From: Klebsiella michiganensis
Lineage (GTDB): Bacteria; Pseudomonadota; Gammaproteobacteria; Enterobacterales; Enterobacteriaceae
DNA: 64,000 nt
Reading direction: 5' to 3'
NCBI RefSeq assembly: GCF_002925905.1
Contig: NZ_PRDB01000007.1
Location: forward strand, 124,001 to 188,000
A program made the position numbers and the translations under genes. Every line of letters begins with the position of its first letter. Positions within the stretch are counted from its first letter, which is position 1. Below, piece by piece: positions 1-64,000 of the stretch. The notes under the pieces are model-generated. The model was not told the DNA's origin. It worked only from the letters and a program-made list of their open reading frames with translations, and did not search any database.

Positions 1-2240
1 TCGCTGGCGCCCAGCTCATCGCCCTGAATACCGCTGTCGGTGCCCAGCAGATATTTGAGCATATACTCGTGGCCCTTGCCGGAAGAGCCCAGCAGGTTGG
101 AGCGCCAGATAAACAGGTTACGCGGATGATTTTTGCCGTTATCCGGCTGTTCGCAGGCGAAGCGGATCTCGCCGGACTTCAGCGCCCGGGCGGTGTAGTC
201 GGCGGGAGTCAGTCCGGCCGCGGCGGCCTGCGCCTTGATGGTCAGCGGGTTGACGCCCAGCTGCGGCGCGGAGGGCAGCCAGCCCATGCGCTCGGCGCGA
301 ACGTTAAAGTCGATCAGATGGCCGCTGAATTGGCTGGCATCGGCCAGCGGCGACAGCAGCTCCCGGGCGGTCAGCTTTTCATAGCGCCACTGGCTGGCGT
401 GATTGTAAAAAAAGGAGGTGCTGTTCATCTGGCGCGGCGGACGATTCCAGTCAAGGGCGAACGCCAGCGGCAGCCAGCCGGTTTGCGGACGCAGCTTCTC
501 CTGGCCGACATAGTGCGACCAGCCGCCGCCGCTCCGGCCGACGCAGCCGCAGAACACCAGCATATTGATCATCCCCCGGTAGTTCATATCCATGTGGTAC
601 CAGTGGTTGACGCCGGCGCCGAGGATAATCATCGACCGTCCGTGGGTTTTATGCGCGGTATCGGCAAATTCACGGGCGATCTGCTCGATGTGCTGGCGCG
701 GGACGCCGGTAATCTGTTCGGCCCACGCCGGGGTATAGGCTTTCATCTCACTGAAGTCCTGCGCGGCGTTGGGATCGTCTAAACCGCGATCGAGTCCGTA
801 GTTGGCGAGAATCAGATCGTAGACGCTAACCACCAGGCCAGATTCACCGTTGGCCAGCGGGAGCTGCTTAACCGGCAGCTGATGCAGCGTCACCGGATCC
901 TGCTTGATGCTGCGAAAGTGCGGGTTTTCGTTGCCGCCGAAGTAGGGAAAGCCCACCGTCACCACGTCGTCACGGCTATCCAGCAGCGATAGTTTGAGTT
1001 CAATGGCTTGCCCGGCGGCCTGCTGTTCAAGGTTCCATTTGCCTTTCTCTCCCCAGCGGAAGCCAATCGAACCGTTGGGCGCCACCAGTTCACCAGCGCT
1101 GTTATAGGCGACGGTTTTCCACTCCGGGTTATTGCTTTCGCCCAGCCCGTCAACCAGATCGGCGGCGCGGACCATCCTGCCGGGAACGTAGAAACCCTCC
1201 TCGCGACGCTCAAGCATCACCAGCATCGGCATATCGGTGTAGGTGCGGCAGTAGTTGAGGAAATAATCGCTCGGGTTATCAAGGTGAAACGTTTTGAGGA
1301 TCGCGTGGCCCATCGCCATGGCCAGCGCGCTGTCGGTACCCTGTTTCGGCGCCAGCCACTGGTCGCTGAGCTTGGCTACCTCCGAAAAGTCCGGGGTAAT
1401 CGCGATGGTTTTGGTGCCCTTGTAGCGCACTTCCGTAAAGAAGTGGGCGTCCGGGGTTCGGGTCTGCGGGACGTTGGAGCCCCAGGCGATAATATAGCTG
1501 GAGTTGTACCAGTCGGCGGACTCGGGAACGTCGGTCTGCTCGCCCCAGGTCATTGGCGAGGCGGGGGGAAGGTCGCAGTACCAGTCGTAGAAGCTCAGGC
1601 AGGTGCCGCCGAGCAGCGACAGATACCGGGTGCCGGCGGCGTAAGAGACCATCGACATCGCCGGGATCGGCGAAAAGCCCGCCACGCGGTCCGGGCCGTA
1701 GTTTTTGATGGTCCAGACGTTGGCGGCGGCAATCAGCTGGTTCAGCTCCTTCCAGCTTGAACGGATAAACCCGCCTTTGCCGCGTACCTGCTTGTAGCTA
1801 AGGGTTTTGACCGGGTCCTGCATGATACTGTCCCACGCCTGCACCGGGTCCGGGTGCTGAGCCAGCGCTTCGCGCCATAGGGCAATCAGCCGCTTGCGCG
1901 CCAGCGGATACTTCAGGCGGTTAGCGCTGTAGAGGTACCAGGAGTAGCTTGCGCCGCGCGGGCAGCCGCGGGGTTCGTGGTTGGGCAGGTCCGGGCGGGT
2001 GCGGGGGTAGTCCGTTTGCTGAGTTTCCCAGGTGACCAGCCCGTTTTTGACGTAAATTTTCCAGCTGCAGGAGCCTGTGCAGTTCACGCCGTGCGTTGAG
2101 CGGACGATTTTGTCGAACTGCCAGCGCTGACGGTAGCTGTCTTCCCAGTCGCGGTTGGTGTTGTACACCTGACCGTGGCCGTTGGCAAAGCTCTCGCCTT
2201 TCTGCTTAAAGTAGCGAAAGCGATCCAATAGTTTACTCAT
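1..2240 (-). CDS. narZ: Respiratory nitrate reductase alpha subunit, 5' part (runs off the window)
   Basis: Catalytic molybdenum subunit of a membrane-bound nitrate reductase, which reduces nitrate to nitrite with quinol electrons on the cytoplasmic face. About 746 of the usual roughly 1,245 residues are present; the C-terminal part lies beyond position 1. The protein begins MSKLLDRFRYFKQKG. His50, Cys54, Cys58 and Cys93 form the unusual His-Cys3 [4Fe-4S] site of NarG-type enzymes, and the SFYDWYCDLP stretch carries the expected Asp ligand of molybdenum. The start codon has a GGAGGAAGG ribosome site just upstream. narG and narZ products are nearly alike; I choose narZ because a NarU-type transporter lies directly upstream in the same direction, as in narUZYWV of E. 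coli. Confidence 0.9.
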   Translation of the reverse strand, partial: MSKLLDRFRYFKQKGESFANGHGQVYNTNRDWEDSYRQRWQFDKIVRSTHGVNCTGSCSWKIYVKNGLVTWETQQTDYPRTRPDLPNHEPRGCPRGASYSWYLYSANRLKYPLARKRLIALWREALAQHPDPVQAWDSIMQDPVKTLSYKQVRGKGGFIRSSWKELNQLIAAANVWTIKNYGPDRVAGFSPIPAMSMVSYAAGTRYLSLLGGTCLSFYDWYCDLPPASPMTWGEQTDVPESADWYNSSYIIAWGSNVPQTRTPDAHFFTEVRYKGTKTIAITPDFSEVAKLSDQWLAPKQGTDSALAMAMGHAILKTFHLDNPSDYFLNYCRTYTDMPMLVMLERREEGFYVPGRMVRAADLVDGLGESNNPEWKTVAYNSAGELVAPNGSIGFRWGEKGKWNLEQQAAGQAIELKLSLLDSRDDVVTVGFPYFGGNENPHFRSIKQDPVTLHQLPVKQLPLANGESGLVVSVYDLILANYGLDRGLDDPNAAQDFSEMKAYTPAWAEQITGVPRQHIEQIAREFADTAHKTHGRSMIILGAGVNHWYHMDMNYRGMINMLVFCGCVGRSGGGWSHYVGQEKLRPQTGWLPLAFALDWNRPPRQMNSTSFFYNHASQWRYEKLTARELLSPLADASQFSGHLIDFNVRAERMGWLPSAPQLGVNPLTIKAQAAAAGLTPADYTARALKSGEIRFACEQPDNGKNHPRNLFIWRSNLLGSSGKGHEYMLKYLLGTDSGIQGDELGAS

Positions 2241-2264
2241 GACCTTCCTCCTGCTCCGATAATG

Positions 2265-2300
2265 TCCGGCCTGAAAAGACCGTACGATCCCCAGGCCGGA
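2265..2300. repeat. Inverted repeat (REP-like hairpin) between narU and narZ
   Basis: TCCGGCCTG and CAGGCCGGA are perfect 9-bp arms separated by 18 bases, in the 93-bp gap between the narU stop and the narZ start. The GCCGGATAGGGCGTCAG context resembles enterobacterial REP sequence. It could modulate read-through from narU into narZ or protect the narU transcript; this is inference. Confidence 0.5.
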
Positions 2301-2333
2301 TAGGGCGTCAGCCGCCACCCGATGAATATGCCG

Positions 2334-3722
2334 TTATTGCTTTGCCGGTTTACGACGGCCGTAGACCAGCCAGGTCACCAGCACGCAAACCACGTAGAAA
2401 ACCAGGAAGACCTTCATCGCCCCGACCGGGGAGCCGGTCATCGCCAGCGAGGTACCGAAGGCTTTGGGGATAAAGAAGCCGCCAATCGCGCCGATGGCGG
2501 AGATAAAGCCGAGTGCCGCCGCGGTGTCGGTCACCGCCTCGTGCTGGGCCTGTTCGTCGCTGCCGCCGCGTTTCTTCACGCTGTCGAGGGTGATTTGGCG
2601 AAAGATCACGGCGATCATCTGGAAGGTGGAACCGCTGCCGAGACCGGCGGTCAGGAACAGCCCCATAAACACCACGTAAAAGGCGAGAAAGCTGCCGGAG
2701 CCGGTTCCGGGGAGGGTGAGAAACAGCAGGCCGGTAAACAGCGCCATCAGCACAAAGTTCACCAGCGTGACGCGTACGCCGCCGAGACGGTCGGATATAA
2801 TCCCGCCGAAAGAACGCGCCAGCGCGCCGATAAACGGCCCGAAGAAGGCCAGCTTAAGGATGTTAACATCAGGGAACTGCGTTTTCGCCAGCATGGCGAA
2901 ACCGGCGGAGAAGCCGATAAACGAGCCAAAGGTGGCCAGATAGAGCAGGCTCAGCAGCCACATATGCGGGCGTTTCAGCACCGGCAGCTGCTCGCGAATC
3001 GAAGCCTTTGAGCTGGCGATGTCGTTCATTCCTACCCAGGCGGCGAAGGTGGCTATCACCAGCAGCGGAACCCAGACGAGGGCGGCGTTGCTCAGCGCGA
3101 GAAGAGAGCCATCCTCCTGAGGCACGCCATGGATGCCAAGAAAAGCGAAGATGGGCAGAAAAATCGCCGCCGGCGCGATCATCTGCATCACGCTGACGCC
3201 GAGATTGCCGAGGCCGCCGTTGATACCCAGCGCGCTGCCCTGTTTCGCTTTGGGAAAGAAAAAACTGATATTTCCCATGCTGGAAGCAAAGTTCGCACCG
3301 GCAAAACCGCACAGCAGGGCAATGGTGATAAATACCCAGAATGGAGTAGCGGGGTTTTGAATGGCGACACCCAGCCAGATACAGGGCACCACCAGAATAA
3401 TCGTGCTTAATACCGTCCAGTAGCGCCCGCCAAATATAGGTACCATAAAGGAGTAGGGGACGCGTAATATTGCGCCGGAAAGCGAGGGCAGAGCGGTTAA
3501 TAAAAAGAGCTGATCGGTGGTGAAATTAAATCCGACTTTATTGAGATTGACGGCGACGGCGCTGAATAGCATCCAGACGCAAAAGGCGAGTAGCAAACAA
3601 CCTACGGAAATGCAAAGATTTCTGCGCGCTATTTGCTTTCCCTTATTCTCCCAAAACGCCGCATTTTCTGGTTTCCACTCTTTTAAGAGATAATGATTCT
3701 TTTTCTCATCTTTGCTCAGCAT
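2334..3722 (-). CDS. narU: Nitrate/nitrite transporter NarU
   Basis: Inner-membrane major facilitator that moves nitrate in and nitrite out for nitrate respiration. The protein is 462 residues, the length of E. coli NarU, and carries NarK/NarU stretches such as GFAGANFASSMGNISFFFPK, which contains a nitrate-signature helix. The N-terminal text (KNHYLLKEWKPENAAFWENKGKQIARRN) matches NarU better than NarK. I place the start at MLSKDEKK because GAGGG lies 4 bases upstream; a longer reading adds ten unlikely residues. It is transcribed toward narZ with a 93-bp gap, so the two probably form one operon. In E. coli the paralogous narU-narZ set is stationary-phase expressed rather than strongly nitrate-induced; whether that holds here cannot be seen. 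Confidence 0.93.
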   Translation of the reverse strand: MLSKDEKKNHYLLKEWKPENAAFWENKGKQIARRNLCISVGCLLLAFCVWMLFSAVAVNLNKVGFNFTTDQLFLLTALPSLSGAILRVPYSFMVPIFGGRYWTVLSTIILVVPCIWLGVAIQNPATPFWVFITIALLCGFAGANFASSMGNISFFFPKAKQGSALGINGGLGNLGVSVMQMIAPAAIFLPIFAFLGIHGVPQEDGSLLALSNAALVWVPLLVIATFAAWVGMNDIASSKASIREQLPVLKRPHMWLLSLLYLATFGSFIGFSAGFAMLAKTQFPDVNILKLAFFGPFIGALARSFGGIISDRLGGVRVTLVNFVLMALFTGLLFLTLPGTGSGSFLAFYVVFMGLFLTAGLGSGSTFQMIAVIFRQITLDSVKKRGGSDEQAQHEAVTDTAAALGFISAIGAIGGFFIPKAFGTSLAMTGSPVGAMKVFLVFYVVCVLVTWLVYGRRKPAKQ

Positions 3723-3843
3723 ATTGCCCTCGAATGAACAGTAACCCGTCAAAAAAGAATAAACTGGTAAAACAGCAAATTAATAAAAGAAATAAAATCA
3801 GGGATGGGGATGTATCTGTTGTAATAAATGAAGAATAGATAAG

Positions 3844-3870
3844 AAAAGCGCGCCGAAAGAAGACGCGCGA
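3844..3870 (-). terminator. Probable terminator of smvR
   Basis: Read on the minus strand, GCGCG and CGCGC arms flank an 11-base loop and are followed by a run of T residues (TTTTCTT). It lies about 40 bases past the smvR stop codon. The gap to narU (3723-3911) otherwise shows only AT-rich sequence and the small inverted repeat GTTAC-N5-GTAAC at 3891-3905. Confidence 0.5.
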
Positions 3871-3911
3871 ATATTAGCTCAGGATTATTTGTTACTAAAT
3901 GTAACTTGAAA

Positions 3912-4487
3912 TTAAAAAAGTTCCATCGAGATAGAATAATTGATATGCCGATTGAAGGCGGCATCATCTATTTCCTGCATTCCCAGCGCATAAATACCGT
4001 CGAGGCCGCAGACGAGAGCAATGAGCCGCCAGGCAATGCTTTCCATATCGTCCCTTGGCTTAAACTCACCGGCAGCGGTTCCCTGGCGGATGATCTTCAG
4101 GGTCTCTTCATGCCACATGTTCATGGTGAGCAGATAGGCCCCCTTGATATCACTGTCGCTATCGGCCAGCAGCTGCGCTTCGCGCCACAGGCGAATGTAT
4201 GGCTCAAGCCTGCCGTCGTCGCTGCCCACCATAGAAAACAGGCGTTCACGCCACGTGGCGTCGTCGGGGACCAGCGGCATATCCATCATTTCGCGGATCA
4301 ACCGTATGAAGGCATGGGCTTTTAGCTCGCCCGCGGAGGTGAAATGGTGGTGCAGCTGACCGGCGGAGACGCCGGCTTCGGCGGCAATCTGGCGGACGGT
4401 CATAGCGCTAAACCCGCCACGAAGCGCTACGCGCATGGCTGCCAGCACAATAACTTCCCGACGCGCATCGCGATTTAAGTAGCTCAT
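3912..4487 (-). CDS. smvR: TetR-family repressor SmvR
   Basis: A 191-residue TetR-type regulator. The N-terminal helix-turn-helix is visible at about residues 10-50 (GGFSAMTVRQIAAEAGVS, then LHHHF). The C-terminal part is the ligand-binding helical domain, with a Trp/Met-rich interior (WREAQLL, LTMNMWHEE) suited to hydrophobic cations. The gene is divergent from smvA with 118 bp between the start codons. In Klebsiella this pair is known: SmvR represses smvA, and smvR loss raises tolerance to cationic biocides such as chlorhexidine. Two 16-bp palindromes lie in the gap, and a candidate smvR promoter (TTGAAC, 18 bp, TACTAT on the minus strand) overlaps one of them, so autorepression is likely. 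No sign of damage. Confidence 0.9.
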   Translation of the reverse strand: MSYLNRDARREVIVLAAMRVALRGGFSAMTVRQIAAEAGVSAGQLHHHFTSAGELKAHAFIRLIREMMDMPLVPDDATWRERLFSMVGSDDGRLEPYIRLWREAQLLADSDSDIKGAYLLTMNMWHEETLKIIRQGTAAGEFKPRDDMESIAWRLIALVCGLDGIYALGMQEIDDAAFNRHINYSISMELF

Positions 4488-4529
4488 AACGTTAGTGACC
4501 CCGGTTTTTTTGGCGATAGTAACAAAAAG

Positions 4530-4582
4530 TTGGACACTCGTTCAACAATCCGGCAGGATCCGTTTCCTGGACGCTTGTCCAG
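4530..4582. promoter_or_regulatory. Paired 16-bp palindromes in the smvR-smvA gap (candidate SmvR operators)
   Basis: Two related palindromes start 37 bp apart: TTGGACACTCGTTCAA at 4530-4545 (one mismatched pair) and CTGGACGCTTGTCCAG at 4567-4582 (perfect 6-bp arms, 4-bp centre). Both fit yTGGAC-N4-GTyCAr. The first covers the -35 and spacer of the likely smvR promoter on the minus strand; the second ends 23 bp before the smvA start. Length, symmetry and position are typical of TetR-family operators. Binding by SmvR is inferred. Confidence 0.7.
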
Positions 4583-4605
4583 TTTTAACGTTGAGGGAAA
4601 GTAGT

Positions 4606-6096
4606 ATGTCTCGGCAATGGTTGACGCTGATGGCGATTTTGCTGGTTTATATTCCGGTGGCGATTGACGCCACTGTTCTCCACGTGGCTGCGCCAACGCT
4701 CAGCGTAGCGCTGGGGACCAGCGGTAACGAGCTGCTGTGGATTATTGATATTTATTCGCTGGTAATGGCCGGTATGGTGCTGCCTATGGGCGCATTGGGC
4801 GATAAAATCGGCTTTAAACGGCTGCTGCTGCTCGGCAGCGGTATTTTTGGCACCGCGTCGCTGGCGGCGGCGTTTTCGCCCACGGCAGAGACGCTGATTG
4901 CCTCCCGCGCGCTGCTGGCGGTGGGGGCGGCGATGATCGTGCCTGCGACCCTGGCCGGGATCCGCAGCACCTTTTCGCAGGCGCACCAGCGTAACATGGC
5001 GCTTGGTCTGTGGGCAGCGGTCGGTTCCGGCGGCGCGGCGTTCGGTCCGCTGGTTGGCGGCATGCTGCTGGAGCATTTTTACTGGGGATCGGTTTTCCTG
5101 ATCAACGTGCCGATCGTCCTGCTGGTGATAGCGATTAATGCCAAAGTGGTGCCGCGTCAGCCCGCGCGGCGCGAGCAGCCGCTGAATCTTTTCCAGGCGC
5201 TAATCCTGATCGCCGCCATTTTGATGCTGGTATTTAGCGCCAAAACGGCGCTCAAAGGGCAAATGGCGCTGTGGTTAACCGGGCTGGTGGCACTATCTGG
5301 CGCCGCGATGCTGTTCTGGTTCGTGCGCAAACAGCTCTCGGCATCGCGTCCCATGGTCGATATGCGCCTGTTTACCCATCGCATTATTTTAAGCGGCGTG
5401 ATGATGGCGATGACCGCGCTGATTACGCTGGTGGGTTTTGAACTGCTGATGGCGCAGGAGCTGCAGTTTGTGCACAGCAAAACGCCTTTTGAAGCCGGGC
5501 TGTTTATGCTGCCGGTGATGGTGGCGAGCGGTTTCAGCGGGCCCATTGCCGGCATGCTGGTATCGCGGCTGGGGCTGCGCGAGGTCGCCACCGGCGGAAT
5601 GCTGCTCAGCGCCCTGAGCTTCCTCGGCCTGTCGATGACCGATTTCAGCACCCAGCAGTGGCAGGCCTGGGGACTGATGACGCTGCTGGGCTTCAGCGTC
5701 GCCAGCGCGCTGTTGGCCTCCAGCTCGGCGATAATGGCCGCCGCGCCGAAGGAAAAAGCGGCGGCGGCAGGGGCCATCGAAACCATGGCCTATGAGCTGG
5801 GCGCGGGACTGGGGATTGCCCTGTTTGGCCTGATCCTGACCCGCAGCTACACCTCGTCAATTGTTCTGCCGGGTGGAATCGAGGGCGCGGCGGCGGAGCA
5901 GGCGTCGTCCTCCATCAGCGAGGCGATTAAGCTGGCGCAGTCGCTGCCCGCCATACCGGCGCAAAGCCTGCTTGAAGCGGCGAAGGCGGCGTTTATTCAT
6001 TCGCGCAGCATCGTGCTGGCGACGGCTGGCGTCCTGCTTCTGCTGCTGGCGGCCGGCATCTGGCGTAGTCTGGCAAAAGCGCCTGAGCTGAATTAA
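4606..6096 (+). CDS. smvA: MFS efflux pump SmvA (quaternary ammonium/biocide export)
   Basis: A 496-residue drug:proton antiporter of the DHA2 (14-helix) type in the inner membrane, known in Salmonella for methyl viologen resistance and in Klebsiella for export of cationic biocides. MSRQWLTLMAILLVYIPVAID starts the first helix; the conserved charged loop reads GALGDKIGFKRL; DHA2-type motif C is seen in GSGGAAFGPLVGG. The length matches Salmonella SmvA. The reading frame is open further upstream, but the start at 4606 has a GAGGGA ribosome site 8 bases away and avoids running through the operators. It ends 3 bp from the convergent IclR gene. Confidence 0.92.
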   Translation: MSRQWLTLMAILLVYIPVAIDATVLHVAAPTLSVALGTSGNELLWIIDIYSLVMAGMVLPMGALGDKIGFKRLLLLGSGIFGTASLAAAFSPTAETLIASRALLAVGAAMIVPATLAGIRSTFSQAHQRNMALGLWAAVGSGGAAFGPLVGGMLLEHFYWGSVFLINVPIVLLVIAINAKVVPRQPARREQPLNLFQALILIAAILMLVFSAKTALKGQMALWLTGLVALSGAAMLFWFVRKQLSASRPMVDMRLFTHRIILSGVMMAMTALITLVGFELLMAQELQFVHSKTPFEAGLFMLPVMVASGFSGPIAGMLVSRLGLREVATGGMLLSALSFLGLSMTDFSTQQWQAWGLMTLLGFSVASALLASSSAIMAAAPKEKAAAAGAIETMAYELGAGLGIALFGLILTRSYTSSIVLPGGIEGAAAEQASSSISEAIKLAQSLPAIPAQSLLEAAKAAFIHSRSIVLATAGVLLLLLAAGIWRSLAKAPELN

Positions 6097-6099
6097 CCC

Positions 6100-6897
6100 T
6101 CACAGCTGAAGAGAAAGCGCCATCGCCGCCCGCCGTAGCGGGGCGAGGGCTTTCTCTTTCAGCGCGGCGGCGTTGGTATAGCCTGCCGGAACGCCAACGT
6201 TAAGCGCCGCCACCACCTGGCCGCTGCGGGAGAGCAGCGGTACCGCCAGCGAACATAATCCCACCTCAATTTGCCGGTCAGCGAGCGCGTAGCCCTGCAT
6301 GCGCACTCTGGCGATTTCCTGCCGTAAACCCGCCATATCGCATAGCGTATACGGGGTATAGCGGATCAGATTGGCTCGTGACAGTGTCACTTCAAGCTGT
6401 TCTTCCGGCAACGCGCTAAGCAGCACGCGTCCCATCGACGTGGCCCACGCAGGCAGACGGCTGCCGCGGCCGATATCCACGCTGAGCAGGTTATTCACCG
6501 CCGCTCTGGCAATATACAGGACGTTATCGCCGTCCAGCGTGGCGGCGGAGCAGGACTCTCCGAGGTTTTTGCCCAGATTATCCAGGGCGCCCTGCGCGAC
6601 TTTCGCCAGCGGCGTTCCGGCCAGGTAGGCGTGACCCACCGCCAGCACGCGGGGGAGCAGCTCATAGCTGCGACCATCCGGGCTATGCACCATACCCAGC
6701 GCAGCGAGGGTATAGAGGCAGCGGCGCACAGCCGCGCGGGAGATCTGCGTTTTCTGGCTAAGCTGGGAGATGGTCAGGCGCTGCCGCTGCGGGGTAAACG
6801 CGTTAAGGACTTCCAGCCCGCGCGCCAGGGACAGCATAAAGTTAGGGTCGTGTTCAGACTGGCGGGCGCTGAGAGTATCTGGTTTTTTTTCGCTCAT
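6100..6897 (-). CDS. IclR-family regulator of the cat-ben cluster (PcaR/PcaU-like)
   Basis: A 265-residue IclR-type transcription factor. The N-terminal winged helix-turn-helix is at about residues 20-85 (LARGLEVLNAF, LTISQLSQKTQISRAAVRRCLYTL), followed by the effector-binding domain with the usual DRQIEVGLCSLAVPL stretch. This N-terminal signature is typical of the aromatic-catabolism branch (PcaR, PcaU, PobR, CatR of IclR type), whose members respond to beta-ketoadipate, protocatechuate or muconate. It is divergent from catB with 260 bp between the starts, and that gap contains a PcaR-type palindrome. It is the natural candidate activator of the downstream catBCA-benABCD genes. The exact inducer cannot be read from sequence. 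Confidence 0.85.
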   Translation of the reverse strand: MSEKKPDTLSARQSEHDPNFMLSLARGLEVLNAFTPQRQRLTISQLSQKTQISRAAVRRCLYTLAALGMVHSPDGRSYELLPRVLAVGHAYLAGTPLAKVAQGALDNLGKNLGESCSAATLDGDNVLYIARAAVNNLLSVDIGRGSRLPAWATSMGRVLLSALPEEQLEVTLSRANLIRYTPYTLCDMAGLRQEIARVRMQGYALADRQIEVGLCSLAVPLLSRSGQVVAALNVGVPAGYTNAAALKEKALAPLRRAAMALSLQL

Positions 6898-7025
6898 ACA
6901 ACCCCTCTTTTATTGAAGATAAAGGTTCATGGGGCATCACTATATCGCGGGTGAAAAACGCGGCGATTCCTTGTTCTGGTTTTACCACGTCGATCACATT
7001 ATTAACCCCAATTTAACAACCGCGT

Positions 7026-7086
7026 CGATAATCGCACAACATTTCGATTATCGCCGTTGACCGTCCCGATTGGGCAGACCTATTGT
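7026..7086 (+). promoter_or_regulatory. Operator and promoter upstream of catB
   Basis: CGATAATCG (7026-7034) and CGATTATCG (7045-7053) are perfect inverted 9-bp arms with 10 bp between. The left arm with its flank (TCGATAATCGCACAA) closely resembles the PcaR/PcaU operator core as I recall it from Pseudomonas and Acinetobacter. Immediately downstream lie TTGACC (7057-7062) and TATTGT (7081-7086), 18 bp apart, a plausible sigma-70 promoter for catB. The palindrome just upstream of -35 suits an activator. The rest of the 6898-7157 gap holds no gene that I can see. Confidence 0.6.
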
Positions 7087-7157
7087 CAACAGAATCGTTA
7101 CCCCGCGTTATGAACAGGGGTATGAAAAGTTATGTATTTCATCACCAGGAAAAAAAG

Positions 7158-8276
7158 ATGACCGCGACCATTGAACGTATTGAAAGCTGGCTGGTAGATA
7201 TCCCGACCATTCGACCGCACAAACTCTCCATGACCACGATGGGCTGTCAGACGCTGGCGATCGTCCGCATAACCCGTTCGGACGGGATTTGCGGTATTGG
7301 CGAAGCCACTACCATCGGTGGATTGAGCTACGGCGTGGAGAGCCCGGAAGCCATCGTGTCGGCGATTAATCATTACCTGACGCCGCTGCTCAAGGGCCAG
7401 GCGGCCGATAATCTGAATGTCCTGACCGCGCGGATGAACGGCGCGGTTAAAGGCAATACCTTTGCCAAATCAGCGATCGAAACCGCGCTGCTGGATGCGC
7501 AGGGTAAGGCGCTTGGCCTGCCGGTTTCCGCGCTGCTTGGCGGCGCGCTGACGACCTCGCTGCCGGTTCTCTGGACGCTGGCGAGCGGCGATACCGAGAA
7601 AGATATTGTCGAGGGGGAAAGGCTGCTGGCGGAGCGTCGCCATCGCGCGTTTAAGCTAAAAATCGGCGCGCGCGAACTGGCGACGGATCTGCGCCACACC
7701 CGCGCGATTGTTGAAGCCCTGGGCGATCGGGCCAGCATCCGCGTCGACGTTAATCAGGCGTGGGAAGCCACCGTCGCAGCAAAGGGCTGCCGCGAGCTGG
7801 CGGCGATGGGGGTCGATCTGATTGAGCAGCCGGTCAGCGCTCAGGACAACGCTGCGCTGGTGCGCCTCAGCCATCACATCGACGCGGCTATTCTGGCCGA
7901 TGAAGCGGTGGCGACCCATTACGAAGGCTATCGCCTGGCGCAGCAGGGATTCAGCGGGGCCTTTGCGCTGAAGATTGCCAAAGCGGGAGGGCCAAACAGC
8001 GTGCTGGCGCTGGCGAAGGTGGCGCAAGCGGCGGGAATTGGGCTTTACGGCGGCACGATGCTTGAGGGGACCGTTGGCACCCTGGCCTCGCTGCACGCCT
8101 GGTCGACGCTACCCCTACAGTGGGGCAGCGAGATGTTTGGCCCGCTATTGCTGAAGGACGATATTGTCAGCGTGCCGCTAACGTTCGCCGAAGGCGAGGT
8201 GACGCTACCGCAAGCGCCGGGTCTTGGCGCTGAACTGGATGAAGACAAACTGCGCTTCTATAGCCGCAAAGGATAA
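7158..8276 (+). CDS. catB: Muconate cycloisomerase
   Basis: Converts cis,cis-muconate to (+)-muconolactone, the second step of the catechol branch of the beta-ketoadipate pathway; cytoplasmic and Mn/Mg dependent. The 372 residues are standard for the enolase-superfamily enzyme. The lysine pair Lys166-x-Lys168 (FKLKIG), the metal ligands Asp197 (VDVNQ), Glu223 (IEQP) and Asp248 (ADEA), and Lys272 (LKIAKAGG) are all in place. I use the ATG at 7158, which has an AGGAAAAAA ribosome site; the upstream open frame lacks one. First gene of catBCA-benABCD, 12 bp ahead of catC. A related muconate-lactonizing or chloromuconate enzyme is possible, but the neighbours fix the role. Confidence 0.94.
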   Translation: MTATIERIESWLVDIPTIRPHKLSMTTMGCQTLAIVRITRSDGICGIGEATTIGGLSYGVESPEAIVSAINHYLTPLLKGQAADNLNVLTARMNGAVKGNTFAKSAIETALLDAQGKALGLPVSALLGGALTTSLPVLWTLASGDTEKDIVEGERLLAERRHRAFKLKIGARELATDLRHTRAIVEALGDRASIRVDVNQAWEATVAAKGCRELAAMGVDLIEQPVSAQDNAALVRLSHHIDAAILADEAVATHYEGYRLAQQGFSGAFALKIAKAGGPNSVLALAKVAQAAGIGLYGGTMLEGTVGTLASLHAWSTLPLQWGSEMFGPLLLKDDIVSVPLTFAEGEVTLPQAPGLGAELDEDKLRFYSRKG

Positions 8277-8288
8277 TGGAGGATTTTT

Positions 8289-8579
8289 ATGCTATTTAAA
8301 GTCGATATGACCGTGAATATTCCGCTGGGATTTCCTGCCGACGAAATTGAGGAAATTAAGCAGCGAGAAAAAAAGTATTCACAACAACTTCAGCGCGAAG
8401 GTAAATGGCGACATATCTGGCGCGTCGCCGGCCTTTACGCCAATGTCAGTATTTTCGATGTGAAAGATGCTGAAGAGCTGCATCAAATTTTAATGGCTCT
8501 ACCATTATATCCCTTTATGCAAATTCGCGTGGAGGCGCTCTGTCGTCATCCCTCCTCGATTCGCGAAGACGACCGTTAA
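8289..8579 (+). CDS. catC: Muconolactone delta-isomerase
   Basis: Isomerises muconolactone to beta-ketoadipate enol-lactone, the third step of the catechol branch. The protein is 96 residues, the normal size of this decameric ferredoxin-like enzyme, and starts MLFKVDMTVNIP with the expected LPLYPFM stretch near the end. A strong ribosome site (ATGGAGGAT) precedes the start, 12 bp after catB. The pca genes needed to carry the product to succinyl-CoA and acetyl-CoA are not in this window. Confidence 0.95.
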   Translation: MLFKVDMTVNIPLGFPADEIEEIKQREKKYSQQLQREGKWRHIWRVAGLYANVSIFDVKDAEELHQILMALPLYPFMQIRVEALCRHPSSIREDDR

Positions 8580-8649
8580 TAAAAAATAATAACTAACCTC
8601 GCGCCGAAACTATTCGGCGAATATCCTACAACGATAAGTGAGAAATATT

Positions 8650-9576
8650 ATGAGTAATGCATTCGTACAACAAGATGCTGTGCAACATTTATTGCGTGAA
8701 AGTGCGGGTTTAAATGCAACCGGCGGTGACGAGCGTTTTAAAATGATTGTTCATCGTCTGCTGGAAAACCTCTGCACGCTGATTGATGACTATAACGTCA
8801 CTGAAGAAGAGTTCTGGCATGCGGTGAATTATCTGCATGAATTAGGCGGCCGCCAGGAAGCGGCACTGCTGGCGGCGGGCCTCGGCCTTGAACACTTCCT
8901 CGACCTGCGCCAGGACGCGATTGATGCCGCAGCGCAGCGGGAAACCGGCACCCCTCGTACCATTGAAGGCCCGCTGTACGTGGCGAATGCGCCGCTGGCA
9001 GACGGACATACCCGCATGGATGATGGTAAAGATGCGGGGGAGGTGATGTGGCTTTATGGCCAGGTTCGCGACACCCAGGGCCACCCGGTAGCTAACGCTA
9101 TCGTTGATATCTGGCATGCCAATACCCTCGGGAACTACTCTTTCTTCGATCAAAGCCAGAGTGAATATAATCTGCGTCGCCGCATTCGTACCGGCGCCGA
9201 TGGCTGCTATAGCGTGCGCAGCATTCTGCCATCCGGCTACGGCTGCCCGCCGGATGGGCCAACGCAAAAACTCCTTGACCAGCTGGGGCGTCACGGTAAT
9301 CGTCCGGCGCATATCCACTTCTTCGTTTCCGCGCCGGGTCATAAACATTTGACCAGCCAAATCAATCTCAACGGCGACAAATACCTGTGGGATGATTTCG
9401 CGTTCGCTACCCGCGACGGCCTGATTGCCGATCCGGTAAAAGTCAGCGACCGCGAGCTTATTCAGCGGCGTGAGCTGGAAGGTGAACATACCGAAGTGCG
9501 CTTTGATTTTACTCTGTGTAAAGCGCTTAACGCCGATGAAGAACACCGCGGTACGCGCCTGCGCGCGCAGGAGTAA
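8650..9576 (+). CDS. catA: Catechol 1,2-dioxygenase
   Basis: Intradiol ring-cleaving non-haem Fe(III) enzyme that converts catechol to cis,cis-muconate. It has 308 residues, close to the usual 311. The four iron ligands are visible: Tyr163 (GNYSFF), Tyr197 (PSGYG), His221 and His223 (PAHIHFF). The N-terminal helical dimer zipper occupies about residues 1-100. The start at 8650 is favoured because it gives the usual N-terminus (MSNAFVQQDA). It follows catC by 70 bp and precedes benA by about 105 bp; the sequence before benA (GGCCAGGCCGTGGTCGGAG region) might hold a weak hairpin but nothing clear. Confidence 0.95.
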   Translation: MSNAFVQQDAVQHLLRESAGLNATGGDERFKMIVHRLLENLCTLIDDYNVTEEEFWHAVNYLHELGGRQEAALLAAGLGLEHFLDLRQDAIDAAAQRETGTPRTIEGPLYVANAPLADGHTRMDDGKDAGEVMWLYGQVRDTQGHPVANAIVDIWHANTLGNYSFFDQSQSEYNLRRRIRTGADGCYSVRSILPSGYGCPPDGPTQKLLDQLGRHGNRPAHIHFFVSAPGHKHLTSQINLNGDKYLWDDFAFATRDGLIADPVKVSDRELIQRRELEGEHTEVRFDFTLCKALNADEEHRGTRLRAQE

Positions 9577-9681
9577 CGCGCGGCGTTAATTCTCTTCTCC
9601 GGCCAGGCCGTGGTCGGAGAATAAAGCGAAATTGCGACTTCACCGTTTTTCTATTCCTGAATTATGCAGGAGGGCCGACTC

Positions 9682-11064
9682 ATGCAAAAAATGTTCACCA
9701 CATTAAAAGATAAAATCAACAATGCATTAATTGTTGATCGTGAAAAACATATTTATCGCTGCCATCGCTCAATATTTACCGATCCGCAGCTATTTGATTT
9801 TGAAATGAAGCATATTTTTGAAGGGAATTGGCTGTTCCTTGCTCATGAAAGCCAGATTGCGCAGCCTGGAGATTATTACACCCTGACCCTTGGGCGCCAG
9901 CCGGTAATAATAACGCGCGATAAAAAGAACGAACTACATGCGCTAATTAACAGCTGCGCCCATCGCGGGGCGATGCTATGTCGTCGCAAAACCGGTAATA
10001 AAAGTTCATTTACCTGTCCGTTTCACGGCTGGACGTTCAGTAATAACGGCAAGCTTTTAAAAGCCAAAGATGAAAGTACCGGCGGTTACCCGGAGACTTT
10101 CAAGCATGAAGGCTCCCACGACTTAAAGAAGCTGCCGAGGTTTCAATCCTATCGCGGCTTCCTGTTCGGCAGCCTGAATGCCGATGTGCAGCCGCTGGAG
10201 GCGTACCTGGGCGAAACCTGCAAAATTATCGACCTGATCGTGGACCAGGCGCCGGAAGGGCTGGAGGTGCTTAACGGATCGTCGAGCTATGTATACGAAG
10301 GCAACTGGAAGCTAGGGGCGGAAAACGGTGCTGACGGCTATCACGTTAGCGTGGTCCACTGGAACTACGCTTCCACCATGTCGCGCCGCAACTACGAAGC
10401 GGAAGGGACGCACGCGGTAGACGCAAACGGCTGGTCGAAAAGCGTCGGCGGCGGTTACGGCTTTGATAATGGGCATATGCTGCTGTGGACCCGGGTGCTG
10501 AACCCGGAAGTGCGGCCGGTCTACGAACATCGTGAACGGCTGCAGGCGGAATTCGGCGAGTCTCGCGCCGGGCAGATGGTCAACGAAACGCGCAACCTGT
10601 GCCTCTATCCAAACGTCTACCTGATGGATCAGTTTTCGACGCAGATCCGCGTGATACGCCCCATCGCGGTGGATAAAACCGAAGTCACCATCTGGTGCTT
10701 TGCGCCGAAGGGCGAATCTGACCAGGCGCGGGCGCTGCGTATTCGCCAGTATGAGGACTTTTTTAACGTCAGCGGCATGGGAACGCCTGACGATCTGGAA
10801 GAGTTCAGCGCCTGCCAGCGCGGCTATCTCGGGGAAAATCTCGCATGGAGCGACCTCAGCCGCGGGGCGCTACATTGGGTCGATGGTCCGGACGAACACG
10901 CCCGGCAGGCCGGCTTGCGGCCGCTGCTGAGCGGCGTGAAATCGGAAGACGAAGCTTTGTATATCGCCCACCATCATCACTGGCAAAACGTGATGCTGGC
11001 GGCGCTGGAAGCAGAGCAGCGGCGTTACGAGCAGTCGATCACACAACGCGTGGAGGTGGTCTGA
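9682..11064 (+). CDS. benA: Benzoate 1,2-dioxygenase large (alpha) subunit
   Basis: Catalytic subunit of the Rieske dioxygenase that turns benzoate plus O2 and NADH into the cis-1,2-dihydrodiol. It has 460 residues. The Rieske [2Fe-2S] ligands are Cys92, His94, Cys112 and His115 (CAHRG and CPFHGW). The mononuclear iron site contains Asp218, His221 and His226 in the sequence ADGYHVSVVHW. The start at 9682 has AGGAGGG 8 bases upstream. It overlaps benB by one base (TGATG). Toluate dioxygenase (XylX) is the nearest alternative; chromosomal linkage to catBCA and benD favours benzoate. Confidence 0.95.
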   Translation: MQKMFTTLKDKINNALIVDREKHIYRCHRSIFTDPQLFDFEMKHIFEGNWLFLAHESQIAQPGDYYTLTLGRQPVIITRDKKNELHALINSCAHRGAMLCRRKTGNKSSFTCPFHGWTFSNNGKLLKAKDESTGGYPETFKHEGSHDLKKLPRFQSYRGFLFGSLNADVQPLEAYLGETCKIIDLIVDQAPEGLEVLNGSSSYVYEGNWKLGAENGADGYHVSVVHWNYASTMSRRNYEAEGTHAVDANGWSKSVGGGYGFDNGHMLLWTRVLNPEVRPVYEHRERLQAEFGESRAGQMVNETRNLCLYPNVYLMDQFSTQIRVIRPIAVDKTEVTIWCFAPKGESDQARALRIRQYEDFFNVSGMGTPDDLEEFSACQRGYLGENLAWSDLSRGALHWVDGPDEHARQAGLRPLLSGVKSEDEALYIAHHHHWQNVMLAALEAEQRRYEQSITQRVEVV

Positions 11065-11549
11065 TGCTCACTCTCGAACAGGTTCGCCAGTTTCTCTATT
11101 ACGAAGCCCGCCTGCTTGACGACCGCCTGTGGGATGAGTGGCTGAACTGCTACAGTCCACAGGTGGTGTACTGGATGCCCGCCTGGGGGGATGACGACAA
11201 GCTCACCCGCGATCCTCAGCGTGAAATTTCGCTGATCTATTACCCGAGCCGCGACGGCCTCGAAGACCGGGTTTACCGCATCAAAACCGAGCGCTCAGGG
11301 GCCAGCACCCCGGAACCGCGCACCACCCATATGATCGGCAACGTTGAACTGCTTGGCGAAACCGAACAGGGCATGGAAGTACGCTACAGCTGGGTCACCT
11401 ACTGTCACCGGTATCAGCAGACGGATACCTGGTTTGGTTCGACCTGCTGCACGCTGAGTGAGAACGCCGGCAAACCGCAAATCATTCGTAAAACCGTGCG
11501 CCTGAATAACGATTACATCCGTCAGGTGATTGACGTTTACCATATTTAA
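11064..11549 (+). CDS. benB: Benzoate 1,2-dioxygenase small (beta) subunit
   Basis: Structural beta subunit of the alpha3beta3 benzoate dioxygenase. It has 161 residues, a normal length, with the family pattern YYEARLLDDRLWDEWL and a terminal RKTVRLNNDYIRQVIDVYHI. The ATG at 11064 shares a base with the benA stop codon, which implies translational coupling and equal subunit supply. A longer open frame upstream lies inside benA and is not used. Confidence 0.95.
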   Translation: MLTLEQVRQFLYYEARLLDDRLWDEWLNCYSPQVVYWMPAWGDDDKLTRDPQREISLIYYPSRDGLEDRVYRIKTERSGASTPEPRTTHMIGNVELLGETEQGMEVRYSWVTYCHRYQQTDTWFGSTCCTLSENAGKPQIIRKTVRLNNDYIRQVIDVYHI

Positions 11550-11558
11550 GAGGCACTT

Positions 11559-12575
11559 ATGACCTTTAATATTGCGCTCAATTTTGAAGACGGCATCACC
11601 CGCTTTATTCAGTGTAACGCCGGGGAGAAAGTTCTCGATGCCGCCTATCGTCAGCAGGTCAATCTGCCGATGGATTGTTCGGACGGCGTTTGCGGCACCT
11701 GCAAGTGCCGCTGCGTCAGCGGCGAATATGGCCTGGGCGATGAGTTTCTTGAAGAGGCGCTCAGCGAAGAGGAAGCCGCAGAGCGCCAGGTGCTGACCTG
11801 CCAGATGGTGCCAACCAGCGATTGCGTCATTGATGTACCGGCGGCGGCAGCCCGCTGCAAAACCGCGCTGGCGAGCGTGGGCGCGACGGTGAAAGCGGTC
11901 AATCTCCTGTCTGACACCGCCATTGAGCTGGCAATCGTGCTGGATGAACCGCTGGACTTCCTGGCGGGTCAGTACATCAATATTCAGGTTCCCGGAACGC
12001 CGCAGGTTCGCGCCTATTCGTTTAGCTCCCTGCCGGGCTCGCGTGAGGGGAGCTTCCTGATTCGTAACGTGCCCGGTGGATTGATGAGTCAGTGGCTGAC
12101 GCAGCGGGCCATCCCCGGCGATCGTCTGACGCTAAGCGGCCCGATGGGCAGTTTTTATCTGCGCGGCGGCGAGCGTCCGCTGCTACTGCTGGCGGGGGGC
12201 ACCGGCTTAGCGCCGCTGCTATCAATGCTACAAACGCTGGCCAGCCAGCGCAGCACCCGCCCCATCACCTTGCTCTATGGCGTGACCCGCGACGGCGATC
12301 TGGTGAAAACTGACGAGCTTGAGGCGTTTACCTGTCAGCTTCCCGCGTATCGCTGGCTGCCGGTGGTTGCCGATGCGCAAAGCCAATGCCCACAGCGCGG
12401 TTTTGTTACCGAACATCTTAATGACGCAATACTCAACAACGGGGATGTGGATATCTATCTGTGCGGGCCCCCACCGATGGTCAATGCGGTAGCCACGGCG
12501 CTGCGCGAGAGAGGAATTTCGCCGTCGGGGTTCTGGTATGAAAAATTTATCGCCAGCCAGAGCGCGGCGGCATAA
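11559..12575 (+). CDS. benC: Benzoate dioxygenase electron-transfer component (ferredoxin-NADH reductase)
   Basis: Passes electrons from NADH through FAD and a plant-type [2Fe-2S] cluster to BenA. It has 338 residues. The N-terminal ferredoxin domain has Cys40, Cys45, Cys48 and Cys81 as cluster ligands. The FAD-binding motif RAYSFSS is near residue 150, the NAD-binding segment LLAGGTGLAPLLSML follows near residue 210, and a CGPPPMV motif is near the C-terminus. It begins 9 bp after benB with an AGAGGCACTT spacer and ends 9 bp before benD. Confidence 0.95.
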   Translation: MTFNIALNFEDGITRFIQCNAGEKVLDAAYRQQVNLPMDCSDGVCGTCKCRCVSGEYGLGDEFLEEALSEEEAAERQVLTCQMVPTSDCVIDVPAAAARCKTALASVGATVKAVNLLSDTAIELAIVLDEPLDFLAGQYINIQVPGTPQVRAYSFSSLPGSREGSFLIRNVPGGLMSQWLTQRAIPGDRLTLSGPMGSFYLRGGERPLLLLAGGTGLAPLLSMLQTLASQRSTRPITLLYGVTRDGDLVKTDELEAFTCQLPAYRWLPVVADAQSQCPQRGFVTEHLNDAILNNGDVDIYLCGPPPMVNAVATALRERGISPSGFWYEKFIASQSAAA

Positions 12576-12584
12576 GGAGCAACG

Positions 12585-13358
12585 ATGCGATTTAACCATA
12601 AAGTTGTGGCCATTACCGGCGCCGCGCAGGGGATTGGCCGACAGACCGCAGAGCAAGCGGCGCGTGAGGGCGCGCGGCTGCTGTTGATTGACCGCTCTCG
12701 CTATGTTCATGAACTGGCGGCGGCGCTGAACGACGCCGGTAGCCAGGCGCTGGCGCTGGAAGCCGATCTTGAACAATGGGAAAGCACCGAGCGGGCTTTT
12801 GCCGACGGCGTGGCCCATTTTGGCCACCTGGATGTATTAATTAACAACGTCGGCGGCACCATTTGGGCGCGGCCGTTCGCGGAATATCAGCCGGAGCAGA
12901 TAGAGAAGGAGATTCGCCGCTCGCTGTTTCCGACCCTGTGGGGCTGTCGGGCTGCGCTACCGTGGATGCTGAAGCAGGGCAAAGGCAGTATCGTTAATAT
13001 TTCGTCGGTGGCGACGGCGGGCGTGAATCGGGTGCCTTATTCCGCAGCGAAAGGCGGCGTTAATGCGCTGACCCGTTCGCTAGCCCTTGAATATAGCGCA
13101 AACGGGATCCGCATTAACGCCGTGGCGCCGGGGGGCACCGAGGCGCCTGCGCGCCGGACGCCGCGGAATGAGGAGCTGCCGTCGGCGCAGGAGCAGGCGT
13201 GGTATCAGCAGGTGGTCGATCAGACGGTGGCCAGCAGCCTGATGCATCGCTACGGTACGCTGGCGGAGCAGGCCAATGCCATCCTGTTTCTCGCCAGCGA
13301 TGAGGCCAGCTATATCACAGGCGTGACGCTGCCGGTCGCCGGCGGCGATCTCGGTTAG
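12585..13358 (+). CDS. benD: Benzoate cis-diol dehydrogenase (SDR)
   Basis: Short-chain dehydrogenase that oxidises and decarboxylates the benzoate dihydrodiol to catechol, making NADH. It has 257 residues. The cofactor motif TGAAQGIG is at 11-18 and NNVG at 87-90, and the catalytic residues Ser140, Tyr152 and Lys156 lie in YSAAK context. It closes the cat-ben gene run. Its stop codon overlaps the stop of the convergent yddG by four bases, with no room for a separate terminator. No benzoate permease (benK/benE) or benR follows, so uptake must be encoded elsewhere. Confidence 0.94.
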   Translation: MRFNHKVVAITGAAQGIGRQTAEQAAREGARLLLIDRSRYVHELAAALNDAGSQALALEADLEQWESTERAFADGVAHFGHLDVLINNVGGTIWARPFAEYQPEQIEKEIRRSLFPTLWGCRAALPWMLKQGKGSIVNISSVATAGVNRVPYSAAKGGVNALTRSLALEYSANGIRINAVAPGGTEAPARRTPRNEELPSAQEQAWYQQVVDQTVASSLMHRYGTLAEQANAILFLASDEASYITGVTLPVAGGDLG

Positions 13359-14233
13359 CGCCGGGTCGCCTGCCAGCAAAGCAGGGAGCCGGCGCACACC
13401 ATTCCGGCTCCCTGCCAGAACGACCACGACAGCGCGGCGCTGAGCAGTGCCGCCGCCAGCGCCGAGGAGAGCACCGGCGTAAAGTAGGAGGCGGCGGCCA
13501 GCAGGCTGACGTTGCCGTGCAGGATCCCGACGTTCCACGCCGCGTAGCCTAATCCCAGAGCAACGGACAGCGCGATCAGTTTGGCTATCACCGGCCAGCT
13601 AAAGACCATGGGCGGCTGTTCGCTGAACAGGAACTTTAGCCACAGGGTCAGGGCGGTAAGCAGAACAAAAAGGGTAATCCCGTTTTTGCCCTTCGCGTAT
13701 TTAGCGGTGACCGTGCAGTAGGCCGCCCAGATAAACGCGCCGATGAACGCCAGAATATAGCTCAGCGGGCTGGAAACCACGTTGCGGATAATTTCATCTA
13801 CATTCAGACCATGCTCACCGCCTAATACCCAGGTGACGCCGAATAAAGCGAGAAATAATCCCGGAATAACCAACCAGCTGCTTTTTTGGCCGTTAAACAG
13901 AATGGCGAATAAAATCGTCAGGCTGGGCCACAGATAATTAACCATGCCCACTTCAATAGCCTGCTGGCGGCTACCGGCTAATCCGACCGACAGCGCCAGG
14001 CAAATTTCATAGCTGACGAACAGCAGGCTCCCTGCCAGTAAATAGGGGCGAGGGATCTGACGTATTTGCGGGAAGCCGACGGTAAAGATCAGCAAAAGGC
14101 CGCTCAGGCTGTAGATCATCGCCGCGCCGCCCACCGGACCAAGCCCTTCGCTTACGCCACGAATCAGCCCGACCATGGTGCTCCACAAGACGATAGCGGC
14201 CAATCCAATGAGCGTGGCTCTCTTCTTCTCCAT
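13355..14233 (-). CDS. yddG: Aromatic amino acid/metabolite exporter YddG
   Basis: Drug/metabolite transporter (EamA type) of the inner membrane with ten predicted helices; E. coli YddG exports aromatic amino acids and related compounds. It has 292 residues and starts MEKKRATLIGLAAIVLWSTMVG. The two EamA repeats are visible, the second beginning near SSPLSYILAFIGAFIWAAY. As in E. coli it lies just upstream of, and divergent from, fdnG. It may have a direct partner in the adjacent aromatic pathway, but its position here is the ancestral one, so that link is only suggestive. Confidence 0.9.
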   Translation of the reverse strand: MEKKRATLIGLAAIVLWSTMVGLIRGVSEGLGPVGGAAMIYSLSGLLLIFTVGFPQIRQIPRPYLLAGSLLFVSYEICLALSVGLAGSRQQAIEVGMVNYLWPSLTILFAILFNGQKSSWLVIPGLFLALFGVTWVLGGEHGLNVDEIIRNVVSSPLSYILAFIGAFIWAAYCTVTAKYAKGKNGITLFVLLTALTLWLKFLFSEQPPMVFSWPVIAKLIALSVALGLGYAAWNVGILHGNVSLLAAASYFTPVLSSALAAALLSAALSWSFWQGAGMVCAGSLLCWQATRR

Positions 14234-14377
14234 ATTTAACCTGATGTTGGTTCAAACGCAGTCGGGTTTTATAACACTTTTTTTTCGCTTCCGGGGGATA
14301 TTTTCCTCCGCGCTTAATCCCAATGGAGTAACGAAATTCAACGTGGCTGACTATTAAGGGGTCATGGGTTCAGGACA

Positions 14378-14391
14378 TTGATTTGACGCAA
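14378..14391 (+). promoter_or_regulatory. FNR-like half-palindrome upstream of fdnG
   Basis: TTGAT-TTGA-CGCAA matches the FNR consensus TTGAT-N4-ATCAA fully in the left half and in three of five bases in the right. It is about 70 bp upstream of the fdnG start, a fitting place for anaerobic activation as known for E. coli fdnG. NarL sites could not be assigned with confidence. Confidence 0.4.
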
Positions 14392-14459
14392 ATAAAACAG
14401 GGTTATTGCTGTTAATTTCCACTCCCGCAATGAATAAACATCCCGCATGGAGGGGAACA

Positions 14460-17400
14460 ATGGACGTCAGCCGCAGAAAGTTTTTTAAAATCTGCGCAGG
14501 CGGTATGGCCGGAACAACAGCCGCTGCATTGGGTTTTGCGCCCAAAATGGCCCTGGCTCAGGCGCGTAATTACAAATTGCTGCGCGCCAAAGAGATCCGC
14601 AACACCTGCACATACTGCTCCGTGGGCTGCGGGCTATTAATGTATAGCCTGGGCGACGGCGCGAAAAACGCGAAAGAAGCGATTTACCACATTGAAGGTG
14701 ACCCGGATCATCCGGTGAGCCGCGGCGCGCTGTGCCCGAAAGGCGCGGGGCTGCTTGACTATGTTCATAGCGACAACCGCCTGCGCTATCCGCAGTACCG
14801 CGCGCCGGGTTCGGATACATGGCAGCGCATCTCCTGGGATGACGCGTTTACCCGCATCGCCAAACTGATGAAAGCCGACCGCGACGCCAATTTTATTGAA
14901 AAGAACGAACAGGGCGTGACGGTTAACCGCTGGCTGTCCACCGGGATGTTATGTGCCTCTGCGGCCAGTAATGAAACCGGCATGCTGACGCAAAAATTTG
15001 TGCGCTCCCTCGGCATGCTGGCGGTAGACAACCAGGCGCGCGTCTGACACGGACCAACGGTAGCAAGTCTTGCTCCAACATTTGGTCGCGGTGCGATGAC
15101 CAACCACTGGGTTGATATCAAAAACGCTAACGTCGTGGTGGTGATGGGCGGTAACGCCGCCGAAGCCCATCCGGTGGGATTCCGCTGGGCGATGGAGGCG
15201 AAAAACAACAACGATGCGACGCTGATTGTCGTCGACCCGCGCTTTACGCGCACGGCGTCGGTGGCCGATATCTATGCGCCTATTCGCTCCGGCACGGACA
15301 TTACCTTCCTGTCCGGCGTGCTGCTGTACCTGATCGAAAATAACAAAATCAATGCCGAGTACGTTAAACACTACACCAACGCCAACCTGCTGGTGCGCGA
15401 CGATTTTGCCTTCGAAGATGGCCTGTTCAGCGGCTACGATGCCGAAAAGCGTCAGTACGATAAGTCTTCGTGGAACTATCAGTTCGACGAAAACGGCTAC
15501 GCCATGCGCGACGAGACGCTGCAGCATCCGCGCTGCGTCTGGAACCTGCTGAAGCAGCACGTTTCGCGCTATACGCCGGAGGTGGTGGAGAATATCTGCG
15601 GTACGCCAAAGGCGGACTTCCTCAAAGTGTGCGAAGTGCTGGCGTCAACCAGCGCGGCGGACCGAACCACCACCTTCCTTTACGCGCTGGGCTGGACGCA
15701 GCATACCGTCGGGGCGCAGAACATCCGTACCATGGCGATGATTCAGCTGCTGCTCGGCAATATGGGGATGGCGGGCGGCGGCGTCAACGCGCTGCGCGGG
15801 CACTCCAATATTCAGGGGCTAACCGATTTAGGCCTGCTCTCAACCAGCCTGCCGGGCTACCTGACGCTGCCGTCGGAACAGCAGACGGATCTGCAAAGCT
15901 ATCTCGCCGCCAATACGCCGAAGGCGACGCTGGCCGAACAGGTGAACTACTGGAGCAACTATCCGAAGTTCTTCGTCAGCCTGATGAAATCGTTCTACGG
16001 CGACGCGGCGCAAAAAGAGAACGACTGGGGCTTCCACTGGCTGCCGAAATGGGACCAGTCTTACGACGTTATCAAATATTTCAATATGATGGATAACGGC
16101 AACGTCACGGGCTATATCTGCCAGGGCTTCAATCCGGTGGCTTCGTTCCCGGACAAAAACAAGGTGGTCCGCAGCCTGAGCAAGCTGAAGTACATGGTGG
16201 TTATCGACCCGCTGGTAACCGAAACGTCGACCTTCTGGCAAAACCACGGCGAGTCGAACGATGTTGACCCGGCGGCGATTCAGACCGAAGTGTTCCGCCT
16301 GCCGTCCACCTGCTTCGCCGAAGAGGATGGTTCAATCGCCAACTCCGGGCGCTGGCTGCAGTGGCACTGGAAAGGCCAGGACGCGCCGGGCGAAGCGCGC
16401 AACGACGGCGAAATTCTGGCCGGCATTTACCACCGTCTGCGCGAGCTGTATCGCACCGAGGGCGGCAAAGGCGTCGAGCCGCTGCTGAAGATGGGGTGGC
16501 ACTACAAGCAGCCGGATCGTCCGGAATCAGAAGAGGTCGCGAAAGAGAACAACGGCTACGCGCTGGCGGATCTCTTCGACGCTAACGGCGCGCCGCTGGC
16601 GAAGAAGGGCCAGCTGTTGAACAGCTTCGCGCTGCTGCGCGATGACGGTACCACCGCGTCGTCCTGCTGGATCTATACCGGCAGCTGGACCGAGCAGGGC
16701 AACCAGATGGCCAACCGCGATAACGCCGATCCGTCAGGCCTCGGCAACACGCTCGGCTGGGCATGGGCGTGGCCGCTCAACCGGCGCGTGCTGTACAACC
16801 GCGCGTCGGCGGATATTAACGGCAAGCCGTGGGATGCGAAGCGGATGCTGATCCAGTGGAACGGCAGCAAGTGGGTTGGCAACGATATTCCGGACTTCAA
16901 TACCGCGCCGCCGGGCAGCAAAACCGGGCCGTTTATTATGCAGCCGGAAGGACTGGGGCGCCTGTTTGCCCTGAATAAGCTGGCGGAAGGTCCGTTCCCG
17001 GAACACTACGAGCCGATGGAAACGCCGCTTGGCACCAACCCGCTGCACCCGAACGTGGTCTCCAGCCCGGTGGTGCGCCTGTATGAAGAGGATGCCCTTC
17101 GTTTAGGTAAGAAGGATAAATTCCCGTACGTCGGCACCACCTATCGCCTGACCGAGCATTTTCATACCTGGACCAAGCATGCGCTGCTCAATGCGATTGC
17201 GCAGCCGGAACAGTTTGTCGAAATCAGCGAAGGTCTGGCGAAAGCGAAGGGGATTGCCAACGGCGATCGGGTGACGGTCAGCAGCAAGCGCGGCTTTATT
17301 CGCGCGGTAGCGGTGGTGACGCGTCGTCTGCAAACGCTCAACGTTAACGGCCAGCAGGTAGAAACCGTCGGGATCCCGCTGCACTGGGGTTTTGAAGGGG

Positions 17401-17507
17401 TAGCCCGCAAAGGTTACATCGCCAATACCCTGACGCCAAACGTCGGGGATTCCAACTCGCAAACGCCGGAGTACAAGGCGTTTCTGGTCAACATCGAGAA
17501 AGCGTAA
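14460..17507 (+). CDS. fdnG: Formate dehydrogenase-N alpha subunit, selenoprotein (TGA at 15045-15047 read as selenocysteine)
   Basis: Periplasmic molybdenum/selenium catalytic subunit that oxidises formate in nitrate-dependent respiration. The full product is 1,015 residues, equal to E. coli FdnG, only if the in-frame TGA at 15045 is decoded as selenocysteine 196, followed by His197; reading continues as [22 protein letters not shown] twin-arginine signal (SRRKFFK, residues 4-10) opens the protein. Cys50, Cys53, Cys57 and Cys92 bind a [4Fe-4S] cluster. A SECIS-type hairpin follows the TGA. GAGGGG precedes the ATG at 14460. Conventional gene callers would split this into two genes; the two halves are one selenoprotein. 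First gene of fdnGHI. Confidence 0.97.
15045..15090 (+). promoter_or_regulatory. Bacterial SECIS element in fdnG
   Basis: The UGA codon is followed within 40 bases by a hairpin whose upper stem is AGCAAG/CTTGCT with a T-containing apical turn (15062-15074). This is the position and shape of the SelB-binding hairpin in fdnG and fdhF. Outer pairing between CGGACCAA and TTGGTCG strengthens the stem. It directs selenocysteine insertion in place of termination. Confidence 0.85.
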
Positions 17508-17518
17508 GGAGCGAATGC

Positions 17519-18403
17519 ATGGCGATGGAAACCCAGGACATTATCAAACGCTCCGCCACCAACCCGATCACGCCCGCGCCGCGCGCGCGGGATTTTAAGG
17601 CGGAAGTGGCGAAGCTGATCGATGTCTCCTCCTGCGTAGGCTGTAAAGCCTGCCAGGTGGCCTGTTCCGAGTGGAACGATATCCGCGATGAGGTTGGGCA
17701 CTGCGTCGGGGTGTACGACAACCCCGCCGATCTGAGCGCCAAATCCTGGACGGTAATGCGCTTTAGCGAAACCGAACAGAACGGCAAGCTGGAGTGGCTG
17801 ATACGCAAAGACGGCTGCATGCACTGCGAGGACCCGGGCTGCCTGAAGGCGTGCCCGTCCGCCGGGGCGATTATTCAGTACGCTAACGGCATCGTCGACT
17901 TTCAGCAGGAGAACTGCATCGGCTGCGGCTACTGCATCGCCGGGTGCCCCTTTAACGTCCCGCGCCTCAATAAAGAGGATAACCGGGTCTATAAGTGCAC
18001 CCTGTGCGTTGACCGGGTCAGCGTCGGCCAGGAACCGGCCTGCGTGAAAACCTGCCCAACCGGCGCGATTCACTTCGGCAGCAAGAAAGAGATGCTGGAA
18101 GTGGCCAACGAGCGCGTGGAAAAGCTGAAGAAACGCGGCTATCCCCATGCCGGGGTGTATAACCCGCCGGGCGTCGGCGGCACCCACGTGATGTACGTGC
18201 TGCATCATGCGGACCAGCCGGAGCTGTACCACAACCTGCCGAAAGAGCCGCAGATCGATACGTCGATCAACCTGTGGAAAGGCGCGCTGAAGCCGCTCTC
18301 GGCGGTCGGGTTTATCGCCACCTTCGCCGGGCTGATTTATCACTACATCGGGATTGGGCCGAATAAAGAAGCGGATGACGATGAGGAGGAGCATGATGAG
18401 TAA
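17519..18403 (+). CDS. fdnH: Formate dehydrogenase-N iron-sulfur (beta) subunit
   Basis: Electron-transfer subunit carrying four [4Fe-4S] clusters from the FdnG active site to the cytochrome subunit. It has 294 residues as in E. coli. Four cysteine groups are visible: [11 protein letters not shown] (39-49), [26 protein letters not shown], and the CTLC...CVKTC group. A single C-terminal membrane helix ([18 protein letters not shown]) anchors it with its bulk in the periplasm, exported with FdnG through the Tat route. It starts 11 bp after fdnG and overlaps fdnI by 8 bases. Confidence 0.97.
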
Positions 18404-19052
18404 ATCGAAAATGATTGTGCGCACGAAGTTTATTGACCGCGCCTGTCACTGGACGGTGGTCATCTGCTTTTTCCTGGTGGCGCTATCGGGGATCTCGTTT
18501 TTCTTCCCGACGCTGCAGTGGCTGACCGAAACCTTCGGTACGCCGCAGATGGGGCGTATTCTGCATCCGTTCTTCGGGGTACTGATTTTCGTGGCTCTGA
18601 TGTTTATGTTTGTGCGCTTTGTCCATCACAATATTCCCGACAAGCAGGATATCCCCTGGCTCAAGGGCATTATTGAGGTACTGAAAGGCAACGAGCATAA
18701 AGTGGCGCGGGTAGGGAAATATAACGCGGGGCAGAAAATGATGTTCTGGACCATCATGAGCATGATTTTTGTGCTGCTGGTGACCGGCGTGATTATCTGG
18801 CGGCCCTGGTTTGCCCACTATTTCCCGATTCAGGTTATTCGCTATAGCCTGCTGATTCACGCGACCTCGGCGATTATTCTTATTCATGCGATTCTGATCC
18901 ACATGTATATGGCGTTTTGGGTGAAGGGATCGATTAAAGGCATGATCGAAGGGAAGGTGAGTCGCCGCTGGGCGAAGAAGCATCATCCGCGCTGGTATCG
19001 CGAGGTGGAGCGTCAGGAAGCGAAGAAAGAGAGCTGTGAAGGGCTGAAGTAA
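18396..19052 (+). CDS. fdnI: Formate dehydrogenase-N cytochrome b556 (gamma) subunit
   Basis: Membrane di-haem cytochrome that hands electrons to menaquinone. It has 218 residues and four membrane helices, with histidines in the first (RACHW), second (RILHPF) and fourth ([17 protein letters not shown]) helix regions suited to haem binding. I use the ATG at 18396, giving [12 protein letters not shown] as in E. coli; an ATG one codon earlier is possible but sits too close to the GAGGAGGA ribosome site. It ends the fdn operon. Confidence 0.95.
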
Positions 19053-19067
19053 GCGTAACTGAGCAAC

Positions 19068-19091
19068 CCGCTCTGGCTGAAGCCGGAGCGG
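19068..19091 (+). terminator. Hairpin after fdnI
   Basis: CCGCTCTGGC-TGAA-GCCGGAGCGG is a 10-bp stem with one G-T pair, 15 bases past the fdnI stop. It lacks a T run, so it may act by itself only weakly or with Rho. Confidence 0.45.
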
Positions 19092-19092
19092 A

Positions 19093-19278
19093 TCAGGTAT
19101 TGGTAACAAGGGCGTCAATGGCGGAAATAACTTCGCCTCTGGCGCTTTTTAAGTTACAGATAAAATCTTCGCGCTTGATCAGCTTATTATTAAGGTTTGT
19201 CATCATCGGCGAACAAAGCATAAACGTTTCAAATTCAATATTTACCTCAGGAACTGAATAATCAATCTGCCAGTGAGC
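19093..19278 (-). pseudogene. Possible decayed gene fragment (about 61 codons, no start)
   Basis: In the 344-bp gap between fdnI and araJ one minus-strand frame stays open for about 61 codons between an upstream TAG (19279-19281) and a TGA at 19093. The text reads like real protein (for example SVPEVNIEFETF, then LIKREDFICNLKSARG and VISAIDALVTNT). There is no good start or ribosome site before the first Met, so a C-terminal remnant is more likely than a working small gene. E. coli has yddM in the equivalent place, but I cannot show that this is its remnant. Family unknown. Confidence 0.35.
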
Positions 19279-19396
19279 CTATGAAATAATCACGCCGTTT
19301 TATGGATAAATATGCCACCCGGCGTTTTTATCTGGTCTGCCGTTTAATAATACACAATAATGCCGACGGTATGTTTTATAACAAGTGATTAGTTGT

Positions 19397-20548
19397 ATGA
19401 AAAAGACTATTTTTTCGTTAGCGCTTGGCACTTTTGGTCTCGGAATGGCGGAATTTGGCATCATGGGCGTATTACCTGAAATTGCCCGTGACGTCGGAAT
19501 ATCTATTCCCGCCGCGGGCAATATGATCTCCTGGTATGCGCTTGGCGTCGTCATCGGCGCGCCGGTGATGGCGCTGTTCTCCAGCCGCTTTTCGTTAAAA
19601 TCGGTGATGCTGTTCCTCGTGGCGCTGTGCGTGATCGGCAATGCCATCTTTACGCTATCTTCCAGCTATTCGATGCTGGCGCTGGGGCGCCTGATCTCCG
19701 GTTTCCCGCACGGCGCCTTCTTTGGCGTGGGGGCGATCGTTCTGTCGAAAATTGCGCCGCCGGGGAAGGTCACCGCCGCGGTGGCGGGAATGATTGCCGG
19801 AATGACGGTCGCAAATTTGCTGGGGGTTCCCGCCGGAACCTGGCTTGGCCATCAGTTTAGCTGGCGCTATACCTTTCTGGCGATTGCGGTGTTTGACATC
19901 GCCGTGCTGGTCGCCATCGCCTGGTGGGTGCCCACGCTGTTTGATAAACCGACGACGCGCTTACGCTCGCAGTTTCATTTTTTAACATCGCCCGCACCGT
20001 GGTTAATTTTTGCCGCGACGATGTTCGGCAATGCCGGCGTATTCGCGTGGTTTAGCTATATTAAGCCGTTTATGATTAACGTCTCCGGTTTTGGTGAGAG
20101 CGCCATCATAGCCATTATGCTGCTGGCGGGGCTGGGGATGGTTCTGGGGAATTTATTCAGCGGTAAAGTCTCCGTCCGTTATAGCCCGTTACGTATTGCC
20201 GCCGTGACGAATGGCGTGATTGTCGTGACTTTATTACTTCTGTTCCTCGTGGGTGAGAATAAAGCCGCCGCATTAACCCTCGCGTTTATTTGCTGCGCGG
20301 CCCTGTTTGCCCTGTCGGCACCGCTGCAAATTCTGCTGCTGCAAAATGCGAAGGGCGGCGAGATGCTGGGCGCGGCGGGTGGCCAGATCGCCTTTAATCT
20401 CGGCAGCGCCATTGGGGCGCTATTCGGCGGGATGATGATTACGGCCGGTCCTGGCTGGCGTTTCGTTGCCTTACCGGCCGCGCTGCTTTCGTTTCTTGCG
20501 CTCAGTTCGCTGCTGATTTATGCCCACCATCAGCGGCGTCTGGCCTGA
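19397..20548 (+). CDS. araJ: AraJ-like MFS transporter
   Basis: A 383-residue, 12-helix DHA1-type exporter of the inner membrane. It starts MKKTIFSLALGTFGLGMAEFGIMGVLPEI, nearly the same as E. coli AraJ, and shares the stretches RLISGFPHGAFFGVGAIVLSK and ALSAPLQILLLQNAKGGE. AraJ is arabinose-induced in E. coli, and its physiological substrate is unknown; relatives export sugars or drugs. I start at 19397 because this gives the AraJ N-terminus; the ribosome site is weak. No arabinose operator was recognised. It is convergent with the next gene, 16 bp apart. Confidence 0.85.
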   Translation: MKKTIFSLALGTFGLGMAEFGIMGVLPEIARDVGISIPAAGNMISWYALGVVIGAPVMALFSSRFSLKSVMLFLVALCVIGNAIFTLSSSYSMLALGRLISGFPHGAFFGVGAIVLSKIAPPGKVTAAVAGMIAGMTVANLLGVPAGTWLGHQFSWRYTFLAIAVFDIAVLVAIAWWVPTLFDKPTTRLRSQFHFLTSPAPWLIFAATMFGNAGVFAWFSYIKPFMINVSGFGESAIIAIMLLAGLGMVLGNLFSGKVSVRYSPLRIAAVTNGVIVVTLLLLFLVGENKAAALTLAFICCAALFALSAPLQILLLQNAKGGEMLGAAGGQIAFNLGSAIGALFGGMMITAGPGWRFVALPAALLSFLALSSLLIYAHHQRRLA

Positions 20549-20564
20549 TTAAGCCCGCTGGCAG

Positions 20565-21656
20565 CTATTCCTGCCACGGCTCGCCGAGGGTCAGCATTAA
20601 CCGGTTGGCCCAGGCAAAGAAAGCCGCCGATTGCAGTAAATCCAGTCGGGCGAGGGTATCCAGCCCCTGTTGCTCGACGGCGGCAAGGTGGTCAACGGAC
20701 AAAGCGGGAGGGGTAACGGAAATCGCGGCGGCGAAATCGATCTGCGCCTGCCATCCCGGCGTCTGCCCGTCGCTTAACTGCTCTCCCGGCGTCACCGCCA
20801 GCAGCGTCTCTATCGCCGTTTCATCTTTAGCCAGCTGTGCCGCTTTGCGCGCATGCACCGAGGCGCAATAAATACAGCCGTTGATTTTGCTCGCCACCGT
20901 TGCCGCCAGCTCGCGCTCAGCGCGCGGCAGGCCGCCGGGAGTATAAAAGATCCCTTTGTCGGTTAACGTACGCTGCTCCAGCACCGGCAGGTTGCGCGCC
21001 AGCAGGCGGAAGTAGGGCGAATCGCTGTGGCCGAATTTCGCCAGCAGCGCCTGCTCGTCGGGGGTAAATTCCGCCAGCGGTTTAGCCGCCAGCCAGGGCT
21101 CCCAGTGCAGTTCATCGCGGGTGAAGTGCACCGGCGCCTTCTTACCGCTGATGGTTTGCGGCGAGGTATGCCAGAATCCCGCCACCGTCGGGGTTTGTGC
21201 GACGTGGATATTTTTGCCGTTAAGCAGGCGCAGCCCAACGACCAGCCGGCTCTGGAAGCTGACAAACGCGATAAGCTGGGCGAGGGTGACGATGCCGCGC
21301 AGGCTCCATCCGGCGCGGATTAAGGCCTCAAGCGCCGACGGCGTGGCCTCCACGGGCGTAAAGGTCAACAGCCGGGCAAAGGCCAGCGCCGGCGCCAGCC
21401 GCGGCGATGTGGGGTCGGCAATGCCAAAGCCGGCGTAGTGGGCGGCCAGCGCATCGCTCTCATGCAGCTTCGCCACCCTCGCGGCCACGGCAAAACGCTC
21501 GTCGAGCGGAAAGTCGTTATCCTGCTGACCAAACAGCGTTTCATAACTTCCCTGAGCATGGCGGGTGGCCGCCTCGCGCACGGCTCGCGCCGCCGCTAAG
21601 GCGGAATCGGGGGCAATTTCTGCCAGTTCGGCCAATATATCCTGACTGAGCGTCAT
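20565..21656 (-). CDS. CMD/AhpD-like alkylhydroperoxidase-domain protein (two-domain)
   Basis: A 363-residue protein combining an N-terminal region of about 170 residues like the CMD-domain family (Avi_7170 type) and a C-terminal alkylhydroperoxidase domain (Avi_7169 type). The redox centre is Cys261-x2-Cys264 with His268 (GCIYCASVH), preceded by the acidic pair Glu247/Glu249. AhpD-like proteins reduce peroxides or act as small-molecule redox carriers. It is the last gene of a five-gene minus-strand operon, 9 bp after the luciferase-like gene. A likely role is to deal with reactive by-products of the partner flavin enzyme. Substrate unknown. Confidence 0.8.
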   Translation of the reverse strand: MTLSQDILAELAEIAPDSALAAARAVREAATRHAQGSYETLFGQQDNDFPLDERFAVAARVAKLHESDALAAHYAGFGIADPTSPRLAPALAFARLLTFTPVEATPSALEALIRAGWSLRGIVTLAQLIAFVSFQSRLVVGLRLLNGKNIHVAQTPTVAGFWHTSPQTISGKKAPVHFTRDELHWEPWLAAKPLAEFTPDEQALLAKFGHSDSPYFRLLARNLPVLEQRTLTDKGIFYTPGGLPRAERELAATVASKINGCIYCASVHARKAAQLAKDETAIETLLAVTPGEQLSDGQTPGWQAQIDFAAAISVTPPALSVDHLAAVEQQGLDTLARLDLLQSAAFFAWANRLMLTLGEPWQE

Positions 21657-21665
21657 GGTGACTCC

Positions 21666-22655
21666 TTATCGTATCTGCGGGGCAATATGCTGAGCGATCA
21701 GCTCAATGGAACGAAGCGTGTCGCGGTGCGAGGGTTCAACGGAGTGCACCTGAAACGAAATATCGGTTACCCGCCGCAGGACGCTATCGCGGGCCAGCGA
21801 AGCGGCGACGTGCTGCGGGTCGCCAACGTGCGCGTCAAGCTGCGGCAAAAAATCAGTGACAGTGTCACCAATAATATCATGACCTGCGGCGCGATGCTGG
21901 GCAGCCTGCTGGCGCAGGCCGGGTTCAGCGACCTGCAGTGCATACTGCTGGCTATCGGCGACAAAGGCCGTCCGCGAGGCGAGGATCCTTGGCTCGACGC
22001 CCGCCGGCAGCGCGGCGAGATAGGCGTCAATAATCGGATTCTGGATAGCGTCCAGCGGCAGCGTGGGCTGTCCAGCCGGACGCGGCTGCGTGCGCGAGAG
22101 CATCAGCCCGTGCCCGGCCTGAGCCGCGCGAACCGCCCCCTCAATGGAAAAGGTGGCAATCCAGATGCGCTCCGCCAGCTGCGGTGCCTGAGGGTACAGA
22201 TGATTATCCGGGTGCGAGAGCGAATCCCCGCGCCAGGCGCTTTGAATCAGATGCAGGTGTTCGGCAAATACCGCGCTGCGCTGGTCCACCGTCAGCCCGA
22301 AGGGTAAAAACGAGGTGGGGGTGCCGCCGGAGCCGAAGCCCACCTCCAGCCGTCCATCGGCGAGCAGATCCAGCACCGCCGCATCCTCCGCCACCCGCAG
22401 CGGGTTTTCCATTGGCAGGGTGATAATGGCGGTGCCAAGACGAATGCGCTCGGTGTGCGCCGCGGCGTGGGCGAGAAAGACCAGCGGCGACGGCAGGCCG
22501 CCTTCGTGCTCATGAAAATGGTGCTGAGCGATCCACGCGCTGTCGAATCCCAGGCGTTCCGCGTGGCGAATTTGCTCGGTGGCCAGCCGGTAGCGCTCTT
22601 TAGGCGTGGCGTGGTCCAGCAGACGGGTGAAAAAGCCCAGTCGTTTACGCGTCAT
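21666..22655 (-). CDS. FMN-dependent luciferase-like monooxygenase (KPN_01858 family)
   Basis: A 329-residue bacterial-luciferase-fold (TIM barrel) enzyme expected to use reduced FMN and O2. Family features include the N-terminal RLGFFTRLLDHATPKERY, the barrel segment ERIRLGTAIITLPMENPLRVAEDAA and LADGRLEVGFGSG. It overlaps the upstream ABC ATPase gene by four bases (ATGA), so it is translationally coupled to the transporter. Relatives oxidise organosulfur compounds, alkanes or chelators; in this family the substrate is not established. No flavin reductase is encoded nearby, so reduced FMN must come from elsewhere. Confidence 0.85.
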   Translation of the reverse strand: MTRKRLGFFTRLLDHATPKERYRLATEQIRHAERLGFDSAWIAQHHFHEHEGGLPSPLVFLAHAAAHTERIRLGTAIITLPMENPLRVAEDAAVLDLLADGRLEVGFGSGGTPTSFLPFGLTVDQRSAVFAEHLHLIQSAWRGDSLSHPDNHLYPQAPQLAERIWIATFSIEGAVRAAQAGHGLMLSRTQPRPAGQPTLPLDAIQNPIIDAYLAALPAGVEPRILASRTAFVADSQQYALQVAEPGLRQQAAQHRAAGHDIIGDTVTDFLPQLDAHVGDPQHVAASLARDSVLRRVTDISFQVHSVEPSHRDTLRSIELIAQHIAPQIR

Positions 22656-24256
22656 GCAACCTCCTTGCTCGGGGATGAAAAGTGGGGAATCGCGGCGATA
22701 AGCTCGCGGGTATAGTCATGCTGCGGGGCGCTGAACAGTCGGCTGACGTCGCCGTGTTCAACCACCTGGCCCGCCCGCAGCACCGTCACGCTGTGGGCGA
22801 TACGGCGCACCGTCGCCAAATCGTGAGTGATAAACAGATAGCTCAGCCCCAGCTGCTGCTGAAGCTGCTGCAGCAGCGCGAGAATTTGCGCCTGCACCGT
22901 GACGTCCAGCGCCGAAGTCGCTTCATCGAGGACAAGGATCGTCGGTTCAAGGATTAAGGCGCGGGCGATGGCCACCCGCTGCCGCTGGCCGCCGGAAAGC
23001 TCACGGGCGGTTCGCGACAGCAGCTCCGGAGCGAGCGCCACGCGGGCGGCGACCGTTTCGACGCGCTGGCGCCGCACTTCGGCGTTGAGGCGGTCGAAGT
23101 TTTTTAACGGCTCTTCGATAATCTCAAACAGCGTTTGCCGCGGGTCCAGCGAGGCAAAAGGATTCTGGTAAACGAACTGAATTTTACGCCGCAGCTGGCG
23201 GAGCGCCTCGCGGCTGAGATGCCCGGCATCGATACCGTCGATAGCGATATGGCCGCTATCGGCCTTTTCGAATCCCAGTAGGATCCGCGCAAGCGTCGTT
23301 TTGCCGGAGCCGGACTCGCCGACCAGCGCGTGGGTGCTGCCGCGCTTCACCTCGAAGCTCACGGCGTCCAGCGCCTGCAAATGCGCGGAGCCTAATGAGA
23401 AGCGCTTGCTGATGCCCTCCACGCGGATCGCCGGGGTCGCCAGCACGCGCCCGCTGGCCGGGGCAATGGTCAGCGTCGAACCCTGGAGATCGCTGAGCAG
23501 CTGGCGGGTATAGGTATGCTGCGGCGTACGTATGACATCGCCGGTCGCGCCCTGTTCCTGAATCTCGCCGTGGCGAAAGACCAGCAGGCGGTCGGCGCGT
23601 TCCGCCGCCAGCGCCAGATCGTGGGTGACGAACAGTACCGCCGTGCCGGACTCCCGGCGCAGCGTATCCAGCAGGTCGAGGATCCGTTTCTGTACCGTCA
23701 CGTCGAGGGCGCTGGTGGGCTCATCGGCAATGATTAAGTCGGGTTTCAGGGCGATCGCGATAGCAATCAGCACCCGCTGCTTCATACCGCCTGAAAGCTG
23801 GTGGGGATATTGATCGATGCGCTGTTCCGGGTGGCTCAGCCCAACTTTGGTCAGCAGCGCCAGCACCTGCGCTTTACGCGCCGCGACGCTGCTTTTTTGA
23901 TGCAGACGCAGGATTTCGCCCACCTGCGCGCCGATGGTTTTCACCGGATTCAGGGAGTTGCCCGGATCCTGAGGCACCAGGCTAATCCGCGCGCCGCGCA
24001 GGCCGTCGAGGCGTTTAGCGGACCAGCCGCTGATATCTTCGCCATTAATCAAGATACGCCCGCTGTCCCGGCGCGCGTTATCCGCCAGCAGGCCAATAAT
24101 CGCCTGCGCGGTGGTGGTTTTACCCGAGCCGGATTCACCGACAAACGCCAGCATTTCGCCGCGTTTGACCTGAAAACTCACGTCGTGCACGACCTCGCGC
24201 CATTCACGCTGTGAACGATAGCTGATGCGCAGATGCTCTACGCTTAAAACATTCAT
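22652..24256 (-). CDS. Dipeptide/nickel-type ABC transporter, fused double ATPase
   Basis: A 534-residue cytoplasmic protein with two complete nucleotide-binding domains, comparable to DppD and DppF joined. Domain 1 (about 1-255) has Walker A GESGSGKTTT, signature LSGGMKQR and Walker B DLIIADEPTSALD. Domain 2 (about 275-530) has GESGSGKTTL, LSGGQRQR and ILVLDEATSALD. It powers the two permeases encoded upstream. The start overlaps the permease gene by four bases, and the end overlaps the monooxygenase gene by four bases. Both ATP sites look intact. Confidence 0.92.
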   Translation of the reverse strand: MNVLSVEHLRISYRSQREWREVVHDVSFQVKRGEMLAFVGESGSGKTTTAQAIIGLLADNARRDSGRILINGEDISGWSAKRLDGLRGARISLVPQDPGNSLNPVKTIGAQVGEILRLHQKSSVAARKAQVLALLTKVGLSHPEQRIDQYPHQLSGGMKQRVLIAIAIALKPDLIIADEPTSALDVTVQKRILDLLDTLRRESGTAVLFVTHDLALAAERADRLLVFRHGEIQEQGATGDVIRTPQHTYTRQLLSDLQGSTLTIAPASGRVLATPAIRVEGISKRFSLGSAHLQALDAVSFEVKRGSTHALVGESGSGKTTLARILLGFEKADSGHIAIDGIDAGHLSREALRQLRRKIQFVYQNPFASLDPRQTLFEIIEEPLKNFDRLNAEVRRQRVETVAARVALAPELLSRTARELSGGQRQRVAIARALILEPTILVLDEATSALDVTVQAQILALLQQLQQQLGLSYLFITHDLATVRRIAHSVTVLRAGQVVEHGDVSRLFSAPQHDYTRELIAAIPHFSSPSKEVA

Positions 24257-25104
24257 CGGCGTTCTCCGCTAAATTGACGGCTAATACGGTTGGCGGCGAG
24301 CACGACCGCAATCACCGCAATACCGGGAAGGGTGGTCAGCCACCAGGCGGTGGAGAGATAGTTGCGGCCTTCGGCGATCAGCAGACCCCACTCCGGGACC
24401 GGCGGCGGCGTGCCGTAGCCGAGAAAACTCAGGGTCGAGAGCGCCAGAATGGCCTGGCCGAACTGGAGGGTGGCAAAGGCCAGCACCGCGGTGAGCGAGT
24501 TGGGCAGAATATGCCGCCAGAAAACGGCGAAAAAGGTGCCGCCGCTGCCGTAGGCCGCTTCGACGAAGTCGCTGTGGCGTACGCGGACCACCTCCGCTCG
24601 CGCCAGGCGGGCAAAGCTGGCGACGGCCGCCGCGCCTACCGCGACGGCGGCGTTGAGCGTGCCGAAACCGAGCAGAATGATGACCGTCAGCGACAGTAAT
24701 AAAGAGGGGATCGCCAGCAGCACGTCGACCAGGCGCATGATTGCCGACTCCACGCGTCCCGCCAGCGCGCCGGCCAGCGTGCCCAGCGCGGTACCGATAA
24801 ACAGGCCGATCGCCACCGCCGCCAGCGCGGCGGAAAGCGAATGAACGGCGCCGAAGACGATGCGGCTCCACAGATCGCGGCCCAGCTGGTCGGTTCCCAG
24901 CCAGTGGCCGGCCTGCGGGGCCAGCCGCTGGGCGCCGGGGAACCCTTCCAGCGGGCTATAGGCGGTAAACAGCTGCGGAGCGATAGCCATCAGCGCGGCA
25001 ACGATCATCACCGCCCAGGCCAGCAGCAGACCGGGCTGGACGCGCCGCGTACGCCAGTTTGACGTGCGGCGGCGCGCGGCGGTTGCGTAATCCACCAGGC
25101 TCAT
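24253..25104 (-). CDS. ABC transporter permease, DppC-like
   Basis: A 283-residue inner-membrane permease with about six helices. The permease signature EAAYGSGGTFFAVFWRHILPN contains the EAA loop that docks on the ATPase. An N-terminal extension (DYATAARRRTSNWRTRRVQPG) precedes the first helix, as in DppC and OppC. It overlaps its neighbours by four bases on both sides, which marks a tightly coupled transporter operon. Confidence 0.9.
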   Translation of the reverse strand: MSLVDYATAARRRTSNWRTRRVQPGLLLAWAVMIVAALMAIAPQLFTAYSPLEGFPGAQRLAPQAGHWLGTDQLGRDLWSRIVFGAVHSLSAALAAVAIGLFIGTALGTLAGALAGRVESAIMRLVDVLLAIPSLLLSLTVIILLGFGTLNAAVAVGAAAVASFARLARAEVVRVRHSDFVEAAYGSGGTFFAVFWRHILPNSLTAVLAFATLQFGQAILALSTLSFLGYGTPPPVPEWGLLIAEGRNYLSTAWWLTTLPGIAVIAVVLAANRISRQFSGERR

Positions 25105-26045
25105 ACGGCACCTCCGATAACGGTTTTCAGGCGCGGGTCGAACAGCGGCATCAGCAGGTCGACCAGCAGATTAATCAGCACGAAACCGAGGGCAGAGATC
25201 ATCACCACCGCCTGCAGTACCGCGATATCCTGATTATTAACGGCCTGCTGCGTCAGCAGGCCCAGACCGCCGCGGCCAAACACGGTTTCGGTAATCAGCG
25301 CGCCGGCGATCAGTTCCCCCAGCAGCAGACCGGCGATGTTGAGCACCGGCAGCAGGGCGTTGCCGGTAACGTGCCGCCACAGGGCGCCGGTTTCGCTCAG
25401 GCCTTTGGCGCGGGCAACGGCGACAAACGGCTGCGCGGCGACCTGATCCAGACTGCGTATCAGGATTTGCGCCAGCGGAGCGGAAATCGGCACCGCGACG
25501 GCAATAATGGGCAAAATCAGCCCCTCAATCGGCCCGGGATTGATCACCGGGATCCAGCGCAGCTGAAAGGAGAAAATCTGAATCAGGGCGATGCCGAGCC
25601 AGAACGTCGGCAGCGAGATAAACAGCGCCGGCAGGGATTGTAGCGCGTTGCTGAGCCAGCGCAGGCCCGGCAGCCGTGAGGCGAAGGCGAGGGCGAAGGC
25701 CAGCGCCACCGCCAGAGTAAAGGCGGGCAGCGCCAGGCTTAATGTTTCCGGCAGGTTGCTGGCGATAAGCGCGCTGACCGGCAGCCCGGCCTGCAGCGAA
25801 TAGCCAAAATCGCCACGCAGCATGGCCATCAGCGTATGGAAGTACTGTCTCCACAGCGGGCTATCGGCCCCGTAGGCGAGGCGCATTTCGGCGATCTGCT
25901 CAGGGCTGAGCCCCAGATCCGGATTCTGAAACTTGATCAGTACCGCATCGCCGGGTAGCACCTGTAACAGGACGAAGGAGAGGGTAAACGCGGCCCACAG
26001 CACCAGTAAACCCTGACCGGACCGCCGCAGAAGATAGTGGCTCAT
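25101..26045 (-). CDS. ABC transporter permease, DppB-like
   Basis: A 314-residue inner-membrane permease, the partner of the DppC-like protein. It starts MSHYLLRRSGQGLLVLWAAFTLSFVLLQVLPGD, the usual DppB/OppB N-terminus. The EAA-type loop is VAVARAKGLSETGALWRHVTGNALLPV. It starts 10 bp downstream of the solute-binding protein gene. Together the set imports a peptide-like or small organic solute that cannot be named from the sequence. Confidence 0.9.
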   Translation of the reverse strand: MSHYLLRRSGQGLLVLWAAFTLSFVLLQVLPGDAVLIKFQNPDLGLSPEQIAEMRLAYGADSPLWRQYFHTLMAMLRGDFGYSLQAGLPVSALIASNLPETLSLALPAFTLAVALAFALAFASRLPGLRWLSNALQSLPALFISLPTFWLGIALIQIFSFQLRWIPVINPGPIEGLILPIIAVAVPISAPLAQILIRSLDQVAAQPFVAVARAKGLSETGALWRHVTGNALLPVLNIAGLLLGELIAGALITETVFGRGGLGLLTQQAVNNQDIAVLQAVVMISALGFVLINLLVDLLMPLFDPRLKTVIGGAV

Positions 26046-26055
26046 CGCGGGCTCC

Positions 26056-27678
26056 TTAGTGCTTTTCCAGCCAGGCGCCGTAGAACGACGGACGGCCTAC
26101 CGCTTCAAAACTGACGCCTTTCACCCACGGCGCGCCGGCAAAGACCTGCGGCTCTTCAAATATCGGGATCACGTAGGCGTTGTCCAGCAGGTAGCGCTGG
26201 GCGTCGCCGGTGAGCTGGAGGCGTTTTTGCGGCTCGACTTCGGCTGAGATCGCGGTCAGCAGCGCGTTGAGCTTATCGTCGCGGAAGCGTTGTACTTTGT
26301 CGCTGGAGCCGCCTTTTTGCAGCAGCGCGTCGCGGTTAGCGGGGAAGAACATGCTTTTCACCACGTCAGGGTCGGCGCGGCCCACTTCCGACACGGTAAG
26401 CGGCGTTTTCAACGGGTCGAGGCTGTCCAGCGTACGGCTGCCGGCATCACCGGCTTTGACCGCCAGCGCAACGCCGACCTGGCGCCACTGCTGGGCGACA
26501 AGCTGGAGTACCTCTTTGTTTTGCGGCTGGGGCAGGGATTCATAGACGGTTAATGCCAGGCGCTGGCCATCTTTGACCCGTATACCGTCGGCGGCCGGTT
26601 TCCAGCCCGCCTCATCAAGTAGCTGTTTCGCTTTGGCCGGATCGAAAGCCAGCTTATCGCTGAGGTTAACGTATCCGGCCGCGGTGCTGGCGACGACGGA
26701 GGTCGCCTGCGGATAGTTGGCGGAGAACAGGGTTTCAACCACCTGTCTGGCGTCGGTGGCGTGCAGCAGCGCCTGACGAACGCGCAGGTCGGCAACCAGC
26801 GGATTATCCGGGCGGAAGCTCAGGCTGTCGTTAACGCCGCGCGTCGGGGCGGCATAGATTTTAAAGCCCCGATCGGTTGCCTGCTTTTCATCATAGGCCT
26901 GCACCTGGCGAATAAAATCGGCCTGACCTGCCAGCAGCGCGCCAACGCGTACGCCATCTTCCGGGGTGACGATATAGGTTATGCCGTCGAGATTCGCTGG
27001 CCCCTGCTGGGCGAGACTTTTCGGCCCCCATTGATAATCCTGACGTGCGACCAGAGCGAGTTCACGTCCCGGCTTTTCATCTTTAACCGTAAAAGGCCCG
27101 GAGCCAATAATATGGCGGGCGTCGCCCAGCTCTTCAAAATTTCGCGCCAGGGTGCTCAGGGAAACCAGCCCGGAGCCGATGGTCGCGGTGCCCTGCAGAA
27201 ATCCCGGCGAGGGCTTTTTAAAGTAGAACTTAACCGTCAGCGGATCGATGACTTCGCTGCGATCGTAGTTATTAATCACCTCGGACACCGGCAGGCGGTG
27301 CGCTTTATTACCGAGGCCGTAGGTATCAAAGTTTTTGGCAACCGCATTGGCGTCAAGCGGGGTGCCATCAGAAAAGGTGACGCCAGGGCGAATCTTAAAG
27401 GTATATTCGGTTTTATCCGCGTTGGCGCTCCAGCTTTCGGCAATCCACGGTTCGACTTGTAAGGTTTTTGGATTTTGCCAGGTTAGCTTATCGGTTATTT
27501 GATTAAGAATACCGCCGTTAGGATAAAAGCCTCCGGCCGGGGGATAAAGATTGGTATGCGGCTGCTGCTCCAGATAAATTAACGTGCCGCCTTTAACCGG
27601 CGCGTCGGCGGCCCACGCGGAAAACGCGCCGCTCAAAAAAAATGCCGCCAGCGCGGGCAGGCGAAAACGGGTGTGCAT
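26056..27678 (-). CDS. ABC transporter solute-binding protein (KPN_01854 family)
   Basis: A 540-residue periplasmic binding protein of the peptide/opine/nickel class. The signal peptide is at about 1-22 (PALAAFFLSGAFSAWA, cleaved before ADAPVKGG). The class-typical stretch GVTFSDGTPLDANAVAKNFD is present. I choose the ATG at 27678, which has AAGGAA at proper spacing and gives a clean signal peptide; a start 36 bases earlier spoils it. First gene of the five-gene operon whose order is binding protein, two permeases, double ATPase, luciferase-like enzyme, CMD/AhpD protein. The gap upstream (27679-27885) contains two AAGCATTT motifs 17 bp apart and no gene. Confidence 0.88.
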   Translation of the reverse strand: MHTRFRLPALAAFFLSGAFSAWAADAPVKGGTLIYLEQQPHTNLYPPAGGFYPNGGILNQITDKLTWQNPKTLQVEPWIAESWSANADKTEYTFKIRPGVTFSDGTPLDANAVAKNFDTYGLGNKAHRLPVSEVINNYDRSEVIDPLTVKFYFKKPSPGFLQGTATIGSGLVSLSTLARNFEELGDARHIIGSGPFTVKDEKPGRELALVARQDYQWGPKSLAQQGPANLDGITYIVTPEDGVRVGALLAGQADFIRQVQAYDEKQATDRGFKIYAAPTRGVNDSLSFRPDNPLVADLRVRQALLHATDARQVVETLFSANYPQATSVVASTAAGYVNLSDKLAFDPAKAKQLLDEAGWKPAADGIRVKDGQRLALTVYESLPQPQNKEVLQLVAQQWRQVGVALAVKAGDAGSRTLDSLDPLKTPLTVSEVGRADPDVVKSMFFPANRDALLQKGGSSDKVQRFRDDKLNALLTAISAEVEPQKRLQLTGDAQRYLLDNAYVIPIFEEPQVFAGAPWVKGVSFEAVGRPSFYGAWLEKH

Positions 27679-27885
27679 GGTGAATTCCTTTGTTATCTCT
27701 TGTTTGGCCATCATCGGGCGCGCGTTTTAACAAAGGAAGTAAGGATTTGCGCTAAGCATTTGCATAAAAAGCATTTATACCCGGCTCGATTTTTAGGGGC
27801 TGGTATTTACATGCCTTTCAGCTGAAACTCATGCTGGATAATTTAATGACTGAGAGATAGTCAGCGTAATAAAGGGATAGCGACG

Positions 27886-28455
27886 ATGCTGAAGTATTTA
27901 CTGATGTTGGCGATGACGGTGCTGGCAGGCTGTACCAGCGCACCCAATTTGCCCTCTACTGATACCATTATTAAGGTTAAACCTATTGAGTCGGGCATCA
28001 TTGCCAATTCAAACAAATACAGCTATCGATTCTTCCGTAAAGGGGTGCCGCAGGAGTACCAGCGTTATAATACTTTCTACGAACGCTTCAATAAGGTCGC
28101 ATCCGGCGTACGGGTGAATTTTGTCGTGAAACAGCATGAGGTTGTTGCGGAATATCTGGTGGTGCTCGACAAGCGCAGGCTGGATGCCAGTCAGCTAAGT
28201 CTGTTAACCACCCAGTATCATGCGACCGCGCTGGACAACGACCATCTTGGCGTACTGTTTAAAGCGACCGGTTTCTGGTCAACCGTTGATCCCAATGAGC
28301 TGGATGACGCTTATCGCCTTGCCAGACCCGTCGTCGTGTCAATTAACGATAAAACGCAGACCATTAGCCCTCTGGGAGAGATCGCCCTGATTCCGCTGGT
28401 GCCGCTATTTCCGCTGGTGATGATGTACGGTTGCGCAACGGGGCCGTGCGTGTAA
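27886..28455 (+). CDS. Putative lipoprotein of unknown function
   Basis: A 189-residue protein with a clear lipoprotein signal: MLKYLLMLAMTVLAGC, where LAGC is the lipobox and Cys16 the acylated residue. Ser and Ala or Thr follow, not Asp, so outer-membrane sorting is expected. The rest is soluble beta-rich sequence ending in a hydrophobic stretch (IALIPLVPLFPLVMMYGC). AAGGGATAGCG precedes the start. I recognise no family. It is convergent with adhP. Confidence 0.75.
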   Translation: MLKYLLMLAMTVLAGCTSAPNLPSTDTIIKVKPIESGIIANSNKYSYRFFRKGVPQEYQRYNTFYERFNKVASGVRVNFVVKQHEVVAEYLVVLDKRRLDASQLSLLTTQYHATALDNDHLGVLFKATGFWSTVDPNELDDAYRLARPVVVSINDKTQTISPLGEIALIPLVPLFPLVMMYGCATGPCV

Positions 28456-28468
28456 AGGGACAATTAAA

Positions 28469-28489
28469 CCTCTCCCGTAGCGGGAGAGG
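28469..28489 (-). terminator. Terminator of adhP, shared with the convergent lipoprotein gene
   Basis: CCTCTCCCG and CGGGAGAGG form a perfect 9-bp stem around a 3-base loop. On the minus strand the stem is followed by TTTAATT, so it serves adhP best; it also lies 13 bp past the lipoprotein stop. Confidence 0.75.
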
Positions 28490-28497
28490 TCCGAAGA

Positions 28498-29508
28498 TTA
28501 GCGGCGGAAATCAATGACCATACGGCCGCGAATCTGTCCCTGTTCCATCTCCTTGAAGATGGCGTTGATATCGCCCAGCGGACGCAGGGTCACTTTCGGT
28601 ACGACTTTCCCTTCCGCGGCAAACTGGAAGGCCTCGGTCAGGTCCTGACGGGTACCGACCAGCGAACCCACCACTTCAATACCGTCGAGGACCAGACGCG
28701 GAATGTCCAGGCTCATCGCTTCCGGAGGCAGGCCCACCGCCACCACGCGTCCGCCGGCGCGAACCGCATCCACCGCTGAGTTAAACGCCGCTTTGGCGAC
28801 TGCGGTTACCACCGCGGCATGCGCGCCGCCGGTTTTCTCATGAATAATTTTGGCCGCGTCTTCGCTGCGGGAGTTGATGGTCAGGTCCGCGCCCATTTCC
28901 GCGGCCAGCTTCAGCTGTTCATCATTAACGTCAAGGGCGATGACTTTGGCGTTAAACACGTTTTTGGCATACTGCAGCGCCAGATTGCCGAGGCCGCCGA
29001 GGCCATAAATGGCAATCCACTGGCCGGGTTTGATATGTGAGACTTTGACCGCTTTATAGGTGGTGACGCCCGCGCAGGTGATGCTGCTGGCCGCCGCAGA
29101 ATCGAGCCCGTCCGGCACTTTGACCGCATAATCGGCCATGACGATACACTCTTCCGCCATACCGCCATCCACGGTGTAGCCGGCATTTTTCACCGAGCGA
29201 CACAGCGTTTCGTTGCCGCTGTTACAATATTCACAATGCCCGCAGCCTTCGAAGAACCACGCCACGCTGGCGCGATCGCCCGGCTTCAGAGAATGAACGC
29301 CGGGGCCGACCTGCTGCACAACGCCCACGCCTTCATGGCCCAGAATGACCCCGGTTTTATCGCCAAAGTCGCCGTTCTTAACGTGCAGGTCGGTGTGACA
29401 TACGCCGCAGCAATCCATTTTTAAAAGGGCTTCGCCATGTTGCAGGGGACGAAGCGTTTTTTCCGTAACATTGACCTGGTGATCTTGCGTGACGACAGCA
29501 GCTTTCAT
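28498..29508 (-). CDS. adhP: Zinc-dependent alcohol dehydrogenase, ethanol-active
   Basis: NAD-dependent medium-chain alcohol dehydrogenase interconverting ethanol and acetaldehyde. It has 336 residues, identical in length to E. coli AdhP. The catalytic zinc site includes Cys37 and His58 (GHEG); the structural zinc is held by Cys89, Cys92, Cys95 and Cys103. The Rossmann motif GLGGLGNLA is near residue 173. I use the ATG at 29508 with AAGGAGA upstream; the open frame extends 18 codons further without a ribosome site. Position between fdn and maeA is as in E. coli. Confidence 0.95.
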
Positions 29509-29668
29509 TCTGTTCTCCTTATTGAACATAAGCGTATTAACACAATTTTGTTTTTTACGCATGCTAAGGTTTAGCTTAAATATTCATTAAATCAAGGGAA
29601 TAATAGATATTCCTTGCCGGGGTGAGCTTGGTGCGCCGATTTTTTAATCAGATTTATTAATGAAATTC

Positions 29669-29724
29669 GCGTCACATTACTGTCATCGTTACGTCATACA
29701 CGCTTCATTTGCGGCCTCTATCGT
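29669..29724 (+). promoter_or_regulatory. Tandem Pho-box repeats and -10 upstream of the periplasmic pyrophosphatase
   Basis: Four 7-bp units recur at exactly 11-bp steps: GCGTCAC (29669), CTGTCAT (29680), ACGTCAT (29691) and GCTTCAT (29702). The PhoB box is two CTGTCAT-like units at 11-bp spacing, so this reads as two adjoining boxes. TATCGT (29719-29724) lies 10 bp after the last unit, the distance at which PhoB replaces the -35 element. Phosphate-starvation control is inferred. Confidence 0.65.
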
Positions 29725-29754
29725 TCTGTTTTTCAATTTCTTATAACGATAGAG
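29716..29754 (+). repeat. Inverted repeat spanning the -10 and leader of the pyrophosphatase gene
   Basis: CTCTATCGTT (29716-29725) and AACGATAGAG (29745-29754) are perfect 10-bp arms around 19 bases, ending 10 bp before the start codon. It could be an operator overlapping the -10, or a hairpin near the ribosome site if transcription starts further upstream. Confidence 0.5.
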
Positions 29755-29764
29755 CGACACGACA

Positions 29765-30364
29765 ATGCATCTGGTAAAAACACTCCTTGCCTCAGGCCTT
29801 CTGCTTTCCGCTACCGTTCAGGCGCAGAACGTACTGGATTTCCCGCAGCCGAAAAACAACCCTGAAGAGTTTTATGCCGTGACCGAAATTCCCGCGGGCG
29901 GCATTATCAAATATGAAACCGACGCCAAAACCGGATTTCTGATCGCCGATCGTTTTCAGTCGATGCCGGTGGCCTATCCGGCTAACTACGGTTCGCTGAC
30001 GCAATCCCTGGCAGGGGATGGCGATCCGCTGGACGTGGTGTTTTATACCCGCGCGCCGATGGCGCCGGGAACGCTGATTAAGCTGCGCGCGATTGGCGTG
30101 CTCAAGATGATTGATGGCGGCGAGAAGGACGACAAAATCATTGCCGTTCCGGCAAGCAAAATCGACCCAACCTACGATGACATCAACACCATCGGCGATC
30201 TGCCGAAAATTGAGCAGGAGCGTTTGCAGGCTTTCTTCCGCGTTTACAAACAGCTGCCGGAAGGGCGTAAAAAAGTGGAGCTGAACGGCTTTAACGATGC
30301 CGCCGCCGCGAAGCAGGAAATTAAAGCGGCATGGGATGCCTGGAAAGAGAAAAATCCGCAATAA
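29765..30364 (+). CDS. Exported (periplasmic) family I inorganic pyrophosphatase
   Basis: Hydrolyses pyrophosphate to phosphate. It has 199 residues: a signal peptide at 1-20 (LLASGLLLSATVQA) followed by a complete family I domain. The catalytic residues match cytoplasmic Ppa: Lys49 and Glu51 (IIKYE), the YPANYG turn (71-76), and the metal-binding Asp85, Asp87 and Asp90 (GDGDPLD). Export distinguishes it from the housekeeping enzyme and suggests scavenging of phosphate outside the cytoplasm, which agrees with the Pho-box repeats upstream. A terminator follows directly, so it is a single-gene unit. Confidence 0.88.
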   Translation: MHLVKTLLASGLLLSATVQAQNVLDFPQPKNNPEEFYAVTEIPAGGIIKYETDAKTGFLIADRFQSMPVAYPANYGSLTQSLAGDGDPLDVVFYTRAPMAPGTLIKLRAIGVLKMIDGGEKDDKIIAVPASKIDPTYDDINTIGDLPKIEQERLQAFFRVYKQLPEGRKKVELNGFNDAAAAKQEIKAAWDAWKEKNPQ

Positions 30365-30372
30365 GCGGAAAA

Positions 30373-30402
30373 ACAGGCATCGCCCGGTGCCTGTCGCTTT
30401 TT
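30373..30402 (+). terminator. Terminator of the pyrophosphatase gene
   Basis: ACAGGCA and TGCCTGT arms with an 8-base loop, then CGC and five T residues; 9 bp after the stop codon. Confidence 0.75.
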
Positions 30403-30523
30403 CTTCGCCTTATTCTCCGCAGAGTGAGGCAATACGCTACGAAAGCGCTGATTACCCCCGACATGATGCTAACCCTGCCGGGCGGCCGGGAAGCCCCGGG
30501 CATTGACAGCCGCGTTCGGATGG

Positions 30524-30542
30524 TGGTTGTATGATGCAACCA
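30524..30542 (+). promoter_or_regulatory. Palindrome upstream of the MarR-GNAT gene (candidate operator)
   Basis: TGGTTGTATGATGCAACCA has 6-bp arms around a centre that contains TATGAT, a good -10 hexamer. A TTGACA lies 21 bp upstream of it, longer than ideal spacing. The palindrome sits 24 bp before the start codon. MarR-type repressors commonly bind such sites over their own promoters. Autoregulation is inferred. Confidence 0.5.
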
Positions 30543-30565
30543 TTTGTTGACCAGGCTGCCTGACC

Positions 30566-31534
30566 ATGACGACGTTCCCGCTTGTTGATGAAATTCGTAC
30601 CGCGTCGCGCCTGATGGTGCGAGAGCTGGGCTTTATGAGCGCGACGCTTGCCGCCACGGACTATTCACCTTCCGCCGTGCACACCTTACTGGAAATATCG
30701 CTCCGCGGGGCGATGACCGCCGCGCAGCTGGTACAGATCCTCGGGCTCGATAAATCGAGCGTTAGCCGAATGCTTTCCCGACTACTGGCCGCCGGCGAGC
30801 TCCAGGAAAAACCCTCCGCCGGCGACGGGCGCTTCAAGCAGCTTGCGTTAACCGCCAAAGGCGCGGCGACAGTCGATAAAATTAACGCCTACGGCGCAAT
30901 GCGGGTTGTCAACGCGCTGGCGCACCTGAGCGATGAGCAGAAACAATGTGTTGCGCAGGGGCTCACCGCCTGGGCCGGGGCGCTGGAAAAATGTCGCGAC
31001 GCTGAGGCGACCGCCGCGAAAAAGGCGATTGATATCGTTACCGGCTATCGTCCGGGAATGATTGGCCGCATTACGCAGATGCACGGCGAGTACTATGCGA
31101 AGCATTATGAATTTGGTCACTTTTTCGAGAGCAAAGTGGCCAGCGGGCTAGCGGAGTTTTCCGGTCGTCTTGAGAAACCGTGCAACCGGGTTTGGCTTGC
31201 CGTTCAGGGTGAGCAGATTGTCGGATCGGTGGCGATTGACGGCGAGGATCTTGGTAATAATGAAGCGCATCTGCGCTGGTTTATCCTCGACGATAGCTGC
31301 CGGGGAAGCGGTGTTGGCCGACGTCTGCTGAATGAAGCGATGGCCTTTTGCGATAGCCAGAACTTCACCGCGGTGCGGCTGTGGACCTTCAGCGGGCTGA
31401 ACGCCGCCCGCAGGCTGTATGAATCCTTCGGCTTTACGCTGGATAAAGCGTGGCAGGGGGATCAGTGGGGGCGGATGATGACCGAGCAGCAGTTTAGTCG
31501 GGTCAAACCCGTTGCGCCTGCCGGCGCGGAATAA
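30566..31534 (+). CDS. MarR-type regulator fused to a GNAT acetyltransferase
   Basis: A 322-residue fusion. Residues about 1-140 form a MarR winged helix (LLEISLRGAMTAAQLVQILGLDKSSVSRMLSRLLAAGEL, wing near KPSAGDGRFKQLALT). Residues about 160-310 form a GNAT domain with the acetyl-CoA loop around SCRGSGVGRRLLNEA. The two-domain form is widespread in proteobacteria; the acetylated substrate and the ligand are unknown. It starts 24 bp after a palindrome that may be its own operator. It is convergent with the ABC-F gene, across a strong hairpin. Confidence 0.85.
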   Translation: MTTFPLVDEIRTASRLMVRELGFMSATLAATDYSPSAVHTLLEISLRGAMTAAQLVQILGLDKSSVSRMLSRLLAAGELQEKPSAGDGRFKQLALTAKGAATVDKINAYGAMRVVNALAHLSDEQKQCVAQGLTAWAGALEKCRDAEATAAKKAIDIVTGYRPGMIGRITQMHGEYYAKHYEFGHFFESKVASGLAEFSGRLEKPCNRVWLAVQGEQIVGSVAIDGEDLGNNEAHLRWFILDDSCRGSGVGRRLLNEAMAFCDSQNFTAVRLWTFSGLNAARRLYESFGFTLDKAWQGDQWGRMMTEQQFSRVKPVAPAGAE

Positions 31535-31535
31535 T

Positions 31536-31563
31536 CTCCCGGCGCGGATCGCCGCGCCGGGAG
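31536..31563. terminator. Shared hairpin between the convergent MarR-GNAT and ABC-F genes
   Basis: CTCCCGGCGCG and CGCGCCGGGAG form a perfect 11-bp stem around a 6-base loop. No T run follows on either strand, so its strength is uncertain. Confidence 0.5.
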
Positions 31564-31571
31564 AGCGCCTG

Positions 31572-33284
31572 TTAGCCTAATAACGTCGCAATCGTTGTTA
31601 TCTCCTTACGCCACTGCGCCTGCAGCTGCGGTTTTTGATGTTTTGGTTTGCGCGCCAGATCGTCGGCCAGCAGCTGCTCAAGCGTGACTAACCGCTCCAG
31701 CAGCGCATCCTGGTCCTCCTCCGGTTCGCTACTGTTCACCGTCGCGGCCTGCGTCGCCGGACGACGAACGGCGGTGCGCAAAATCTCATACACCTCTTCG
31801 CTGCTGTGCCATTCGCTCAGCCCGCGCTCGTCGATAAGCCAGAAGCGATTGCAGCTGCGGTTAATGAGCTCGCGATCGTGGCTCACCAGCAGCAGGCCGC
31901 CGGGATAGTCGCGCAGCGTAGCCGCCAGCGCCGTTTTGCCATCCATATCTAAATGGTTGGTGGGCTCATCCAGCAGCAGCAGGCTATAGCGGGCCAGAGA
32001 GAGGCCGACGAACAGCAGGCGCGAACGCTCGCCGCCGCTTAAGGTGGCGACCTTTTGCCCGTGACGCGGCCAGCTGAATCCGGCGGAAATTAGCGCCCGC
32101 CTGCGCGCATCCGGGCCTGGTTCAAAGGGCTCCAGCGCGTCGAGAAGGGTATCGTCATCCGCCAGCTGATGCAGGGTCTGGTCGTAATAACCCGGCTTCA
32201 GCCGCGGGTGCAGACGCAAACCGCTTTCCGTCGTTTCCTGCTGCATTTGCCGCCACAGCAGACGCAGCAGCGAAGACTTGCCGCCGCCGTTACGGCCCAT
32301 CACCGCCACCCGATCGCCGCTTTTCAGGCGAGCCAGGCCTGCGGTAAACAGGGCCGGCAGACCGGGCGCGGGGGGAACCGGGAGCTGTTCCATCTCCAGC
32401 AGTCGGTCCGCCCGCAGCATGTCGCCGTGGAGCGCCAGCCGCCAGGGGGTGCCCATGGTCAGCTCGGTTTGGCTCTCCTTCAGGCGTTGAACCTGCTTCT
32501 CCATCTGCTTGGCTTTGCGGGAGAGATCTTCGTTGTCATAGGTCCGACCCCAGATAGCCAGCCGTTTGGCGCTGGCGGCGACCCGGTCGATCTCCTTTTG
32601 CTCGGCTTTATGGCGCTGCGCATCGCTGGCGTCCTGCTCTTCCAGCGCCCGGCGGGCGGCGCTGCAGGGCAGGGAGAAGGCGTGCAGCGTTCTGTCGCGC
32701 AGGATCCAACTGGAATTAGTTACAGCATCCAATAAGATATTATCATGCGACACCAGAACGAAGCTCCCCTGCCAGGTTTGCAGGAAGCTTTCCAGCCACA
32801 GGAGGGTCGGCAGGTCGAGGTGGTTTCCCGGCTCATCCAGCAGCAGGAGATCCGGCTGCTGAATCAGCGCCCTGGCAAGCAGTAGCCGGGTATGCTGACC
32901 GCCGCTCAGGGTTGACGCCCGCTGCGCGGCCTCATCTGGCGTAAAGCCCATCTCTGCCAATAGCCTCTCCGCTTGCCAGCGCTGACTCTCACGCTCAGGG
33001 GCGGGAAGTTTCGCCAGTACCACCTGCAGCAGGGGCTGCGCTAACAGCGCATCGGGTAGATGCTGTTCCACACGCGCCATCAGACAGTGACTGGCCAGCG
33101 CCACGCTGCCCGAACTGGGCACGATCGTGCCGTCCAGCACCTGTAGCAGGGTACTTTTTCCGCAGCCGTTATAGCCAATCAGGCCAATACGGTCGCCTTT
33201 TTTCAGGGTAAAGGAGAGGTTTGTGAACAGCGGGCCAAACGCCGTATCAACATGAAGAGATTGTGCAGTTAGTAATGTGCTCAT
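31572..33284 (-). CDS. ABC-F family ATPase (ribosome-associated type)
   Basis: A 570-residue soluble protein with two ABC domains and no membrane segment. Domain 1 has Walker A GYNGCGKST and signature LSGGQHTR; domain 2 has GRNGGGKSS and LSGGERSR with DEPTNHLD. The charged linker near residues 215-280 (EQKEIDRVAASAKRL, KAKQMEKQVQRLKES) is the helical arm that enters the ribosomal E site in this family. The first Walker B continuation reads DEPGNHLD, where Gly replaces the usual Thr. ABC-F proteins either assist translation or protect ribosomes from antibiotics. A leader peptide and competing hairpins upstream suggest inducible expression. Start chosen at ATG 33284; a TTG 15 bases earlier is less likely. 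Confidence 0.88.
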   Translation of the reverse strand: MSTLLTAQSLHVDTAFGPLFTNLSFTLKKGDRIGLIGYNGCGKSTLLQVLDGTIVPSSGSVALASHCLMARVEQHLPDALLAQPLLQVVLAKLPAPERESQRWQAERLLAEMGFTPDEAAQRASTLSGGQHTRLLLARALIQQPDLLLLDEPGNHLDLPTLLWLESFLQTWQGSFVLVSHDNILLDAVTNSSWILRDRTLHAFSLPCSAARRALEEQDASDAQRHKAEQKEIDRVAASAKRLAIWGRTYDNEDLSRKAKQMEKQVQRLKESQTELTMGTPWRLALHGDMLRADRLLEMEQLPVPPAPGLPALFTAGLARLKSGDRVAVMGRNGGGKSSLLRLLWRQMQQETTESGLRLHPRLKPGYYDQTLHQLADDDTLLDALEPFEPGPDARRRALISAGFSWPRHGQKVATLSGGERSRLLFVGLSLARYSLLLLDEPTNHLDMDGKTALAATLRDYPGGLLLVSHDRELINRSCNRFWLIDERGLSEWHSSEEVYEILRTAVRRPATQAATVNSSEPEEDQDALLERLVTLEQLLADDLARKPKHQKPQLQAQWRKEITTIATLLG

Positions 33285-33306
33285 TGTGAACTTACTCAAG
33301 AGTTAC

Positions 33307-33423
33307 AGGCATGTGAATGCCTCGTCAAACATCGCTGACGATAACCCGGTAAGCCCGAGGGAAGGGAGTTAGTCTATGGTTTCTTCGCTCAAGCTGAAGT
33401 TATCGCAGCACGATACCGATAAC
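33307..33423 (-). promoter_or_regulatory. Candidate attenuator between the leader ORF and the ABC-F gene
   Basis: On the minus strand, segment A GTTATCG (33417-33423) and segment C GTTATCG (33339-33345) are identical, and segment B CGATAAC (33399-33405) is complementary to both. A and B are inside the leader ORF; B overlaps its stop codon. A stalled ribosome covering A or B would shift the pairing. A further hairpin AGGCAT-N4-ATGCCT (33307-33322) lies just before the ABC-F ribosome site. Outside these elements, 33285-33399 holds no gene. Confidence 0.5.
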
Positions 33424-33480
33424 GCTTGAGCAGGTGCGATCGCCAAATGCACGTGAAAAAAACATTTCACAGTACGACAT
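33400..33480 (-). CDS. Leader peptide (26 codons) upstream of the ABC-F gene
   Basis: A short ORF with a very strong ribosome site (AAGGAGG, 5 bases before ATG). The peptide begins MSYCEMFFSRAFGD and ends SSVIGIVLR before TAA. It lies 115 bp upstream of the ABC-F start on the same strand, after a plausible promoter (TGGTCA, 17 bp, TACACT, about 33515-33545 on the minus strand). Leader peptides of this kind sense ribosome-targeting antibiotics or slow translation ahead of ABC-F and methyltransferase genes in other bacteria. Its stop codon lies inside one arm of the competing hairpins. I do not recognise the peptide; the role is inference from arrangement. Confidence 0.6.
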   Translation of the reverse strand: MSYCEMFFSRAFGDRTCSSVIGIVLR

Positions 33481-33558
33481 GGGATCCTCCTTTTTTATTC
33501 AGTGAGTTGATGGGTGCTGGCAGTGTAGAGGGAGAAAGCGGTTTTGACCAGATGAGAA

Positions 33559-33583
33559 TAAAAAAAGGCCTGCAAAGCAGGCC
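33559..33583 (-). terminator. Terminator of maeA
   Basis: GGCCTGC and GCAGGCC arms with a 3-base loop; on the minus strand a run of seven T follows. It lies 22 bp past the maeA stop and separates maeA from the leader-ABC-F unit. Confidence 0.88.
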
Positions 33584-33605
33584 CCCTGTATGACTCATCT
33601 ACCGG

Positions 33606-35303
33606 TTAAATCGACGTGCGCCGGTAGTTCCGGTACTCCGGCTGCCAGAAGTTATCGGCGATCGCCTGCAGCAACGCTTCGGCGGAGGTTTTCACCGCCA
33701 CGCCCTGTTCCTGGGCGATTTTACCCACCGCAAACGCGATAGCGCGCGAAACGCTCTGAATATCCTTCAGCTCCGGCAGAACCGGGCCTTCACCGTTATT
33801 CACCAGCGGCGAATGTTTCGCCAGGGTTTCGCTGGCGGCCATCAGCATCTCATCGGTCACGCGCGATGCGCCCGAAGCGATAACGCCGAGGCCAATTCCC
33901 GGGAAAATATAGGAGTTATTGCACTGGGCGATAACGTACTGTTTGCCTTTGAGGGTGACCGGGGCAAACGGGCTGCCGGTGGCGACCAGCGCCGCGCCGT
34001 CGGTCCAGCTGAGGATATTCTGCGGCGTGGCTTCCACCCGGGAGGTCGGGTTGGAGAGCGGCATCACGATTGGCCGCGGGCAGTGCTTGTGCATCTCGCG
34101 GATAATCTCTTCGGTGAATAGCCCCGGCTGCCCGGAAACGCCGATCAGGATATCCGGTTTGACGTTGCGCACCACGTCGAGCAGCGACAGCACATCATTC
34201 GTGGTGTCCCACGTTTGCAGATGCTCACGCTTTTGCACCAGTTTGCTCTGGAACGGCAGCAGGTTCGGCATGGCGTCGGTCAGCAGACCGAAACGGTCAA
34301 CCATAAAGACGCGTTTACGGGCTTCCTCTTCGCTTAACCCTTCGCGCTGGATTTGCGCGACGATCTGCTCTGCGATACCGCAGCCCGCGGAGCCGGCGCC
34401 GAGGAAGACAATTTTCTGCTCGCTCAGCTGGCTGCCCGCGCCGCGGCTGGCGGCGATCAGCGTACCGACGGTGACCGAAGCGGTGCCCTGGATATCATCG
34501 TTAAAGGAGCACACTTCGTGGCGATAGCGGTTAAGCAGGGGCATGGCGTTTTTCTGCGCGAAGTCTTCGAACTGCAGCAGTACGTCCGGCCAGCGGGCTT
34601 TAATCGCCTGGATAACGTCGTCGACAAACTGATAGTACTCGTCGTCGGTGATGCGCGGGTGGCGCCAGCCCATATACAGCGGATCGTCCAGCAGCTGCTG
34701 GTTGTTGGTACCGACGTCCAGCACCACCGGCAGCGTGTAGGCCGGGCTGATACCGCCGCAGGTGGTATACAGCGACAGTTTGCCGATAGGAATGCCCATC
34801 CCGCCGATACCCTGGTCACCGAGGCCGAGAATACGTTCGCCGTCGGTCATCACGATAACCTTAACGTTGTGGTTCGGTACGTTTTGCAGAATATCGTCGA
34901 GGTTATTGCGGTTCTGATAAGAGATAAACACGCCGCGGGCGCGACGATAGATCTCAGAGAAGCGTTCACAGGCGGCGCCGACGGTCGGGGTGTAGATAAC
35001 CGGCATCATTTCGTCGAGGTGGTTGCCGACCAGGCGGTAGAACAGCGTTTCGTTGGTATCCTGGATATTGCGCAGGTAGATGTGCTTGTCGATCTCGGTT
35101 TTAAATCCCTGGTACTGGATCCACGCGCGTTCGGCCTGTTCTTCGATAGTTTCGACCACTTCCGGCAGCAGGCCCAGCAGGTTGAAGCTGCTGCGCTCTT
35201 CCATGCTGAAGGCGCTGCCTTTGTTGAGCAGCGGAAATTCAAGCAGCACGGGGCCGGCGTAAGGGATGTATAGAGAGCGGTTTTTCTTATGAGTGAATTG
35301 CAT
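33606..35303 (-). CDS. maeA: NAD-dependent malic enzyme
   Basis: Oxidative decarboxylation of malate to pyruvate with NAD+, a cytoplasmic gluconeogenic and anaplerotic step. It has 565 residues as in E. coli MaeA (SfcA) and shares long stretches such as [20 protein letters not shown] and [15 protein letters not shown]. The catalytic-region motif [11 protein letters not shown], the metal site FEDF...[15 protein letters not shown], and the NAD loop [13 protein letters not shown] are intact. Its position beside sra is the E. coli order. It is transcribed alone, ending at a strong terminator; the 35304-35431 gap should hold its promoter. Confidence 0.97.
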
Positions 35304-35431
35304 CGCACTAACTCCTTGATAATCGCTTCAGCCCGGGCGCGGCGACAGGCGGGGGGCTGGCAGGGAATGGCAGCGGGCAGAGTATAAAGCAGAAGACATC
35401 AAAGGAGGGTAAACATGAGGCCGATAGTCTT

Positions 35432-35467
35432 AAAAAAACACCATCCCGGGGAGAGGACGGTGTTTTT
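35432..35467 (-). terminator. Terminator of sra
   Basis: On the minus strand AACACCGTCC and GGATGGTGTT pair with one mismatch around an 8-base loop, followed by a T run. It lies 20 bp past the sra stop. Confidence 0.8.
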
Positions 35468-35487
35468 ATCATCATTCAGCTGAAAAT

Positions 35488-35628
35488 TTAGCCACCGCGG
35501 CGCTTGCGGCCGGTGGCGCGAACATGGTTAACCGTGGTTTCCGCATCGCCTTCCAGCAGCACTTTTTTCTGCTGAGAAAGCTTGTAGTTCAGACCAAGAA
35601 GATGACGTGCCTGTTGGTTCGATTTCAT
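35488..35628 (-). CDS. sra: Stationary-phase ribosome-associated protein Sra (S22)
   Basis: A 46-residue basic protein found on 30S subunits in stationary phase. It begins [20 protein letters not shown] and ends TGRKRRGG, matching E. coli Sra (rpsV), which begins MKSNRQARHILGL. AAAGGAG precedes the ATG. It sits between maeA and the MBL gene; bdm, which follows sra in E. coli, is absent. Expression under RpoS is expected from the family, although I did not find a clear promoter. The 35629-35864 gap holds a GCCGCGC/GCGCGGC hairpin (35703-35723) and a REP-like element. Confidence 0.92.
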
Positions 35629-35810
35629 TCTTACTCCTTTATCCTGTGTCGGTTTCAAGGACAAGCCCGACGGGTGTCGGACGAAATTTAACCCTTAAGT
35701 ACGCCGCGCATTTTTAGCGCGGCGATAATCATCGTGGCCCATTTTGCCGGGTTTAGCAACGTTGAGTCGGCAGATTAAGAACAGTCTTTTTAGCGAACCC
35801 CGGTTCGTCG

Positions 35811-35839
35811 GCCGGACAGGAGGTCACCCGCCATCCGGC
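35811..35839. repeat. REP-like palindromic element
   Basis: GCCGGA and TCCGGC arms enclose a GC-rich centre with the CCCGCCATCCGGC ending typical of enterobacterial REP sequences. It lies just past the 3' end of the MBL gene, the usual place for REP elements. Confidence 0.45.
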
Positions 35840-35864
35840 AGAAAGGCCCGCACGTTAGCCAGTC

Positions 35865-36716
35865 TTACCACTTCATTTCGCCGGTATTCACTTTGGCGCT
35901 CAGTTCCAGCGAACTCTCTTCCGCGAGTCCTGGCCAGCGCTGTTTCATCGCCTTGATAACGCCGGCGGAATCTTTGTGCGCGTTGAGCGCCTGCTCGAAC
36001 TGGGTCAGATAATCGCGGGTAAAGGTAATTGCGCGGTCGCCTGCGGGCGGAGTCCCCAGGTAATGGCCGGGGATCACCTGCTGCGGATGCAACGCGGCCA
36101 TCTCGTCGAGCGTACTTATCCACTGCTGGCGGCTTTCGACGCTCTGGGTATCCGCCGTCCAGACGTGCATGCACCACGCCACGCCGGTCCCGCCAAGAAT
36201 GGCTTTATTCGCCGGGATCCAGACATAGGCGGCATAATTTTGCGGCTGGCGGATCTCAACCTTTTCGCCGTCGATGGTGAAGGTGTTTGCCGTCAGCGCT
36301 TGCGGGACGTAAACCTGCTTCGGCGCGCCGTCCTTCATCTGCGGGCCCCAGTAGGCCAGTTTGGCCGCTTTGGTGGCGTTAATGTGTTTAACCACTTCCG
36401 CGGTCGCCACCACGTTGACATCCGGGAAAGCCTTCACCAGCGGCTCGAGGCCGAAATAGAAGTCCGGATCGCCGGAGGTAATCACGATGCGGGTCAGTTT
36501 TTTACCGCTTTTCTTAATCATTTCAACCAGCTTCTCGCCATCTTTGACGCTGAATTGAGCGTCAAACAGCACCGCTTCATGCGGGCCGGAGGCGAGGGTG
36601 GAGTTAACCGCGAAAATGCCGTTCTCCTGCGGGTTGTAGGTTTGCAGCGTTAGGGGCGCGGCCAGAACTGACGTGCTGAACAGCGTGGTCGCGATAGCAA
36701 GGGCAGATAATTTCAT
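35865..36716 (-). CDS. Exported metallo-beta-lactamase-fold protein with altered metal motif
   Basis: A 283-residue protein with a signal peptide at 1-19 (LAIATTLFSTSVLA) and an MBL-type fold. In the place of the HxHxDH metal motif it reads VITSGDPDFYFG; relatives I know keep a histidine before GDPD, here replaced by serine. Other expected elements survive, for example the late VIPGHYLGTPP histidine. It may bind metal differently or have lost hydrolase activity. It is divergent from a LysR gene 114 bp away that probably controls it. Confidence 0.75.
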   Translation of the reverse strand: MKLSALAIATTLFSTSVLAAPLTLQTYNPQENGIFAVNSTLASGPHEAVLFDAQFSVKDGEKLVEMIKKSGKKLTRIVITSGDPDFYFGLEPLVKAFPDVNVVATAEVVKHINATKAAKLAYWGPQMKDGAPKQVYVPQALTANTFTIDGEKVEIRQPQNYAAYVWIPANKAILGGTGVAWCMHVWTADTQSVESRQQWISTLDEMAALHPQQVIPGHYLGTPPAGDRAITFTRDYLTQFEQALNAHKDSAGVIKAMKQRWPGLAEESSLELSAKVNTGEMKW

Positions 36717-36830
36717 ATTCGTTTTCTCTTGGTCAGGTGAATGAGCGCTATTGTACGGATTTCATGATTTGCGAAAATTCCTGAAAAAAGAGATGCTGAG
36801 TTTCATAAAACGTGCAGATGGAAATCAGTT

Positions 36831-37733
36831 ATGGATCGGGTAATTGCCGCGCAGGTGTATATGCGCATTTGTGAACTGGGGAGCTTAAGCGCCGCCGCCC
36901 GCGCGCTGGGGATGTCGCGTCCGATGGTCAGCCGCTATCTGGAACAGATGGAGCAGTGGGCGGGAACCCGGCTGGTCCATCGCTCAACTCGCAAACTGAC
37001 GCTCACGGCTGCGGGGGAAAAGGTGCTGCAAAAAACGCGCACCCTGACGCAGCTGTCGGATGAGATCGCCGGGCAAAGCGAGCGTGCGATCCCCAGCGGG
37101 ACGCTGCGCGTCGCCTGCGCTCACTTTACGGCGATGCAGCTGATTTCGCCGCTGCTCCCCGATTTTCTCGCCCGTTATCCGCAGCTGCGCCTTGAGCTGG
37201 ATATCAATAATCACCCGGTCAGCCTGATCGGCGAACGGATCGACGTGGCGATTCGGATCACCGACAATCCGGAGCCCGGGGCTATCGCCCGCCGCCTTGG
37301 CGTGTGTCGTTCGGTGCTGTGCGCGTCGCCGCGCTGGCTTCAGCAGAACGGTCCGCTGCAAACGCCGGAAGATCTCACTCGTCACAACTGCCTGCATTAC
37401 AGCCATTTTGCCAGCCAGACCTGGCAGTTTAGCGACGCCAGCGGCGAAAGCGTGGCGGTGGCGGTTTCCGGCAACCTTAGCGCCGGGATCTCCTCGCTGC
37501 TGATGGAGGCGGCGGTCGCCGGCTGCGGCATCGCGATGCTGCCGGAGCTGGAGGCGCAGCGGGCGCTCAACAGCGGGGCGCTGAAACAGGTTTTACCGGC
37601 CTGGCGGCCAAAAGCGCTAAGCGTATATGGTATTTACCTTTCACGGGACTATCAGCCAAGCGCGCTGCCGCTGTTTCTCGGTGAGATTCAGCAGAAACTG
37701 GCGCAAACTCACGATATAAAAGGAACCCTTTAA
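36831..37733 (+). CDS. LysR-family transcriptional regulator
   Basis: A 300-residue LysR regulator. The winged helix is at about 1-60 (CELGSLSAAARALGMSRPMVSRYLEQMEQWAG), followed by a linker helix and the substrate-binding domain (SGTLRVACAHFTAMQLISPLL onward). It is of the CrgA/DsdC-like subgroup with two domains and no distinctive ligand motif. The divergent MBL-fold gene is its likely target; the gap contains TTTCATGATTTGCGAAA, an imperfect dyad. Its stop overlaps the start of the GNAT gene by one base. Confidence 0.85.
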   Translation: MDRVIAAQVYMRICELGSLSAAARALGMSRPMVSRYLEQMEQWAGTRLVHRSTRKLTLTAAGEKVLQKTRTLTQLSDEIAGQSERAIPSGTLRVACAHFTAMQLISPLLPDFLARYPQLRLELDINNHPVSLIGERIDVAIRITDNPEPGAIARRLGVCRSVLCASPRWLQQNGPLQTPEDLTRHNCLHYSHFASQTWQFSDASGESVAVAVSGNLSAGISSLLMEAAVAGCGIAMLPELEAQRALNSGALKQVLPAWRPKALSVYGIYLSRDYQPSALPLFLGEIQQKLAQTHDIKGTL

Positions 37734-38212
37734 TGATAGTGCTTCGCCCAATGCGCGATACGGAGTACCCCGCGTATCTCGACTACTTTATCCCCGACTA
37801 CGCGGCGGAAATCTCCGCCAATTACGCGCTCTCGCCGGCGGCCGCGTTAGCCCAGGCGCAGCGCGAAATCGCCGCGGATCTGCCCGACGGCGTCAATACT
37901 CGCGGCCAGGTTTTATGCTGCTTATTTGATGACAGTGACGGCGCAGAAAAGCGGGTCGGCTATCTCTGGTACAAGCCTGACGAAGAAATGCGCTCCGCCT
38001 TTATCTGCGATTTTTATATTTATCCGGCGTTTCAGGGACAGGGCCTGGGTAAACAAGCGATGGCGGCTTTTGAGCATGCGCTGAAAAGCCAGGGGATCGG
38101 CCAAATTAAACTGCGCGTGGCCGGGGATAATCAGCGCGCGCGCCATCTCTACGACGCCGCGGGTTTCCGCGTTACCGGCGTTAATATGAGTAAAAATATC
38201 CCGACGGATTGA
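37733..38212 (+). CDS. GNAT-family N-acetyltransferase
   Basis: A 159-residue single-domain acetyltransferase. The acetyl-CoA binding loop is seen in IYPAFQGQGLGKQAMAAFEHAL and the C-terminal LRVAGDNQRARHLYDAAGF is characteristic. Its ATG shares a base with the LysR stop (TAATG), so it is translated with the regulator. Substrate unknown. The region to osmC is 80 bp. Confidence 0.85.
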   Translation: MIVLRPMRDTEYPAYLDYFIPDYAAEISANYALSPAAALAQAQREIAADLPDGVNTRGQVLCCLFDDSDGAEKRVGYLWYKPDEEMRSAFICDFYIYPAFQGQGLGKQAMAAFEHALKSQGIGQIKLRVAGDNQRARHLYDAAGFRVTGVNMSKNIPTD

Positions 38213-38253
38213 TCTGAAAAACGCCGCGCGCCGCCCAAATGCCTTAGGGGGTT

Positions 38254-38260
38254 CTATACT
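38254..38260 (+). promoter_or_regulatory. Sigma-S type -10 of osmC
   Basis: CTATACT followed by TAA, 32 bp before the osmC ATG, is the form favoured by RpoS. E. coli osmC is RpoS- and osmotically regulated, which agrees. The -35 region is GC-rich and poor, as often at such promoters. Confidence 0.5.
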
Positions 38261-38292
38261 TAACCCTTTCATATCAAAAAAGGAGCGATATT

Positions 38293-38724
38293 ATGGCAAT
38301 CCATAAGAAAGGTCAGGCGCATTGGGAAGGGGATCTGAAAAGCGGAAAAGGAACCGTCTCGACCGAGAGCGGCGCGCTGAACCAGCAGCCTTATGGTTTT
38401 AACACCCGTTTCGAAGGCGTCAAGGGCACCAACCCGGAAGAGCTTATCGGGGCCGCCCATGCCGCCTGTTTCTCCATGGCGCTCTCGCTGATGCTGAGTG
38501 AAGAGGGCTACACCGCCACCTCCATTGATACCGTGGCGGTGGTGACGCTGGATAAGTCCGGCGGCGGCTTCGCCATCACCCAAATCGCGCTGCAGAGTAA
38601 AATTGTGCTGCCAGGCATCGAGGCCGATGCGTTTGACGGCATCATTCAAAAAGCCAAAGCCGGTTGCCCGGTGTCGCAGGTGCTGAACGCGGAGATAAGC
38701 CTCGACTACCAGCTCAATCCATAA
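38293..38724 (+). CDS. osmC: Organic hydroperoxide reductase OsmC
   Basis: A 143-residue thiol peroxidase acting on organic hydroperoxides, induced by osmotic stress and stationary phase. The two redox cysteines are Cys59 (HAACFSM) and Cys125 (KAGCPVS), exactly as in E. coli. The start MAIHKKGQAHWEGDLKSGKG is the family form, with AAAGGAG 8 bases ahead. Cytoplasmic. Transcribed alone, ending at a hairpin. Confidence 0.96.
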   Translation: MAIHKKGQAHWEGDLKSGKGTVSTESGALNQQPYGFNTRFEGVKGTNPEELIGAAHAACFSMALSLMLSEEGYTATSIDTVAVVTLDKSGGGFAITQIALQSKIVLPGIEADAFDGIIQKAKAGCPVSQVLNAEISLDYQLNP

Positions 38725-38732
38725 GCTCACTG

Positions 38733-38753
38733 GCGCCCGCTATCGGCGGGCGC
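38733..38753 (+). terminator. Hairpin after osmC
   Basis: GCGCCCGC-TATCG-GCGGGCGC is a perfect 8-bp stem 8 bp past the stop. The following tract (TCCTGCCCT) is T-poor. Confidence 0.55.
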
Positions 38754-38838
38754 TCCTGCCCTAAAAGCCATCGTTGGCAAATGCCCCCGGCGTTAATAAA
38801 TGCTATCTTTCTCGCTCACGGAACAGAGCAGGTGGGTA

Positions 38839-39708
38839 ATGACCAGCATACGCGGAATGATTGAAGCTCAGGTTCTGGGCTTAACCGGCATGGCGCTAAA
38901 AGAGATCGATTTTGAACACCCCAAAGGCGAACCGGGGCTATTTGGTCCGCAGTCGGCCATCTGGCAGGTTCATGGCGATTTTACCTCCATGCTCTGCGGC
39001 GGCGTCAGCGCGCTGCTGTTACAGATGCTGCATCCTCTGGCGCTGGCGGGCGTCTGGGATCATTCAAACTTCCGCGAAGATATCTTTGGCCGCCTGCGCC
39101 GTACCAGCCAGTTTATTTCCGCCACCACCTTTGGTACCACCGCCGACGCCGAACGGCTGATCGCAAAAGTGCAGGGGATCCACCTGCGGGTGAGCGGCAA
39201 GGATAAAGACGGCACGCCCTATCAGGCCAGCGACCCGGCGCTGCTCACCTGGGTTCATGTCGCCGAATGCAGCAGCTTTATGGCCTCGCACCTGCGCTAC
39301 AAGCGGACCGTGGTCAGCGCCGCCCGCCAGGAGCAGTATTATCAGGAGGCCGCCGAAATTGCCCGCCGCCTTGGCGCTCGGGATATCCCGGTAACGCCGC
39401 GTCAGGTTGCCGACTACCTGCAGGATATGCGCCCAACGCTGCGCTGCGATGAGCGAACGCAGGAAGTTGCCGACGTCCTGCTATCGACCCGCCTGCCGGG
39501 GCGCCTGAGTCAGCCCGTCGGGCGAATGATGATGCGCGCCGGGATTGACCTTCTGCCGCCGTGGGCGCAGGCGATGCTCAATTTGCCGATGAGCGCGCTG
39601 CAGCGGCACAGCGCACGAATTGCGGTACACGGCGTCGCCCGCGTACTGCGCGCGTCGGTGCGTAACGGCGCGTATCATTGCGCAATGCGCCGGATGAATC
39701 AGTTTTAA
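38839..39708 (+). CDS. Oxygenase MpaB-family protein (DUF2236)
   Basis: A 289-residue protein of the mycophenolic acid B/latex-clearing-protein family, whose members bind b-type haem. The family pattern is seen in SAIWQVHGDFTSMLCGGVSALLLQMLHPLA and in the HVAECSSFMASHLRYKR segment, where a histidine and arginine are positioned for haem. The enzymatic substrate in enterobacteria is unknown. Start at 38839 with AGGTGG upstream; the earlier in-frame Met has no ribosome site. A strong terminator follows. Confidence 0.8.
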   Translation: MTSIRGMIEAQVLGLTGMALKEIDFEHPKGEPGLFGPQSAIWQVHGDFTSMLCGGVSALLLQMLHPLALAGVWDHSNFREDIFGRLRRTSQFISATTFGTTADAERLIAKVQGIHLRVSGKDKDGTPYQASDPALLTWVHVAECSSFMASHLRYKRTVVSAARQEQYYQEAAEIARRLGARDIPVTPRQVADYLQDMRPTLRCDERTQEVADVLLSTRLPGRLSQPVGRMMMRAGIDLLPPWAQAMLNLPMSALQRHSARIAVHGVARVLRASVRNGAYHCAMRRMNQF

Positions 39709-39738
39709 TTATTCAGGCTGCGTTTTTACGCCAAAAAT

Positions 39739-39773
39739 ATAGCCATGGCTATTATTGTCATGGCTATTTTTTT
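39739..39773 (+). terminator. Terminator of the MpaB-family gene
   Basis: ATAGCCATG and CATGGCTAT arms with an 11-base loop, then a run of seven T. Confidence 0.88.
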
Positions 39774-39906
39774 AAAAACAAACTATTCTCATTTATATAT
39801 TTGACAGCAATAAAAATAAGTAAATATTCTCTTAACGGTGGCGGATTATTCAGGAAAAATTAAGCCAAATCGCGTACGTTATTTCTTTTTTTACGGGGGA
39901 GTCATC

Positions 39907-40815
39907 ATGGCGAAAATGACTGACGATGGTCAGCGCGCCCAGGTTGCGCGTAAAACGACGCTGGTCAGCGTGGTGGTCAATCTTTTTTTATCCAGCGCCC
40001 AGGTTCTGGCGGGCGTTTTTTCCGGTTCGCAGGGATTAATTGCCGATGGTATTCATTCTCTTTCCGATTTAGTCGCTGATTTCGTCGTGCTGTTGGCCAA
40101 TAAAAAAAGCGGCAAACCCTCGGATAGCGATCATCACTACGGACACCGGCGCTATGAAAACGGCGCTTCACTGGTGATTGGCGCGCTGCTGTTACTGGTT
40201 GGCGCGGGTATGCTGTGGTCCGCCTGCGGCAAACTGCTGCATCCGGCGTCTATCCCGAGCGTGCATATTACCGCTCTGTGGGTGGCGCTCGCCGCGCTGA
40301 CCGCCAAAGAGATGTTATTCCGCTATATGCTCAGGGCGGCTAAACAAATTCAGTCGTCCATGCTGATTGCCAACGCCTGGCACGCCCGCTCGGATGCCGC
40401 GTCGTCGGTGGTGGTCGCGGTCGGCATCATCGGTAACCTGGCCGGCTTCGCCTGGCTCGATCCGGTGGCCGCGCTGGCCGTCGGCGCGCTGGTCACCCGC
40501 ATGGGCTATACCTTTTCGTATGACGCCCTCCATGACTTGATGGATCGGTCAGTGGATAGCGACAGCGAGCAGCAGATAATCACCACTATTCTGGCAACGC
40601 CCGGCGTCGTGGCGCTGCATGACCTGAAAACCCGACGCGCCGGCGATGGGATCCTGGTCGATGTACATATCGAGGTGCCGGGAGATTTATCGGTGGCGGA
40701 AGGGCACGATATTGCGCTGTTGGCCCGCGCGCGGGTGCTAAACAGCCAAAACGTGCTGCATATGATGATTCATATTGACCCTTGCCGCGCGGATAGCGAC
40801 GCGATTATCGCTTAG
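39907..40815 (+). CDS. Cation diffusion facilitator transporter
   Basis: A 302-residue metal:proton antiporter with about six helices and a C-terminal cytoplasmic domain. The metal-site motifs are present: ADGIHSLSD in helix 2 (His50, Asp54) and HARSD in helix 5, a histidine-aspartate pattern common in zinc-type members. DHHYGHRRYENGA lies in the loop after helix 2. The start at 39907 has GGGGGAG 7 bases upstream. The metal cannot be fixed by sequence alone; Zn, Fe or Mn are possible. It is a single-gene unit. The gap 40816-41018 holds hairpins but no gene. Confidence 0.87.
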   Translation: MAKMTDDGQRAQVARKTTLVSVVVNLFLSSAQVLAGVFSGSQGLIADGIHSLSDLVADFVVLLANKKSGKPSDSDHHYGHRRYENGASLVIGALLLLVGAGMLWSACGKLLHPASIPSVHITALWVALAALTAKEMLFRYMLRAAKQIQSSMLIANAWHARSDAASSVVVAVGIIGNLAGFAWLDPVAALAVGALVTRMGYTFSYDALHDLMDRSVDSDSEQQIITTILATPGVVALHDLKTRRAGDGILVDVHIEVPGDLSVAEGHDIALLARARVLNSQNVLHMMIHIDPCRADSDAIIA

Positions 40816-40970
40816 GTTATTCCCCTGAACGCTTGAGGGCTTTGTCAGCCTGCGGATAATATTGCCTGTGAAATAAAAAAGGACCATAATCCAGCGGCTA
40901 TTCTTTCATCGCTGATAAATAGCCGGCTGCCGCCGTGTCGTGTTTTTAAACAATATAAAAATGCAATCGG

Positions 40971-40991
40971 ATAATAGAAAGTATCTATTAT
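40971..40991 (+). promoter_or_regulatory. Palindrome upstream of the bestrophin gene
   Basis: ATAATAGA-AAGTA-TCTATTAT is a perfect 8-bp inverted repeat ending 27 bp before the ATG. It is AT-rich and could be an operator or overlap the -10. A second inverted repeat GGCTATT/AATAGCC is at 40896-40924. Binding factor unknown. Confidence 0.45.
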
Positions 40992-41018
40992 TCGTTCGAA
41001 ACTTCAGGAAGTAAAACA

Positions 41019-41936
41019 ATGATTATCCGGCCAGAACAACACTGGTTCCTTCGCTTGTTTGACTGGCACGGCTCCGTGCTGTCAAAAATCGTCTTTCGCC
41101 TGCTGCTTAACCTGATGATGTCGATTATCGCGATCATCAGCTATCAATGGTACGAGCAGCTGGGTATCCATCTTACCGTCGCGCCGTTTAGCCTGCTGGG
41201 GATCGCCATTGCCATTTTTCTTGGCTTTCGCAATAGCGCCGGATACAACCGCTTTGTTGAAGCGCGCAATTTGTGGGGAACGGTGCTGATTGCCCAGAGA
41301 ACGCTGGTGCGCCAGCTGAAGAATATCCTGCCGGCCGAAAGCGCAGCCCATCAACGCCTGGTGAGCTACCTGGTGGCGTTTAGCTGGAGCCTGAAGCATC
41401 AGCTGCGCAAGACGGATCCGAGCGCCGATTTAGCGCGTCTGCTGCCGGCGCAAAGCGTGGCGGAAATTCTCGCCAGTTCGATGCCAACCAACCGCATTCT
41501 GCTGCTGGCAGGCGATGAGCTTGGGCGCCTGCGCGCAGAAGGGAAGATCGGCGATGTCACCTTCAGCCTGATGGACAATAAGCTTGATGAGCTGGGGCAC
41601 GCCCTGGGCGGCTGTGAGCGCCTCGCCAGCACCCCGGTGCCCTTTGCCTACACGCTCATTTTGCAGCGCACCGTGTATCTGTTCTGTACGCTGCTGCCGT
41701 TTGCGCTGGTCGGCGATCTTCACTATATGACGCCGTTCGTGTCGGTGTTTATCTCCTACACCTTTCTGTCGTGGGATTCGCTGGCGGAAGAGCTGGAGGA
41801 CCCGTTCGGTACCGCTGCCAACGATTTGCCGCTGAACGCGATGTGTAACACCATTGAGCGCAACCTGCTGGATATGACCGGCCAGCATCCCTTACCGGAG
41901 AAACTGGCGCCGGACCGCCACTACAATCTGACCTGA
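41019..41936 (+). CDS. Bestrophin-family ion channel (KpBest-like, YneE)
   Basis: A 305-residue inner-membrane channel protein. It starts MIIRPEQHWFLRLFDWHGSVLSKIVFR and carries the family segments IAIFLGFRNSAGYNRFVEARNLWG and SWDSLAEELEDPFG, the latter being the conserved acidic cluster near the C-terminus. The Klebsiella pneumoniae homologue, KpBest, forms a pentameric cation (sodium) channel of known structure; this gene looks like its orthologue. Physiological role in bacteria is unknown. CAGGAAG precedes the ATG. It is transcribed alone. Confidence 0.9.
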   Translation: MIIRPEQHWFLRLFDWHGSVLSKIVFRLLLNLMMSIIAIISYQWYEQLGIHLTVAPFSLLGIAIAIFLGFRNSAGYNRFVEARNLWGTVLIAQRTLVRQLKNILPAESAAHQRLVSYLVAFSWSLKHQLRKTDPSADLARLLPAQSVAEILASSMPTNRILLLAGDELGRLRAEGKIGDVTFSLMDNKLDELGHALGGCERLASTPVPFAYTLILQRTVYLFCTLLPFALVGDLHYMTPFVSVFISYTFLSWDSLAEELEDPFGTAANDLPLNAMCNTIERNLLDMTGQHPLPEKLAPDRHYNLT

Positions 41937-42128
41937 TTTTTGTATGTTTATTATTCGTTAAATAAGTTAAATCTAACGCGTGATAGATAACATTGATTAT
42001 ACAGCCACCGCCCTGATTGTTATGCTTTCGTTAACAAAAACGCCCGTTATCCTGGCTGGTAACGGGTGATAAGAGATCGTGCGGCGTTTCACCTGCCATA
42101 CGCCGCCGAAAGCGCATCAGGAGTGAAC

Positions 42129-44429
42129 ATGAGTAACAGAAGACGCGTCGTTCCCGGCGTCCATCCCTATGATGGTCCGGCGGGCGGCTGGGGTGCCTTA
42201 AAAGCCACCGCTATCGCCGTTCGTACGCAAATGGATGCGCTCGATGCCCCCGCCACGCTGCTGCGGACCAATCAGCCGGATGGCTTTGATTGTCCCGGCT
42301 GCGCCTGGCCCGACAAAGAGCATAAATCGACGTTTCAGTTCTGCGAAAACGGCGCCAAAGCGGTGACCTGGGAAGCCACCAGTAAACGGGTCACGGCTGA
42401 GTTTCTCGCGGCTAACACCGTGACGTCGCTGCTGGCGCGCAGCGATTTTGAGCTGGAAGGCTACGGGCGCTTAACCCAGCCCCTGGCCTACGATAAGGCC
42501 AGCGATACCCTGCGTCCGGTCTCATGGGACGCGGCGTTTACCCACATCGGCGCCATTCTTCGTACGCTGCAGCCCAATGAAGTCGAGTTTTATACCTCCG
42601 GGCGCGCCTCTAACGAAGTGGCCTTCCTGTTCCAGCTGTTTGCCCGCGAATATGGCACCAACAACTTTCCGGACTGCTCCAATATGTGCCACGAGTCGAC
42701 CAGCGTCGGCCTGCCGCAGTCCATCGGCATCGGTAAAGGGACGGTCTCCCTCGATGACTTTGATAAGACCGAGCTGGTTATCTCTATCGGCCACAATCCC
42801 GGAACCAACCATCCGCGCATGATGGGCACGCTGCACGAACTGGCGCGCCGGGGGGTGCCGATTATCGTCTTCAACCCGCTAAAAGAGCGGGCGCTGGAGC
42901 GTTTCGCCGATCCGCAGAACGTCATTGAGATGGCGACCTACGGCTCAACCAACATCGCGTCGACCTATTTCCAGGTCAAAGCGGGCGGCGACGCGGCGGC
43001 GCTTAAGGGTATCGCGAAGGCGCTGCTCCGGCTGGAAGCAGAGCAGGGCGAGGTGCTGGATCGGGCGTTTATCGATGAGCATACGCTGGGCTTTACCGAC
43101 TTTGCGCAGGATGTGGACGCGACGCCGTGGCCGGATATTGAACGCGAGTCCGGCCTGACGCGCGGCGATCTTGAACGGGTAGCGGCGGCTTACGCTAAAT
43201 CTAACGCCACGATTATCACCTACGGTATGGGCATCACCCAGCACAATAAGGGCACCTCTAATGTACGCCTGATAGCCGACCTGCTGCTGATGCGCGGGAA
43301 TATCGGCAAGCCGGGGGCCGGGATCTGCCCGCTGCGCGGACACTCCAACGTACAGGGCAACCGTACCGTCGGCATAACGGAAAAGCCGAGCCCCCCGTTT
43401 CTCGCCAACCTGCAGCGGGTGTTTGGTTTTACGCCGCCGCAGGAGCATGGTCACGATGCGGTAAAAGCGCTACAGGCGATGATCGACGGCGAATCGAAAG
43501 CGCTGCTCTGCCTTGGCGGGAACTTCGCGGTGGCTATGCCGGATAGCGAACGGGCTTTTCCGGCGATGCGGGGGCTGGATCTGAGCGTGCATATTGGCAC
43601 CAAGCTGAATCGCTCGCATCTTCTGGTGGCCAATGAGACCTTTATCCTGCCGTGCCTTGGCCGAACCGAACTCGATATTCAGGAGACGGGACGCCAGTCG
43701 ATCACCGTGGAAGATTCGATGTCGATGGTGCATGCGTCGTCGGGCAAGCTGAAACCCGGTTCGCCAGAGCTGCGATCGGAGCCGGCGATTGTCGCGGGGA
43801 TGGCCATGGCGACGCTGCCGGAAAGCAACGTTGACTGGCTGTCGCTGGTCGCCGACTACGATCGCATTCGCGATCTGATCGAGCAGACCATTCCCGGCTT
43901 TGACCAGTACAACCAGCGTATTCGCCATCCCGGCGGTTTTCGCATGCCGCTGCCGCCGACGGAGCGTATCTGGCCGACGCCGACCGGCAAAGCGATGTTT
44001 TCCGTTTTTCACGGGGTGCACGAAAACCAGCAGGTAGCAGGGCATGACGTGATGCGCCTGGTGACGCTGCGCAGCCACGATCAGTACAACACCACCATTT
44101 ACGCCATGGACGACCGCTACCGCGGCGTGTTTGGCCGTCGCGACGTGTTGTTTATGAACGAGCAGGATATGGCTGAGCAGGGATTCGAACACGGCGATCG
44201 GGTGGATATCAGCTCCGCGCTGCCGGGCCACCATCAGCGGTTGGAAGATATCACGCTGGTCGCCTACAGCATCGCGCCGGGCACCGTTGCCGCCTATTAC
44301 CCCGAAGCCAACGTGCTGGTCCCTCTGGATTATCTCGATAAAGAGAGCGGCACGCCGTCGTATAAATCGGCGCCCGTCCGTTTAACGCTGCGCTCGAAAG
44401 AGATCCGCGCGCTGGCGGGGCTTCGCTAA
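42129..44429 (+). CDS. ydeP: Molybdopterin oxidoreductase YdeP (FdhF/YdeP family)
   Basis: A 766-residue cytoplasmic molybdenum enzyme, close to E. coli YdeP (759), which is linked to acid resistance. The N-terminal iron-sulfur region shows CPGC at FDCPGCAWPD and a later Cys in FQFCENG. The molybdopterin region contains DCSNMCHESTSVGLPQSIG, and the C-terminal domain has RSHDQYNTTIYAMDDRYRG. No Tat signal. Start at 42129 with CAGGAG 6 bases upstream. The reaction is unknown. Its 5' leader (41937-42128) contains a CCCGTTA/TAACGGG hairpin and a GCGGCGT/ACGCCGC hairpin at 42081-42106. Confidence 0.88.
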   Translation: MSNRRRVVPGVHPYDGPAGGWGALKATAIAVRTQMDALDAPATLLRTNQPDGFDCPGCAWPDKEHKSTFQFCENGAKAVTWEATSKRVTAEFLAANTVTSLLARSDFELEGYGRLTQPLAYDKASDTLRPVSWDAAFTHIGAILRTLQPNEVEFYTSGRASNEVAFLFQLFAREYGTNNFPDCSNMCHESTSVGLPQSIGIGKGTVSLDDFDKTELVISIGHNPGTNHPRMMGTLHELARRGVPIIVFNPLKERALERFADPQNVIEMATYGSTNIASTYFQVKAGGDAAALKGIAKALLRLEAEQGEVLDRAFIDEHTLGFTDFAQDVDATPWPDIERESGLTRGDLERVAAAYAKSNATIITYGMGITQHNKGTSNVRLIADLLLMRGNIGKPGAGICPLRGHSNVQGNRTVGITEKPSPPFLANLQRVFGFTPPQEHGHDAVKALQAMIDGESKALLCLGGNFAVAMPDSERAFPAMRGLDLSVHIGTKLNRSHLLVANETFILPCLGRTELDIQETGRQSITVEDSMSMVHASSGKLKPGSPELRSEPAIVAGMAMATLPESNVDWLSLVADYDRIRDLIEQTIPGFDQYNQRIRHPGGFRMPLPPTERIWPTPTGKAMFSVFHGVHENQQVAGHDVMRLVTLRSHDQYNTTIYAMDDRYRGVFGRRDVLFMNEQDMAEQGFEHGDRVDISSALPGHHQRLEDITLVAYSIAPGTVAAYYPEANVLVPLDYLDKESGTPSYKSAPVRLTLRSKEIRALAGLR

Positions 44430-44436
44430 AGCGCCG

Positions 44437-44469
44437 TTTGCCCGCGGCGATCGTCGCGTCGTGGGCAAA
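44437..44469. terminator. Hairpin between convergent ydeP and LysE-family genes
   Basis: TTTGCCC and GGGCAAA arms enclose an inner GC-rich stem (GCGATCGTCGC). No strong T run; it may serve both directions. Confidence 0.45.
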
Positions 44470-44473
44470 ATCG

Positions 44474-45091
44474 CTACCTCTGCGCCAGAATCAGCTTAAT
44501 CCCCAGCCCGACAAAACCGGCGGCAAAGCAGGCTCTCAGCCCCTGTAACACCCGCGGACGCGACAGCACGTATCCGCGCATCGCCGCCGAAAAGGCGCCA
44601 TAGAGCATAAAAACCAGCAGCGTCATCAGCATAAAAACGGCGCTCAGGATCAGCATTTCCCCGATCGGCGAAGCCGAGCCGCGCTGGATAAACTGCGGCA
44701 GAAAGGCGAGAAAGAAGAGCGGCAGCTTGGGGTTAAGCAAATTAATCAGAATCGCGTGGCTGATGACCTGGCGCGGGTTGCGTTGCTCGACGCCCTCCAC
44801 GTTCAGGCTGCCGCGCTGGGTCAGGGTGGCCCATGCGAGGTACAGCAGCCAGGCGACGCCGGCGTACTTCACCAGCTCGAAGGCGCCGGGGGTACTGTGG
44901 AGGATAGCCGCCAGCCCGGTTATCGCTGCCAGCATATGCGGAATAATGCCCAGCGTGCAGCCGAAGGCCGCGGCAAAACTCATGCCTCTGCCCGCCGCCA
45001 GGCCGGTGGCAATGGTGTAAAGCGTCCCGGTGCCGGGGGCGATGACCACAATCAGCGAAGTCAAAAGAAACTCAGGGGTGATGAACGCCAT
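44474..45091 (-). CDS. LysE/RhtB-family exporter
   Basis: A 205-residue inner-membrane exporter of amino acids or similar small metabolites, with about five or six helices. The family start is MAFITPEFLLTSLIVVIAPGTGTLYTIATGLAAGRG, with the PG signature. LLNPKLPLFFLAFLPQF is the second family motif. I start at 45091 with CAGGA upstream. Adjacent, on the same strand and 85 bp after it, lies an AraC-type regulator gene, a common pairing. Substrate unknown. Confidence 0.87.
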   Translation of the reverse strand: MAFITPEFLLTSLIVVIAPGTGTLYTIATGLAAGRGMSFAAAFGCTLGIIPHMLAAITGLAAILHSTPGAFELVKYAGVAWLLYLAWATLTQRGSLNVEGVEQRNPRQVISHAILINLLNPKLPLFFLAFLPQFIQRGSASPIGEMLILSAVFMLMTLLVFMLYGAFSAAMRGYVLSRPRVLQGLRACFAAGFVGLGIKLILAQR

Positions 45092-45176
45092 GATGTCATT
45101 CCTGTTGCAGAGAATCGAGGCCCTGAGTATTTCGCAAAGCCGCGCGCCGGTATTGAACAAAATTGCACAGCGTCGG

Positions 45177-45998
45177 CTAGCGGCTCGCCTGATAGCTGCC
45201 TGGGGTCATGGCGAACTGCCTTTGAAACGCGCGGGTCAGATGGCTTTGATCGGCAAAGCCGGCCATGAAGGCGGTATCGGCGGGGGAGTGACCTTCGGCG
45301 AGCAGGCGGCGCGCCAGGCGCAGGCGGGCCTGTACCAGATAAGCGTGCGGCGTGATGCCGGTTTCGCGAGCGAAGCCGCGGATCAGCTGAAAGCGGCTGA
45401 GACCGCAGAGGGTAGCAAGCTCCTCGAGAGAGATTTTCTCTTCGGGGGCATCATCGAGATATTGCCTGGCCAGCGCGATGGAGGGGGTACCGCTTTTATC
45501 AGGCCGCCGTGCGCAGAGATGGTATCGGCTCACCCGCATCAGGCAGAGCAGTAGCGCCTCTTCTACGGCGGTATTCTCGGGGGCGCTGGCGACAATCTCG
45601 CTAAACAGCCGCAGCATCAGTCCGCGCAGCTGCGGGTCCTCGACCACCGGGCGCAGGAGAATATCTTCGGCCTTTATCGCCCCCTGAAATTCAGCGGCAA
45701 CCCGCTCGGGATCGAGATAGATCATCTGCCAGCTGCGCGGGCCATTCAGCGGGATACCGTCGTGCATCTCCCCCGGATTAACCATAATGATATTTCCGGC
45801 GGCGGCCTCAATTTTGCCCAGATGGCTCCACGAACGCTGCGCGCCCTGAGTGAAAATCCCGATGCCGAACTGGTCGTGGGAATGGCGCGGAAAACTCTGT
45901 TCCGTGACTAACGACATGGCTTCCAGTCCCGGCATGGCGAGCCGGTGCTGCTGAACGTTATGAAGGCAAGTTTTCAACGGTTTCTCCTGCCGGGGCAT
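45177..45998 (-). CDS. AraC-family transcriptional regulator
   Basis: A 273-residue regulator: an N-terminal cupin-like sensor domain (FPRHSHDQFGIGIFTQGAQRSW) and a C-terminal AraC double helix-turn-helix (about 165-270: LATLCGLSRFQLIRGFARETGITPHAYLVQARL and AFMAGFADQSHLTRAFQRQF). It lies upstream of the LysE-type exporter on the same strand and is the likely regulator of it. The 46000-46130 gap to the divergent LysR gene shows nothing distinctive. Confidence 0.87.
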   Translation of the reverse strand: MPRQEKPLKTCLHNVQQHRLAMPGLEAMSLVTEQSFPRHSHDQFGIGIFTQGAQRSWSHLGKIEAAAGNIIMVNPGEMHDGIPLNGPRSWQMIYLDPERVAAEFQGAIKAEDILLRPVVEDPQLRGLMLRLFSEIVASAPENTAVEEALLLCLMRVSRYHLCARRPDKSGTPSIALARQYLDDAPEEKISLEELATLCGLSRFQLIRGFARETGITPHAYLVQARLRLARRLLAEGHSPADTAFMAGFADQSHLTRAFQRQFAMTPGSYQASR

Positions 45999-46133
45999 AG
46001 CATGAGTGTAGCCTCAGGCACGCGGGACGAGCAACGATCGACCGGTGCTTGAATTTCATCAACGCAGAACATAACATTTAGCTAACATTTTGCCTGCTGC
46101 GCTGCCAGCAGATTGCGCAAACAGTGGATGATA

Positions 46134-47039
46134 ATGGATATTAAACAGCTTAAGTACCTGATTGCGCTCGACAGAACACGACATTTCGGCCAGGCCGCGG
46201 CGGCCTGCCATATCACCCAGCCCACGCTATCGATGCGTATCCGCAATCTTGAAGAAGAACTTAATCTGACGCTGATTCAGCGCGGGCAGCGGTTTGAAGG
46301 GTTTACCCCAGAGGGCGAGCGTATTCTGGCCTGGGCGCGAGCGCTGCTGGCGGCGCACGACGGGCTGGAGGCGGAGGCGGCTATCTGTCGCGGGCAGATG
46401 GTCGGCCAGCTAAGAGTCGGGATGGTGCCTTTAGCCAGCCTGAATCCGATGCAGCTGATTAAGCCGCTGGCGGATAAATACCCGGAGCTGCAGTTCAGTC
46501 TGCTGTCCATGACCTCGGAACAGATTATCGACGGCGTTAGCCGCAACCAGCTGGATCTGGGGATCTGCTATCTGCACCACGTCGATAGCCAACTGTTCAA
46601 CGTGGTCTGGCTGCCGAATACCCGCATGGGGCTGCTGCACGATAGGCGTCATTATCAGTTTGCCGACGCGACGCCTGAGTGGGATACCCTGGCCGCGCTG
46701 CCGCTGGGCTTTCTGACCAAGGGCATGTACTACCGTGAATCGATTGAGATGAGCTTTAAGGCCAAGGGGCTGGCGCCAAAATACGTTTTTGAAAGCGACT
46801 CCACGTTTCAGATCATCCAGGCGGTGCAGGCCGGGATCTGCTGCGCGATTATGCCGCTGAACAACGGCCTCGAAGCGCTAAGCGATAATCTGGAAATCAG
46901 GCCGATCCCCGAGACGGAGGTCGACTCGATGCTGGCGCTGATCATGCGCAACAAAGAGCCGGTGTCGTCGCTGGCGGAAAAATGCTTCGCCGATGCGCAG
47001 GTGATTTTTAGCGAACGCCAGTCGGCTGACGGCGCTTAG
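46134..47039 (+). CDS. LysR-family transcriptional regulator
   Basis: A 301-residue LysR protein beginning MDIKQLKYLIALDRTRHFGQAAAACHITQPTLSMRIRNLE, with the helix-turn-helix at about 15-55. The effector domain follows (GQLRVGMVPLASLNPMQLIKPL). The N-terminal text is of the group near CynR/formate-related LysR regulators, but I cannot assign a target. Start at 46134 fits the family; the two earlier Met codons add residues not expected. It is convergent with the broken LysR gene, overlapping it by four bases. Confidence 0.83.
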   Translation: MDIKQLKYLIALDRTRHFGQAAAACHITQPTLSMRIRNLEEELNLTLIQRGQRFEGFTPEGERILAWARALLAAHDGLEAEAAICRGQMVGQLRVGMVPLASLNPMQLIKPLADKYPELQFSLLSMTSEQIIDGVSRNQLDLGICYLHHVDSQLFNVVWLPNTRMGLLHDRRHYQFADATPEWDTLAALPLGFLTKGMYYRESIEMSFKAKGLAPKYVFESDSTFQIIQAVQAGICCAIMPLNNGLEALSDNLEIRPIPETEVDSMLALIMRNKEPVSSLAEKCFADAQVIFSERQSADGA

Positions 47040-47935
47040 CTGGCCATCTGCGACTGGATAAATTCAAGCCAGACGCGCGTTCTGGCGGGCATAAAGTGGC
47101 GCTCCCGATAGAGGGCGGAGAGCTGTAACGGCGCCGGCGGCAGCTCCAGCGTGACTTCCTGGAGTTCACCGCGATCGATAAACGGGCGGCAGGGTTTCTC
47201 CCCCAGAATAGCGAAGCCAACGCCGGCAAGCGCGGCATGCAGCGCCATTTCGCCGCTGTTGACGCGATAGTGCACGTTGACGTTAACCTTTTTAAAGCTA
47301 CCGTCCGCCGCGGCAAATTGCCAGGCTTGCCCCGCGAGGGCGCTGACGGTGGTAATGCAGGGCTGCGCGGTTAATTGCTCGCTGTGTGTCGGCATACCCG
47401 TTCTGGCAATCAGCTGCGGAGAAGCAACCACGCAGCAGGGAAACGAAAAGAGCGGGCGCGCAATGACGCTGGCGTCTTCCATTTTGCCGCGGGTGATAAT
47501 CACCGCAATATCCACATCCTCTTTTAACACCTCCATTCCCGCCAGATTCGTGGTACAGCTGACGATTATTTTTGGGTAGCGCATGGCAAATTGCGCCATC
47601 AGCGGCGCAAACAGCTAGGGGCCAATTTCGTTCGGAAGACACAGGCGTAGCGGCCCTTCGGGTTCGGCCTGCTGCTGCGTCAGTTCAGCTTCCGTAGCGG
47701 CAAGTTGCTCCAGCACCGGGCGCATACTGGCGAGCAGCGTCTGACCGGCAGGGGTCAGCTTCATGTGCCGGGTACTGCGCTGTATCAGGCGCAGCTGAAG
47801 GCTCTCCTCAAGCTGCGAAATCTGTCGGCTCACGTTCGATGAGGGCATCTGCAGCGCTTTTGCTCCGGCGCGAAAGGAGCCATTTTCCGCCACGGTGACG
47901 AAGACCCGCAGGGCGTTGAGATCCAATTTTTTCAC
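47036..47935 (-). pseudogene. LysR-family regulator interrupted by an in-frame amber codon
   Basis: A complete LysR gene of 300 codons except for one TAG at 47615-47617 (codon 107). The first part (106 codons) has the winged helix (SFRAGAKALQMPSSNVSRQISQLEESLQLRL) and the start of the effector domain, ending LRLCLPNEIGP. In the same frame, reading resumes LFAPLMAQFAMRYPKIIV and runs to the natural end. A tryptophan or glutamine at that place would restore it with a one-base change. No frameshift or deletion. It is divergent from an MFS gene and has an ATTATC-N8-GATAAT dyad just upstream. The gene is probably inactive unless the amber is suppressed or the base is a sequencing error. Confidence 0.88.
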
Positions 47936-47940
47936 TCTCG

Positions 47941-47960
47941 ATTATCCCGATTTTGATAAT
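47941..47960. promoter_or_regulatory. LysR-type dyad in the divergent LysR-MFS gap
   Basis: ATTATC-CCGATTTT-GATAAT has perfect 6-bp arms and satisfies the T-N11-A form of LysR boxes. It lies 5 bp upstream of the LysR start and 80 bp before the MFS start. Confidence 0.5.
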
Positions 47961-48039
47961 TAACAACGTCATTTTTACCGTCTTATGCCCGGTTTTGCCA
48001 GACGCTAGACTCTCCGCATTACATAGTCAGGAGTCTTAC

Positions 48040-49203
48040 ATGCCCGGATATCTGGTACGAATAACGTTGATCGTGGCCTTTGTTCAATTCATCAACGCCC
48101 TTGAATATATGATTTTTAATCCCTTATTTACCTGGATGGCGCCGACGTTTCAGGTGCCGGTAAGCCAGGCGGGTTACGTCACCGGCGTTTATACGCTGGC
48201 TTCCGTCATTGCTGGGGTAAGCGTCTGGCGATGGGTCGGTAACGTTAAACCGCGGCGCTTTTTGCTCTGCAATATGGCCCTGTTGGGGGGATTAACGATG
48301 ATGACGCTGACCACCACCCGTTTTGACGGATTGTTGTTCTGGCGTTTTCTTGCCGGTCTGGTTGGCGGGACCACAATGGGCGTGGGCAGCAGCCTGTTAG
48401 TCAACATTATGCCGCCGCATCTGCGCCCGCGGGCATTGGCCTCCACGATTGCCGCATTCTCGCTGGTCAGTATTGTCGGTATGCCGACGATGCTATTTCT
48501 CAGTGCAAAAATCGGCTGGCAGATAGCCCCCGCGACGATCGGCGGACTCTGCTTAATCGCGTTACCGCTGATACAACTGGCGCTGCCGGAGCAACCCATC
48601 GAGGCGAGCCGTCAGGCGGGTTTGCGCTGGTCGTCATCGGTGCTGTTTTACGCCTCCGGCAACGCGCTCGCGCAGTTCAGTCCGATGTTAATCATTCCGC
48701 TGCTGGTACCGTTACTGACGGTGAAAATGGGGGCCAGCGGCGATGAATTGCCGTGGCTCTTTTTCGGCGGAGGCGTGGCCGGACTATGCGCAACTAAACT
48801 CACCGGCAAGCTATGCCAGCATTACAGCGGCTACCGCATCAGCCTGCTGGCCAGTCTGCTGTTTATACTGAGCCTGAGCATCGCTTTTACCTGCAACCGC
48901 GGCGGCGCACTGTTTATGGTGCTGTTTCTGGCCGCCGCCTACTGTCGTCTGGTGGCCTCATCGGCTGTGGCAATGCGTTTTCCAGCGGATAGCGCCAGGT
49001 CCGGGTTTACGCTTTTACAGAATACCCTGATGTCATTAAGTACGGCAGCGGCCTTTCTGCTTTCGTCGTGGGTGCTCTCGGTTGACGGCAACGGCGAGCG
49101 GGCGATGCAGGGGATATTGCTGCTCTGCGCCCTGAGCGCATTGCCGCTGCCGTGGCTGCTGCGGGTTCAGGAGAAAAGATTAGCCACGCGCGCCGCCGGC
49201 TAA
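48040..49203 (+). CDS. MFS transporter
   Basis: A 387-residue, 12-helix major facilitator starting MPGYLVRITLIVAFVQFINALEYMIFNPLFTWMAP. Segments such as RFLAGLVGGTTMGVGSSLLVNIMPPHLRPRA resemble the drug exporter (DHA1) branch. The ATG at 48040 has CAGGAGT 7 bases upstream. It is divergent from the broken LysR gene, which may once have controlled it, so its expression may now be constitutive or absent. Substrate unknown. Confidence 0.83.
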   Translation: MPGYLVRITLIVAFVQFINALEYMIFNPLFTWMAPTFQVPVSQAGYVTGVYTLASVIAGVSVWRWVGNVKPRRFLLCNMALLGGLTMMTLTTTRFDGLLFWRFLAGLVGGTTMGVGSSLLVNIMPPHLRPRALASTIAAFSLVSIVGMPTMLFLSAKIGWQIAPATIGGLCLIALPLIQLALPEQPIEASRQAGLRWSSSVLFYASGNALAQFSPMLIIPLLVPLLTVKMGASGDELPWLFFGGGVAGLCATKLTGKLCQHYSGYRISLLASLLFILSLSIAFTCNRGGALFMVLFLAAAYCRLVASSAVAMRFPADSARSGFTLLQNTLMSLSTAAAFLLSSWVLSVDGNGERAMQGILLLCALSALPLPWLLRVQEKRLATRAAG

Positions 49204-49220
49204 CCCGGCGGCGGCTACCA

Positions 49221-50630
49221 TCAAATATTCTCCAGGCTGATCCCGCGAGTTTTCGGACCAAAGATGCCCACCGACAGCATCACCATCAGCATGCTGGCGA
49301 CGATAAAGCTAATCACGCCTGGGGTACCGGCGTATTGCAAAATAATGCCGATCAAAATGCTGGTGATCGCCGTCGACAGCCGGCTAAAGGAGTAGCAGAA
49401 GCCGACCGCCCGCGCGCGAATGTGGGTCGGGAAAACTTCGGCCTGGTAGGCGTGATAGCTAATGGTCAGCCAGGCGTTTGACCAGGTGATCATAAACCCA
49501 CAGATCACCAGCAGCACCGGGCTGTTCTGCAGGGCAAACAGGGTGCCAAACACCACCGTCATCAGCGCGGAAAGCACAATTTGCCATTTGTTTTCAAAAC
49601 GATGAACGAAGCGGGTGCAGAACAGACAGCCAATCGGATAGGCGAGGGTAATAAAGAACGCATACAGCAGGCTGTGGGTGATGCTCGCCCCCTGGCCGGA
49701 AAGCAGGGCCGGTAGCCAGTTGCCGAAGCCAAAGAAGCCGATGGCCTGGAAGAAGTTCATTACCATCAGCATGATCGTACGTTTGCGGTACTGCGGCGCC
49801 CAGATCGCTTTAAAGCTTCCCAGCCTGCGCGGGTTATCCTGCCTCTCAACCTGGTGGCGTGGCGAGGGAGAAACGCCGCAGCGCTGTTCCATTTCGCACA
49901 TCACCTTATGGGCTTCCTCGTGGCGGCCTTTTTCATCCAGCCAGCGCGCCGACTCCGGCAGCTTCTTGCGGATAACCCAGATAATCAGCGAACAGAGCGC
50001 GCCGAAGATGATCACCCAGCGCCAGCCGGTCAGGCCGAAAAGGGTAATCGGCACCAGCAGCCACGACATCAGCGCCACGGCGGGAACCGATAAAAACTGA
50101 ATAAAGAAGGCGAAAGCGAAGGCTTTATTGCGCAGATGCGTCGGCACCCATTCGCTTAAATAGGTGTCGATGGTCACCAGCTCAATGCCGAGACCGACGC
50201 CGACCAGAAAGCGGCAGAAGATAACCCCTTCAGCGCTGCTTTGCAGGGCCATCATCAGCGAAAATACGCCGTACCAGGCGAGGGCAAACATAAACGTCAG
50301 GCGGCGGCCCAGCTTATCCGCCAGCGGCGCAAGCAGGCTGGCGCCAATAAACAGCCCCATAAAGGTGGACGACGCGAAGGCGGCCTGGTCGGAGATACCG
50401 AAGATACCCTGCTCGCCGGTATGGAAAATATCCTCTGCCAGCAGCCCGGTGCTGATATAGCCGGTCTGAAAAAGATCGTACAGCTCGAAGAAGCCGCCCA
50501 GCGCCAGGAGGGTGATAAAAGACCACAGGCCAACGGAGGCGGGGAGCGCATCGATGCGAGCGGTCAGGCTGGAGTGGGGATGTCCTGGGGAGGCGAACGC
50601 GGCGTCGCCCAGAACCTGGGTGGTAGACAT
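49221..50630 (-). CDS. MFS metabolite:proton symporter
   Basis: A 469-residue major facilitator of the sugar/organic-acid symporter type. The motif LADKLGRRLTFMF between helices 2 and 3 and LPESARWLDEKGRHEEAHKVM after helix 6 are typical of the sugar porter and aromatic acid porter families. The N-terminal 35 residues are polar. It resembles the YdjE-like group. It stands alone: no catabolic gene adjoins it. The upstream gap 50631-50917 contains AT-rich sequence and a GGCCCG/CGGGCC hairpin at 50792-50817; I see no gene there. Confidence 0.82.
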   Translation of the reverse strand: MSTTQVLGDAAFASPGHPHSSLTARIDALPASVGLWSFITLLALGGFFELYDLFQTGYISTGLLAEDIFHTGEQGIFGISDQAAFASSTFMGLFIGASLLAPLADKLGRRLTFMFALAWYGVFSLMMALQSSAEGVIFCRFLVGVGLGIELVTIDTYLSEWVPTHLRNKAFAFAFFIQFLSVPAVALMSWLLVPITLFGLTGWRWVIIFGALCSLIIWVIRKKLPESARWLDEKGRHEEAHKVMCEMEQRCGVSPSPRHQVERQDNPRRLGSFKAIWAPQYRKRTIMLMVMNFFQAIGFFGFGNWLPALLSGQGASITHSLLYAFFITLAYPIGCLFCTRFVHRFENKWQIVLSALMTVVFGTLFALQNSPVLLVICGFMITWSNAWLTISYHAYQAEVFPTHIRARAVGFCYSFSRLSTAITSILIGIILQYAGTPGVISFIVASMLMVMLSVGIFGPKTRGISLENI

Positions 50631-50917
50631 ATTATTATTTTCCTCAGATAAAATGTTTGCCTGCTAATGTTATTTGATTGTTAATGGTTTTAAATTTTTA
50701 ATCGCATCGGGGGAGAGAGATTTGCAGAATAAAATAATGCCAATGTGGTTTGGCTGGCGTTGTGTGCTGGTTTTCGCCTGTGGCCCGGCCGCAGAGTGAA
50801 GGAATTCACCATCGGGCCGCCAAGTTTGACCTGAAATAAATTTAAGATAACGAGAGATTGTTGCGCTCAGGTTATTCACCTACATTCAAAGCGAGTACTC
50901 CCACTCAGGAAAAAATC

Positions 50918-51430
50918 ATGTCCAGTAAGAAAGTCCTACAGGCAGCGCTGGCCGCGGCGCTTTCGCTGTCAATGATGGCCACGCCGGTTTTCGCCAACCC
51001 GGGTAATGGCAACGGCGGCGGTAATCATGGTAATAGCGGTAACCATGGCAATAACGGTAACAACGGCAATAGCGGTAAAAACAACGTTGATAAGGGCAAC
51101 CAGGGTCATAAAGAAGGAAATCCGGGGCAGAGAAAAAACTACGGCAAACCCGATCATGTCTCCGCTGATATCAGCTTCTCCAGAGCGCGTTCGCTGGCGG
51201 TAAACTACGGTTTAACCGGCTATCAGTCGCTGCCGCCGGGAATCGCCAAAAATCTGGCTCGCGGTAAACCCTTACCTCCGGGGATTGCAAAAAAAGCGGT
51301 TCCGGCATCGATGCTCAACGAACTGCCTTACTATCCTGGCTATGAATGGCGCGTGGTGGGCCAGGATTTAGTGCTGATCGCGCTGAGTACGGCGATCGTG
51401 ACGTCGATAATTAATGGCGTCTTTGACTAG
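50918..51430 (+). CDS. cigR: CigR-family anti-virulence regulator (RcnB-like fold)
   Basis: A 170-residue exported protein with a signal peptide at 1-27 (LSLSMMATPVFA). A low-complexity Gly/Asn/His/Lys region spans about 28-75. The C-terminal RcnB-like part has the repeated LPPGIAKNLARGKPLPPGIAKK segment and YPGYEWRVVGQDLVLIALST, ending in a short hydrophobic helix. Salmonella CigR, encoded in the SPI-3 mgtCBR region, binds the kinase-like MgtB/VirK-related virulence proteins and restrains virulence; its location beside mgtC here supports the assignment. Start at 50918 with CAGGAAA upstream. Confidence 0.82.
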   Translation: MSSKKVLQAALAAALSLSMMATPVFANPGNGNGGGNHGNSGNHGNNGNNGNSGKNNVDKGNQGHKEGNPGQRKNYGKPDHVSADISFSRARSLAVNYGLTGYQSLPPGIAKNLARGKPLPPGIAKKAVPASMLNELPYYPGYEWRVVGQDLVLIALSTAIVTSIINGVFD

Positions 51431-51433
51431 TGA

Positions 51434-51461
51434 ATTAACCCCGGTTCGCGCCGGGGTTAAT
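51434..51461 (+). terminator. Terminator-like hairpin after cigR
   Basis: ATTAACCCCGG and CCGGGGTTAAT form a perfect 11-bp stem around TTCGCG, three bases past the cigR stop. It separates cigR from the mgt transcript. Confidence 0.7.
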
Positions 51462-51580
51462 CCTGACGGGCAGGCTTAGCGCATTAAGGTCATTCTAAAC
51501 AAATCGTCACTAAAGCGAGATTTTAACTTTACTCAAATAATTGAATGACTATAATGAGCACAAATTCACACAGGAGAAAT

Positions 51581-51622
51581 ATGTTGGACAGTCACCCTTA
51601 CTTAAACATCAAGGCAAGCTGA
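51581..51622 (+). CDS. mgtC leader ORF 1 (13 codons, MgtM-like position)
   Basis: MLDSHPYLNIKAS, with AGGAGAAAT directly upstream. Its last codons (GGCAAGC) form one arm of a stem that competes with the next hairpin, so translation to the end would free the downstream segment. The arrangement copies Salmonella mgtM; the role is inferred. Confidence 0.6.
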   Translation: MLDSHPYLNIKAS

Positions 51623-51661
51623 CGCTATTTTTTCTGCGCTGCTTGCCAACCGGCGGGCAGC
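51613..51661 (+). promoter_or_regulatory. Competing stems in the mgtC leader
   Basis: GGCAAGC (51613-51619) can pair perfectly with GCTTGCC (51641-51647). The same downstream segment, as GCTGCTTGCC (51638-51647), can instead pair over 10 bp with GGCGGGCAGC (51652-51661) across an AACC loop. These are mutually exclusive structures, one arm lying inside leader ORF 1. No long T run follows, so Rho or downstream structure may complete the control. Confidence 0.55.
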
Positions 51662-51727
51662 AATCTCCTCATCCAGACGATTGCATCCCATAAAAAATAA
51701 CGCAGCATGGCTGCGAGGATAATCGTC

Positions 51728-51778
51728 ATGTTCATGTTTAAAAATACATTATTTCCTCCACCGTCAACGCGACGTTAA
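51728..51778 (+). CDS. mgtC leader ORF 2 (16 codons, proline-containing, MgtP-like position)
   Basis: MFMFKNTLFPPPSTRR, with an AGGA sequence 9 bases upstream; the frame is open to an earlier ATG at 51707 without a ribosome site. Three consecutive proline codons (CCT CCA CCG) would stall ribosomes when proline-tRNA or EF-P is limiting, the known theme of proline-sensing leaders ahead of mgt genes. Confidence 0.6.
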   Translation: MFMFKNTLFPPPSTRR

Positions 51779-51842
51779 TCGCCTCTCTGGCGACAATTTG
51801 TCGTGTGCTTAATAAAGCACGTAGTTAATTCTTCCAGCAAAA

Positions 51843-52538
51843 ATGGAGGAAGCTATGTTGATGTTTCCTTATATCGCAAATTTACTCGCCGCGATGCTGT
51901 TGGGCGCGCTGATTGGCGCCGAAAGACAGTGGCGTCAGCGGATGGCTGGCCTGCGCACCAATGCGCTGGTCGCCACCGGCGCGGCGGTTTTTATTCTGAG
52001 CTCTATCTCCACATCGCCGGATAGTCCGGGACGTATTGCCGCGCAGGTGGTTTCCGGAATTGGTTTTCTCGGCGCCGGGGTCATCATGCGGGAAGGCATG
52101 AACGTGCGCGGCCTGAATACCGCGGCAACCCTGTGGTGCTCTGCGGCGATTGGCGTACTGTGTGGCTTAGGCCAGTTCTGGCAAGCGGCGGCGGCAACGC
52201 TGATCATCCTGTGCGCCAATATTCTACTGCGCGAAGCGGCGCAGAGAATTAATCAGATCCCCGGCGCGACAGAAGAAGAAAAATGCTACGTCCTGAATAT
52301 TATCTGTCATAGCGAACATGAAAACGCGATTCGTCAGCTATTGCTTAATATCAGTAAAGATATGACGCTCAGCTTGCAGGGGCTGGTGTCGATAGCAGCA
52401 AAAGAACAAGGACATAAAGAAATCCGCATCGAACTGGTTGGTAATACCGACTCCCGCAAAGCGCGAGATCTTATTATGTCAAGAATTGGCGGTGACGAAA
52501 ACATTACGTCAGTGCGCTGGTGCGTCGAGGGGAGTTAG
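51843..52538 (+). CDS. mgtC: MgtC virulence/magnesium-adaptation membrane protein
   Basis: A 231-residue inner-membrane protein needed for growth in low Mg2+ and in macrophages in Salmonella, where it inhibits the F1Fo ATP synthase. It nearly matches Salmonella MgtC: LNLLAAMLLGALIGAERQWRQRMAGLRTNALVATGA has the form of NLLAAMLLGALIGAERQWR here. Five helices occupy about 1-150, then a soluble C-terminal domain. The annotated-length start (51843) places GGAGG inside codons 1-3, exactly five bases before the internal ATG at 51855 (MLMFPYIANLL), which may be the real start. First gene of mgtC-mgtB-mgtR-mgtU. Confidence 0.95.
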   Translation: MEEAMLMFPYIANLLAAMLLGALIGAERQWRQRMAGLRTNALVATGAAVFILSSISTSPDSPGRIAAQVVSGIGFLGAGVIMREGMNVRGLNTAATLWCSAAIGVLCGLGQFWQAAAATLIILCANILLREAAQRINQIPGATEEEKCYVLNIICHSEHENAIRQLLLNISKDMTLSLQGLVSIAAKEQGHKEIRIELVGNTDSRKARDLIMSRIGGDENITSVRWCVEGS

Positions 52539-52582
52539 CCTCCCTGATATTCTACTCTGGCAATGATTTATCTAAGGAGGGA

Positions 52583-52612
52583 ATGATGGATATTCCCAGG
52601 CAATTAAAGTAA
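52583..52612 (+). CDS. Micro-ORF between mgtC and mgtB
   Basis: MMDIPRQLK then TAA, with an ideal AAGGAGGGA ribosome site. It sits in the 155-bp gap between mgtC and mgtB, 80 bp before the mgtB start. So good a ribosome site on a nine-codon ORF suggests a leader function or translational coupling. Not a known gene to me. Confidence 0.4.
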   Translation: MMDIPRQLK

Positions 52613-52693
52613 TAAGCGTTTAATAACGTAAAAATGAATTATGCATAAGTCAATTATGCAGGGATAACGACGTCTTAAATTTGAGGAATAATC

Positions 52694-55426
52694 ATGACTG
52701 ACATGAAAATAGAAAACCGGAAAATAAACCGGTCTGCGTCAGAAAATGATAAGCAGCATAAAAAAAGCTTCGCCATTGAAACCGAGGCATTTAACAGCCC
52801 GGATCATACGCTGGCGCGGCTCAACAGCAGCCGTCAGGGGCTCACCACCGAAGATGCCCTTGAACGGCTGAATGAATATGGCCGCAATGAAGTCGCGCAC
52901 GAGCAGGCGCCGCCGGCGCTAATCCAGCTTTTGCAGGCATTCAATAACCCGTTTATCTATGTCCTGATGGCGCTGGCCGCCGTCAGCTTCGTGACCGATT
53001 ACTGGCTACCGCTGCGTAACGGCGAAGAGACCGATCTGACCGGGATTATCATTATCGTCACGATGGTCAGCCTGAGCGGGTTATTGCGTTTCTGGCAGGA
53101 GTTTCGCACCAACAAAGCGGCGCAGGCGCTGAAATCCATGGTTCGCACCACGGCGACGGTACTGCGTCGCGGTCCTGGTAACATGGGGCCAGCGCAGGAG
53201 GAGATTGCCATTGAGGAACTGGTGCCCGGTGACATCATCTTCCTGGCTGCGGGGGATCTGGTTCCGGCGGATGTCCGCCTGCTGGAGTCCCGGGACCTGT
53301 TCGTCAGCCAGTCGATACTTAGCGGCGAATCGCTGCCGGTGGAAAAGTATGACGTTCTGGCCAGCGTGTCCGGCAAAGGGTGCGACAGGCTTCCCGAGCC
53401 GAACAAAGATAAAAGCCTGCTGGAGATGGGCAATATCTGTCTGATGGGCACCAACGTGACCAGCGGCAGGGCGCAGGCGGTGGTGGTGGCTACCGGAAAC
53501 CGCACCTGGTTTGGTTCGCTGGCGAAGTCCATTGTCGGTACGCGCACCCAGACGGCGTTCGACCGTGGGGTAAACAGCGTCAGCTGGCTGCTGATCCGTT
53601 TTATGCTGGTGATGGTGCCGATTGTGCTGCTGATTAACGGCTTCAGCAAAGGAGACTGGGTTGAGGCATCGCTGTTTGCCCTGGCGGTCGCGGTGGGCCT
53701 GACGCCGGAAATGCTGCCGATGATCGTCAGCTCAAACCTGGCGAAAGGCGCTATCGCCATGTCGCGGCGCAAAGTGATCGTCAAGCGGCTGAACGCTATT
53801 CAGAACTTTGGCGCCATGGACGTGCTGTGCACCGATAAAACCGGCACGCTGACGCAGGACAATATCATTCTTGAGCATCATCTTGACGTCAGCGGCAGCG
53901 AGAGCGACCGGGTGCTGACGCTGGCGTGGCTCAACAGCAGCAGCCAGAGCGGGGCGCGCAACCTGATGGACCGGGCGGTGCTGCGCTTTGGCGAGGGGCG
54001 GATTGCGCCAGCGACCAAAGAGCGCTTCGTAAAGCTTGATGAACTGCCGTTTGATTTTGTCCGCCGTCGGGTCTCGGTGTCGGTGGAAGATGTCCGCCAC
54101 GGCGATAAAAGCCTGATCTGCAAAGGCGCGGTCGAAGAGATGCTGATGGTGGCCACGCATCTGCGCGAAGGCGACCGCGTGGTTGCGCTGGATGAAACCC
54201 GCCGCGATCTGCTGTTAGCCAAAACGCAGGATTACAACGCCCAGGGTTTCCGCGTGCTGCTGGTCGCGACCCGCAAGCTGGATGACTCCGCCCTGACAAC
54301 CCCGCTGTGCGCCGCGGATGAGCAGGGGCTGACGGTCGAAGGGATGCTGACCTTCCTCGATCCGCCGAAGGAGAGCGCGGGAAAAGCGATTACCGCGCTG
54401 CGCGATAACGGCGTGGCGGTCAAAGTGTTGACCGGCGATAACCCGGTGGTCACGGCGCGTATTTGCCTGGAAGTGGGGATTGATGCCCACGGTATCCTGA
54501 CCGGCGCACAGATTGAAGCGATGACGGATAACGAACTGGAGCGCGAAGTGGAAACGCGTTCGGTATTCGCCAAACTGACGCCGCTGCAGAAGTCGCGCAT
54601 CCTGAAAACGCTGCAGAAAAACGGCCACACCGTCGGCTTCCTCGGCGATGGCATCAACGATGCGCCGGCGCTGCGCGATGCGGACGTCGGTATTTCCGTC
54701 GACAGCGCGGCGGATATCGCCAAAGAGGCATCCGATATCATCCTGCTGGAAAAGGATTTGATGGTGCTGGAAGAAGGGGTGATCAAAGGGCGTGAGACCT
54801 TTGGCAATATCATTAAGTACCTGAATATGACCGCCAGCTCTAACTTCGGCAACGTCTTCTCGGTACTGGTGGCCAGCGCGTTTATTCCGTTTCTGCCGAT
54901 GCTGGCGATTCATCTGCTGATCCAGAACCTGATGTACGATCTCTCTCAGCTCTCGCTGCCGTGGGACAAGATGGATAAGGAATTCCTGCGTAAGCCGCGC
55001 AAGTGGGATGCGAAAAATATCGGCCGCTTTATGCTGTGGATTGGCCCGACGTCGTCCATTTTTGATATCACCACCTTCGCGCTGATGTGGTACGTGTTTG
55101 CGGCGAATCACGTTGAAGCCCAAGCGCTGTTCCAGTCCGGGTGGTTTATTGAAGGGCTGCTGTCGCAAACGCTGGTGGTGCATATGCTGAGAACGCAGAA
55201 AATTCCGTTTATCCAGAGTCGGGCGACGTTGCCGGTGCTGCTCACCACCGCGGTCATTATGGCGATGGGCATCTACATTCCGTTCTCGCCGCTGGGGGCG
55301 ATGGTCGGGCTGGAGCCGCTGCCGCTGAGCTACTTCCCGTGGCTGATCGCGACGCTGCTCAGCTACTGCCTGGTCGCGCAGGGCATGAAGCGTTTCTATA
55401 TCAAACGCTTTGGTCAGTGGTTCTGA
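52694..55426 (+). CDS. mgtB: Mg2+-importing P-type ATPase MgtB
   Basis: A 910-residue P3-type ATPase that imports Mg2+ using ATP, made when magnesium is scarce. The phosphorylated Asp381 is in CTDKTGTLT. The actuator loop LSGESLPVEK, the nucleotide-domain KGAVEEM, and the hinge LGDGINDAPALRDADVGIS are intact. Ten membrane helices are expected. Length and linkage to mgtC mark MgtB rather than MgtA. An N-terminal polar tail of about 30 residues precedes the first conserved segment. GAGGAATAATC provides the ribosome site. It is followed by two tiny membrane-protein genes. Confidence 0.95.
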   Translation: MTDMKIENRKINRSASENDKQHKKSFAIETEAFNSPDHTLARLNSSRQGLTTEDALERLNEYGRNEVAHEQAPPALIQLLQAFNNPFIYVLMALAAVSFVTDYWLPLRNGEETDLTGIIIIVTMVSLSGLLRFWQEFRTNKAAQALKSMVRTTATVLRRGPGNMGPAQEEIAIEELVPGDIIFLAAGDLVPADVRLLESRDLFVSQSILSGESLPVEKYDVLASVSGKGCDRLPEPNKDKSLLEMGNICLMGTNVTSGRAQAVVVATGNRTWFGSLAKSIVGTRTQTAFDRGVNSVSWLLIRFMLVMVPIVLLINGFSKGDWVEASLFALAVAVGLTPEMLPMIVSSNLAKGAIAMSRRKVIVKRLNAIQNFGAMDVLCTDKTGTLTQDNIILEHHLDVSGSESDRVLTLAWLNSSSQSGARNLMDRAVLRFGEGRIAPATKERFVKLDELPFDFVRRRVSVSVEDVRHGDKSLICKGAVEEMLMVATHLREGDRVVALDETRRDLLLAKTQDYNAQGFRVLLVATRKLDDSALTTPLCAADEQGLTVEGMLTFLDPPKESAGKAITALRDNGVAVKVLTGDNPVVTARICLEVGIDAHGILTGAQIEAMTDNELEREVETRSVFAKLTPLQKSRILKTLQKNGHTVGFLGDGINDAPALRDADVGISVDSAADIAKEASDIILLEKDLMVLEEGVIKGRETFGNIIKYLNMTASSNFGNVFSVLVASAFIPFLPMLAIHLLIQNLMYDLSQLSLPWDKMDKEFLRKPRKWDAKNIGRFMLWIGPTSSIFDITTFALMWYVFAANHVEAQALFQSGWFIEGLLSQTLVVHMLRTQKIPFIQSRATLPVLLTTAVIMAMGIYIPFSPLGAMVGLEPLPLSYFPWLIATLLSYCLVAQGMKRFYIKRFGQWF

Positions 55427-55444
55427 TGATAAGGAGGCGCAGAG

Positions 55445-55537
55445 ATGAATCGTTCTCCGGACACCCTCATCGCGCTGATATTTTTCCTGGTGGGTCTGCT
55501 GGTGCTGTTGCTGGCTATCTGGCAAATCCTGTTCTGA
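55445..55537 (+). CDS. mgtR: MgtR small membrane peptide
   Basis: A 30-residue single-helix peptide beginning MNRSPDTLIALIFFLVGL and ending AIWQILF. It has the length and pattern of Salmonella MgtR (MNRSPDKIIALIF...), which binds MgtC and promotes its degradation by FtsH. AAGGAGGCGCAGAG precedes the ATG, 18 bp after the mgtB stop. It is too short for routine gene calling. Confidence 0.92.
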   Translation: MNRSPDTLIALIFFLVGLLVLLLAIWQILF

Positions 55538-55550
55538 AAAAGGGGGCGCG

Positions 55551-55637
55551 ATGCGCAGAGGATCGCTGGATAAAGTCTTTATTCAGGTGGCGATTATTGC
55601 GGCCATCATTATTCTGCTGACAATCTGGATTAGATAA
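55551..55637 (+). CDS. mgtU: MgtU-like small membrane peptide
   Basis: A 28-residue peptide: MRRGSLDKVFIQVAIIAAII, then a short hydrophobic end and TIWIR. One membrane helix with a basic N-terminus. AAAGGGGGCGCG precedes the ATG; it begins 13 bp after mgtR. Its place and size agree with the 28-residue MgtU described in Salmonella as stabilising MgtB, which I recall but cannot check here. It is the last gene before a strong hairpin. Confidence 0.78.
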   Translation: MRRGSLDKVFIQVAIIAAIIILLTIWIR

Positions 55638-55643
55638 GAGGAG

Positions 55644-55665
55644 CCCGGGCCATTGGCCCGGGTTT
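55644..55665 (+). terminator. Terminator of the mgt operon
   Basis: CCCGGGCC-ATT-GGCCCGGG is a perfect 8-bp stem followed by TTT. It lies 6 bp past mgtU and may also serve katG from the other side. Confidence 0.75.
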
Positions 55666-55687
55666 AGCATTTCTGCCGGGGAAAGGA

Positions 55688-57901
<2,214 letters not shown>

Positions 57902-58136
57902 TTACGATATACACTGCTACCAATAAGCGATATTTGAATGAGTCTACGGATTTAATAGTTATTTCCGTTCAATGCCTTTGTAAAAACCGAACATATATCA
58001 TTGTTCAATGATTGATTGTTCAGTATTGACTCAACCACAATAGTCGTAACATACGCGTAAAGGAATCGTTAAGACATCATCCCCGCCAGCGAAGACCGAT
58101 TGTTTGAGTTACGACAATTTTAGTGCGTAAAACGGC

Positions 58137-59069
58137 TTAGCGCTGCCAGTATAAAGGCGTACCAAAAACGTCGATAAAATAGTCTATTACCGCACGTACG
58201 TTTAACGAAGGATGACGGGCGTGAGGGTAGATCGCCGACACCGGCGAGGGGCTGCTGCCGATCGCCGCGCTGTAGTGAGGCATCAGCTGAACCAGCCTTC
58301 CAGCCCCCATGGCTTCATTGACCATCCAATCGGGAAAGAGCACCACCCCCATGCCTCCCAGCGCAGCGGTCAGCAGCGCATCGGCGTTATTTGATGCCAG
58401 CCGCGGCGTTTGCGGATAGTGAACCCATTCTCCCTCCGCGAGGCGGAACAGCCAGCGGTTAGGTCCATTTGAACCGCTGTAGACCAGCGTGCTGTGATGG
58501 CAAAGATCTTCCGGTTTCTCCGGCGTGCCGCAGCGCTGCAGATAGTCCGGAGCCGCAACCAGATAGTGATGCTGCATACCCAGTACTCTGGCATGAACGC
58601 TGGAGTCCGGCAGGCTGCCGATGCGGAAAATCAGGTCGGTCGCTTCGCGGTGCGGATCGATAAAATCATCGGTCAGCGCCAGCGCAATTTGCATCTGTGG
58701 ATAGCGCTGCGTCAGCCCCGGCAGCCACGGCGCGATATGGCGCTGGCCAAAATAGACCGGGGCGTTGATCCGCACCAGTCCACCCGGCTCAAGACGACGG
58801 TCCTGCAGGTCGCGCCTGGCAACGCTGAACCGTTCGCCGAGCCCTCTGGCATGTTCGGCAAACAGGCGTCCCGCTTCGGTGGGAACCACCGCCCGGGTAT
58901 TACGATAAAAGAGCTGCTGGCCGAGCGCATCCTCAAGCTGGTGAATGACGCGCGACACCATCGAGGGCGAAACGCCTTCCCGCCTCGCCACCACGGAGAA
59001 ACTCTGGCTGTCATAGACGGCGATAAACAGCTGTAGCGCCCGAAAATTTACATTACCCGCATCGCTCAT
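58137..59069 (-). CDS. LysR-family transcriptional regulator
   Basis: A 310-residue LysR protein with the winged helix at about 10-65 (YDSQSFSVVARREGVSPSMVSRVIHQLEDALG) and a normal effector domain ending HPSLNVRAVIDYFIDVFG. It is of the DsdC/CrgA-like group. It is divergent from the small transporter pair that begins at 59169, with 99 bp between, and probably regulates it. No obvious palindrome was singled out. Confidence 0.85.
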   Translation of the reverse strand: MSDAGNVNFRALQLFIAVYDSQSFSVVARREGVSPSMVSRVIHQLEDALGQQLFYRNTRAVVPTEAGRLFAEHARGLGERFSVARRDLQDRRLEPGGLVRINAPVYFGQRHIAPWLPGLTQRYPQMQIALALTDDFIDPHREATDLIFRIGSLPDSSVHARVLGMQHHYLVAAPDYLQRCGTPEKPEDLCHHSTLVYSGSNGPNRWLFRLAEGEWVHYPQTPRLASNNADALLTAALGGMGVVLFPDWMVNEAMGAGRLVQLMPHYSAAIGSSPSPVSAIYPHARHPSLNVRAVIDYFIDVFGTPLYWQR

Positions 59070-59168
59070 TAATGCAATATCCGCAAAAGTGTTTCCCTGA
59101 TTGTATCGTTTTTCACATTACTTCGCTGCTTTATGCTCTGCCACCCAATCAATAATCGGATATCAACG

Positions 59169-59603
59169 ATGCAGTTATTACTTATTTTTCTTGTGATTGC
59201 CGGCGGCATGGGGTTATCCGTGGAAGCCGGACTACTCGGGCCGCTTGCCGGTCAGGTAGGGGACCTGTGGGCCACCTTCAGCATTTTTAGCGTCGGGAGC
59301 GCGCTAACCTTTCTGCTGATGCTGCTGTTTGGCCCCAGGCAGGGTCCCTCGTTCTTCTCCTTACCGGGCTGGCAGCTTACCGGGGGCGTACTGGGGCCCA
59401 TTTACGTCGTCATCTTAACCATTGCCGTACCGGTTATCGGTATCGCCATGACGATGATCGGCATTCTGGCCGGTCAGGTATGCAAAAGCCTGCTGATTGA
59501 CCACTACGGTCTGTTTGGTTCGGCAAAACGTAAAATCGATGGACGGCGGGTTATCGCGCTGCTGTTTATCATCGTCGCCCTGATTCTGATCGCCACAAGC
59601 TGA
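59169..59603 (+). CDS. Small DMT-family membrane protein (DUF606/YdcZ type), first of a pair
   Basis: A 144-residue inner-membrane protein with about five helices, starting MQLLLIFLVIAGGMGLSVEAGLLGPLAG. It belongs to the half-size drug/metabolite transporters of the YdcZ type, which work as dimers. It precedes its homologue by 9 bp, so the two likely form a heterodimeric transporter. Start at 59169; an earlier Met has no ribosome site. Substrate unknown. Confidence 0.82.
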   Translation: MQLLLIFLVIAGGMGLSVEAGLLGPLAGQVGDLWATFSIFSVGSALTFLLMLLFGPRQGPSFFSLPGWQLTGGVLGPIYVVILTIAVPVIGIAMTMIGILAGQVCKSLLIDHYGLFGSAKRKIDGRRVIALLFIIVALILIATS

Positions 59604-59612
59604 GGAGTTAAC

Positions 59613-60080
59613 ATGAGTAGCATAATGATTTTGCTGGCGCTGGTCGGCGGCGCGATGCTGAGTATGCAGGCGGCGATTAATGGCCGTTTGGGCAGCCAGG
59701 TGGGCGTATTTCGCAGCGCGTTTCTCACGTTTGCGATGGGCGCCTTGATCACGGCGCTGCTGATTTTTTATTTTGCCCCCCATCAGTCGACAACGCTGCT
59801 GGATGTGCCGAAATGGCAGCTGCTGGGCGCATTTTGCGGGGTTCCCTATATCGTAATTATGGTGGTGGCGGTGCAGCGTATCGGTACCGCGACGGCCACG
59901 GTGGCGGTGATTTTTGGCCAACTGGCCATGAGTCTGCTGATCGATAATTTTGGCTGGCTGGGTAACGACGCCATTGCCTTTTCAGCGGGGCGGCTGGGGG
60001 CCATCGTCTGTCTGGGGCTGGCGCTGTTCTTTATTTACCGCTCCAGCGCGGCGGCAAAAGCTGAAGATAAGGAGAGTTAG
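59613..60080 (+). CDS. Small DMT-family membrane protein, second of a pair
   Basis: A 155-residue five-helix protein homologous to the preceding one: AMLSMQAAINGRLGSQVGVFRSAFLTFAMGAL is equivalent to VEAGLLGPLAGQVGDLWATFS in the first. GAGGAG gives the ribosome site. Two paralogous half-transporters side by side are typical of antiparallel DMT pairs. Likely regulated by the divergent LysR gene. Confidence 0.82.
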   Translation: MSSIMILLALVGGAMLSMQAAINGRLGSQVGVFRSAFLTFAMGALITALLIFYFAPHQSTTLLDVPKWQLLGAFCGVPYIVIMVVAVQRIGTATATVAVIFGQLAMSLLIDNFGWLGNDAIAFSAGRLGAIVCLGLALFFIYRSSAAAKAEDKES

Positions 60081-60229
60081 CCCACCTGTTCAGGTGAGTT
60101 GTCGCGCATCGCCAACCGCGGTCATACTGTTCGTCACCCTGTGACTGGCGCTTTAGACAGGAACTGTCGGGGAGCATGGGGATCGCCGCCGCGCGCCTGG
60201 GCATCACATCACTTTACCGGAGATACGCT

Positions 60230-60862
60230 ATGCCTGAGATACCGTCGCTGCTGACCTTCGCGCTTGTTGCCCTTGGCCTGGTATTGACCCCGGGGCCGAA
60301 TATGATCTATCTGATTTCGCGCTCGATTTGCCAGGGAAGAAGGGCCGGACTGGTCTCCCTCGGCGGGGTGGCGCTGGGGTTTGTGTTTTATATGCTGTGC
60401 GCCGCTTTCGGTATTACCGCACTGATCTTCGCCGTTCCCTACGCTTACGACGCGTTGCGCATCAGCGGCGTGGTCTATCTGCTTTATCTGGCCTGGCAGG
60501 CGGTGAAGCCCGGCGGGCGCTCGGTCTTTGCGGTGCGCGACCTGCCTGCCGATAGCGGCCGTAAGCTGTTTATGATGGGCTTTATTACTAACCTGGCGAA
60601 CCCTAAAATCGCCATCATGTATCTCTCACTGCTGCCGCAGTTTATCTCTCCCGGACACGGCAGCATCCTTGCGCAGTCGCTGGTGCTGGGAGGGACGCAG
60701 GCGCTCATTAGCGTAGCGGTTAATGCGCTGATTGTGGTGATGGCCGGGCAGGTGTCGCTGTTTCTCGCGGGGCGCCCGTTATGGCAGCAGTTTCAGCGCT
60801 GGCTGATGGCGACGGTGCTGGCGGGGATGGCGGTGAAAATTGCCTTCGAGGCGCGGAAGTAA
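60230..60862 (+). CDS. LysE/RhtB-family exporter
   Basis: A 210-residue amino acid or metabolite exporter with about six helices. Family marks are LTPGPNMIYLISRSICQGRRAGLVS near the start and GFITNLANPKIAIMYLSLLPQF in the middle. I use ATG 60230 with CCGGAGA upstream; the longer reading through 60176 lacks support. It stands alone between two hairpins. Substrate unknown. Confidence 0.87.
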   Translation: MPEIPSLLTFALVALGLVLTPGPNMIYLISRSICQGRRAGLVSLGGVALGFVFYMLCAAFGITALIFAVPYAYDALRISGVVYLLYLAWQAVKPGGRSVFAVRDLPADSGRKLFMMGFITNLANPKIAIMYLSLLPQFISPGHGSILAQSLVLGGTQALISVAVNALIVVMAGQVSLFLAGRPLWQQFQRWLMATVLAGMAVKIAFEARK

Positions 60863-60865
60863 TCG

Positions 60866-60898
60866 CTGCGCCCGGCGGTGCTACGCTGCCGGGCGCAG
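60866..60898. terminator. Hairpin between the LysE-type and B3/4 genes
   Basis: CTGCGCCCGGC and GCCGGGCGCAG form a perfect 11-bp stem, 3 bp after the exporter stop and just past the 3' end of the convergent gene. No T run. Confidence 0.55.
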
Positions 60899-60908
60899 GG
60901 GAATGGCT

Positions 60909-61601
60909 TTAGGCCCCTGGCCCTATCAGCTGTGAGCGGATCGTCGCCTCCGGCATCATCTCCAGCAGGCCGTTGCTCAGCATCTCTCCCGCCTCCTGCA
61001 GCGCGCTAAGCGGCATTTCCGGCAGGCTTTCAAGAATAAACCACATCCGCGGACTCTCCACGCTCAGACGAGTACGTACTCCCTGTCGCCAGTTCCAGCG
61101 TCGGCAGGTCACGCCGCGATCGTCGCCCCAGACCACTTCTCCCGCATCGGGATATTCGTGAACGATCTGCCCCTCTTTGACGGTATCGAACGGTTCGCTG
61201 CCGTCCGCGAGCTTGAGGTGCGGGGCGCCAACGTAAGCCGCCAGGTTTTCGCCGCCGACCGGCACGGCGTAGCGCAGGCTCACCGCATTATAGAGATCGA
61301 CGATGGGATCGATCGCAGCCATCTCGCCATCGCGCAGCACCCGCCTGCGCAAGGCTTCCGCCGAGCAGGGCGTCCGCTTGGGTTTTGCGCCAAAGGCGCG
61401 GAATACCTCGTTCCAGGCCTGCAGGTGCGCCTCCGCCCACTGCGGCTCGCCGGCGATAACCGCCTGGCAGGCGGAGCGGAGCGCATCGGACCCGACCAGG
61501 GGGGCGCGTACGGCGGCGGAAACGACATCAATGCTCAGGGCGCGAAAGCCGGGGGCCAGCGCGGAGACCTGCGGGCTGATTGACGGTAATACGCTATTCA
61601 T
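60909..61601 (-). CDS. B3/B4 domain protein (tRNA-synthetase editing-like)
   Basis: A 230-residue cytoplasmic protein consisting of a B3/4 domain like that of PheRS beta, where the domain hydrolyses mischarged tRNA. Family text includes DPIVDLYNAVSLRYAVPVGGENL and GEVVWGDDRGVTCRRWNWRQG. The start is at 61601 with CAGGA 10 bases upstream; the open frame extends far upstream over the divergent gene and is not real. Stand-alone members may edit tRNA or act on free substrates. It is divergent from the XRE-cupin regulator with 43 bp between the starts. Confidence 0.85.
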   Translation of the reverse strand: MNSVLPSISPQVSALAPGFRALSIDVVSAAVRAPLVGSDALRSACQAVIAGEPQWAEAHLQAWNEVFRAFGAKPKRTPCSAEALRRRVLRDGEMAAIDPIVDLYNAVSLRYAVPVGGENLAAYVGAPHLKLADGSEPFDTVKEGQIVHEYPDAGEVVWGDDRGVTCRRWNWRQGVRTRLSVESPRMWFILESLPEMPLSALQEAGEMLSNGLLEMMPEATIRSQLIGPGA

Positions 61602-61644
61602 TGGATAATCCTGTAACGACCATTTTAAAGCATAATATCGACCG

Positions 61645-62247
61645 ATGACCAATAAAGTCAATATAACGACCGACGCGGGCGCCGATGCCGCCATGATTAA
61701 TGAAGCCGTTGCGGCGCGCATTAAGCGCTACCGGGCGGAAAAGAAGATCTCCCTGGATGAGCTGTCGCGACGCGCGGGCGTCAGCAAAGGTATGCTGGTA
61801 GACATTGAAGCCTGCAGGGCCAATCCCAGCATTGCGCTGTTGTGCCGTCTGGCCTCGGCGCTGGGCGTTTCCGTGGCCGATTTTGTCAATGTCGCCACCG
61901 CGCCGCCGGTAAAGGTGATTGCAGAAGGCGAGATTCCCACGCTGTGGCAGGGCGAGCAGGGCGGCAAGGCGCGGCTCCTTGCCGGTACCAGCGGTCCGGA
62001 TATGGTTGAGCTCTGGCAGTGGAGCCTCAATCCGGGAGAAATGTTCACATCGCCGGGGCACGGGGAGGGGACGACTGAGCTGCTTTTCGTGACCGAGGGC
62101 GCCTTAACCCTGACGGTTAACGACGGGGTCTATCTGATTCGAGAGGGGGATTCCGCCGTCGCGCGTACCGACGCCCCGCATAGCTACGCTAACGCCGGGG
62201 ATAAGATCGCGCGATTCACCATGACGGTGAGCGAAAAAGCGCGCTAG
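61645..62247 (+). CDS. XRE-type regulator with cupin sensor domain
   Basis: A 200-residue regulator with a Cro/CI helix-turn-helix at about 22-80 (IKRYRAEKKISLDELSRRAGVSKGMLVDIE) and a C-terminal cupin (about 115-195, GTTELLFVTEGALTLTVNDG). The same domain order is seen in SutR and PuuR. It is divergent from the B3/4 protein gene with a shared 43-bp promoter region, so the two are probably co-controlled. TAACGACC occurs twice around that region (61613-61620 and near 61662). Confidence 0.87.
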   Translation: MTNKVNITTDAGADAAMINEAVAARIKRYRAEKKISLDELSRRAGVSKGMLVDIEACRANPSIALLCRLASALGVSVADFVNVATAPPVKVIAEGEIPTLWQGEQGGKARLLAGTSGPDMVELWQWSLNPGEMFTSPGHGEGTTELLFVTEGALTLTVNDGVYLIREGDSAVARTDAPHSYANAGDKIARFTMTVSEKAR

Positions 62248-62259
62248 CAAGCGTTTCCC

Positions 62260-62289
62260 GGCGAGCGGCTATCGTCCCGACCGCTCGCC
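62260..62289 (+). terminator. Hairpin after the XRE-cupin gene
   Basis: GGCGAGCGG and CCGCTCGCC form a perfect 9-bp stem around a 12-base loop. No T run. From here to the riboswitch (62290-62460) I see no gene. Confidence 0.55.
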
Positions 62290-62465
62290 GCCTTCACGCC
62301 ATACGCACCAAATCCATGCAATGCCCCATCATCACTCCCCATTTTTGGGAGCCGCGGCGGCGCCTGCCGCCGTAGGGCTGATTTTACGCGCGCTGCGCGC
62401 CTGGCATAGACCTTGCAAACTCCTGTTCAGAAGGCAGCGCAACAGACAATTGAGATAACACAATA

Positions 62466-62557
62466 GCTGGCTAGGGTTCCGGTTCACTCAGGTGAACGTC
62501 TGGTCCGAGAGCTGGCGACCTCTGCGAGGTTACACGGCGGGACAAAAGCCCGGGAGA
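62466..62557 (+). promoter_or_regulatory. Guanidine-I (ykkC-yxkD) riboswitch aptamer
   Basis: The conserved blocks of the ykkC class I RNA occur in order: CTAGGGTTCCGG (62471-62482), GGTCCGAGAGCTGGC (62502-62516), and ACACGGCGGGACAAAAGCCC (62532-62551) followed by GGGAGA. The helix GTTCACTCAGGTGAAC between the first two blocks pairs well. It lies in the 5' leader of an ABC importer. This RNA binds guanidine and turns on guanidine-handling genes. The 368-bp gap between genes (62248-62615) is mostly this element. Confidence 0.9.
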
Positions 62558-62594
62558 CAGCAGCACCGTTGGGTGTCGCGCTGCTCCCGTTTCT
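62552..62594 (+). terminator. Expression-platform hairpin of the guanidine riboswitch
   Basis: GGGA plus GCAGC (62552-62564, with a 4-base bulge) can pair with GCTGCTCCC (62580-62588), then GTTTCT. The GGGA is also part of the aptamer's conserved 3' end, so ligand binding and this stem exclude each other. The T run is weak, so translation control is also possible. Confidence 0.5.
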
Positions 62595-62615
62595 CGTGCT
62601 AACCAGAGGTCCACC

Positions 62616-63674
62616 ATGAAGACACCGCCGATCCTCCGCTCTCTTATCCTGTCGCTGGCGCTGCTGGCCAGCGTCCCCTCGTTTGCCGCCGTCAAAAAAG
62701 AGTTCAACATCTGCTGGACTATCTATGCCGGATGGATGCCCTGGGGCACCATCAGCAACGAAAAGATCATCGATAAATGGGCCAGCAAATACGGCATCAA
62801 AATCAATATCGTTCAGCTGAACGACTACATCGAATCCATTAACCAGTACACCGCGGGCCAGTTTGACGGTTGCACCATGACCAACATGGATGCCCTGACC
62901 ATTCCGGCGGCGGGGGGCGTTGATACCACGGCGCTCATTACCGGCAGCTACTCCGACGGCAACGACGGCGTGGTGCTGAAGGGGGCGGATAAAAAGCTCA
63001 GCGATCTGAAAGGCATGGCGGTGTATCTCCCGGAGCTTTCGGTATCGCACTACCTGCTGGTTCGCGGTCTGGAAAAAGCCGGGCTGCAGGAAAAAGACGT
63101 CAAAGTGGTCAATACCTCGGATGCGGATATCGTCTCGGCTTTTGGCACCAGCGGCGTACGCGCGGCGGTGGCCTGGAATCCGCAGCTTTCGGTTATCAAA
63201 AAGACGCCGCAAACCACGGAGGTCTTTAGCTCTTCGCAGGTTCCCGGCGAGCTGATCGACATGATGGTGGTGAATACTCAGACCCTGAAAGATAACCCGG
63301 CGCTGGGTAAAGCCCTGACCGGCGCCTGGTTCGAGATGATGGCCAAAATGCAGGCCGGAGATACGCAGGCGCTAAGCGCAATGGCCGCCGATTCCGGCAC
63401 CGACCTCGCCGGCTACCGGGCGCAGCTAAAAACAACCCATCTCTTCTGGACGCCTGCCGATACCCTGACGTTTATCTCCTCGCCGGCGCTGGCAAAAACC
63501 ATGCAGCGGGTGGCGCAGTTCTCTTTTGATAAAGGGCTGCTGGGAGAGGGAGCGCAGAGCGCTGACTTTATCGGCATGACCTTCCCCGGCGGCGTCACCG
63601 TCGGCGATACCGCCAACAGCAAACTGCGCTTTGACGACAGCTATCTGAAGCTGGCGGCGGCGGGGCAGCTGTAA
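62616..63674 (+). CDS. ABC transporter substrate-binding protein (guanidine/urea-carboxylase linked)
   Basis: A 352-residue periplasmic binding protein with a signal peptide at 1-24 (LSLALLASVPSFA). The text FNICWTIYAGWMPWGTISNEKIIDKWA and ITGSYSDGNDGVVLKG match the family of taurine/nitrate-type (SsuA/TauA-like) binding proteins formerly called putative urea ABC transporter proteins and found with urea (guanidine) carboxylase. With the riboswitch upstream, guanidine or a related compound is the expected ligand. AGAGGTCCACC gives the ribosome site. The permease gene follows 24 bp later. Confidence 0.88.
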   Translation: MKTPPILRSLILSLALLASVPSFAAVKKEFNICWTIYAGWMPWGTISNEKIIDKWASKYGIKINIVQLNDYIESINQYTAGQFDGCTMTNMDALTIPAAGGVDTTALITGSYSDGNDGVVLKGADKKLSDLKGMAVYLPELSVSHYLLVRGLEKAGLQEKDVKVVNTSDADIVSAFGTSGVRAAVAWNPQLSVIKKTPQTTEVFSSSQVPGELIDMMVVNTQTLKDNPALGKALTGAWFEMMAKMQAGDTQALSAMAADSGTDLAGYRAQLKTTHLFWTPADTLTFISSPALAKTMQRVAQFSFDKGLLGEGAQSADFIGMTFPGGVTVGDTANSKLRFDDSYLKLAAAGQL

Positions 63675-63698
63675 TGATTGACCTTGGGAGTCCACGCC

Positions 63699-64000
63699 AT
63701 GCGCCACATTAACCGCTATCCCCGGCAGGGTATGCGCCTGACGCTGATGCTATTGCCCTTCGTCCTGATGATCGCCGCCTGGTTTATCGGTTCGGCGGTG
63801 CGGCTGGAAGCCAACCCGCAGGATAAGCTGCTGCCCGGCCTGTCGCAGATGATCGCGGCCATCGATCGGATGGCCTTCACCCCGGATAAACGCAGCGGCG
63901 AGTATCTGCTGTGGGCCGACACGCTGATTAGTATGAGCCGCCTGCTGATTGGTCTGGCGCTCTCGTCGCTGATTGGCCTGGGCATCGGCATCGCCGCCGG
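63699..64000 (+). CDS. ABC transporter permease, 5' part (runs off the window)
   Basis: The first 100 codons of a membrane permease of the taurine/nitrate type: MRHINRYPRQGMRLTLMLLP, a first helix (LPFVLMIAAWFIGSAV), then LPGLSQMIAAI and the start of the transmembrane core LISMSRLLIGLALSSLIGLGIGIAAG. GGGAG precedes the ATG. It is the partner of the binding protein; the ATPase and presumably the carboxylase or hydrolase lie beyond the window. Confidence 0.85.
   Translation, partial: MRHINRYPRQGMRLTLMLLPFVLMIAAWFIGSAVRLEANPQDKLLPGLSQMIAAIDRMAFTPDKRSGEYLLWADTLISMSRLLIGLALSSLIGLGIGIAA

Follow-up and report, generated by a model that had tools for sequence, protein, structure and literature searches.

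A conserved leader ORF with alternative RNA pairings as a probable translational attenuator of a chromosomal ABC-F gene, from Klebsiella to Aeromonas

In Klebsiella michiganensis, the gene of an ABC-F ATPase is preceded by a short ORF whose RNA can form mutually exclusive pairings, with the ABC-F Shine-Dalgarno sequence paired at rest according to sequence and prediction. The leader is a real cis-regulator, and regulation should operate through the position of the ribosome on the leader ORF. Probably, it is a translational attenuator of the ermC or toiL kind, in which stalling in the middle of the leader would derepress the chromosomal ABC-F gene. Conservation, the alternative pairings and the modelled occupancy by ribosomes give good support to such leader-ORF attenuation, which an earlier note on this DNA had proposed; the drug sensing and ribosome protection proposed with it are putative. 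On balance, we also lean slightly to a broader reading: a single leader ORF of ancestral origin, carrying an anti-Shine-Dalgarno sequence within it, would guard the same ABC-F translation factor in bacteria ranging from Aeromonas and Vibrio to Klebsiella, with its RNA logic kept and its pairing sequence rewritten, and would form an undescribed inducible ribosome-rescue or ribosome-protection response. A literature search gave, among the matches listed, no paper on the leader. To our knowledge, most of the ABC-F genes known to be inducible under the control of a leader come from Gram-positive bacteria.

The leader ORF and its signals

The window analysed is a stretch of 64,000 nucleotides of the K. 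michiganensis genome. The leader ORF (33400..33480, minus strand) comprises 26 codons followed by TAA, with the predicted peptide MSYCEMFFSRAFGDRTCSSVIGIVLR. Its Shine-Dalgarno sequence AAGGAGG lies at 33486..33492 on the same strand; ORF and ribosome site are both present as reported. AAGGAGG is present in 65/65 leaders compared, and L171, outside that set, carries AAGGAGA.

A candidate -10 box TACACT (33522..33527, minus strand) and, 17 nt 5′ of it, a candidate -35 box TGGTCA (33545..33550, minus strand), which is under the scan threshold, were recognised by eye. TGGTCA-17-TACACT has 8 of 12 consensus matches (by eye). Of 23 upstream regions counted by eye, 16 have TACACT at the -10 place and the remaining 7 a variant resembling TATAAT. 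The promoter suggested for the leader is weak by consensus, and a scan at 9 of 12 found none. Further upstream, a terminator scan detected an intrinsic terminator (33563..33587, minus strand; 11-pair stem and T run; scan mean in shuffles 0.5). It follows the upstream gene, which we take to be the malic enzyme gene maeA, and sets the leader transcript apart.

The ABC-F gene and its genomic setting

The gene taken as regulated (31572..33284, minus strand, 570 aa) was read from ATG 33284 and not from the TTG of the mechanical ORF list. Its product, searched without the first residue, barely passes the NCBIfam model NF000355 for ribosomal protection-like ABC-F proteins (380.5 bits, cut-off 380). 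Pfam ABC_tran was found in two stretches of the product, which therefore has two ABC domains. Among the named resistance families checked (Msr, Vga, Sal, Lsa, OptrA, CplR, Car(A) and others), no cut-off was reached. Further loci of the same genome match the curated models PRK10636 (presumably YheS), Uup, PRK15064 (presumably YbiT) and EttA, so that the leader-linked ABC-F is at least a fifth.

The gene at 30566-31534 (plus strand), which converges with that of ABC-F, encodes a protein with MarR and GNAT domains; in K. pneumoniae L191, too, ABC-F has a GNAT gene next to it. Elsewhere in the window, Rfam matches on the plus strand correspond to an mgtC leader (51561-51671), a guanidine-I riboswitch (62460-62558), SECIS_3 (15042-15100) and a ZMP/ZTP riboswitch (60131-60209).

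Conservation and distribution of the leader

A species-genome scan gave 163 stretches encoding ABC-F relatives, of which the best 80 were kept. A homologous ATG ORF with a ribosome site is found 180-200 nt upstream of the orthologous ABC-F gene in all of them (80/80, best 80 of 163), and the segments described below keep their pairing; the leader ORF is therefore no product of chance. The sole ORF frameshifted near its end among the 80 kept loci is that of L080. The closest named loci among the matches listed belong to Klebsiella grimontii and K. oxytoca. A pattern describing the whole arrangement matched exactly once in each of 99 loci (80 relatives and 19 of the same genus). From the window and these loci, 62 of 100 leaders were assembled in alignment A1, and a covariance model, R1, was built from it.

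R1 matched 79 of 295 genomes in a family sample, in which all 77 genomes with ABC-F at E <= 1e-150 carry the leader. The distance from leader end to ABC-F start is -4 to 0 nt in 76 of the 77 and 13 nt in one. Matches without a counted ABC-F came from G046, where the gene is apparently split into several frames, and from G212, where the contig ends 816 bases past the leader. The G046 leader itself (L146) is intact, in a genome rated 49% complete. G112 has, in addition to an intact leader, a second and partial copy (L148:3432-3519) at 1465 nt 5′ of the ABC-F start.

In an order sample (295 genomes), R1 matched 22 and ABC-F 32, both being found in 21. A leader is present in 31 of the 32 ABC-F genomes, 21 detected by the model and 10 by eye; these ten, all of one genus, have diverged leaders resembling that of the Aeromonas locus L156. 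In G177 (ABC-F of 42% identity), no leader was found in the 330 nt upstream. The R1 match in G439 (20.7 bits, E 0.0037) was rejected as a false positive because this genome has no ABC-F match at 1e-110. With strict filters, a class sample gave a match in 1 of 274 genomes, the window's own. A blastn search detected no E. coli copy.

Eight of 43 matching plasmid-collection records were also examined, together with L191. R1 finds the leader in six records (two Pantoea, two Vibrio, one Photobacterium and one Morganella); that of Aeromonas L156 was recognised by eye, and in Sinorhizobium L157 a different ORF precedes ABC-F. The latter locus (Sinorhizobium meliloti psymA) encodes a distant ABC-F of about 37% identity, preceded by a short ORF, VQNYYYRFNRQRGPVNALRMRLQG, that has a ribosome site and is possibly an independent leader. 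In L159, a 50.6 kb plasmid record of Morganella morganii, ABC-F and leader lie near three acetyltransferase genes. The gene listings of L152, L158 and L159 show no coding gene over the leader, and that of L191, whose gene table is incomplete, shows none in the 360 nt before ABC-F. The unit is thus not confined to Klebsiella and Raoultella but spans the GTDB order, with leaders in Klebsiella, Enterobacter, Citrobacter, Serratia, Proteus, Vibrio and Aeromonas.

Alternative pairings of the leader RNA

Four segments of the minus strand can pair in alternative ways. Segment 1 (GCTCAAGCGTTATCG, 33417..33431), inside the ORF, has as partner segment 2 or the ABC-F Shine-Dalgarno sequence (segment 4). 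Segment 2 (CGATAACTTCAGCTTGAGC, 33387..33405), which includes the leader stop codon, can pair with segment 1 or 3, and segment 3 (CTCGGGCTTACCGGGTTATCGTC, 33337..33359) with segment 2 or the ABC-F start region. Segment 4 (TCTTGAGTAAGT, 33290..33301) is the weak Shine-Dalgarno region of the ABC-F gene. The repeats previously pointed out are part of this arrangement: CGATAAC at 33405-33399 holds the leader stop codon, and GTTATCG occurs twice, at 33423-33417 within the ORF and at 33345-33339. The additional hairpin announced 5′ of the ABC-F ribosome site was likewise found (33308..33321, minus strand; GGCAT at 33321-33317 and ATGCC at 33312-33308). A main pairing had been overlooked, between GCTCAAG in the ORF and its complement CTTGAGT, which lies at the ABC-F ribosome site.

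Two folds are predicted, 1:4 with 2:3 and 1:2 with 3:4, and the ABC-F ribosome site is paired in both. The free minimum of the window RNA is 1:4 + 2:3, at -81.8 kcal/mol versus -74.6 for 1:2 + 3:4, energies that ignore cotranscriptional folding.

For the 1:2 + 3:4 fold, 95.3% of the cells in A1 are paired, compared to 24-42% in slid controls, and both-sided cells number 42 versus 8.1 in shuffles, which ignore relatedness. Pair types are no more numerous than in shuffles (483 of 500). Paired cells amount to 98.9% in the outer and 88.9% in the inner part of helix 1:2, to 98.9% in the outer part of 3:4 and to 93.8 and 94.1% in its inner parts. The small hairpin is paired in 98.6% of cells, with both-sided changes at 3 of its 5 pairs. 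In L111 (Rouxiella silvae), helix 3:4 is apparently rebuilt in a shifted register (GCATTCC/GGAATAC, 6/7 pairs, by eye).

Helix 2:3 is paired in 97.3% of A1 cells, with no both-sided change and no excess over shuffles (103 and 63 of 500). Among 65 leaders, 10/10 pairs are kept in 43, 9/10 in 20 and 8/10 in 2, whereas only 12 of 3250 shuffles reach 10 pairs and 148 reach 9. Position 8 of this helix is C-G in 54 leaders, U-G in 6 and U-A in 5. Covariation of the stems, put forward earlier as a check, is therefore clear when the 1:2 + 3:4 fold is taken together, but not clear for 2:3.

For helix 1:4, 97.8% of cells are paired, and the three both-sided cells all fall at one pair. The 1:4 duplex has a mean energy of -12.3 kcal/mol over 75 leaders versus -6.9 in shuffles, 6.3% of which reach the median of the leaders. 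In Aeromonas-type leaders, both sides are replaced (GCTCTTGC/GCAAGAGC) and pairing is still kept; L136 and L158 have a weak 1:4 helix (-3.2 kcal/mol).

Modelled ribosome occupancy and proposed mechanism

A stalled ribosome was modelled as a 30-nt mask slid along the leader ORF of 64 leaders, with codons in the 27-codon numbering. L102 was left out of this set and its shuffles and was included in the 1:4 duplex set and in the masking run on Aeromonas-type leaders. Mean access to the ABC-F ribosome site rises from 0.37 at rest to 0.49-0.50 with the P site at codons 17-20. Masking at codons 15-20 gives a gain above 0.1 in 36-40 of the 64 leaders; at codon 18, the mean gain is 0.13 and 40/64 leaders exceed 0.1. 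Masks at codons 1-12 give a mean gain of at most 0.01. Masking was also applied to 192 dinucleotide shuffles at nine positions, where access shifts on average by no more than 0.004 in either direction; at codon 18 the mean change is -0.001, with 10/192 above 0.1. Resting access is only modestly lower in leaders (0.37) than in shuffles (0.45). With the mask at the last codon, the mean change is -0.01 and a single leader of 64 gains more than 0.1; stop-codon stalling as ON signal, in the manner of msrDL, was therefore rejected for these leaders, and less surely for the Aeromonas type.

At codon 18, the gain is no more than 0.1 in 24/64 leaders. These include K. pneumoniae L050, the similar L028, the Pantoea-type L136 and L152, and 4 of 5 Proteus/Morganella/Xenorhabdus leaders (L112, L115, L117, L118). 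Among Aeromonas-type leaders, 2/9 gain more than 0.1 at codons 18-19, and some gain at late codons instead. The peptides of L050 (K. pneumoniae ATCC 13883) and of L028, of the same genus, read GNC where most read GDR or GNR; L028 also misses 8 nt before segment 3.

The following mechanism may be proposed. The transcript would begin just 5′ of the leader ORF. In the resting state, either 1:4 (together with 2:3) or 3:4 (together with 1:2) would keep the ABC-F ribosome site paired. A ribosome stalled with one of codons 15-20, approximately, in the P site would cover segment 1 and leave segment 2 free; pairing 2:3 would then keep segment 3 away, so that the ABC-F site is freed and translation can start. 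A ribosome at the leader stop codon would cover segment 2, and the ABC-F site would stay hidden. The likeliest trigger would be a ribosome-targeting compound or another elongation block near the stretch [SPA][HR]x[FY][GS] of the peptide. By relieving such stalled ribosomes, ABC-F may switch off its own leader.

If this is true, the genera listed above carry a normally silent translation-protection gene, missed by tests without the right inducer. The leader would provide a ready sensor, and a compound that stalls ribosomes on it would reveal the purpose of ABC-F. Such an order-wide switch would concern clinically important genera of Gram-negative bacteria.

The leader peptide and the nature of the signal

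The leader has 26, 27 or 28 codons in 75/75 cases compared. Coding was assessed with 48 distinct 27-codon leaders (718 pairs). For codons 2-17, pN/pS is 0.77 (bootstrap 0.67-0.88) and, in frame +1, 0.73; for codons 10-17 it is 0.59 in frame 0 versus 0.49 in frame +1. Since frame 0 does no better than frame +1, pN/pS gives no frame-specific signal, and peptide-level selection failed as a proof of coding; the synonymous-site check suggested earlier thus yielded no clean pass. For codons 18-27, pN/pS reaches 2.55, which we read as RNA constraint. Of 60 leaders, 40 are open in frame +1 and 3 in frame +2; this count was not used as evidence, since an ORF is by definition open in frame 0. That the leader is translated is suggested instead by sequence features that are kept, namely the ribosome site, the start and the length of 26-28 codons.

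Some residues are nevertheless stable, Ser10 being present in 47/48 and Arg16 in 43/48 distinct 27-codon leaders, and residues 10 and 13-16 stay similar. Ser10 is encoded by TCA in 46/48, a uniformity that may reflect RNA constraint. By eye, two peptide elements are found again, with exceptions, in different lineages: the stretch [SPA][HR]x[FY][GS] (codons 10-14, 27-codon numbering) and the end I[VA]LR.

These data bear on a generic sensor of translation speed, in which the ORF would merely deliver a ribosome to segment 1 and any slowing (starvation, tRNA shortage, many drugs) would derepress ABC-F, no specific nascent peptide being involved. As peptide selection is weak, generic translation stress stays among the conceivable triggers. 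Stalls across a range of codons would, in the model, open the ABC-F site, and E. coli toiL responds to at least five antibiotic classes (PMC12121999). The similarity of residues 10 and 13-16, tempered by the possible RNA constraint on the Ser10 codon, and the recurrence of [SPA][HR]x[FY][GS] in Vibrio and Aeromonas peptides (by eye, with exceptions) speak against it. We hold this explanation to be possible but clearly the less likely one.

Other explanations

A second layer of control by Rho-dependent polarity is rather doubtful. With the ABC-F site closed, either the untranslated gene or the pyrimidine-rich RNA that separates segments 2 and 3 would recruit Rho. A C-rich, G-poor stretch is present at about 33372-33357, and toiL-topAI is reported to be coupled to Rho (PMC12121999); such a layer would supplement the translational switch, not replace it.

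We think it improbable that the leader is a structured 5′ RNA whose ligand is a protein, ABC-F itself or another, or else a small molecule, with an ORF that is incidental or serves translation coupling only. Segments 1-4 are highly conserved, beyond the apparent needs of pairing, and RNA constraint governs codons 18-27, as this explanation would have it. However, the ribosome site (65/65), the start codon and the 26-28 codon length (75/75) of the leader are also kept, and segment 1 lies inside the ORF, within reach of ribosome control.

Three known classes of regulators were rejected. Against a transcription attenuator of the vmlR or msrD type, the scan of the window showed no intrinsic terminator between leader and gene, the window's only terminator-like site being upstream of the leader (33587-33563). 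The 48 distinct leaders contain no codon run typical of an amino-acid operon attenuator, and the target is an ABC-F gene. No known Rfam cis-regulator or riboswitch matches over the leader at gathering score; a sub-threshold isrB match overlies the terminator, not the leader. Finally, a chance association of ORF and repeats is vanishingly improbable: such a start alone is not rare, with ten AGGAGG-N4-9-ATG sites in the window, but conservation and co-occurrence of the leader with ABC-F stand against it.

Comparison with known systems

In the ermC architecture, pairings 1:2 and 3:4 alternate with 2:3, the Shine-Dalgarno sequence is in segment 4 and the leader ORF extends over segment 1. The Klebsiella leader shares these features; it differs by its ABC-F target, by the extra 1:4 helix pairing the ribosome site in a second fold, and by a stalling that is predicted here and drug-dependent in ermC. 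PMC10314930 names ermC.

In E. coli toiL-topAI, the 8-codon toiL controls a toxin-antitoxin operon, and stalling in the ORF is proposed to open the ribosome site (PMC12121999). In both systems, a short upstream ORF provides RNA that can pair with the ribosome site of the gene behind it. The Klebsiella leader differs in its length of 26-28 codons, in its four-segment switch and in its ABC-F target.

Two systems share the ABC-F target. For vmlR of Bacillus subtilis, PMC9226507 describes a leader ORF controlling a chromosomal ABC-F gene and a hairpin partly sequestering its Shine-Dalgarno sequence, as here; unlike the window leader, where none was found, it has an intrinsic terminator in the leader, and its uORF has 3 codons. 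In streptococci, a leader peptide controls ABC-F in msrDL-msrD, and the MsrD protein suppresses induction via its own leader (PMC10314930). There, transcription is attenuated and the ribosome stalls at the stop codon that ends MYLIFM, whereas a ribosome at the stop codon of the Klebsiella leader is predicted to keep the gene off. The msr(E)-like ABC-F genes reported in PMC5776109 are different from the leader-linked ABC-F of Klebsiella.
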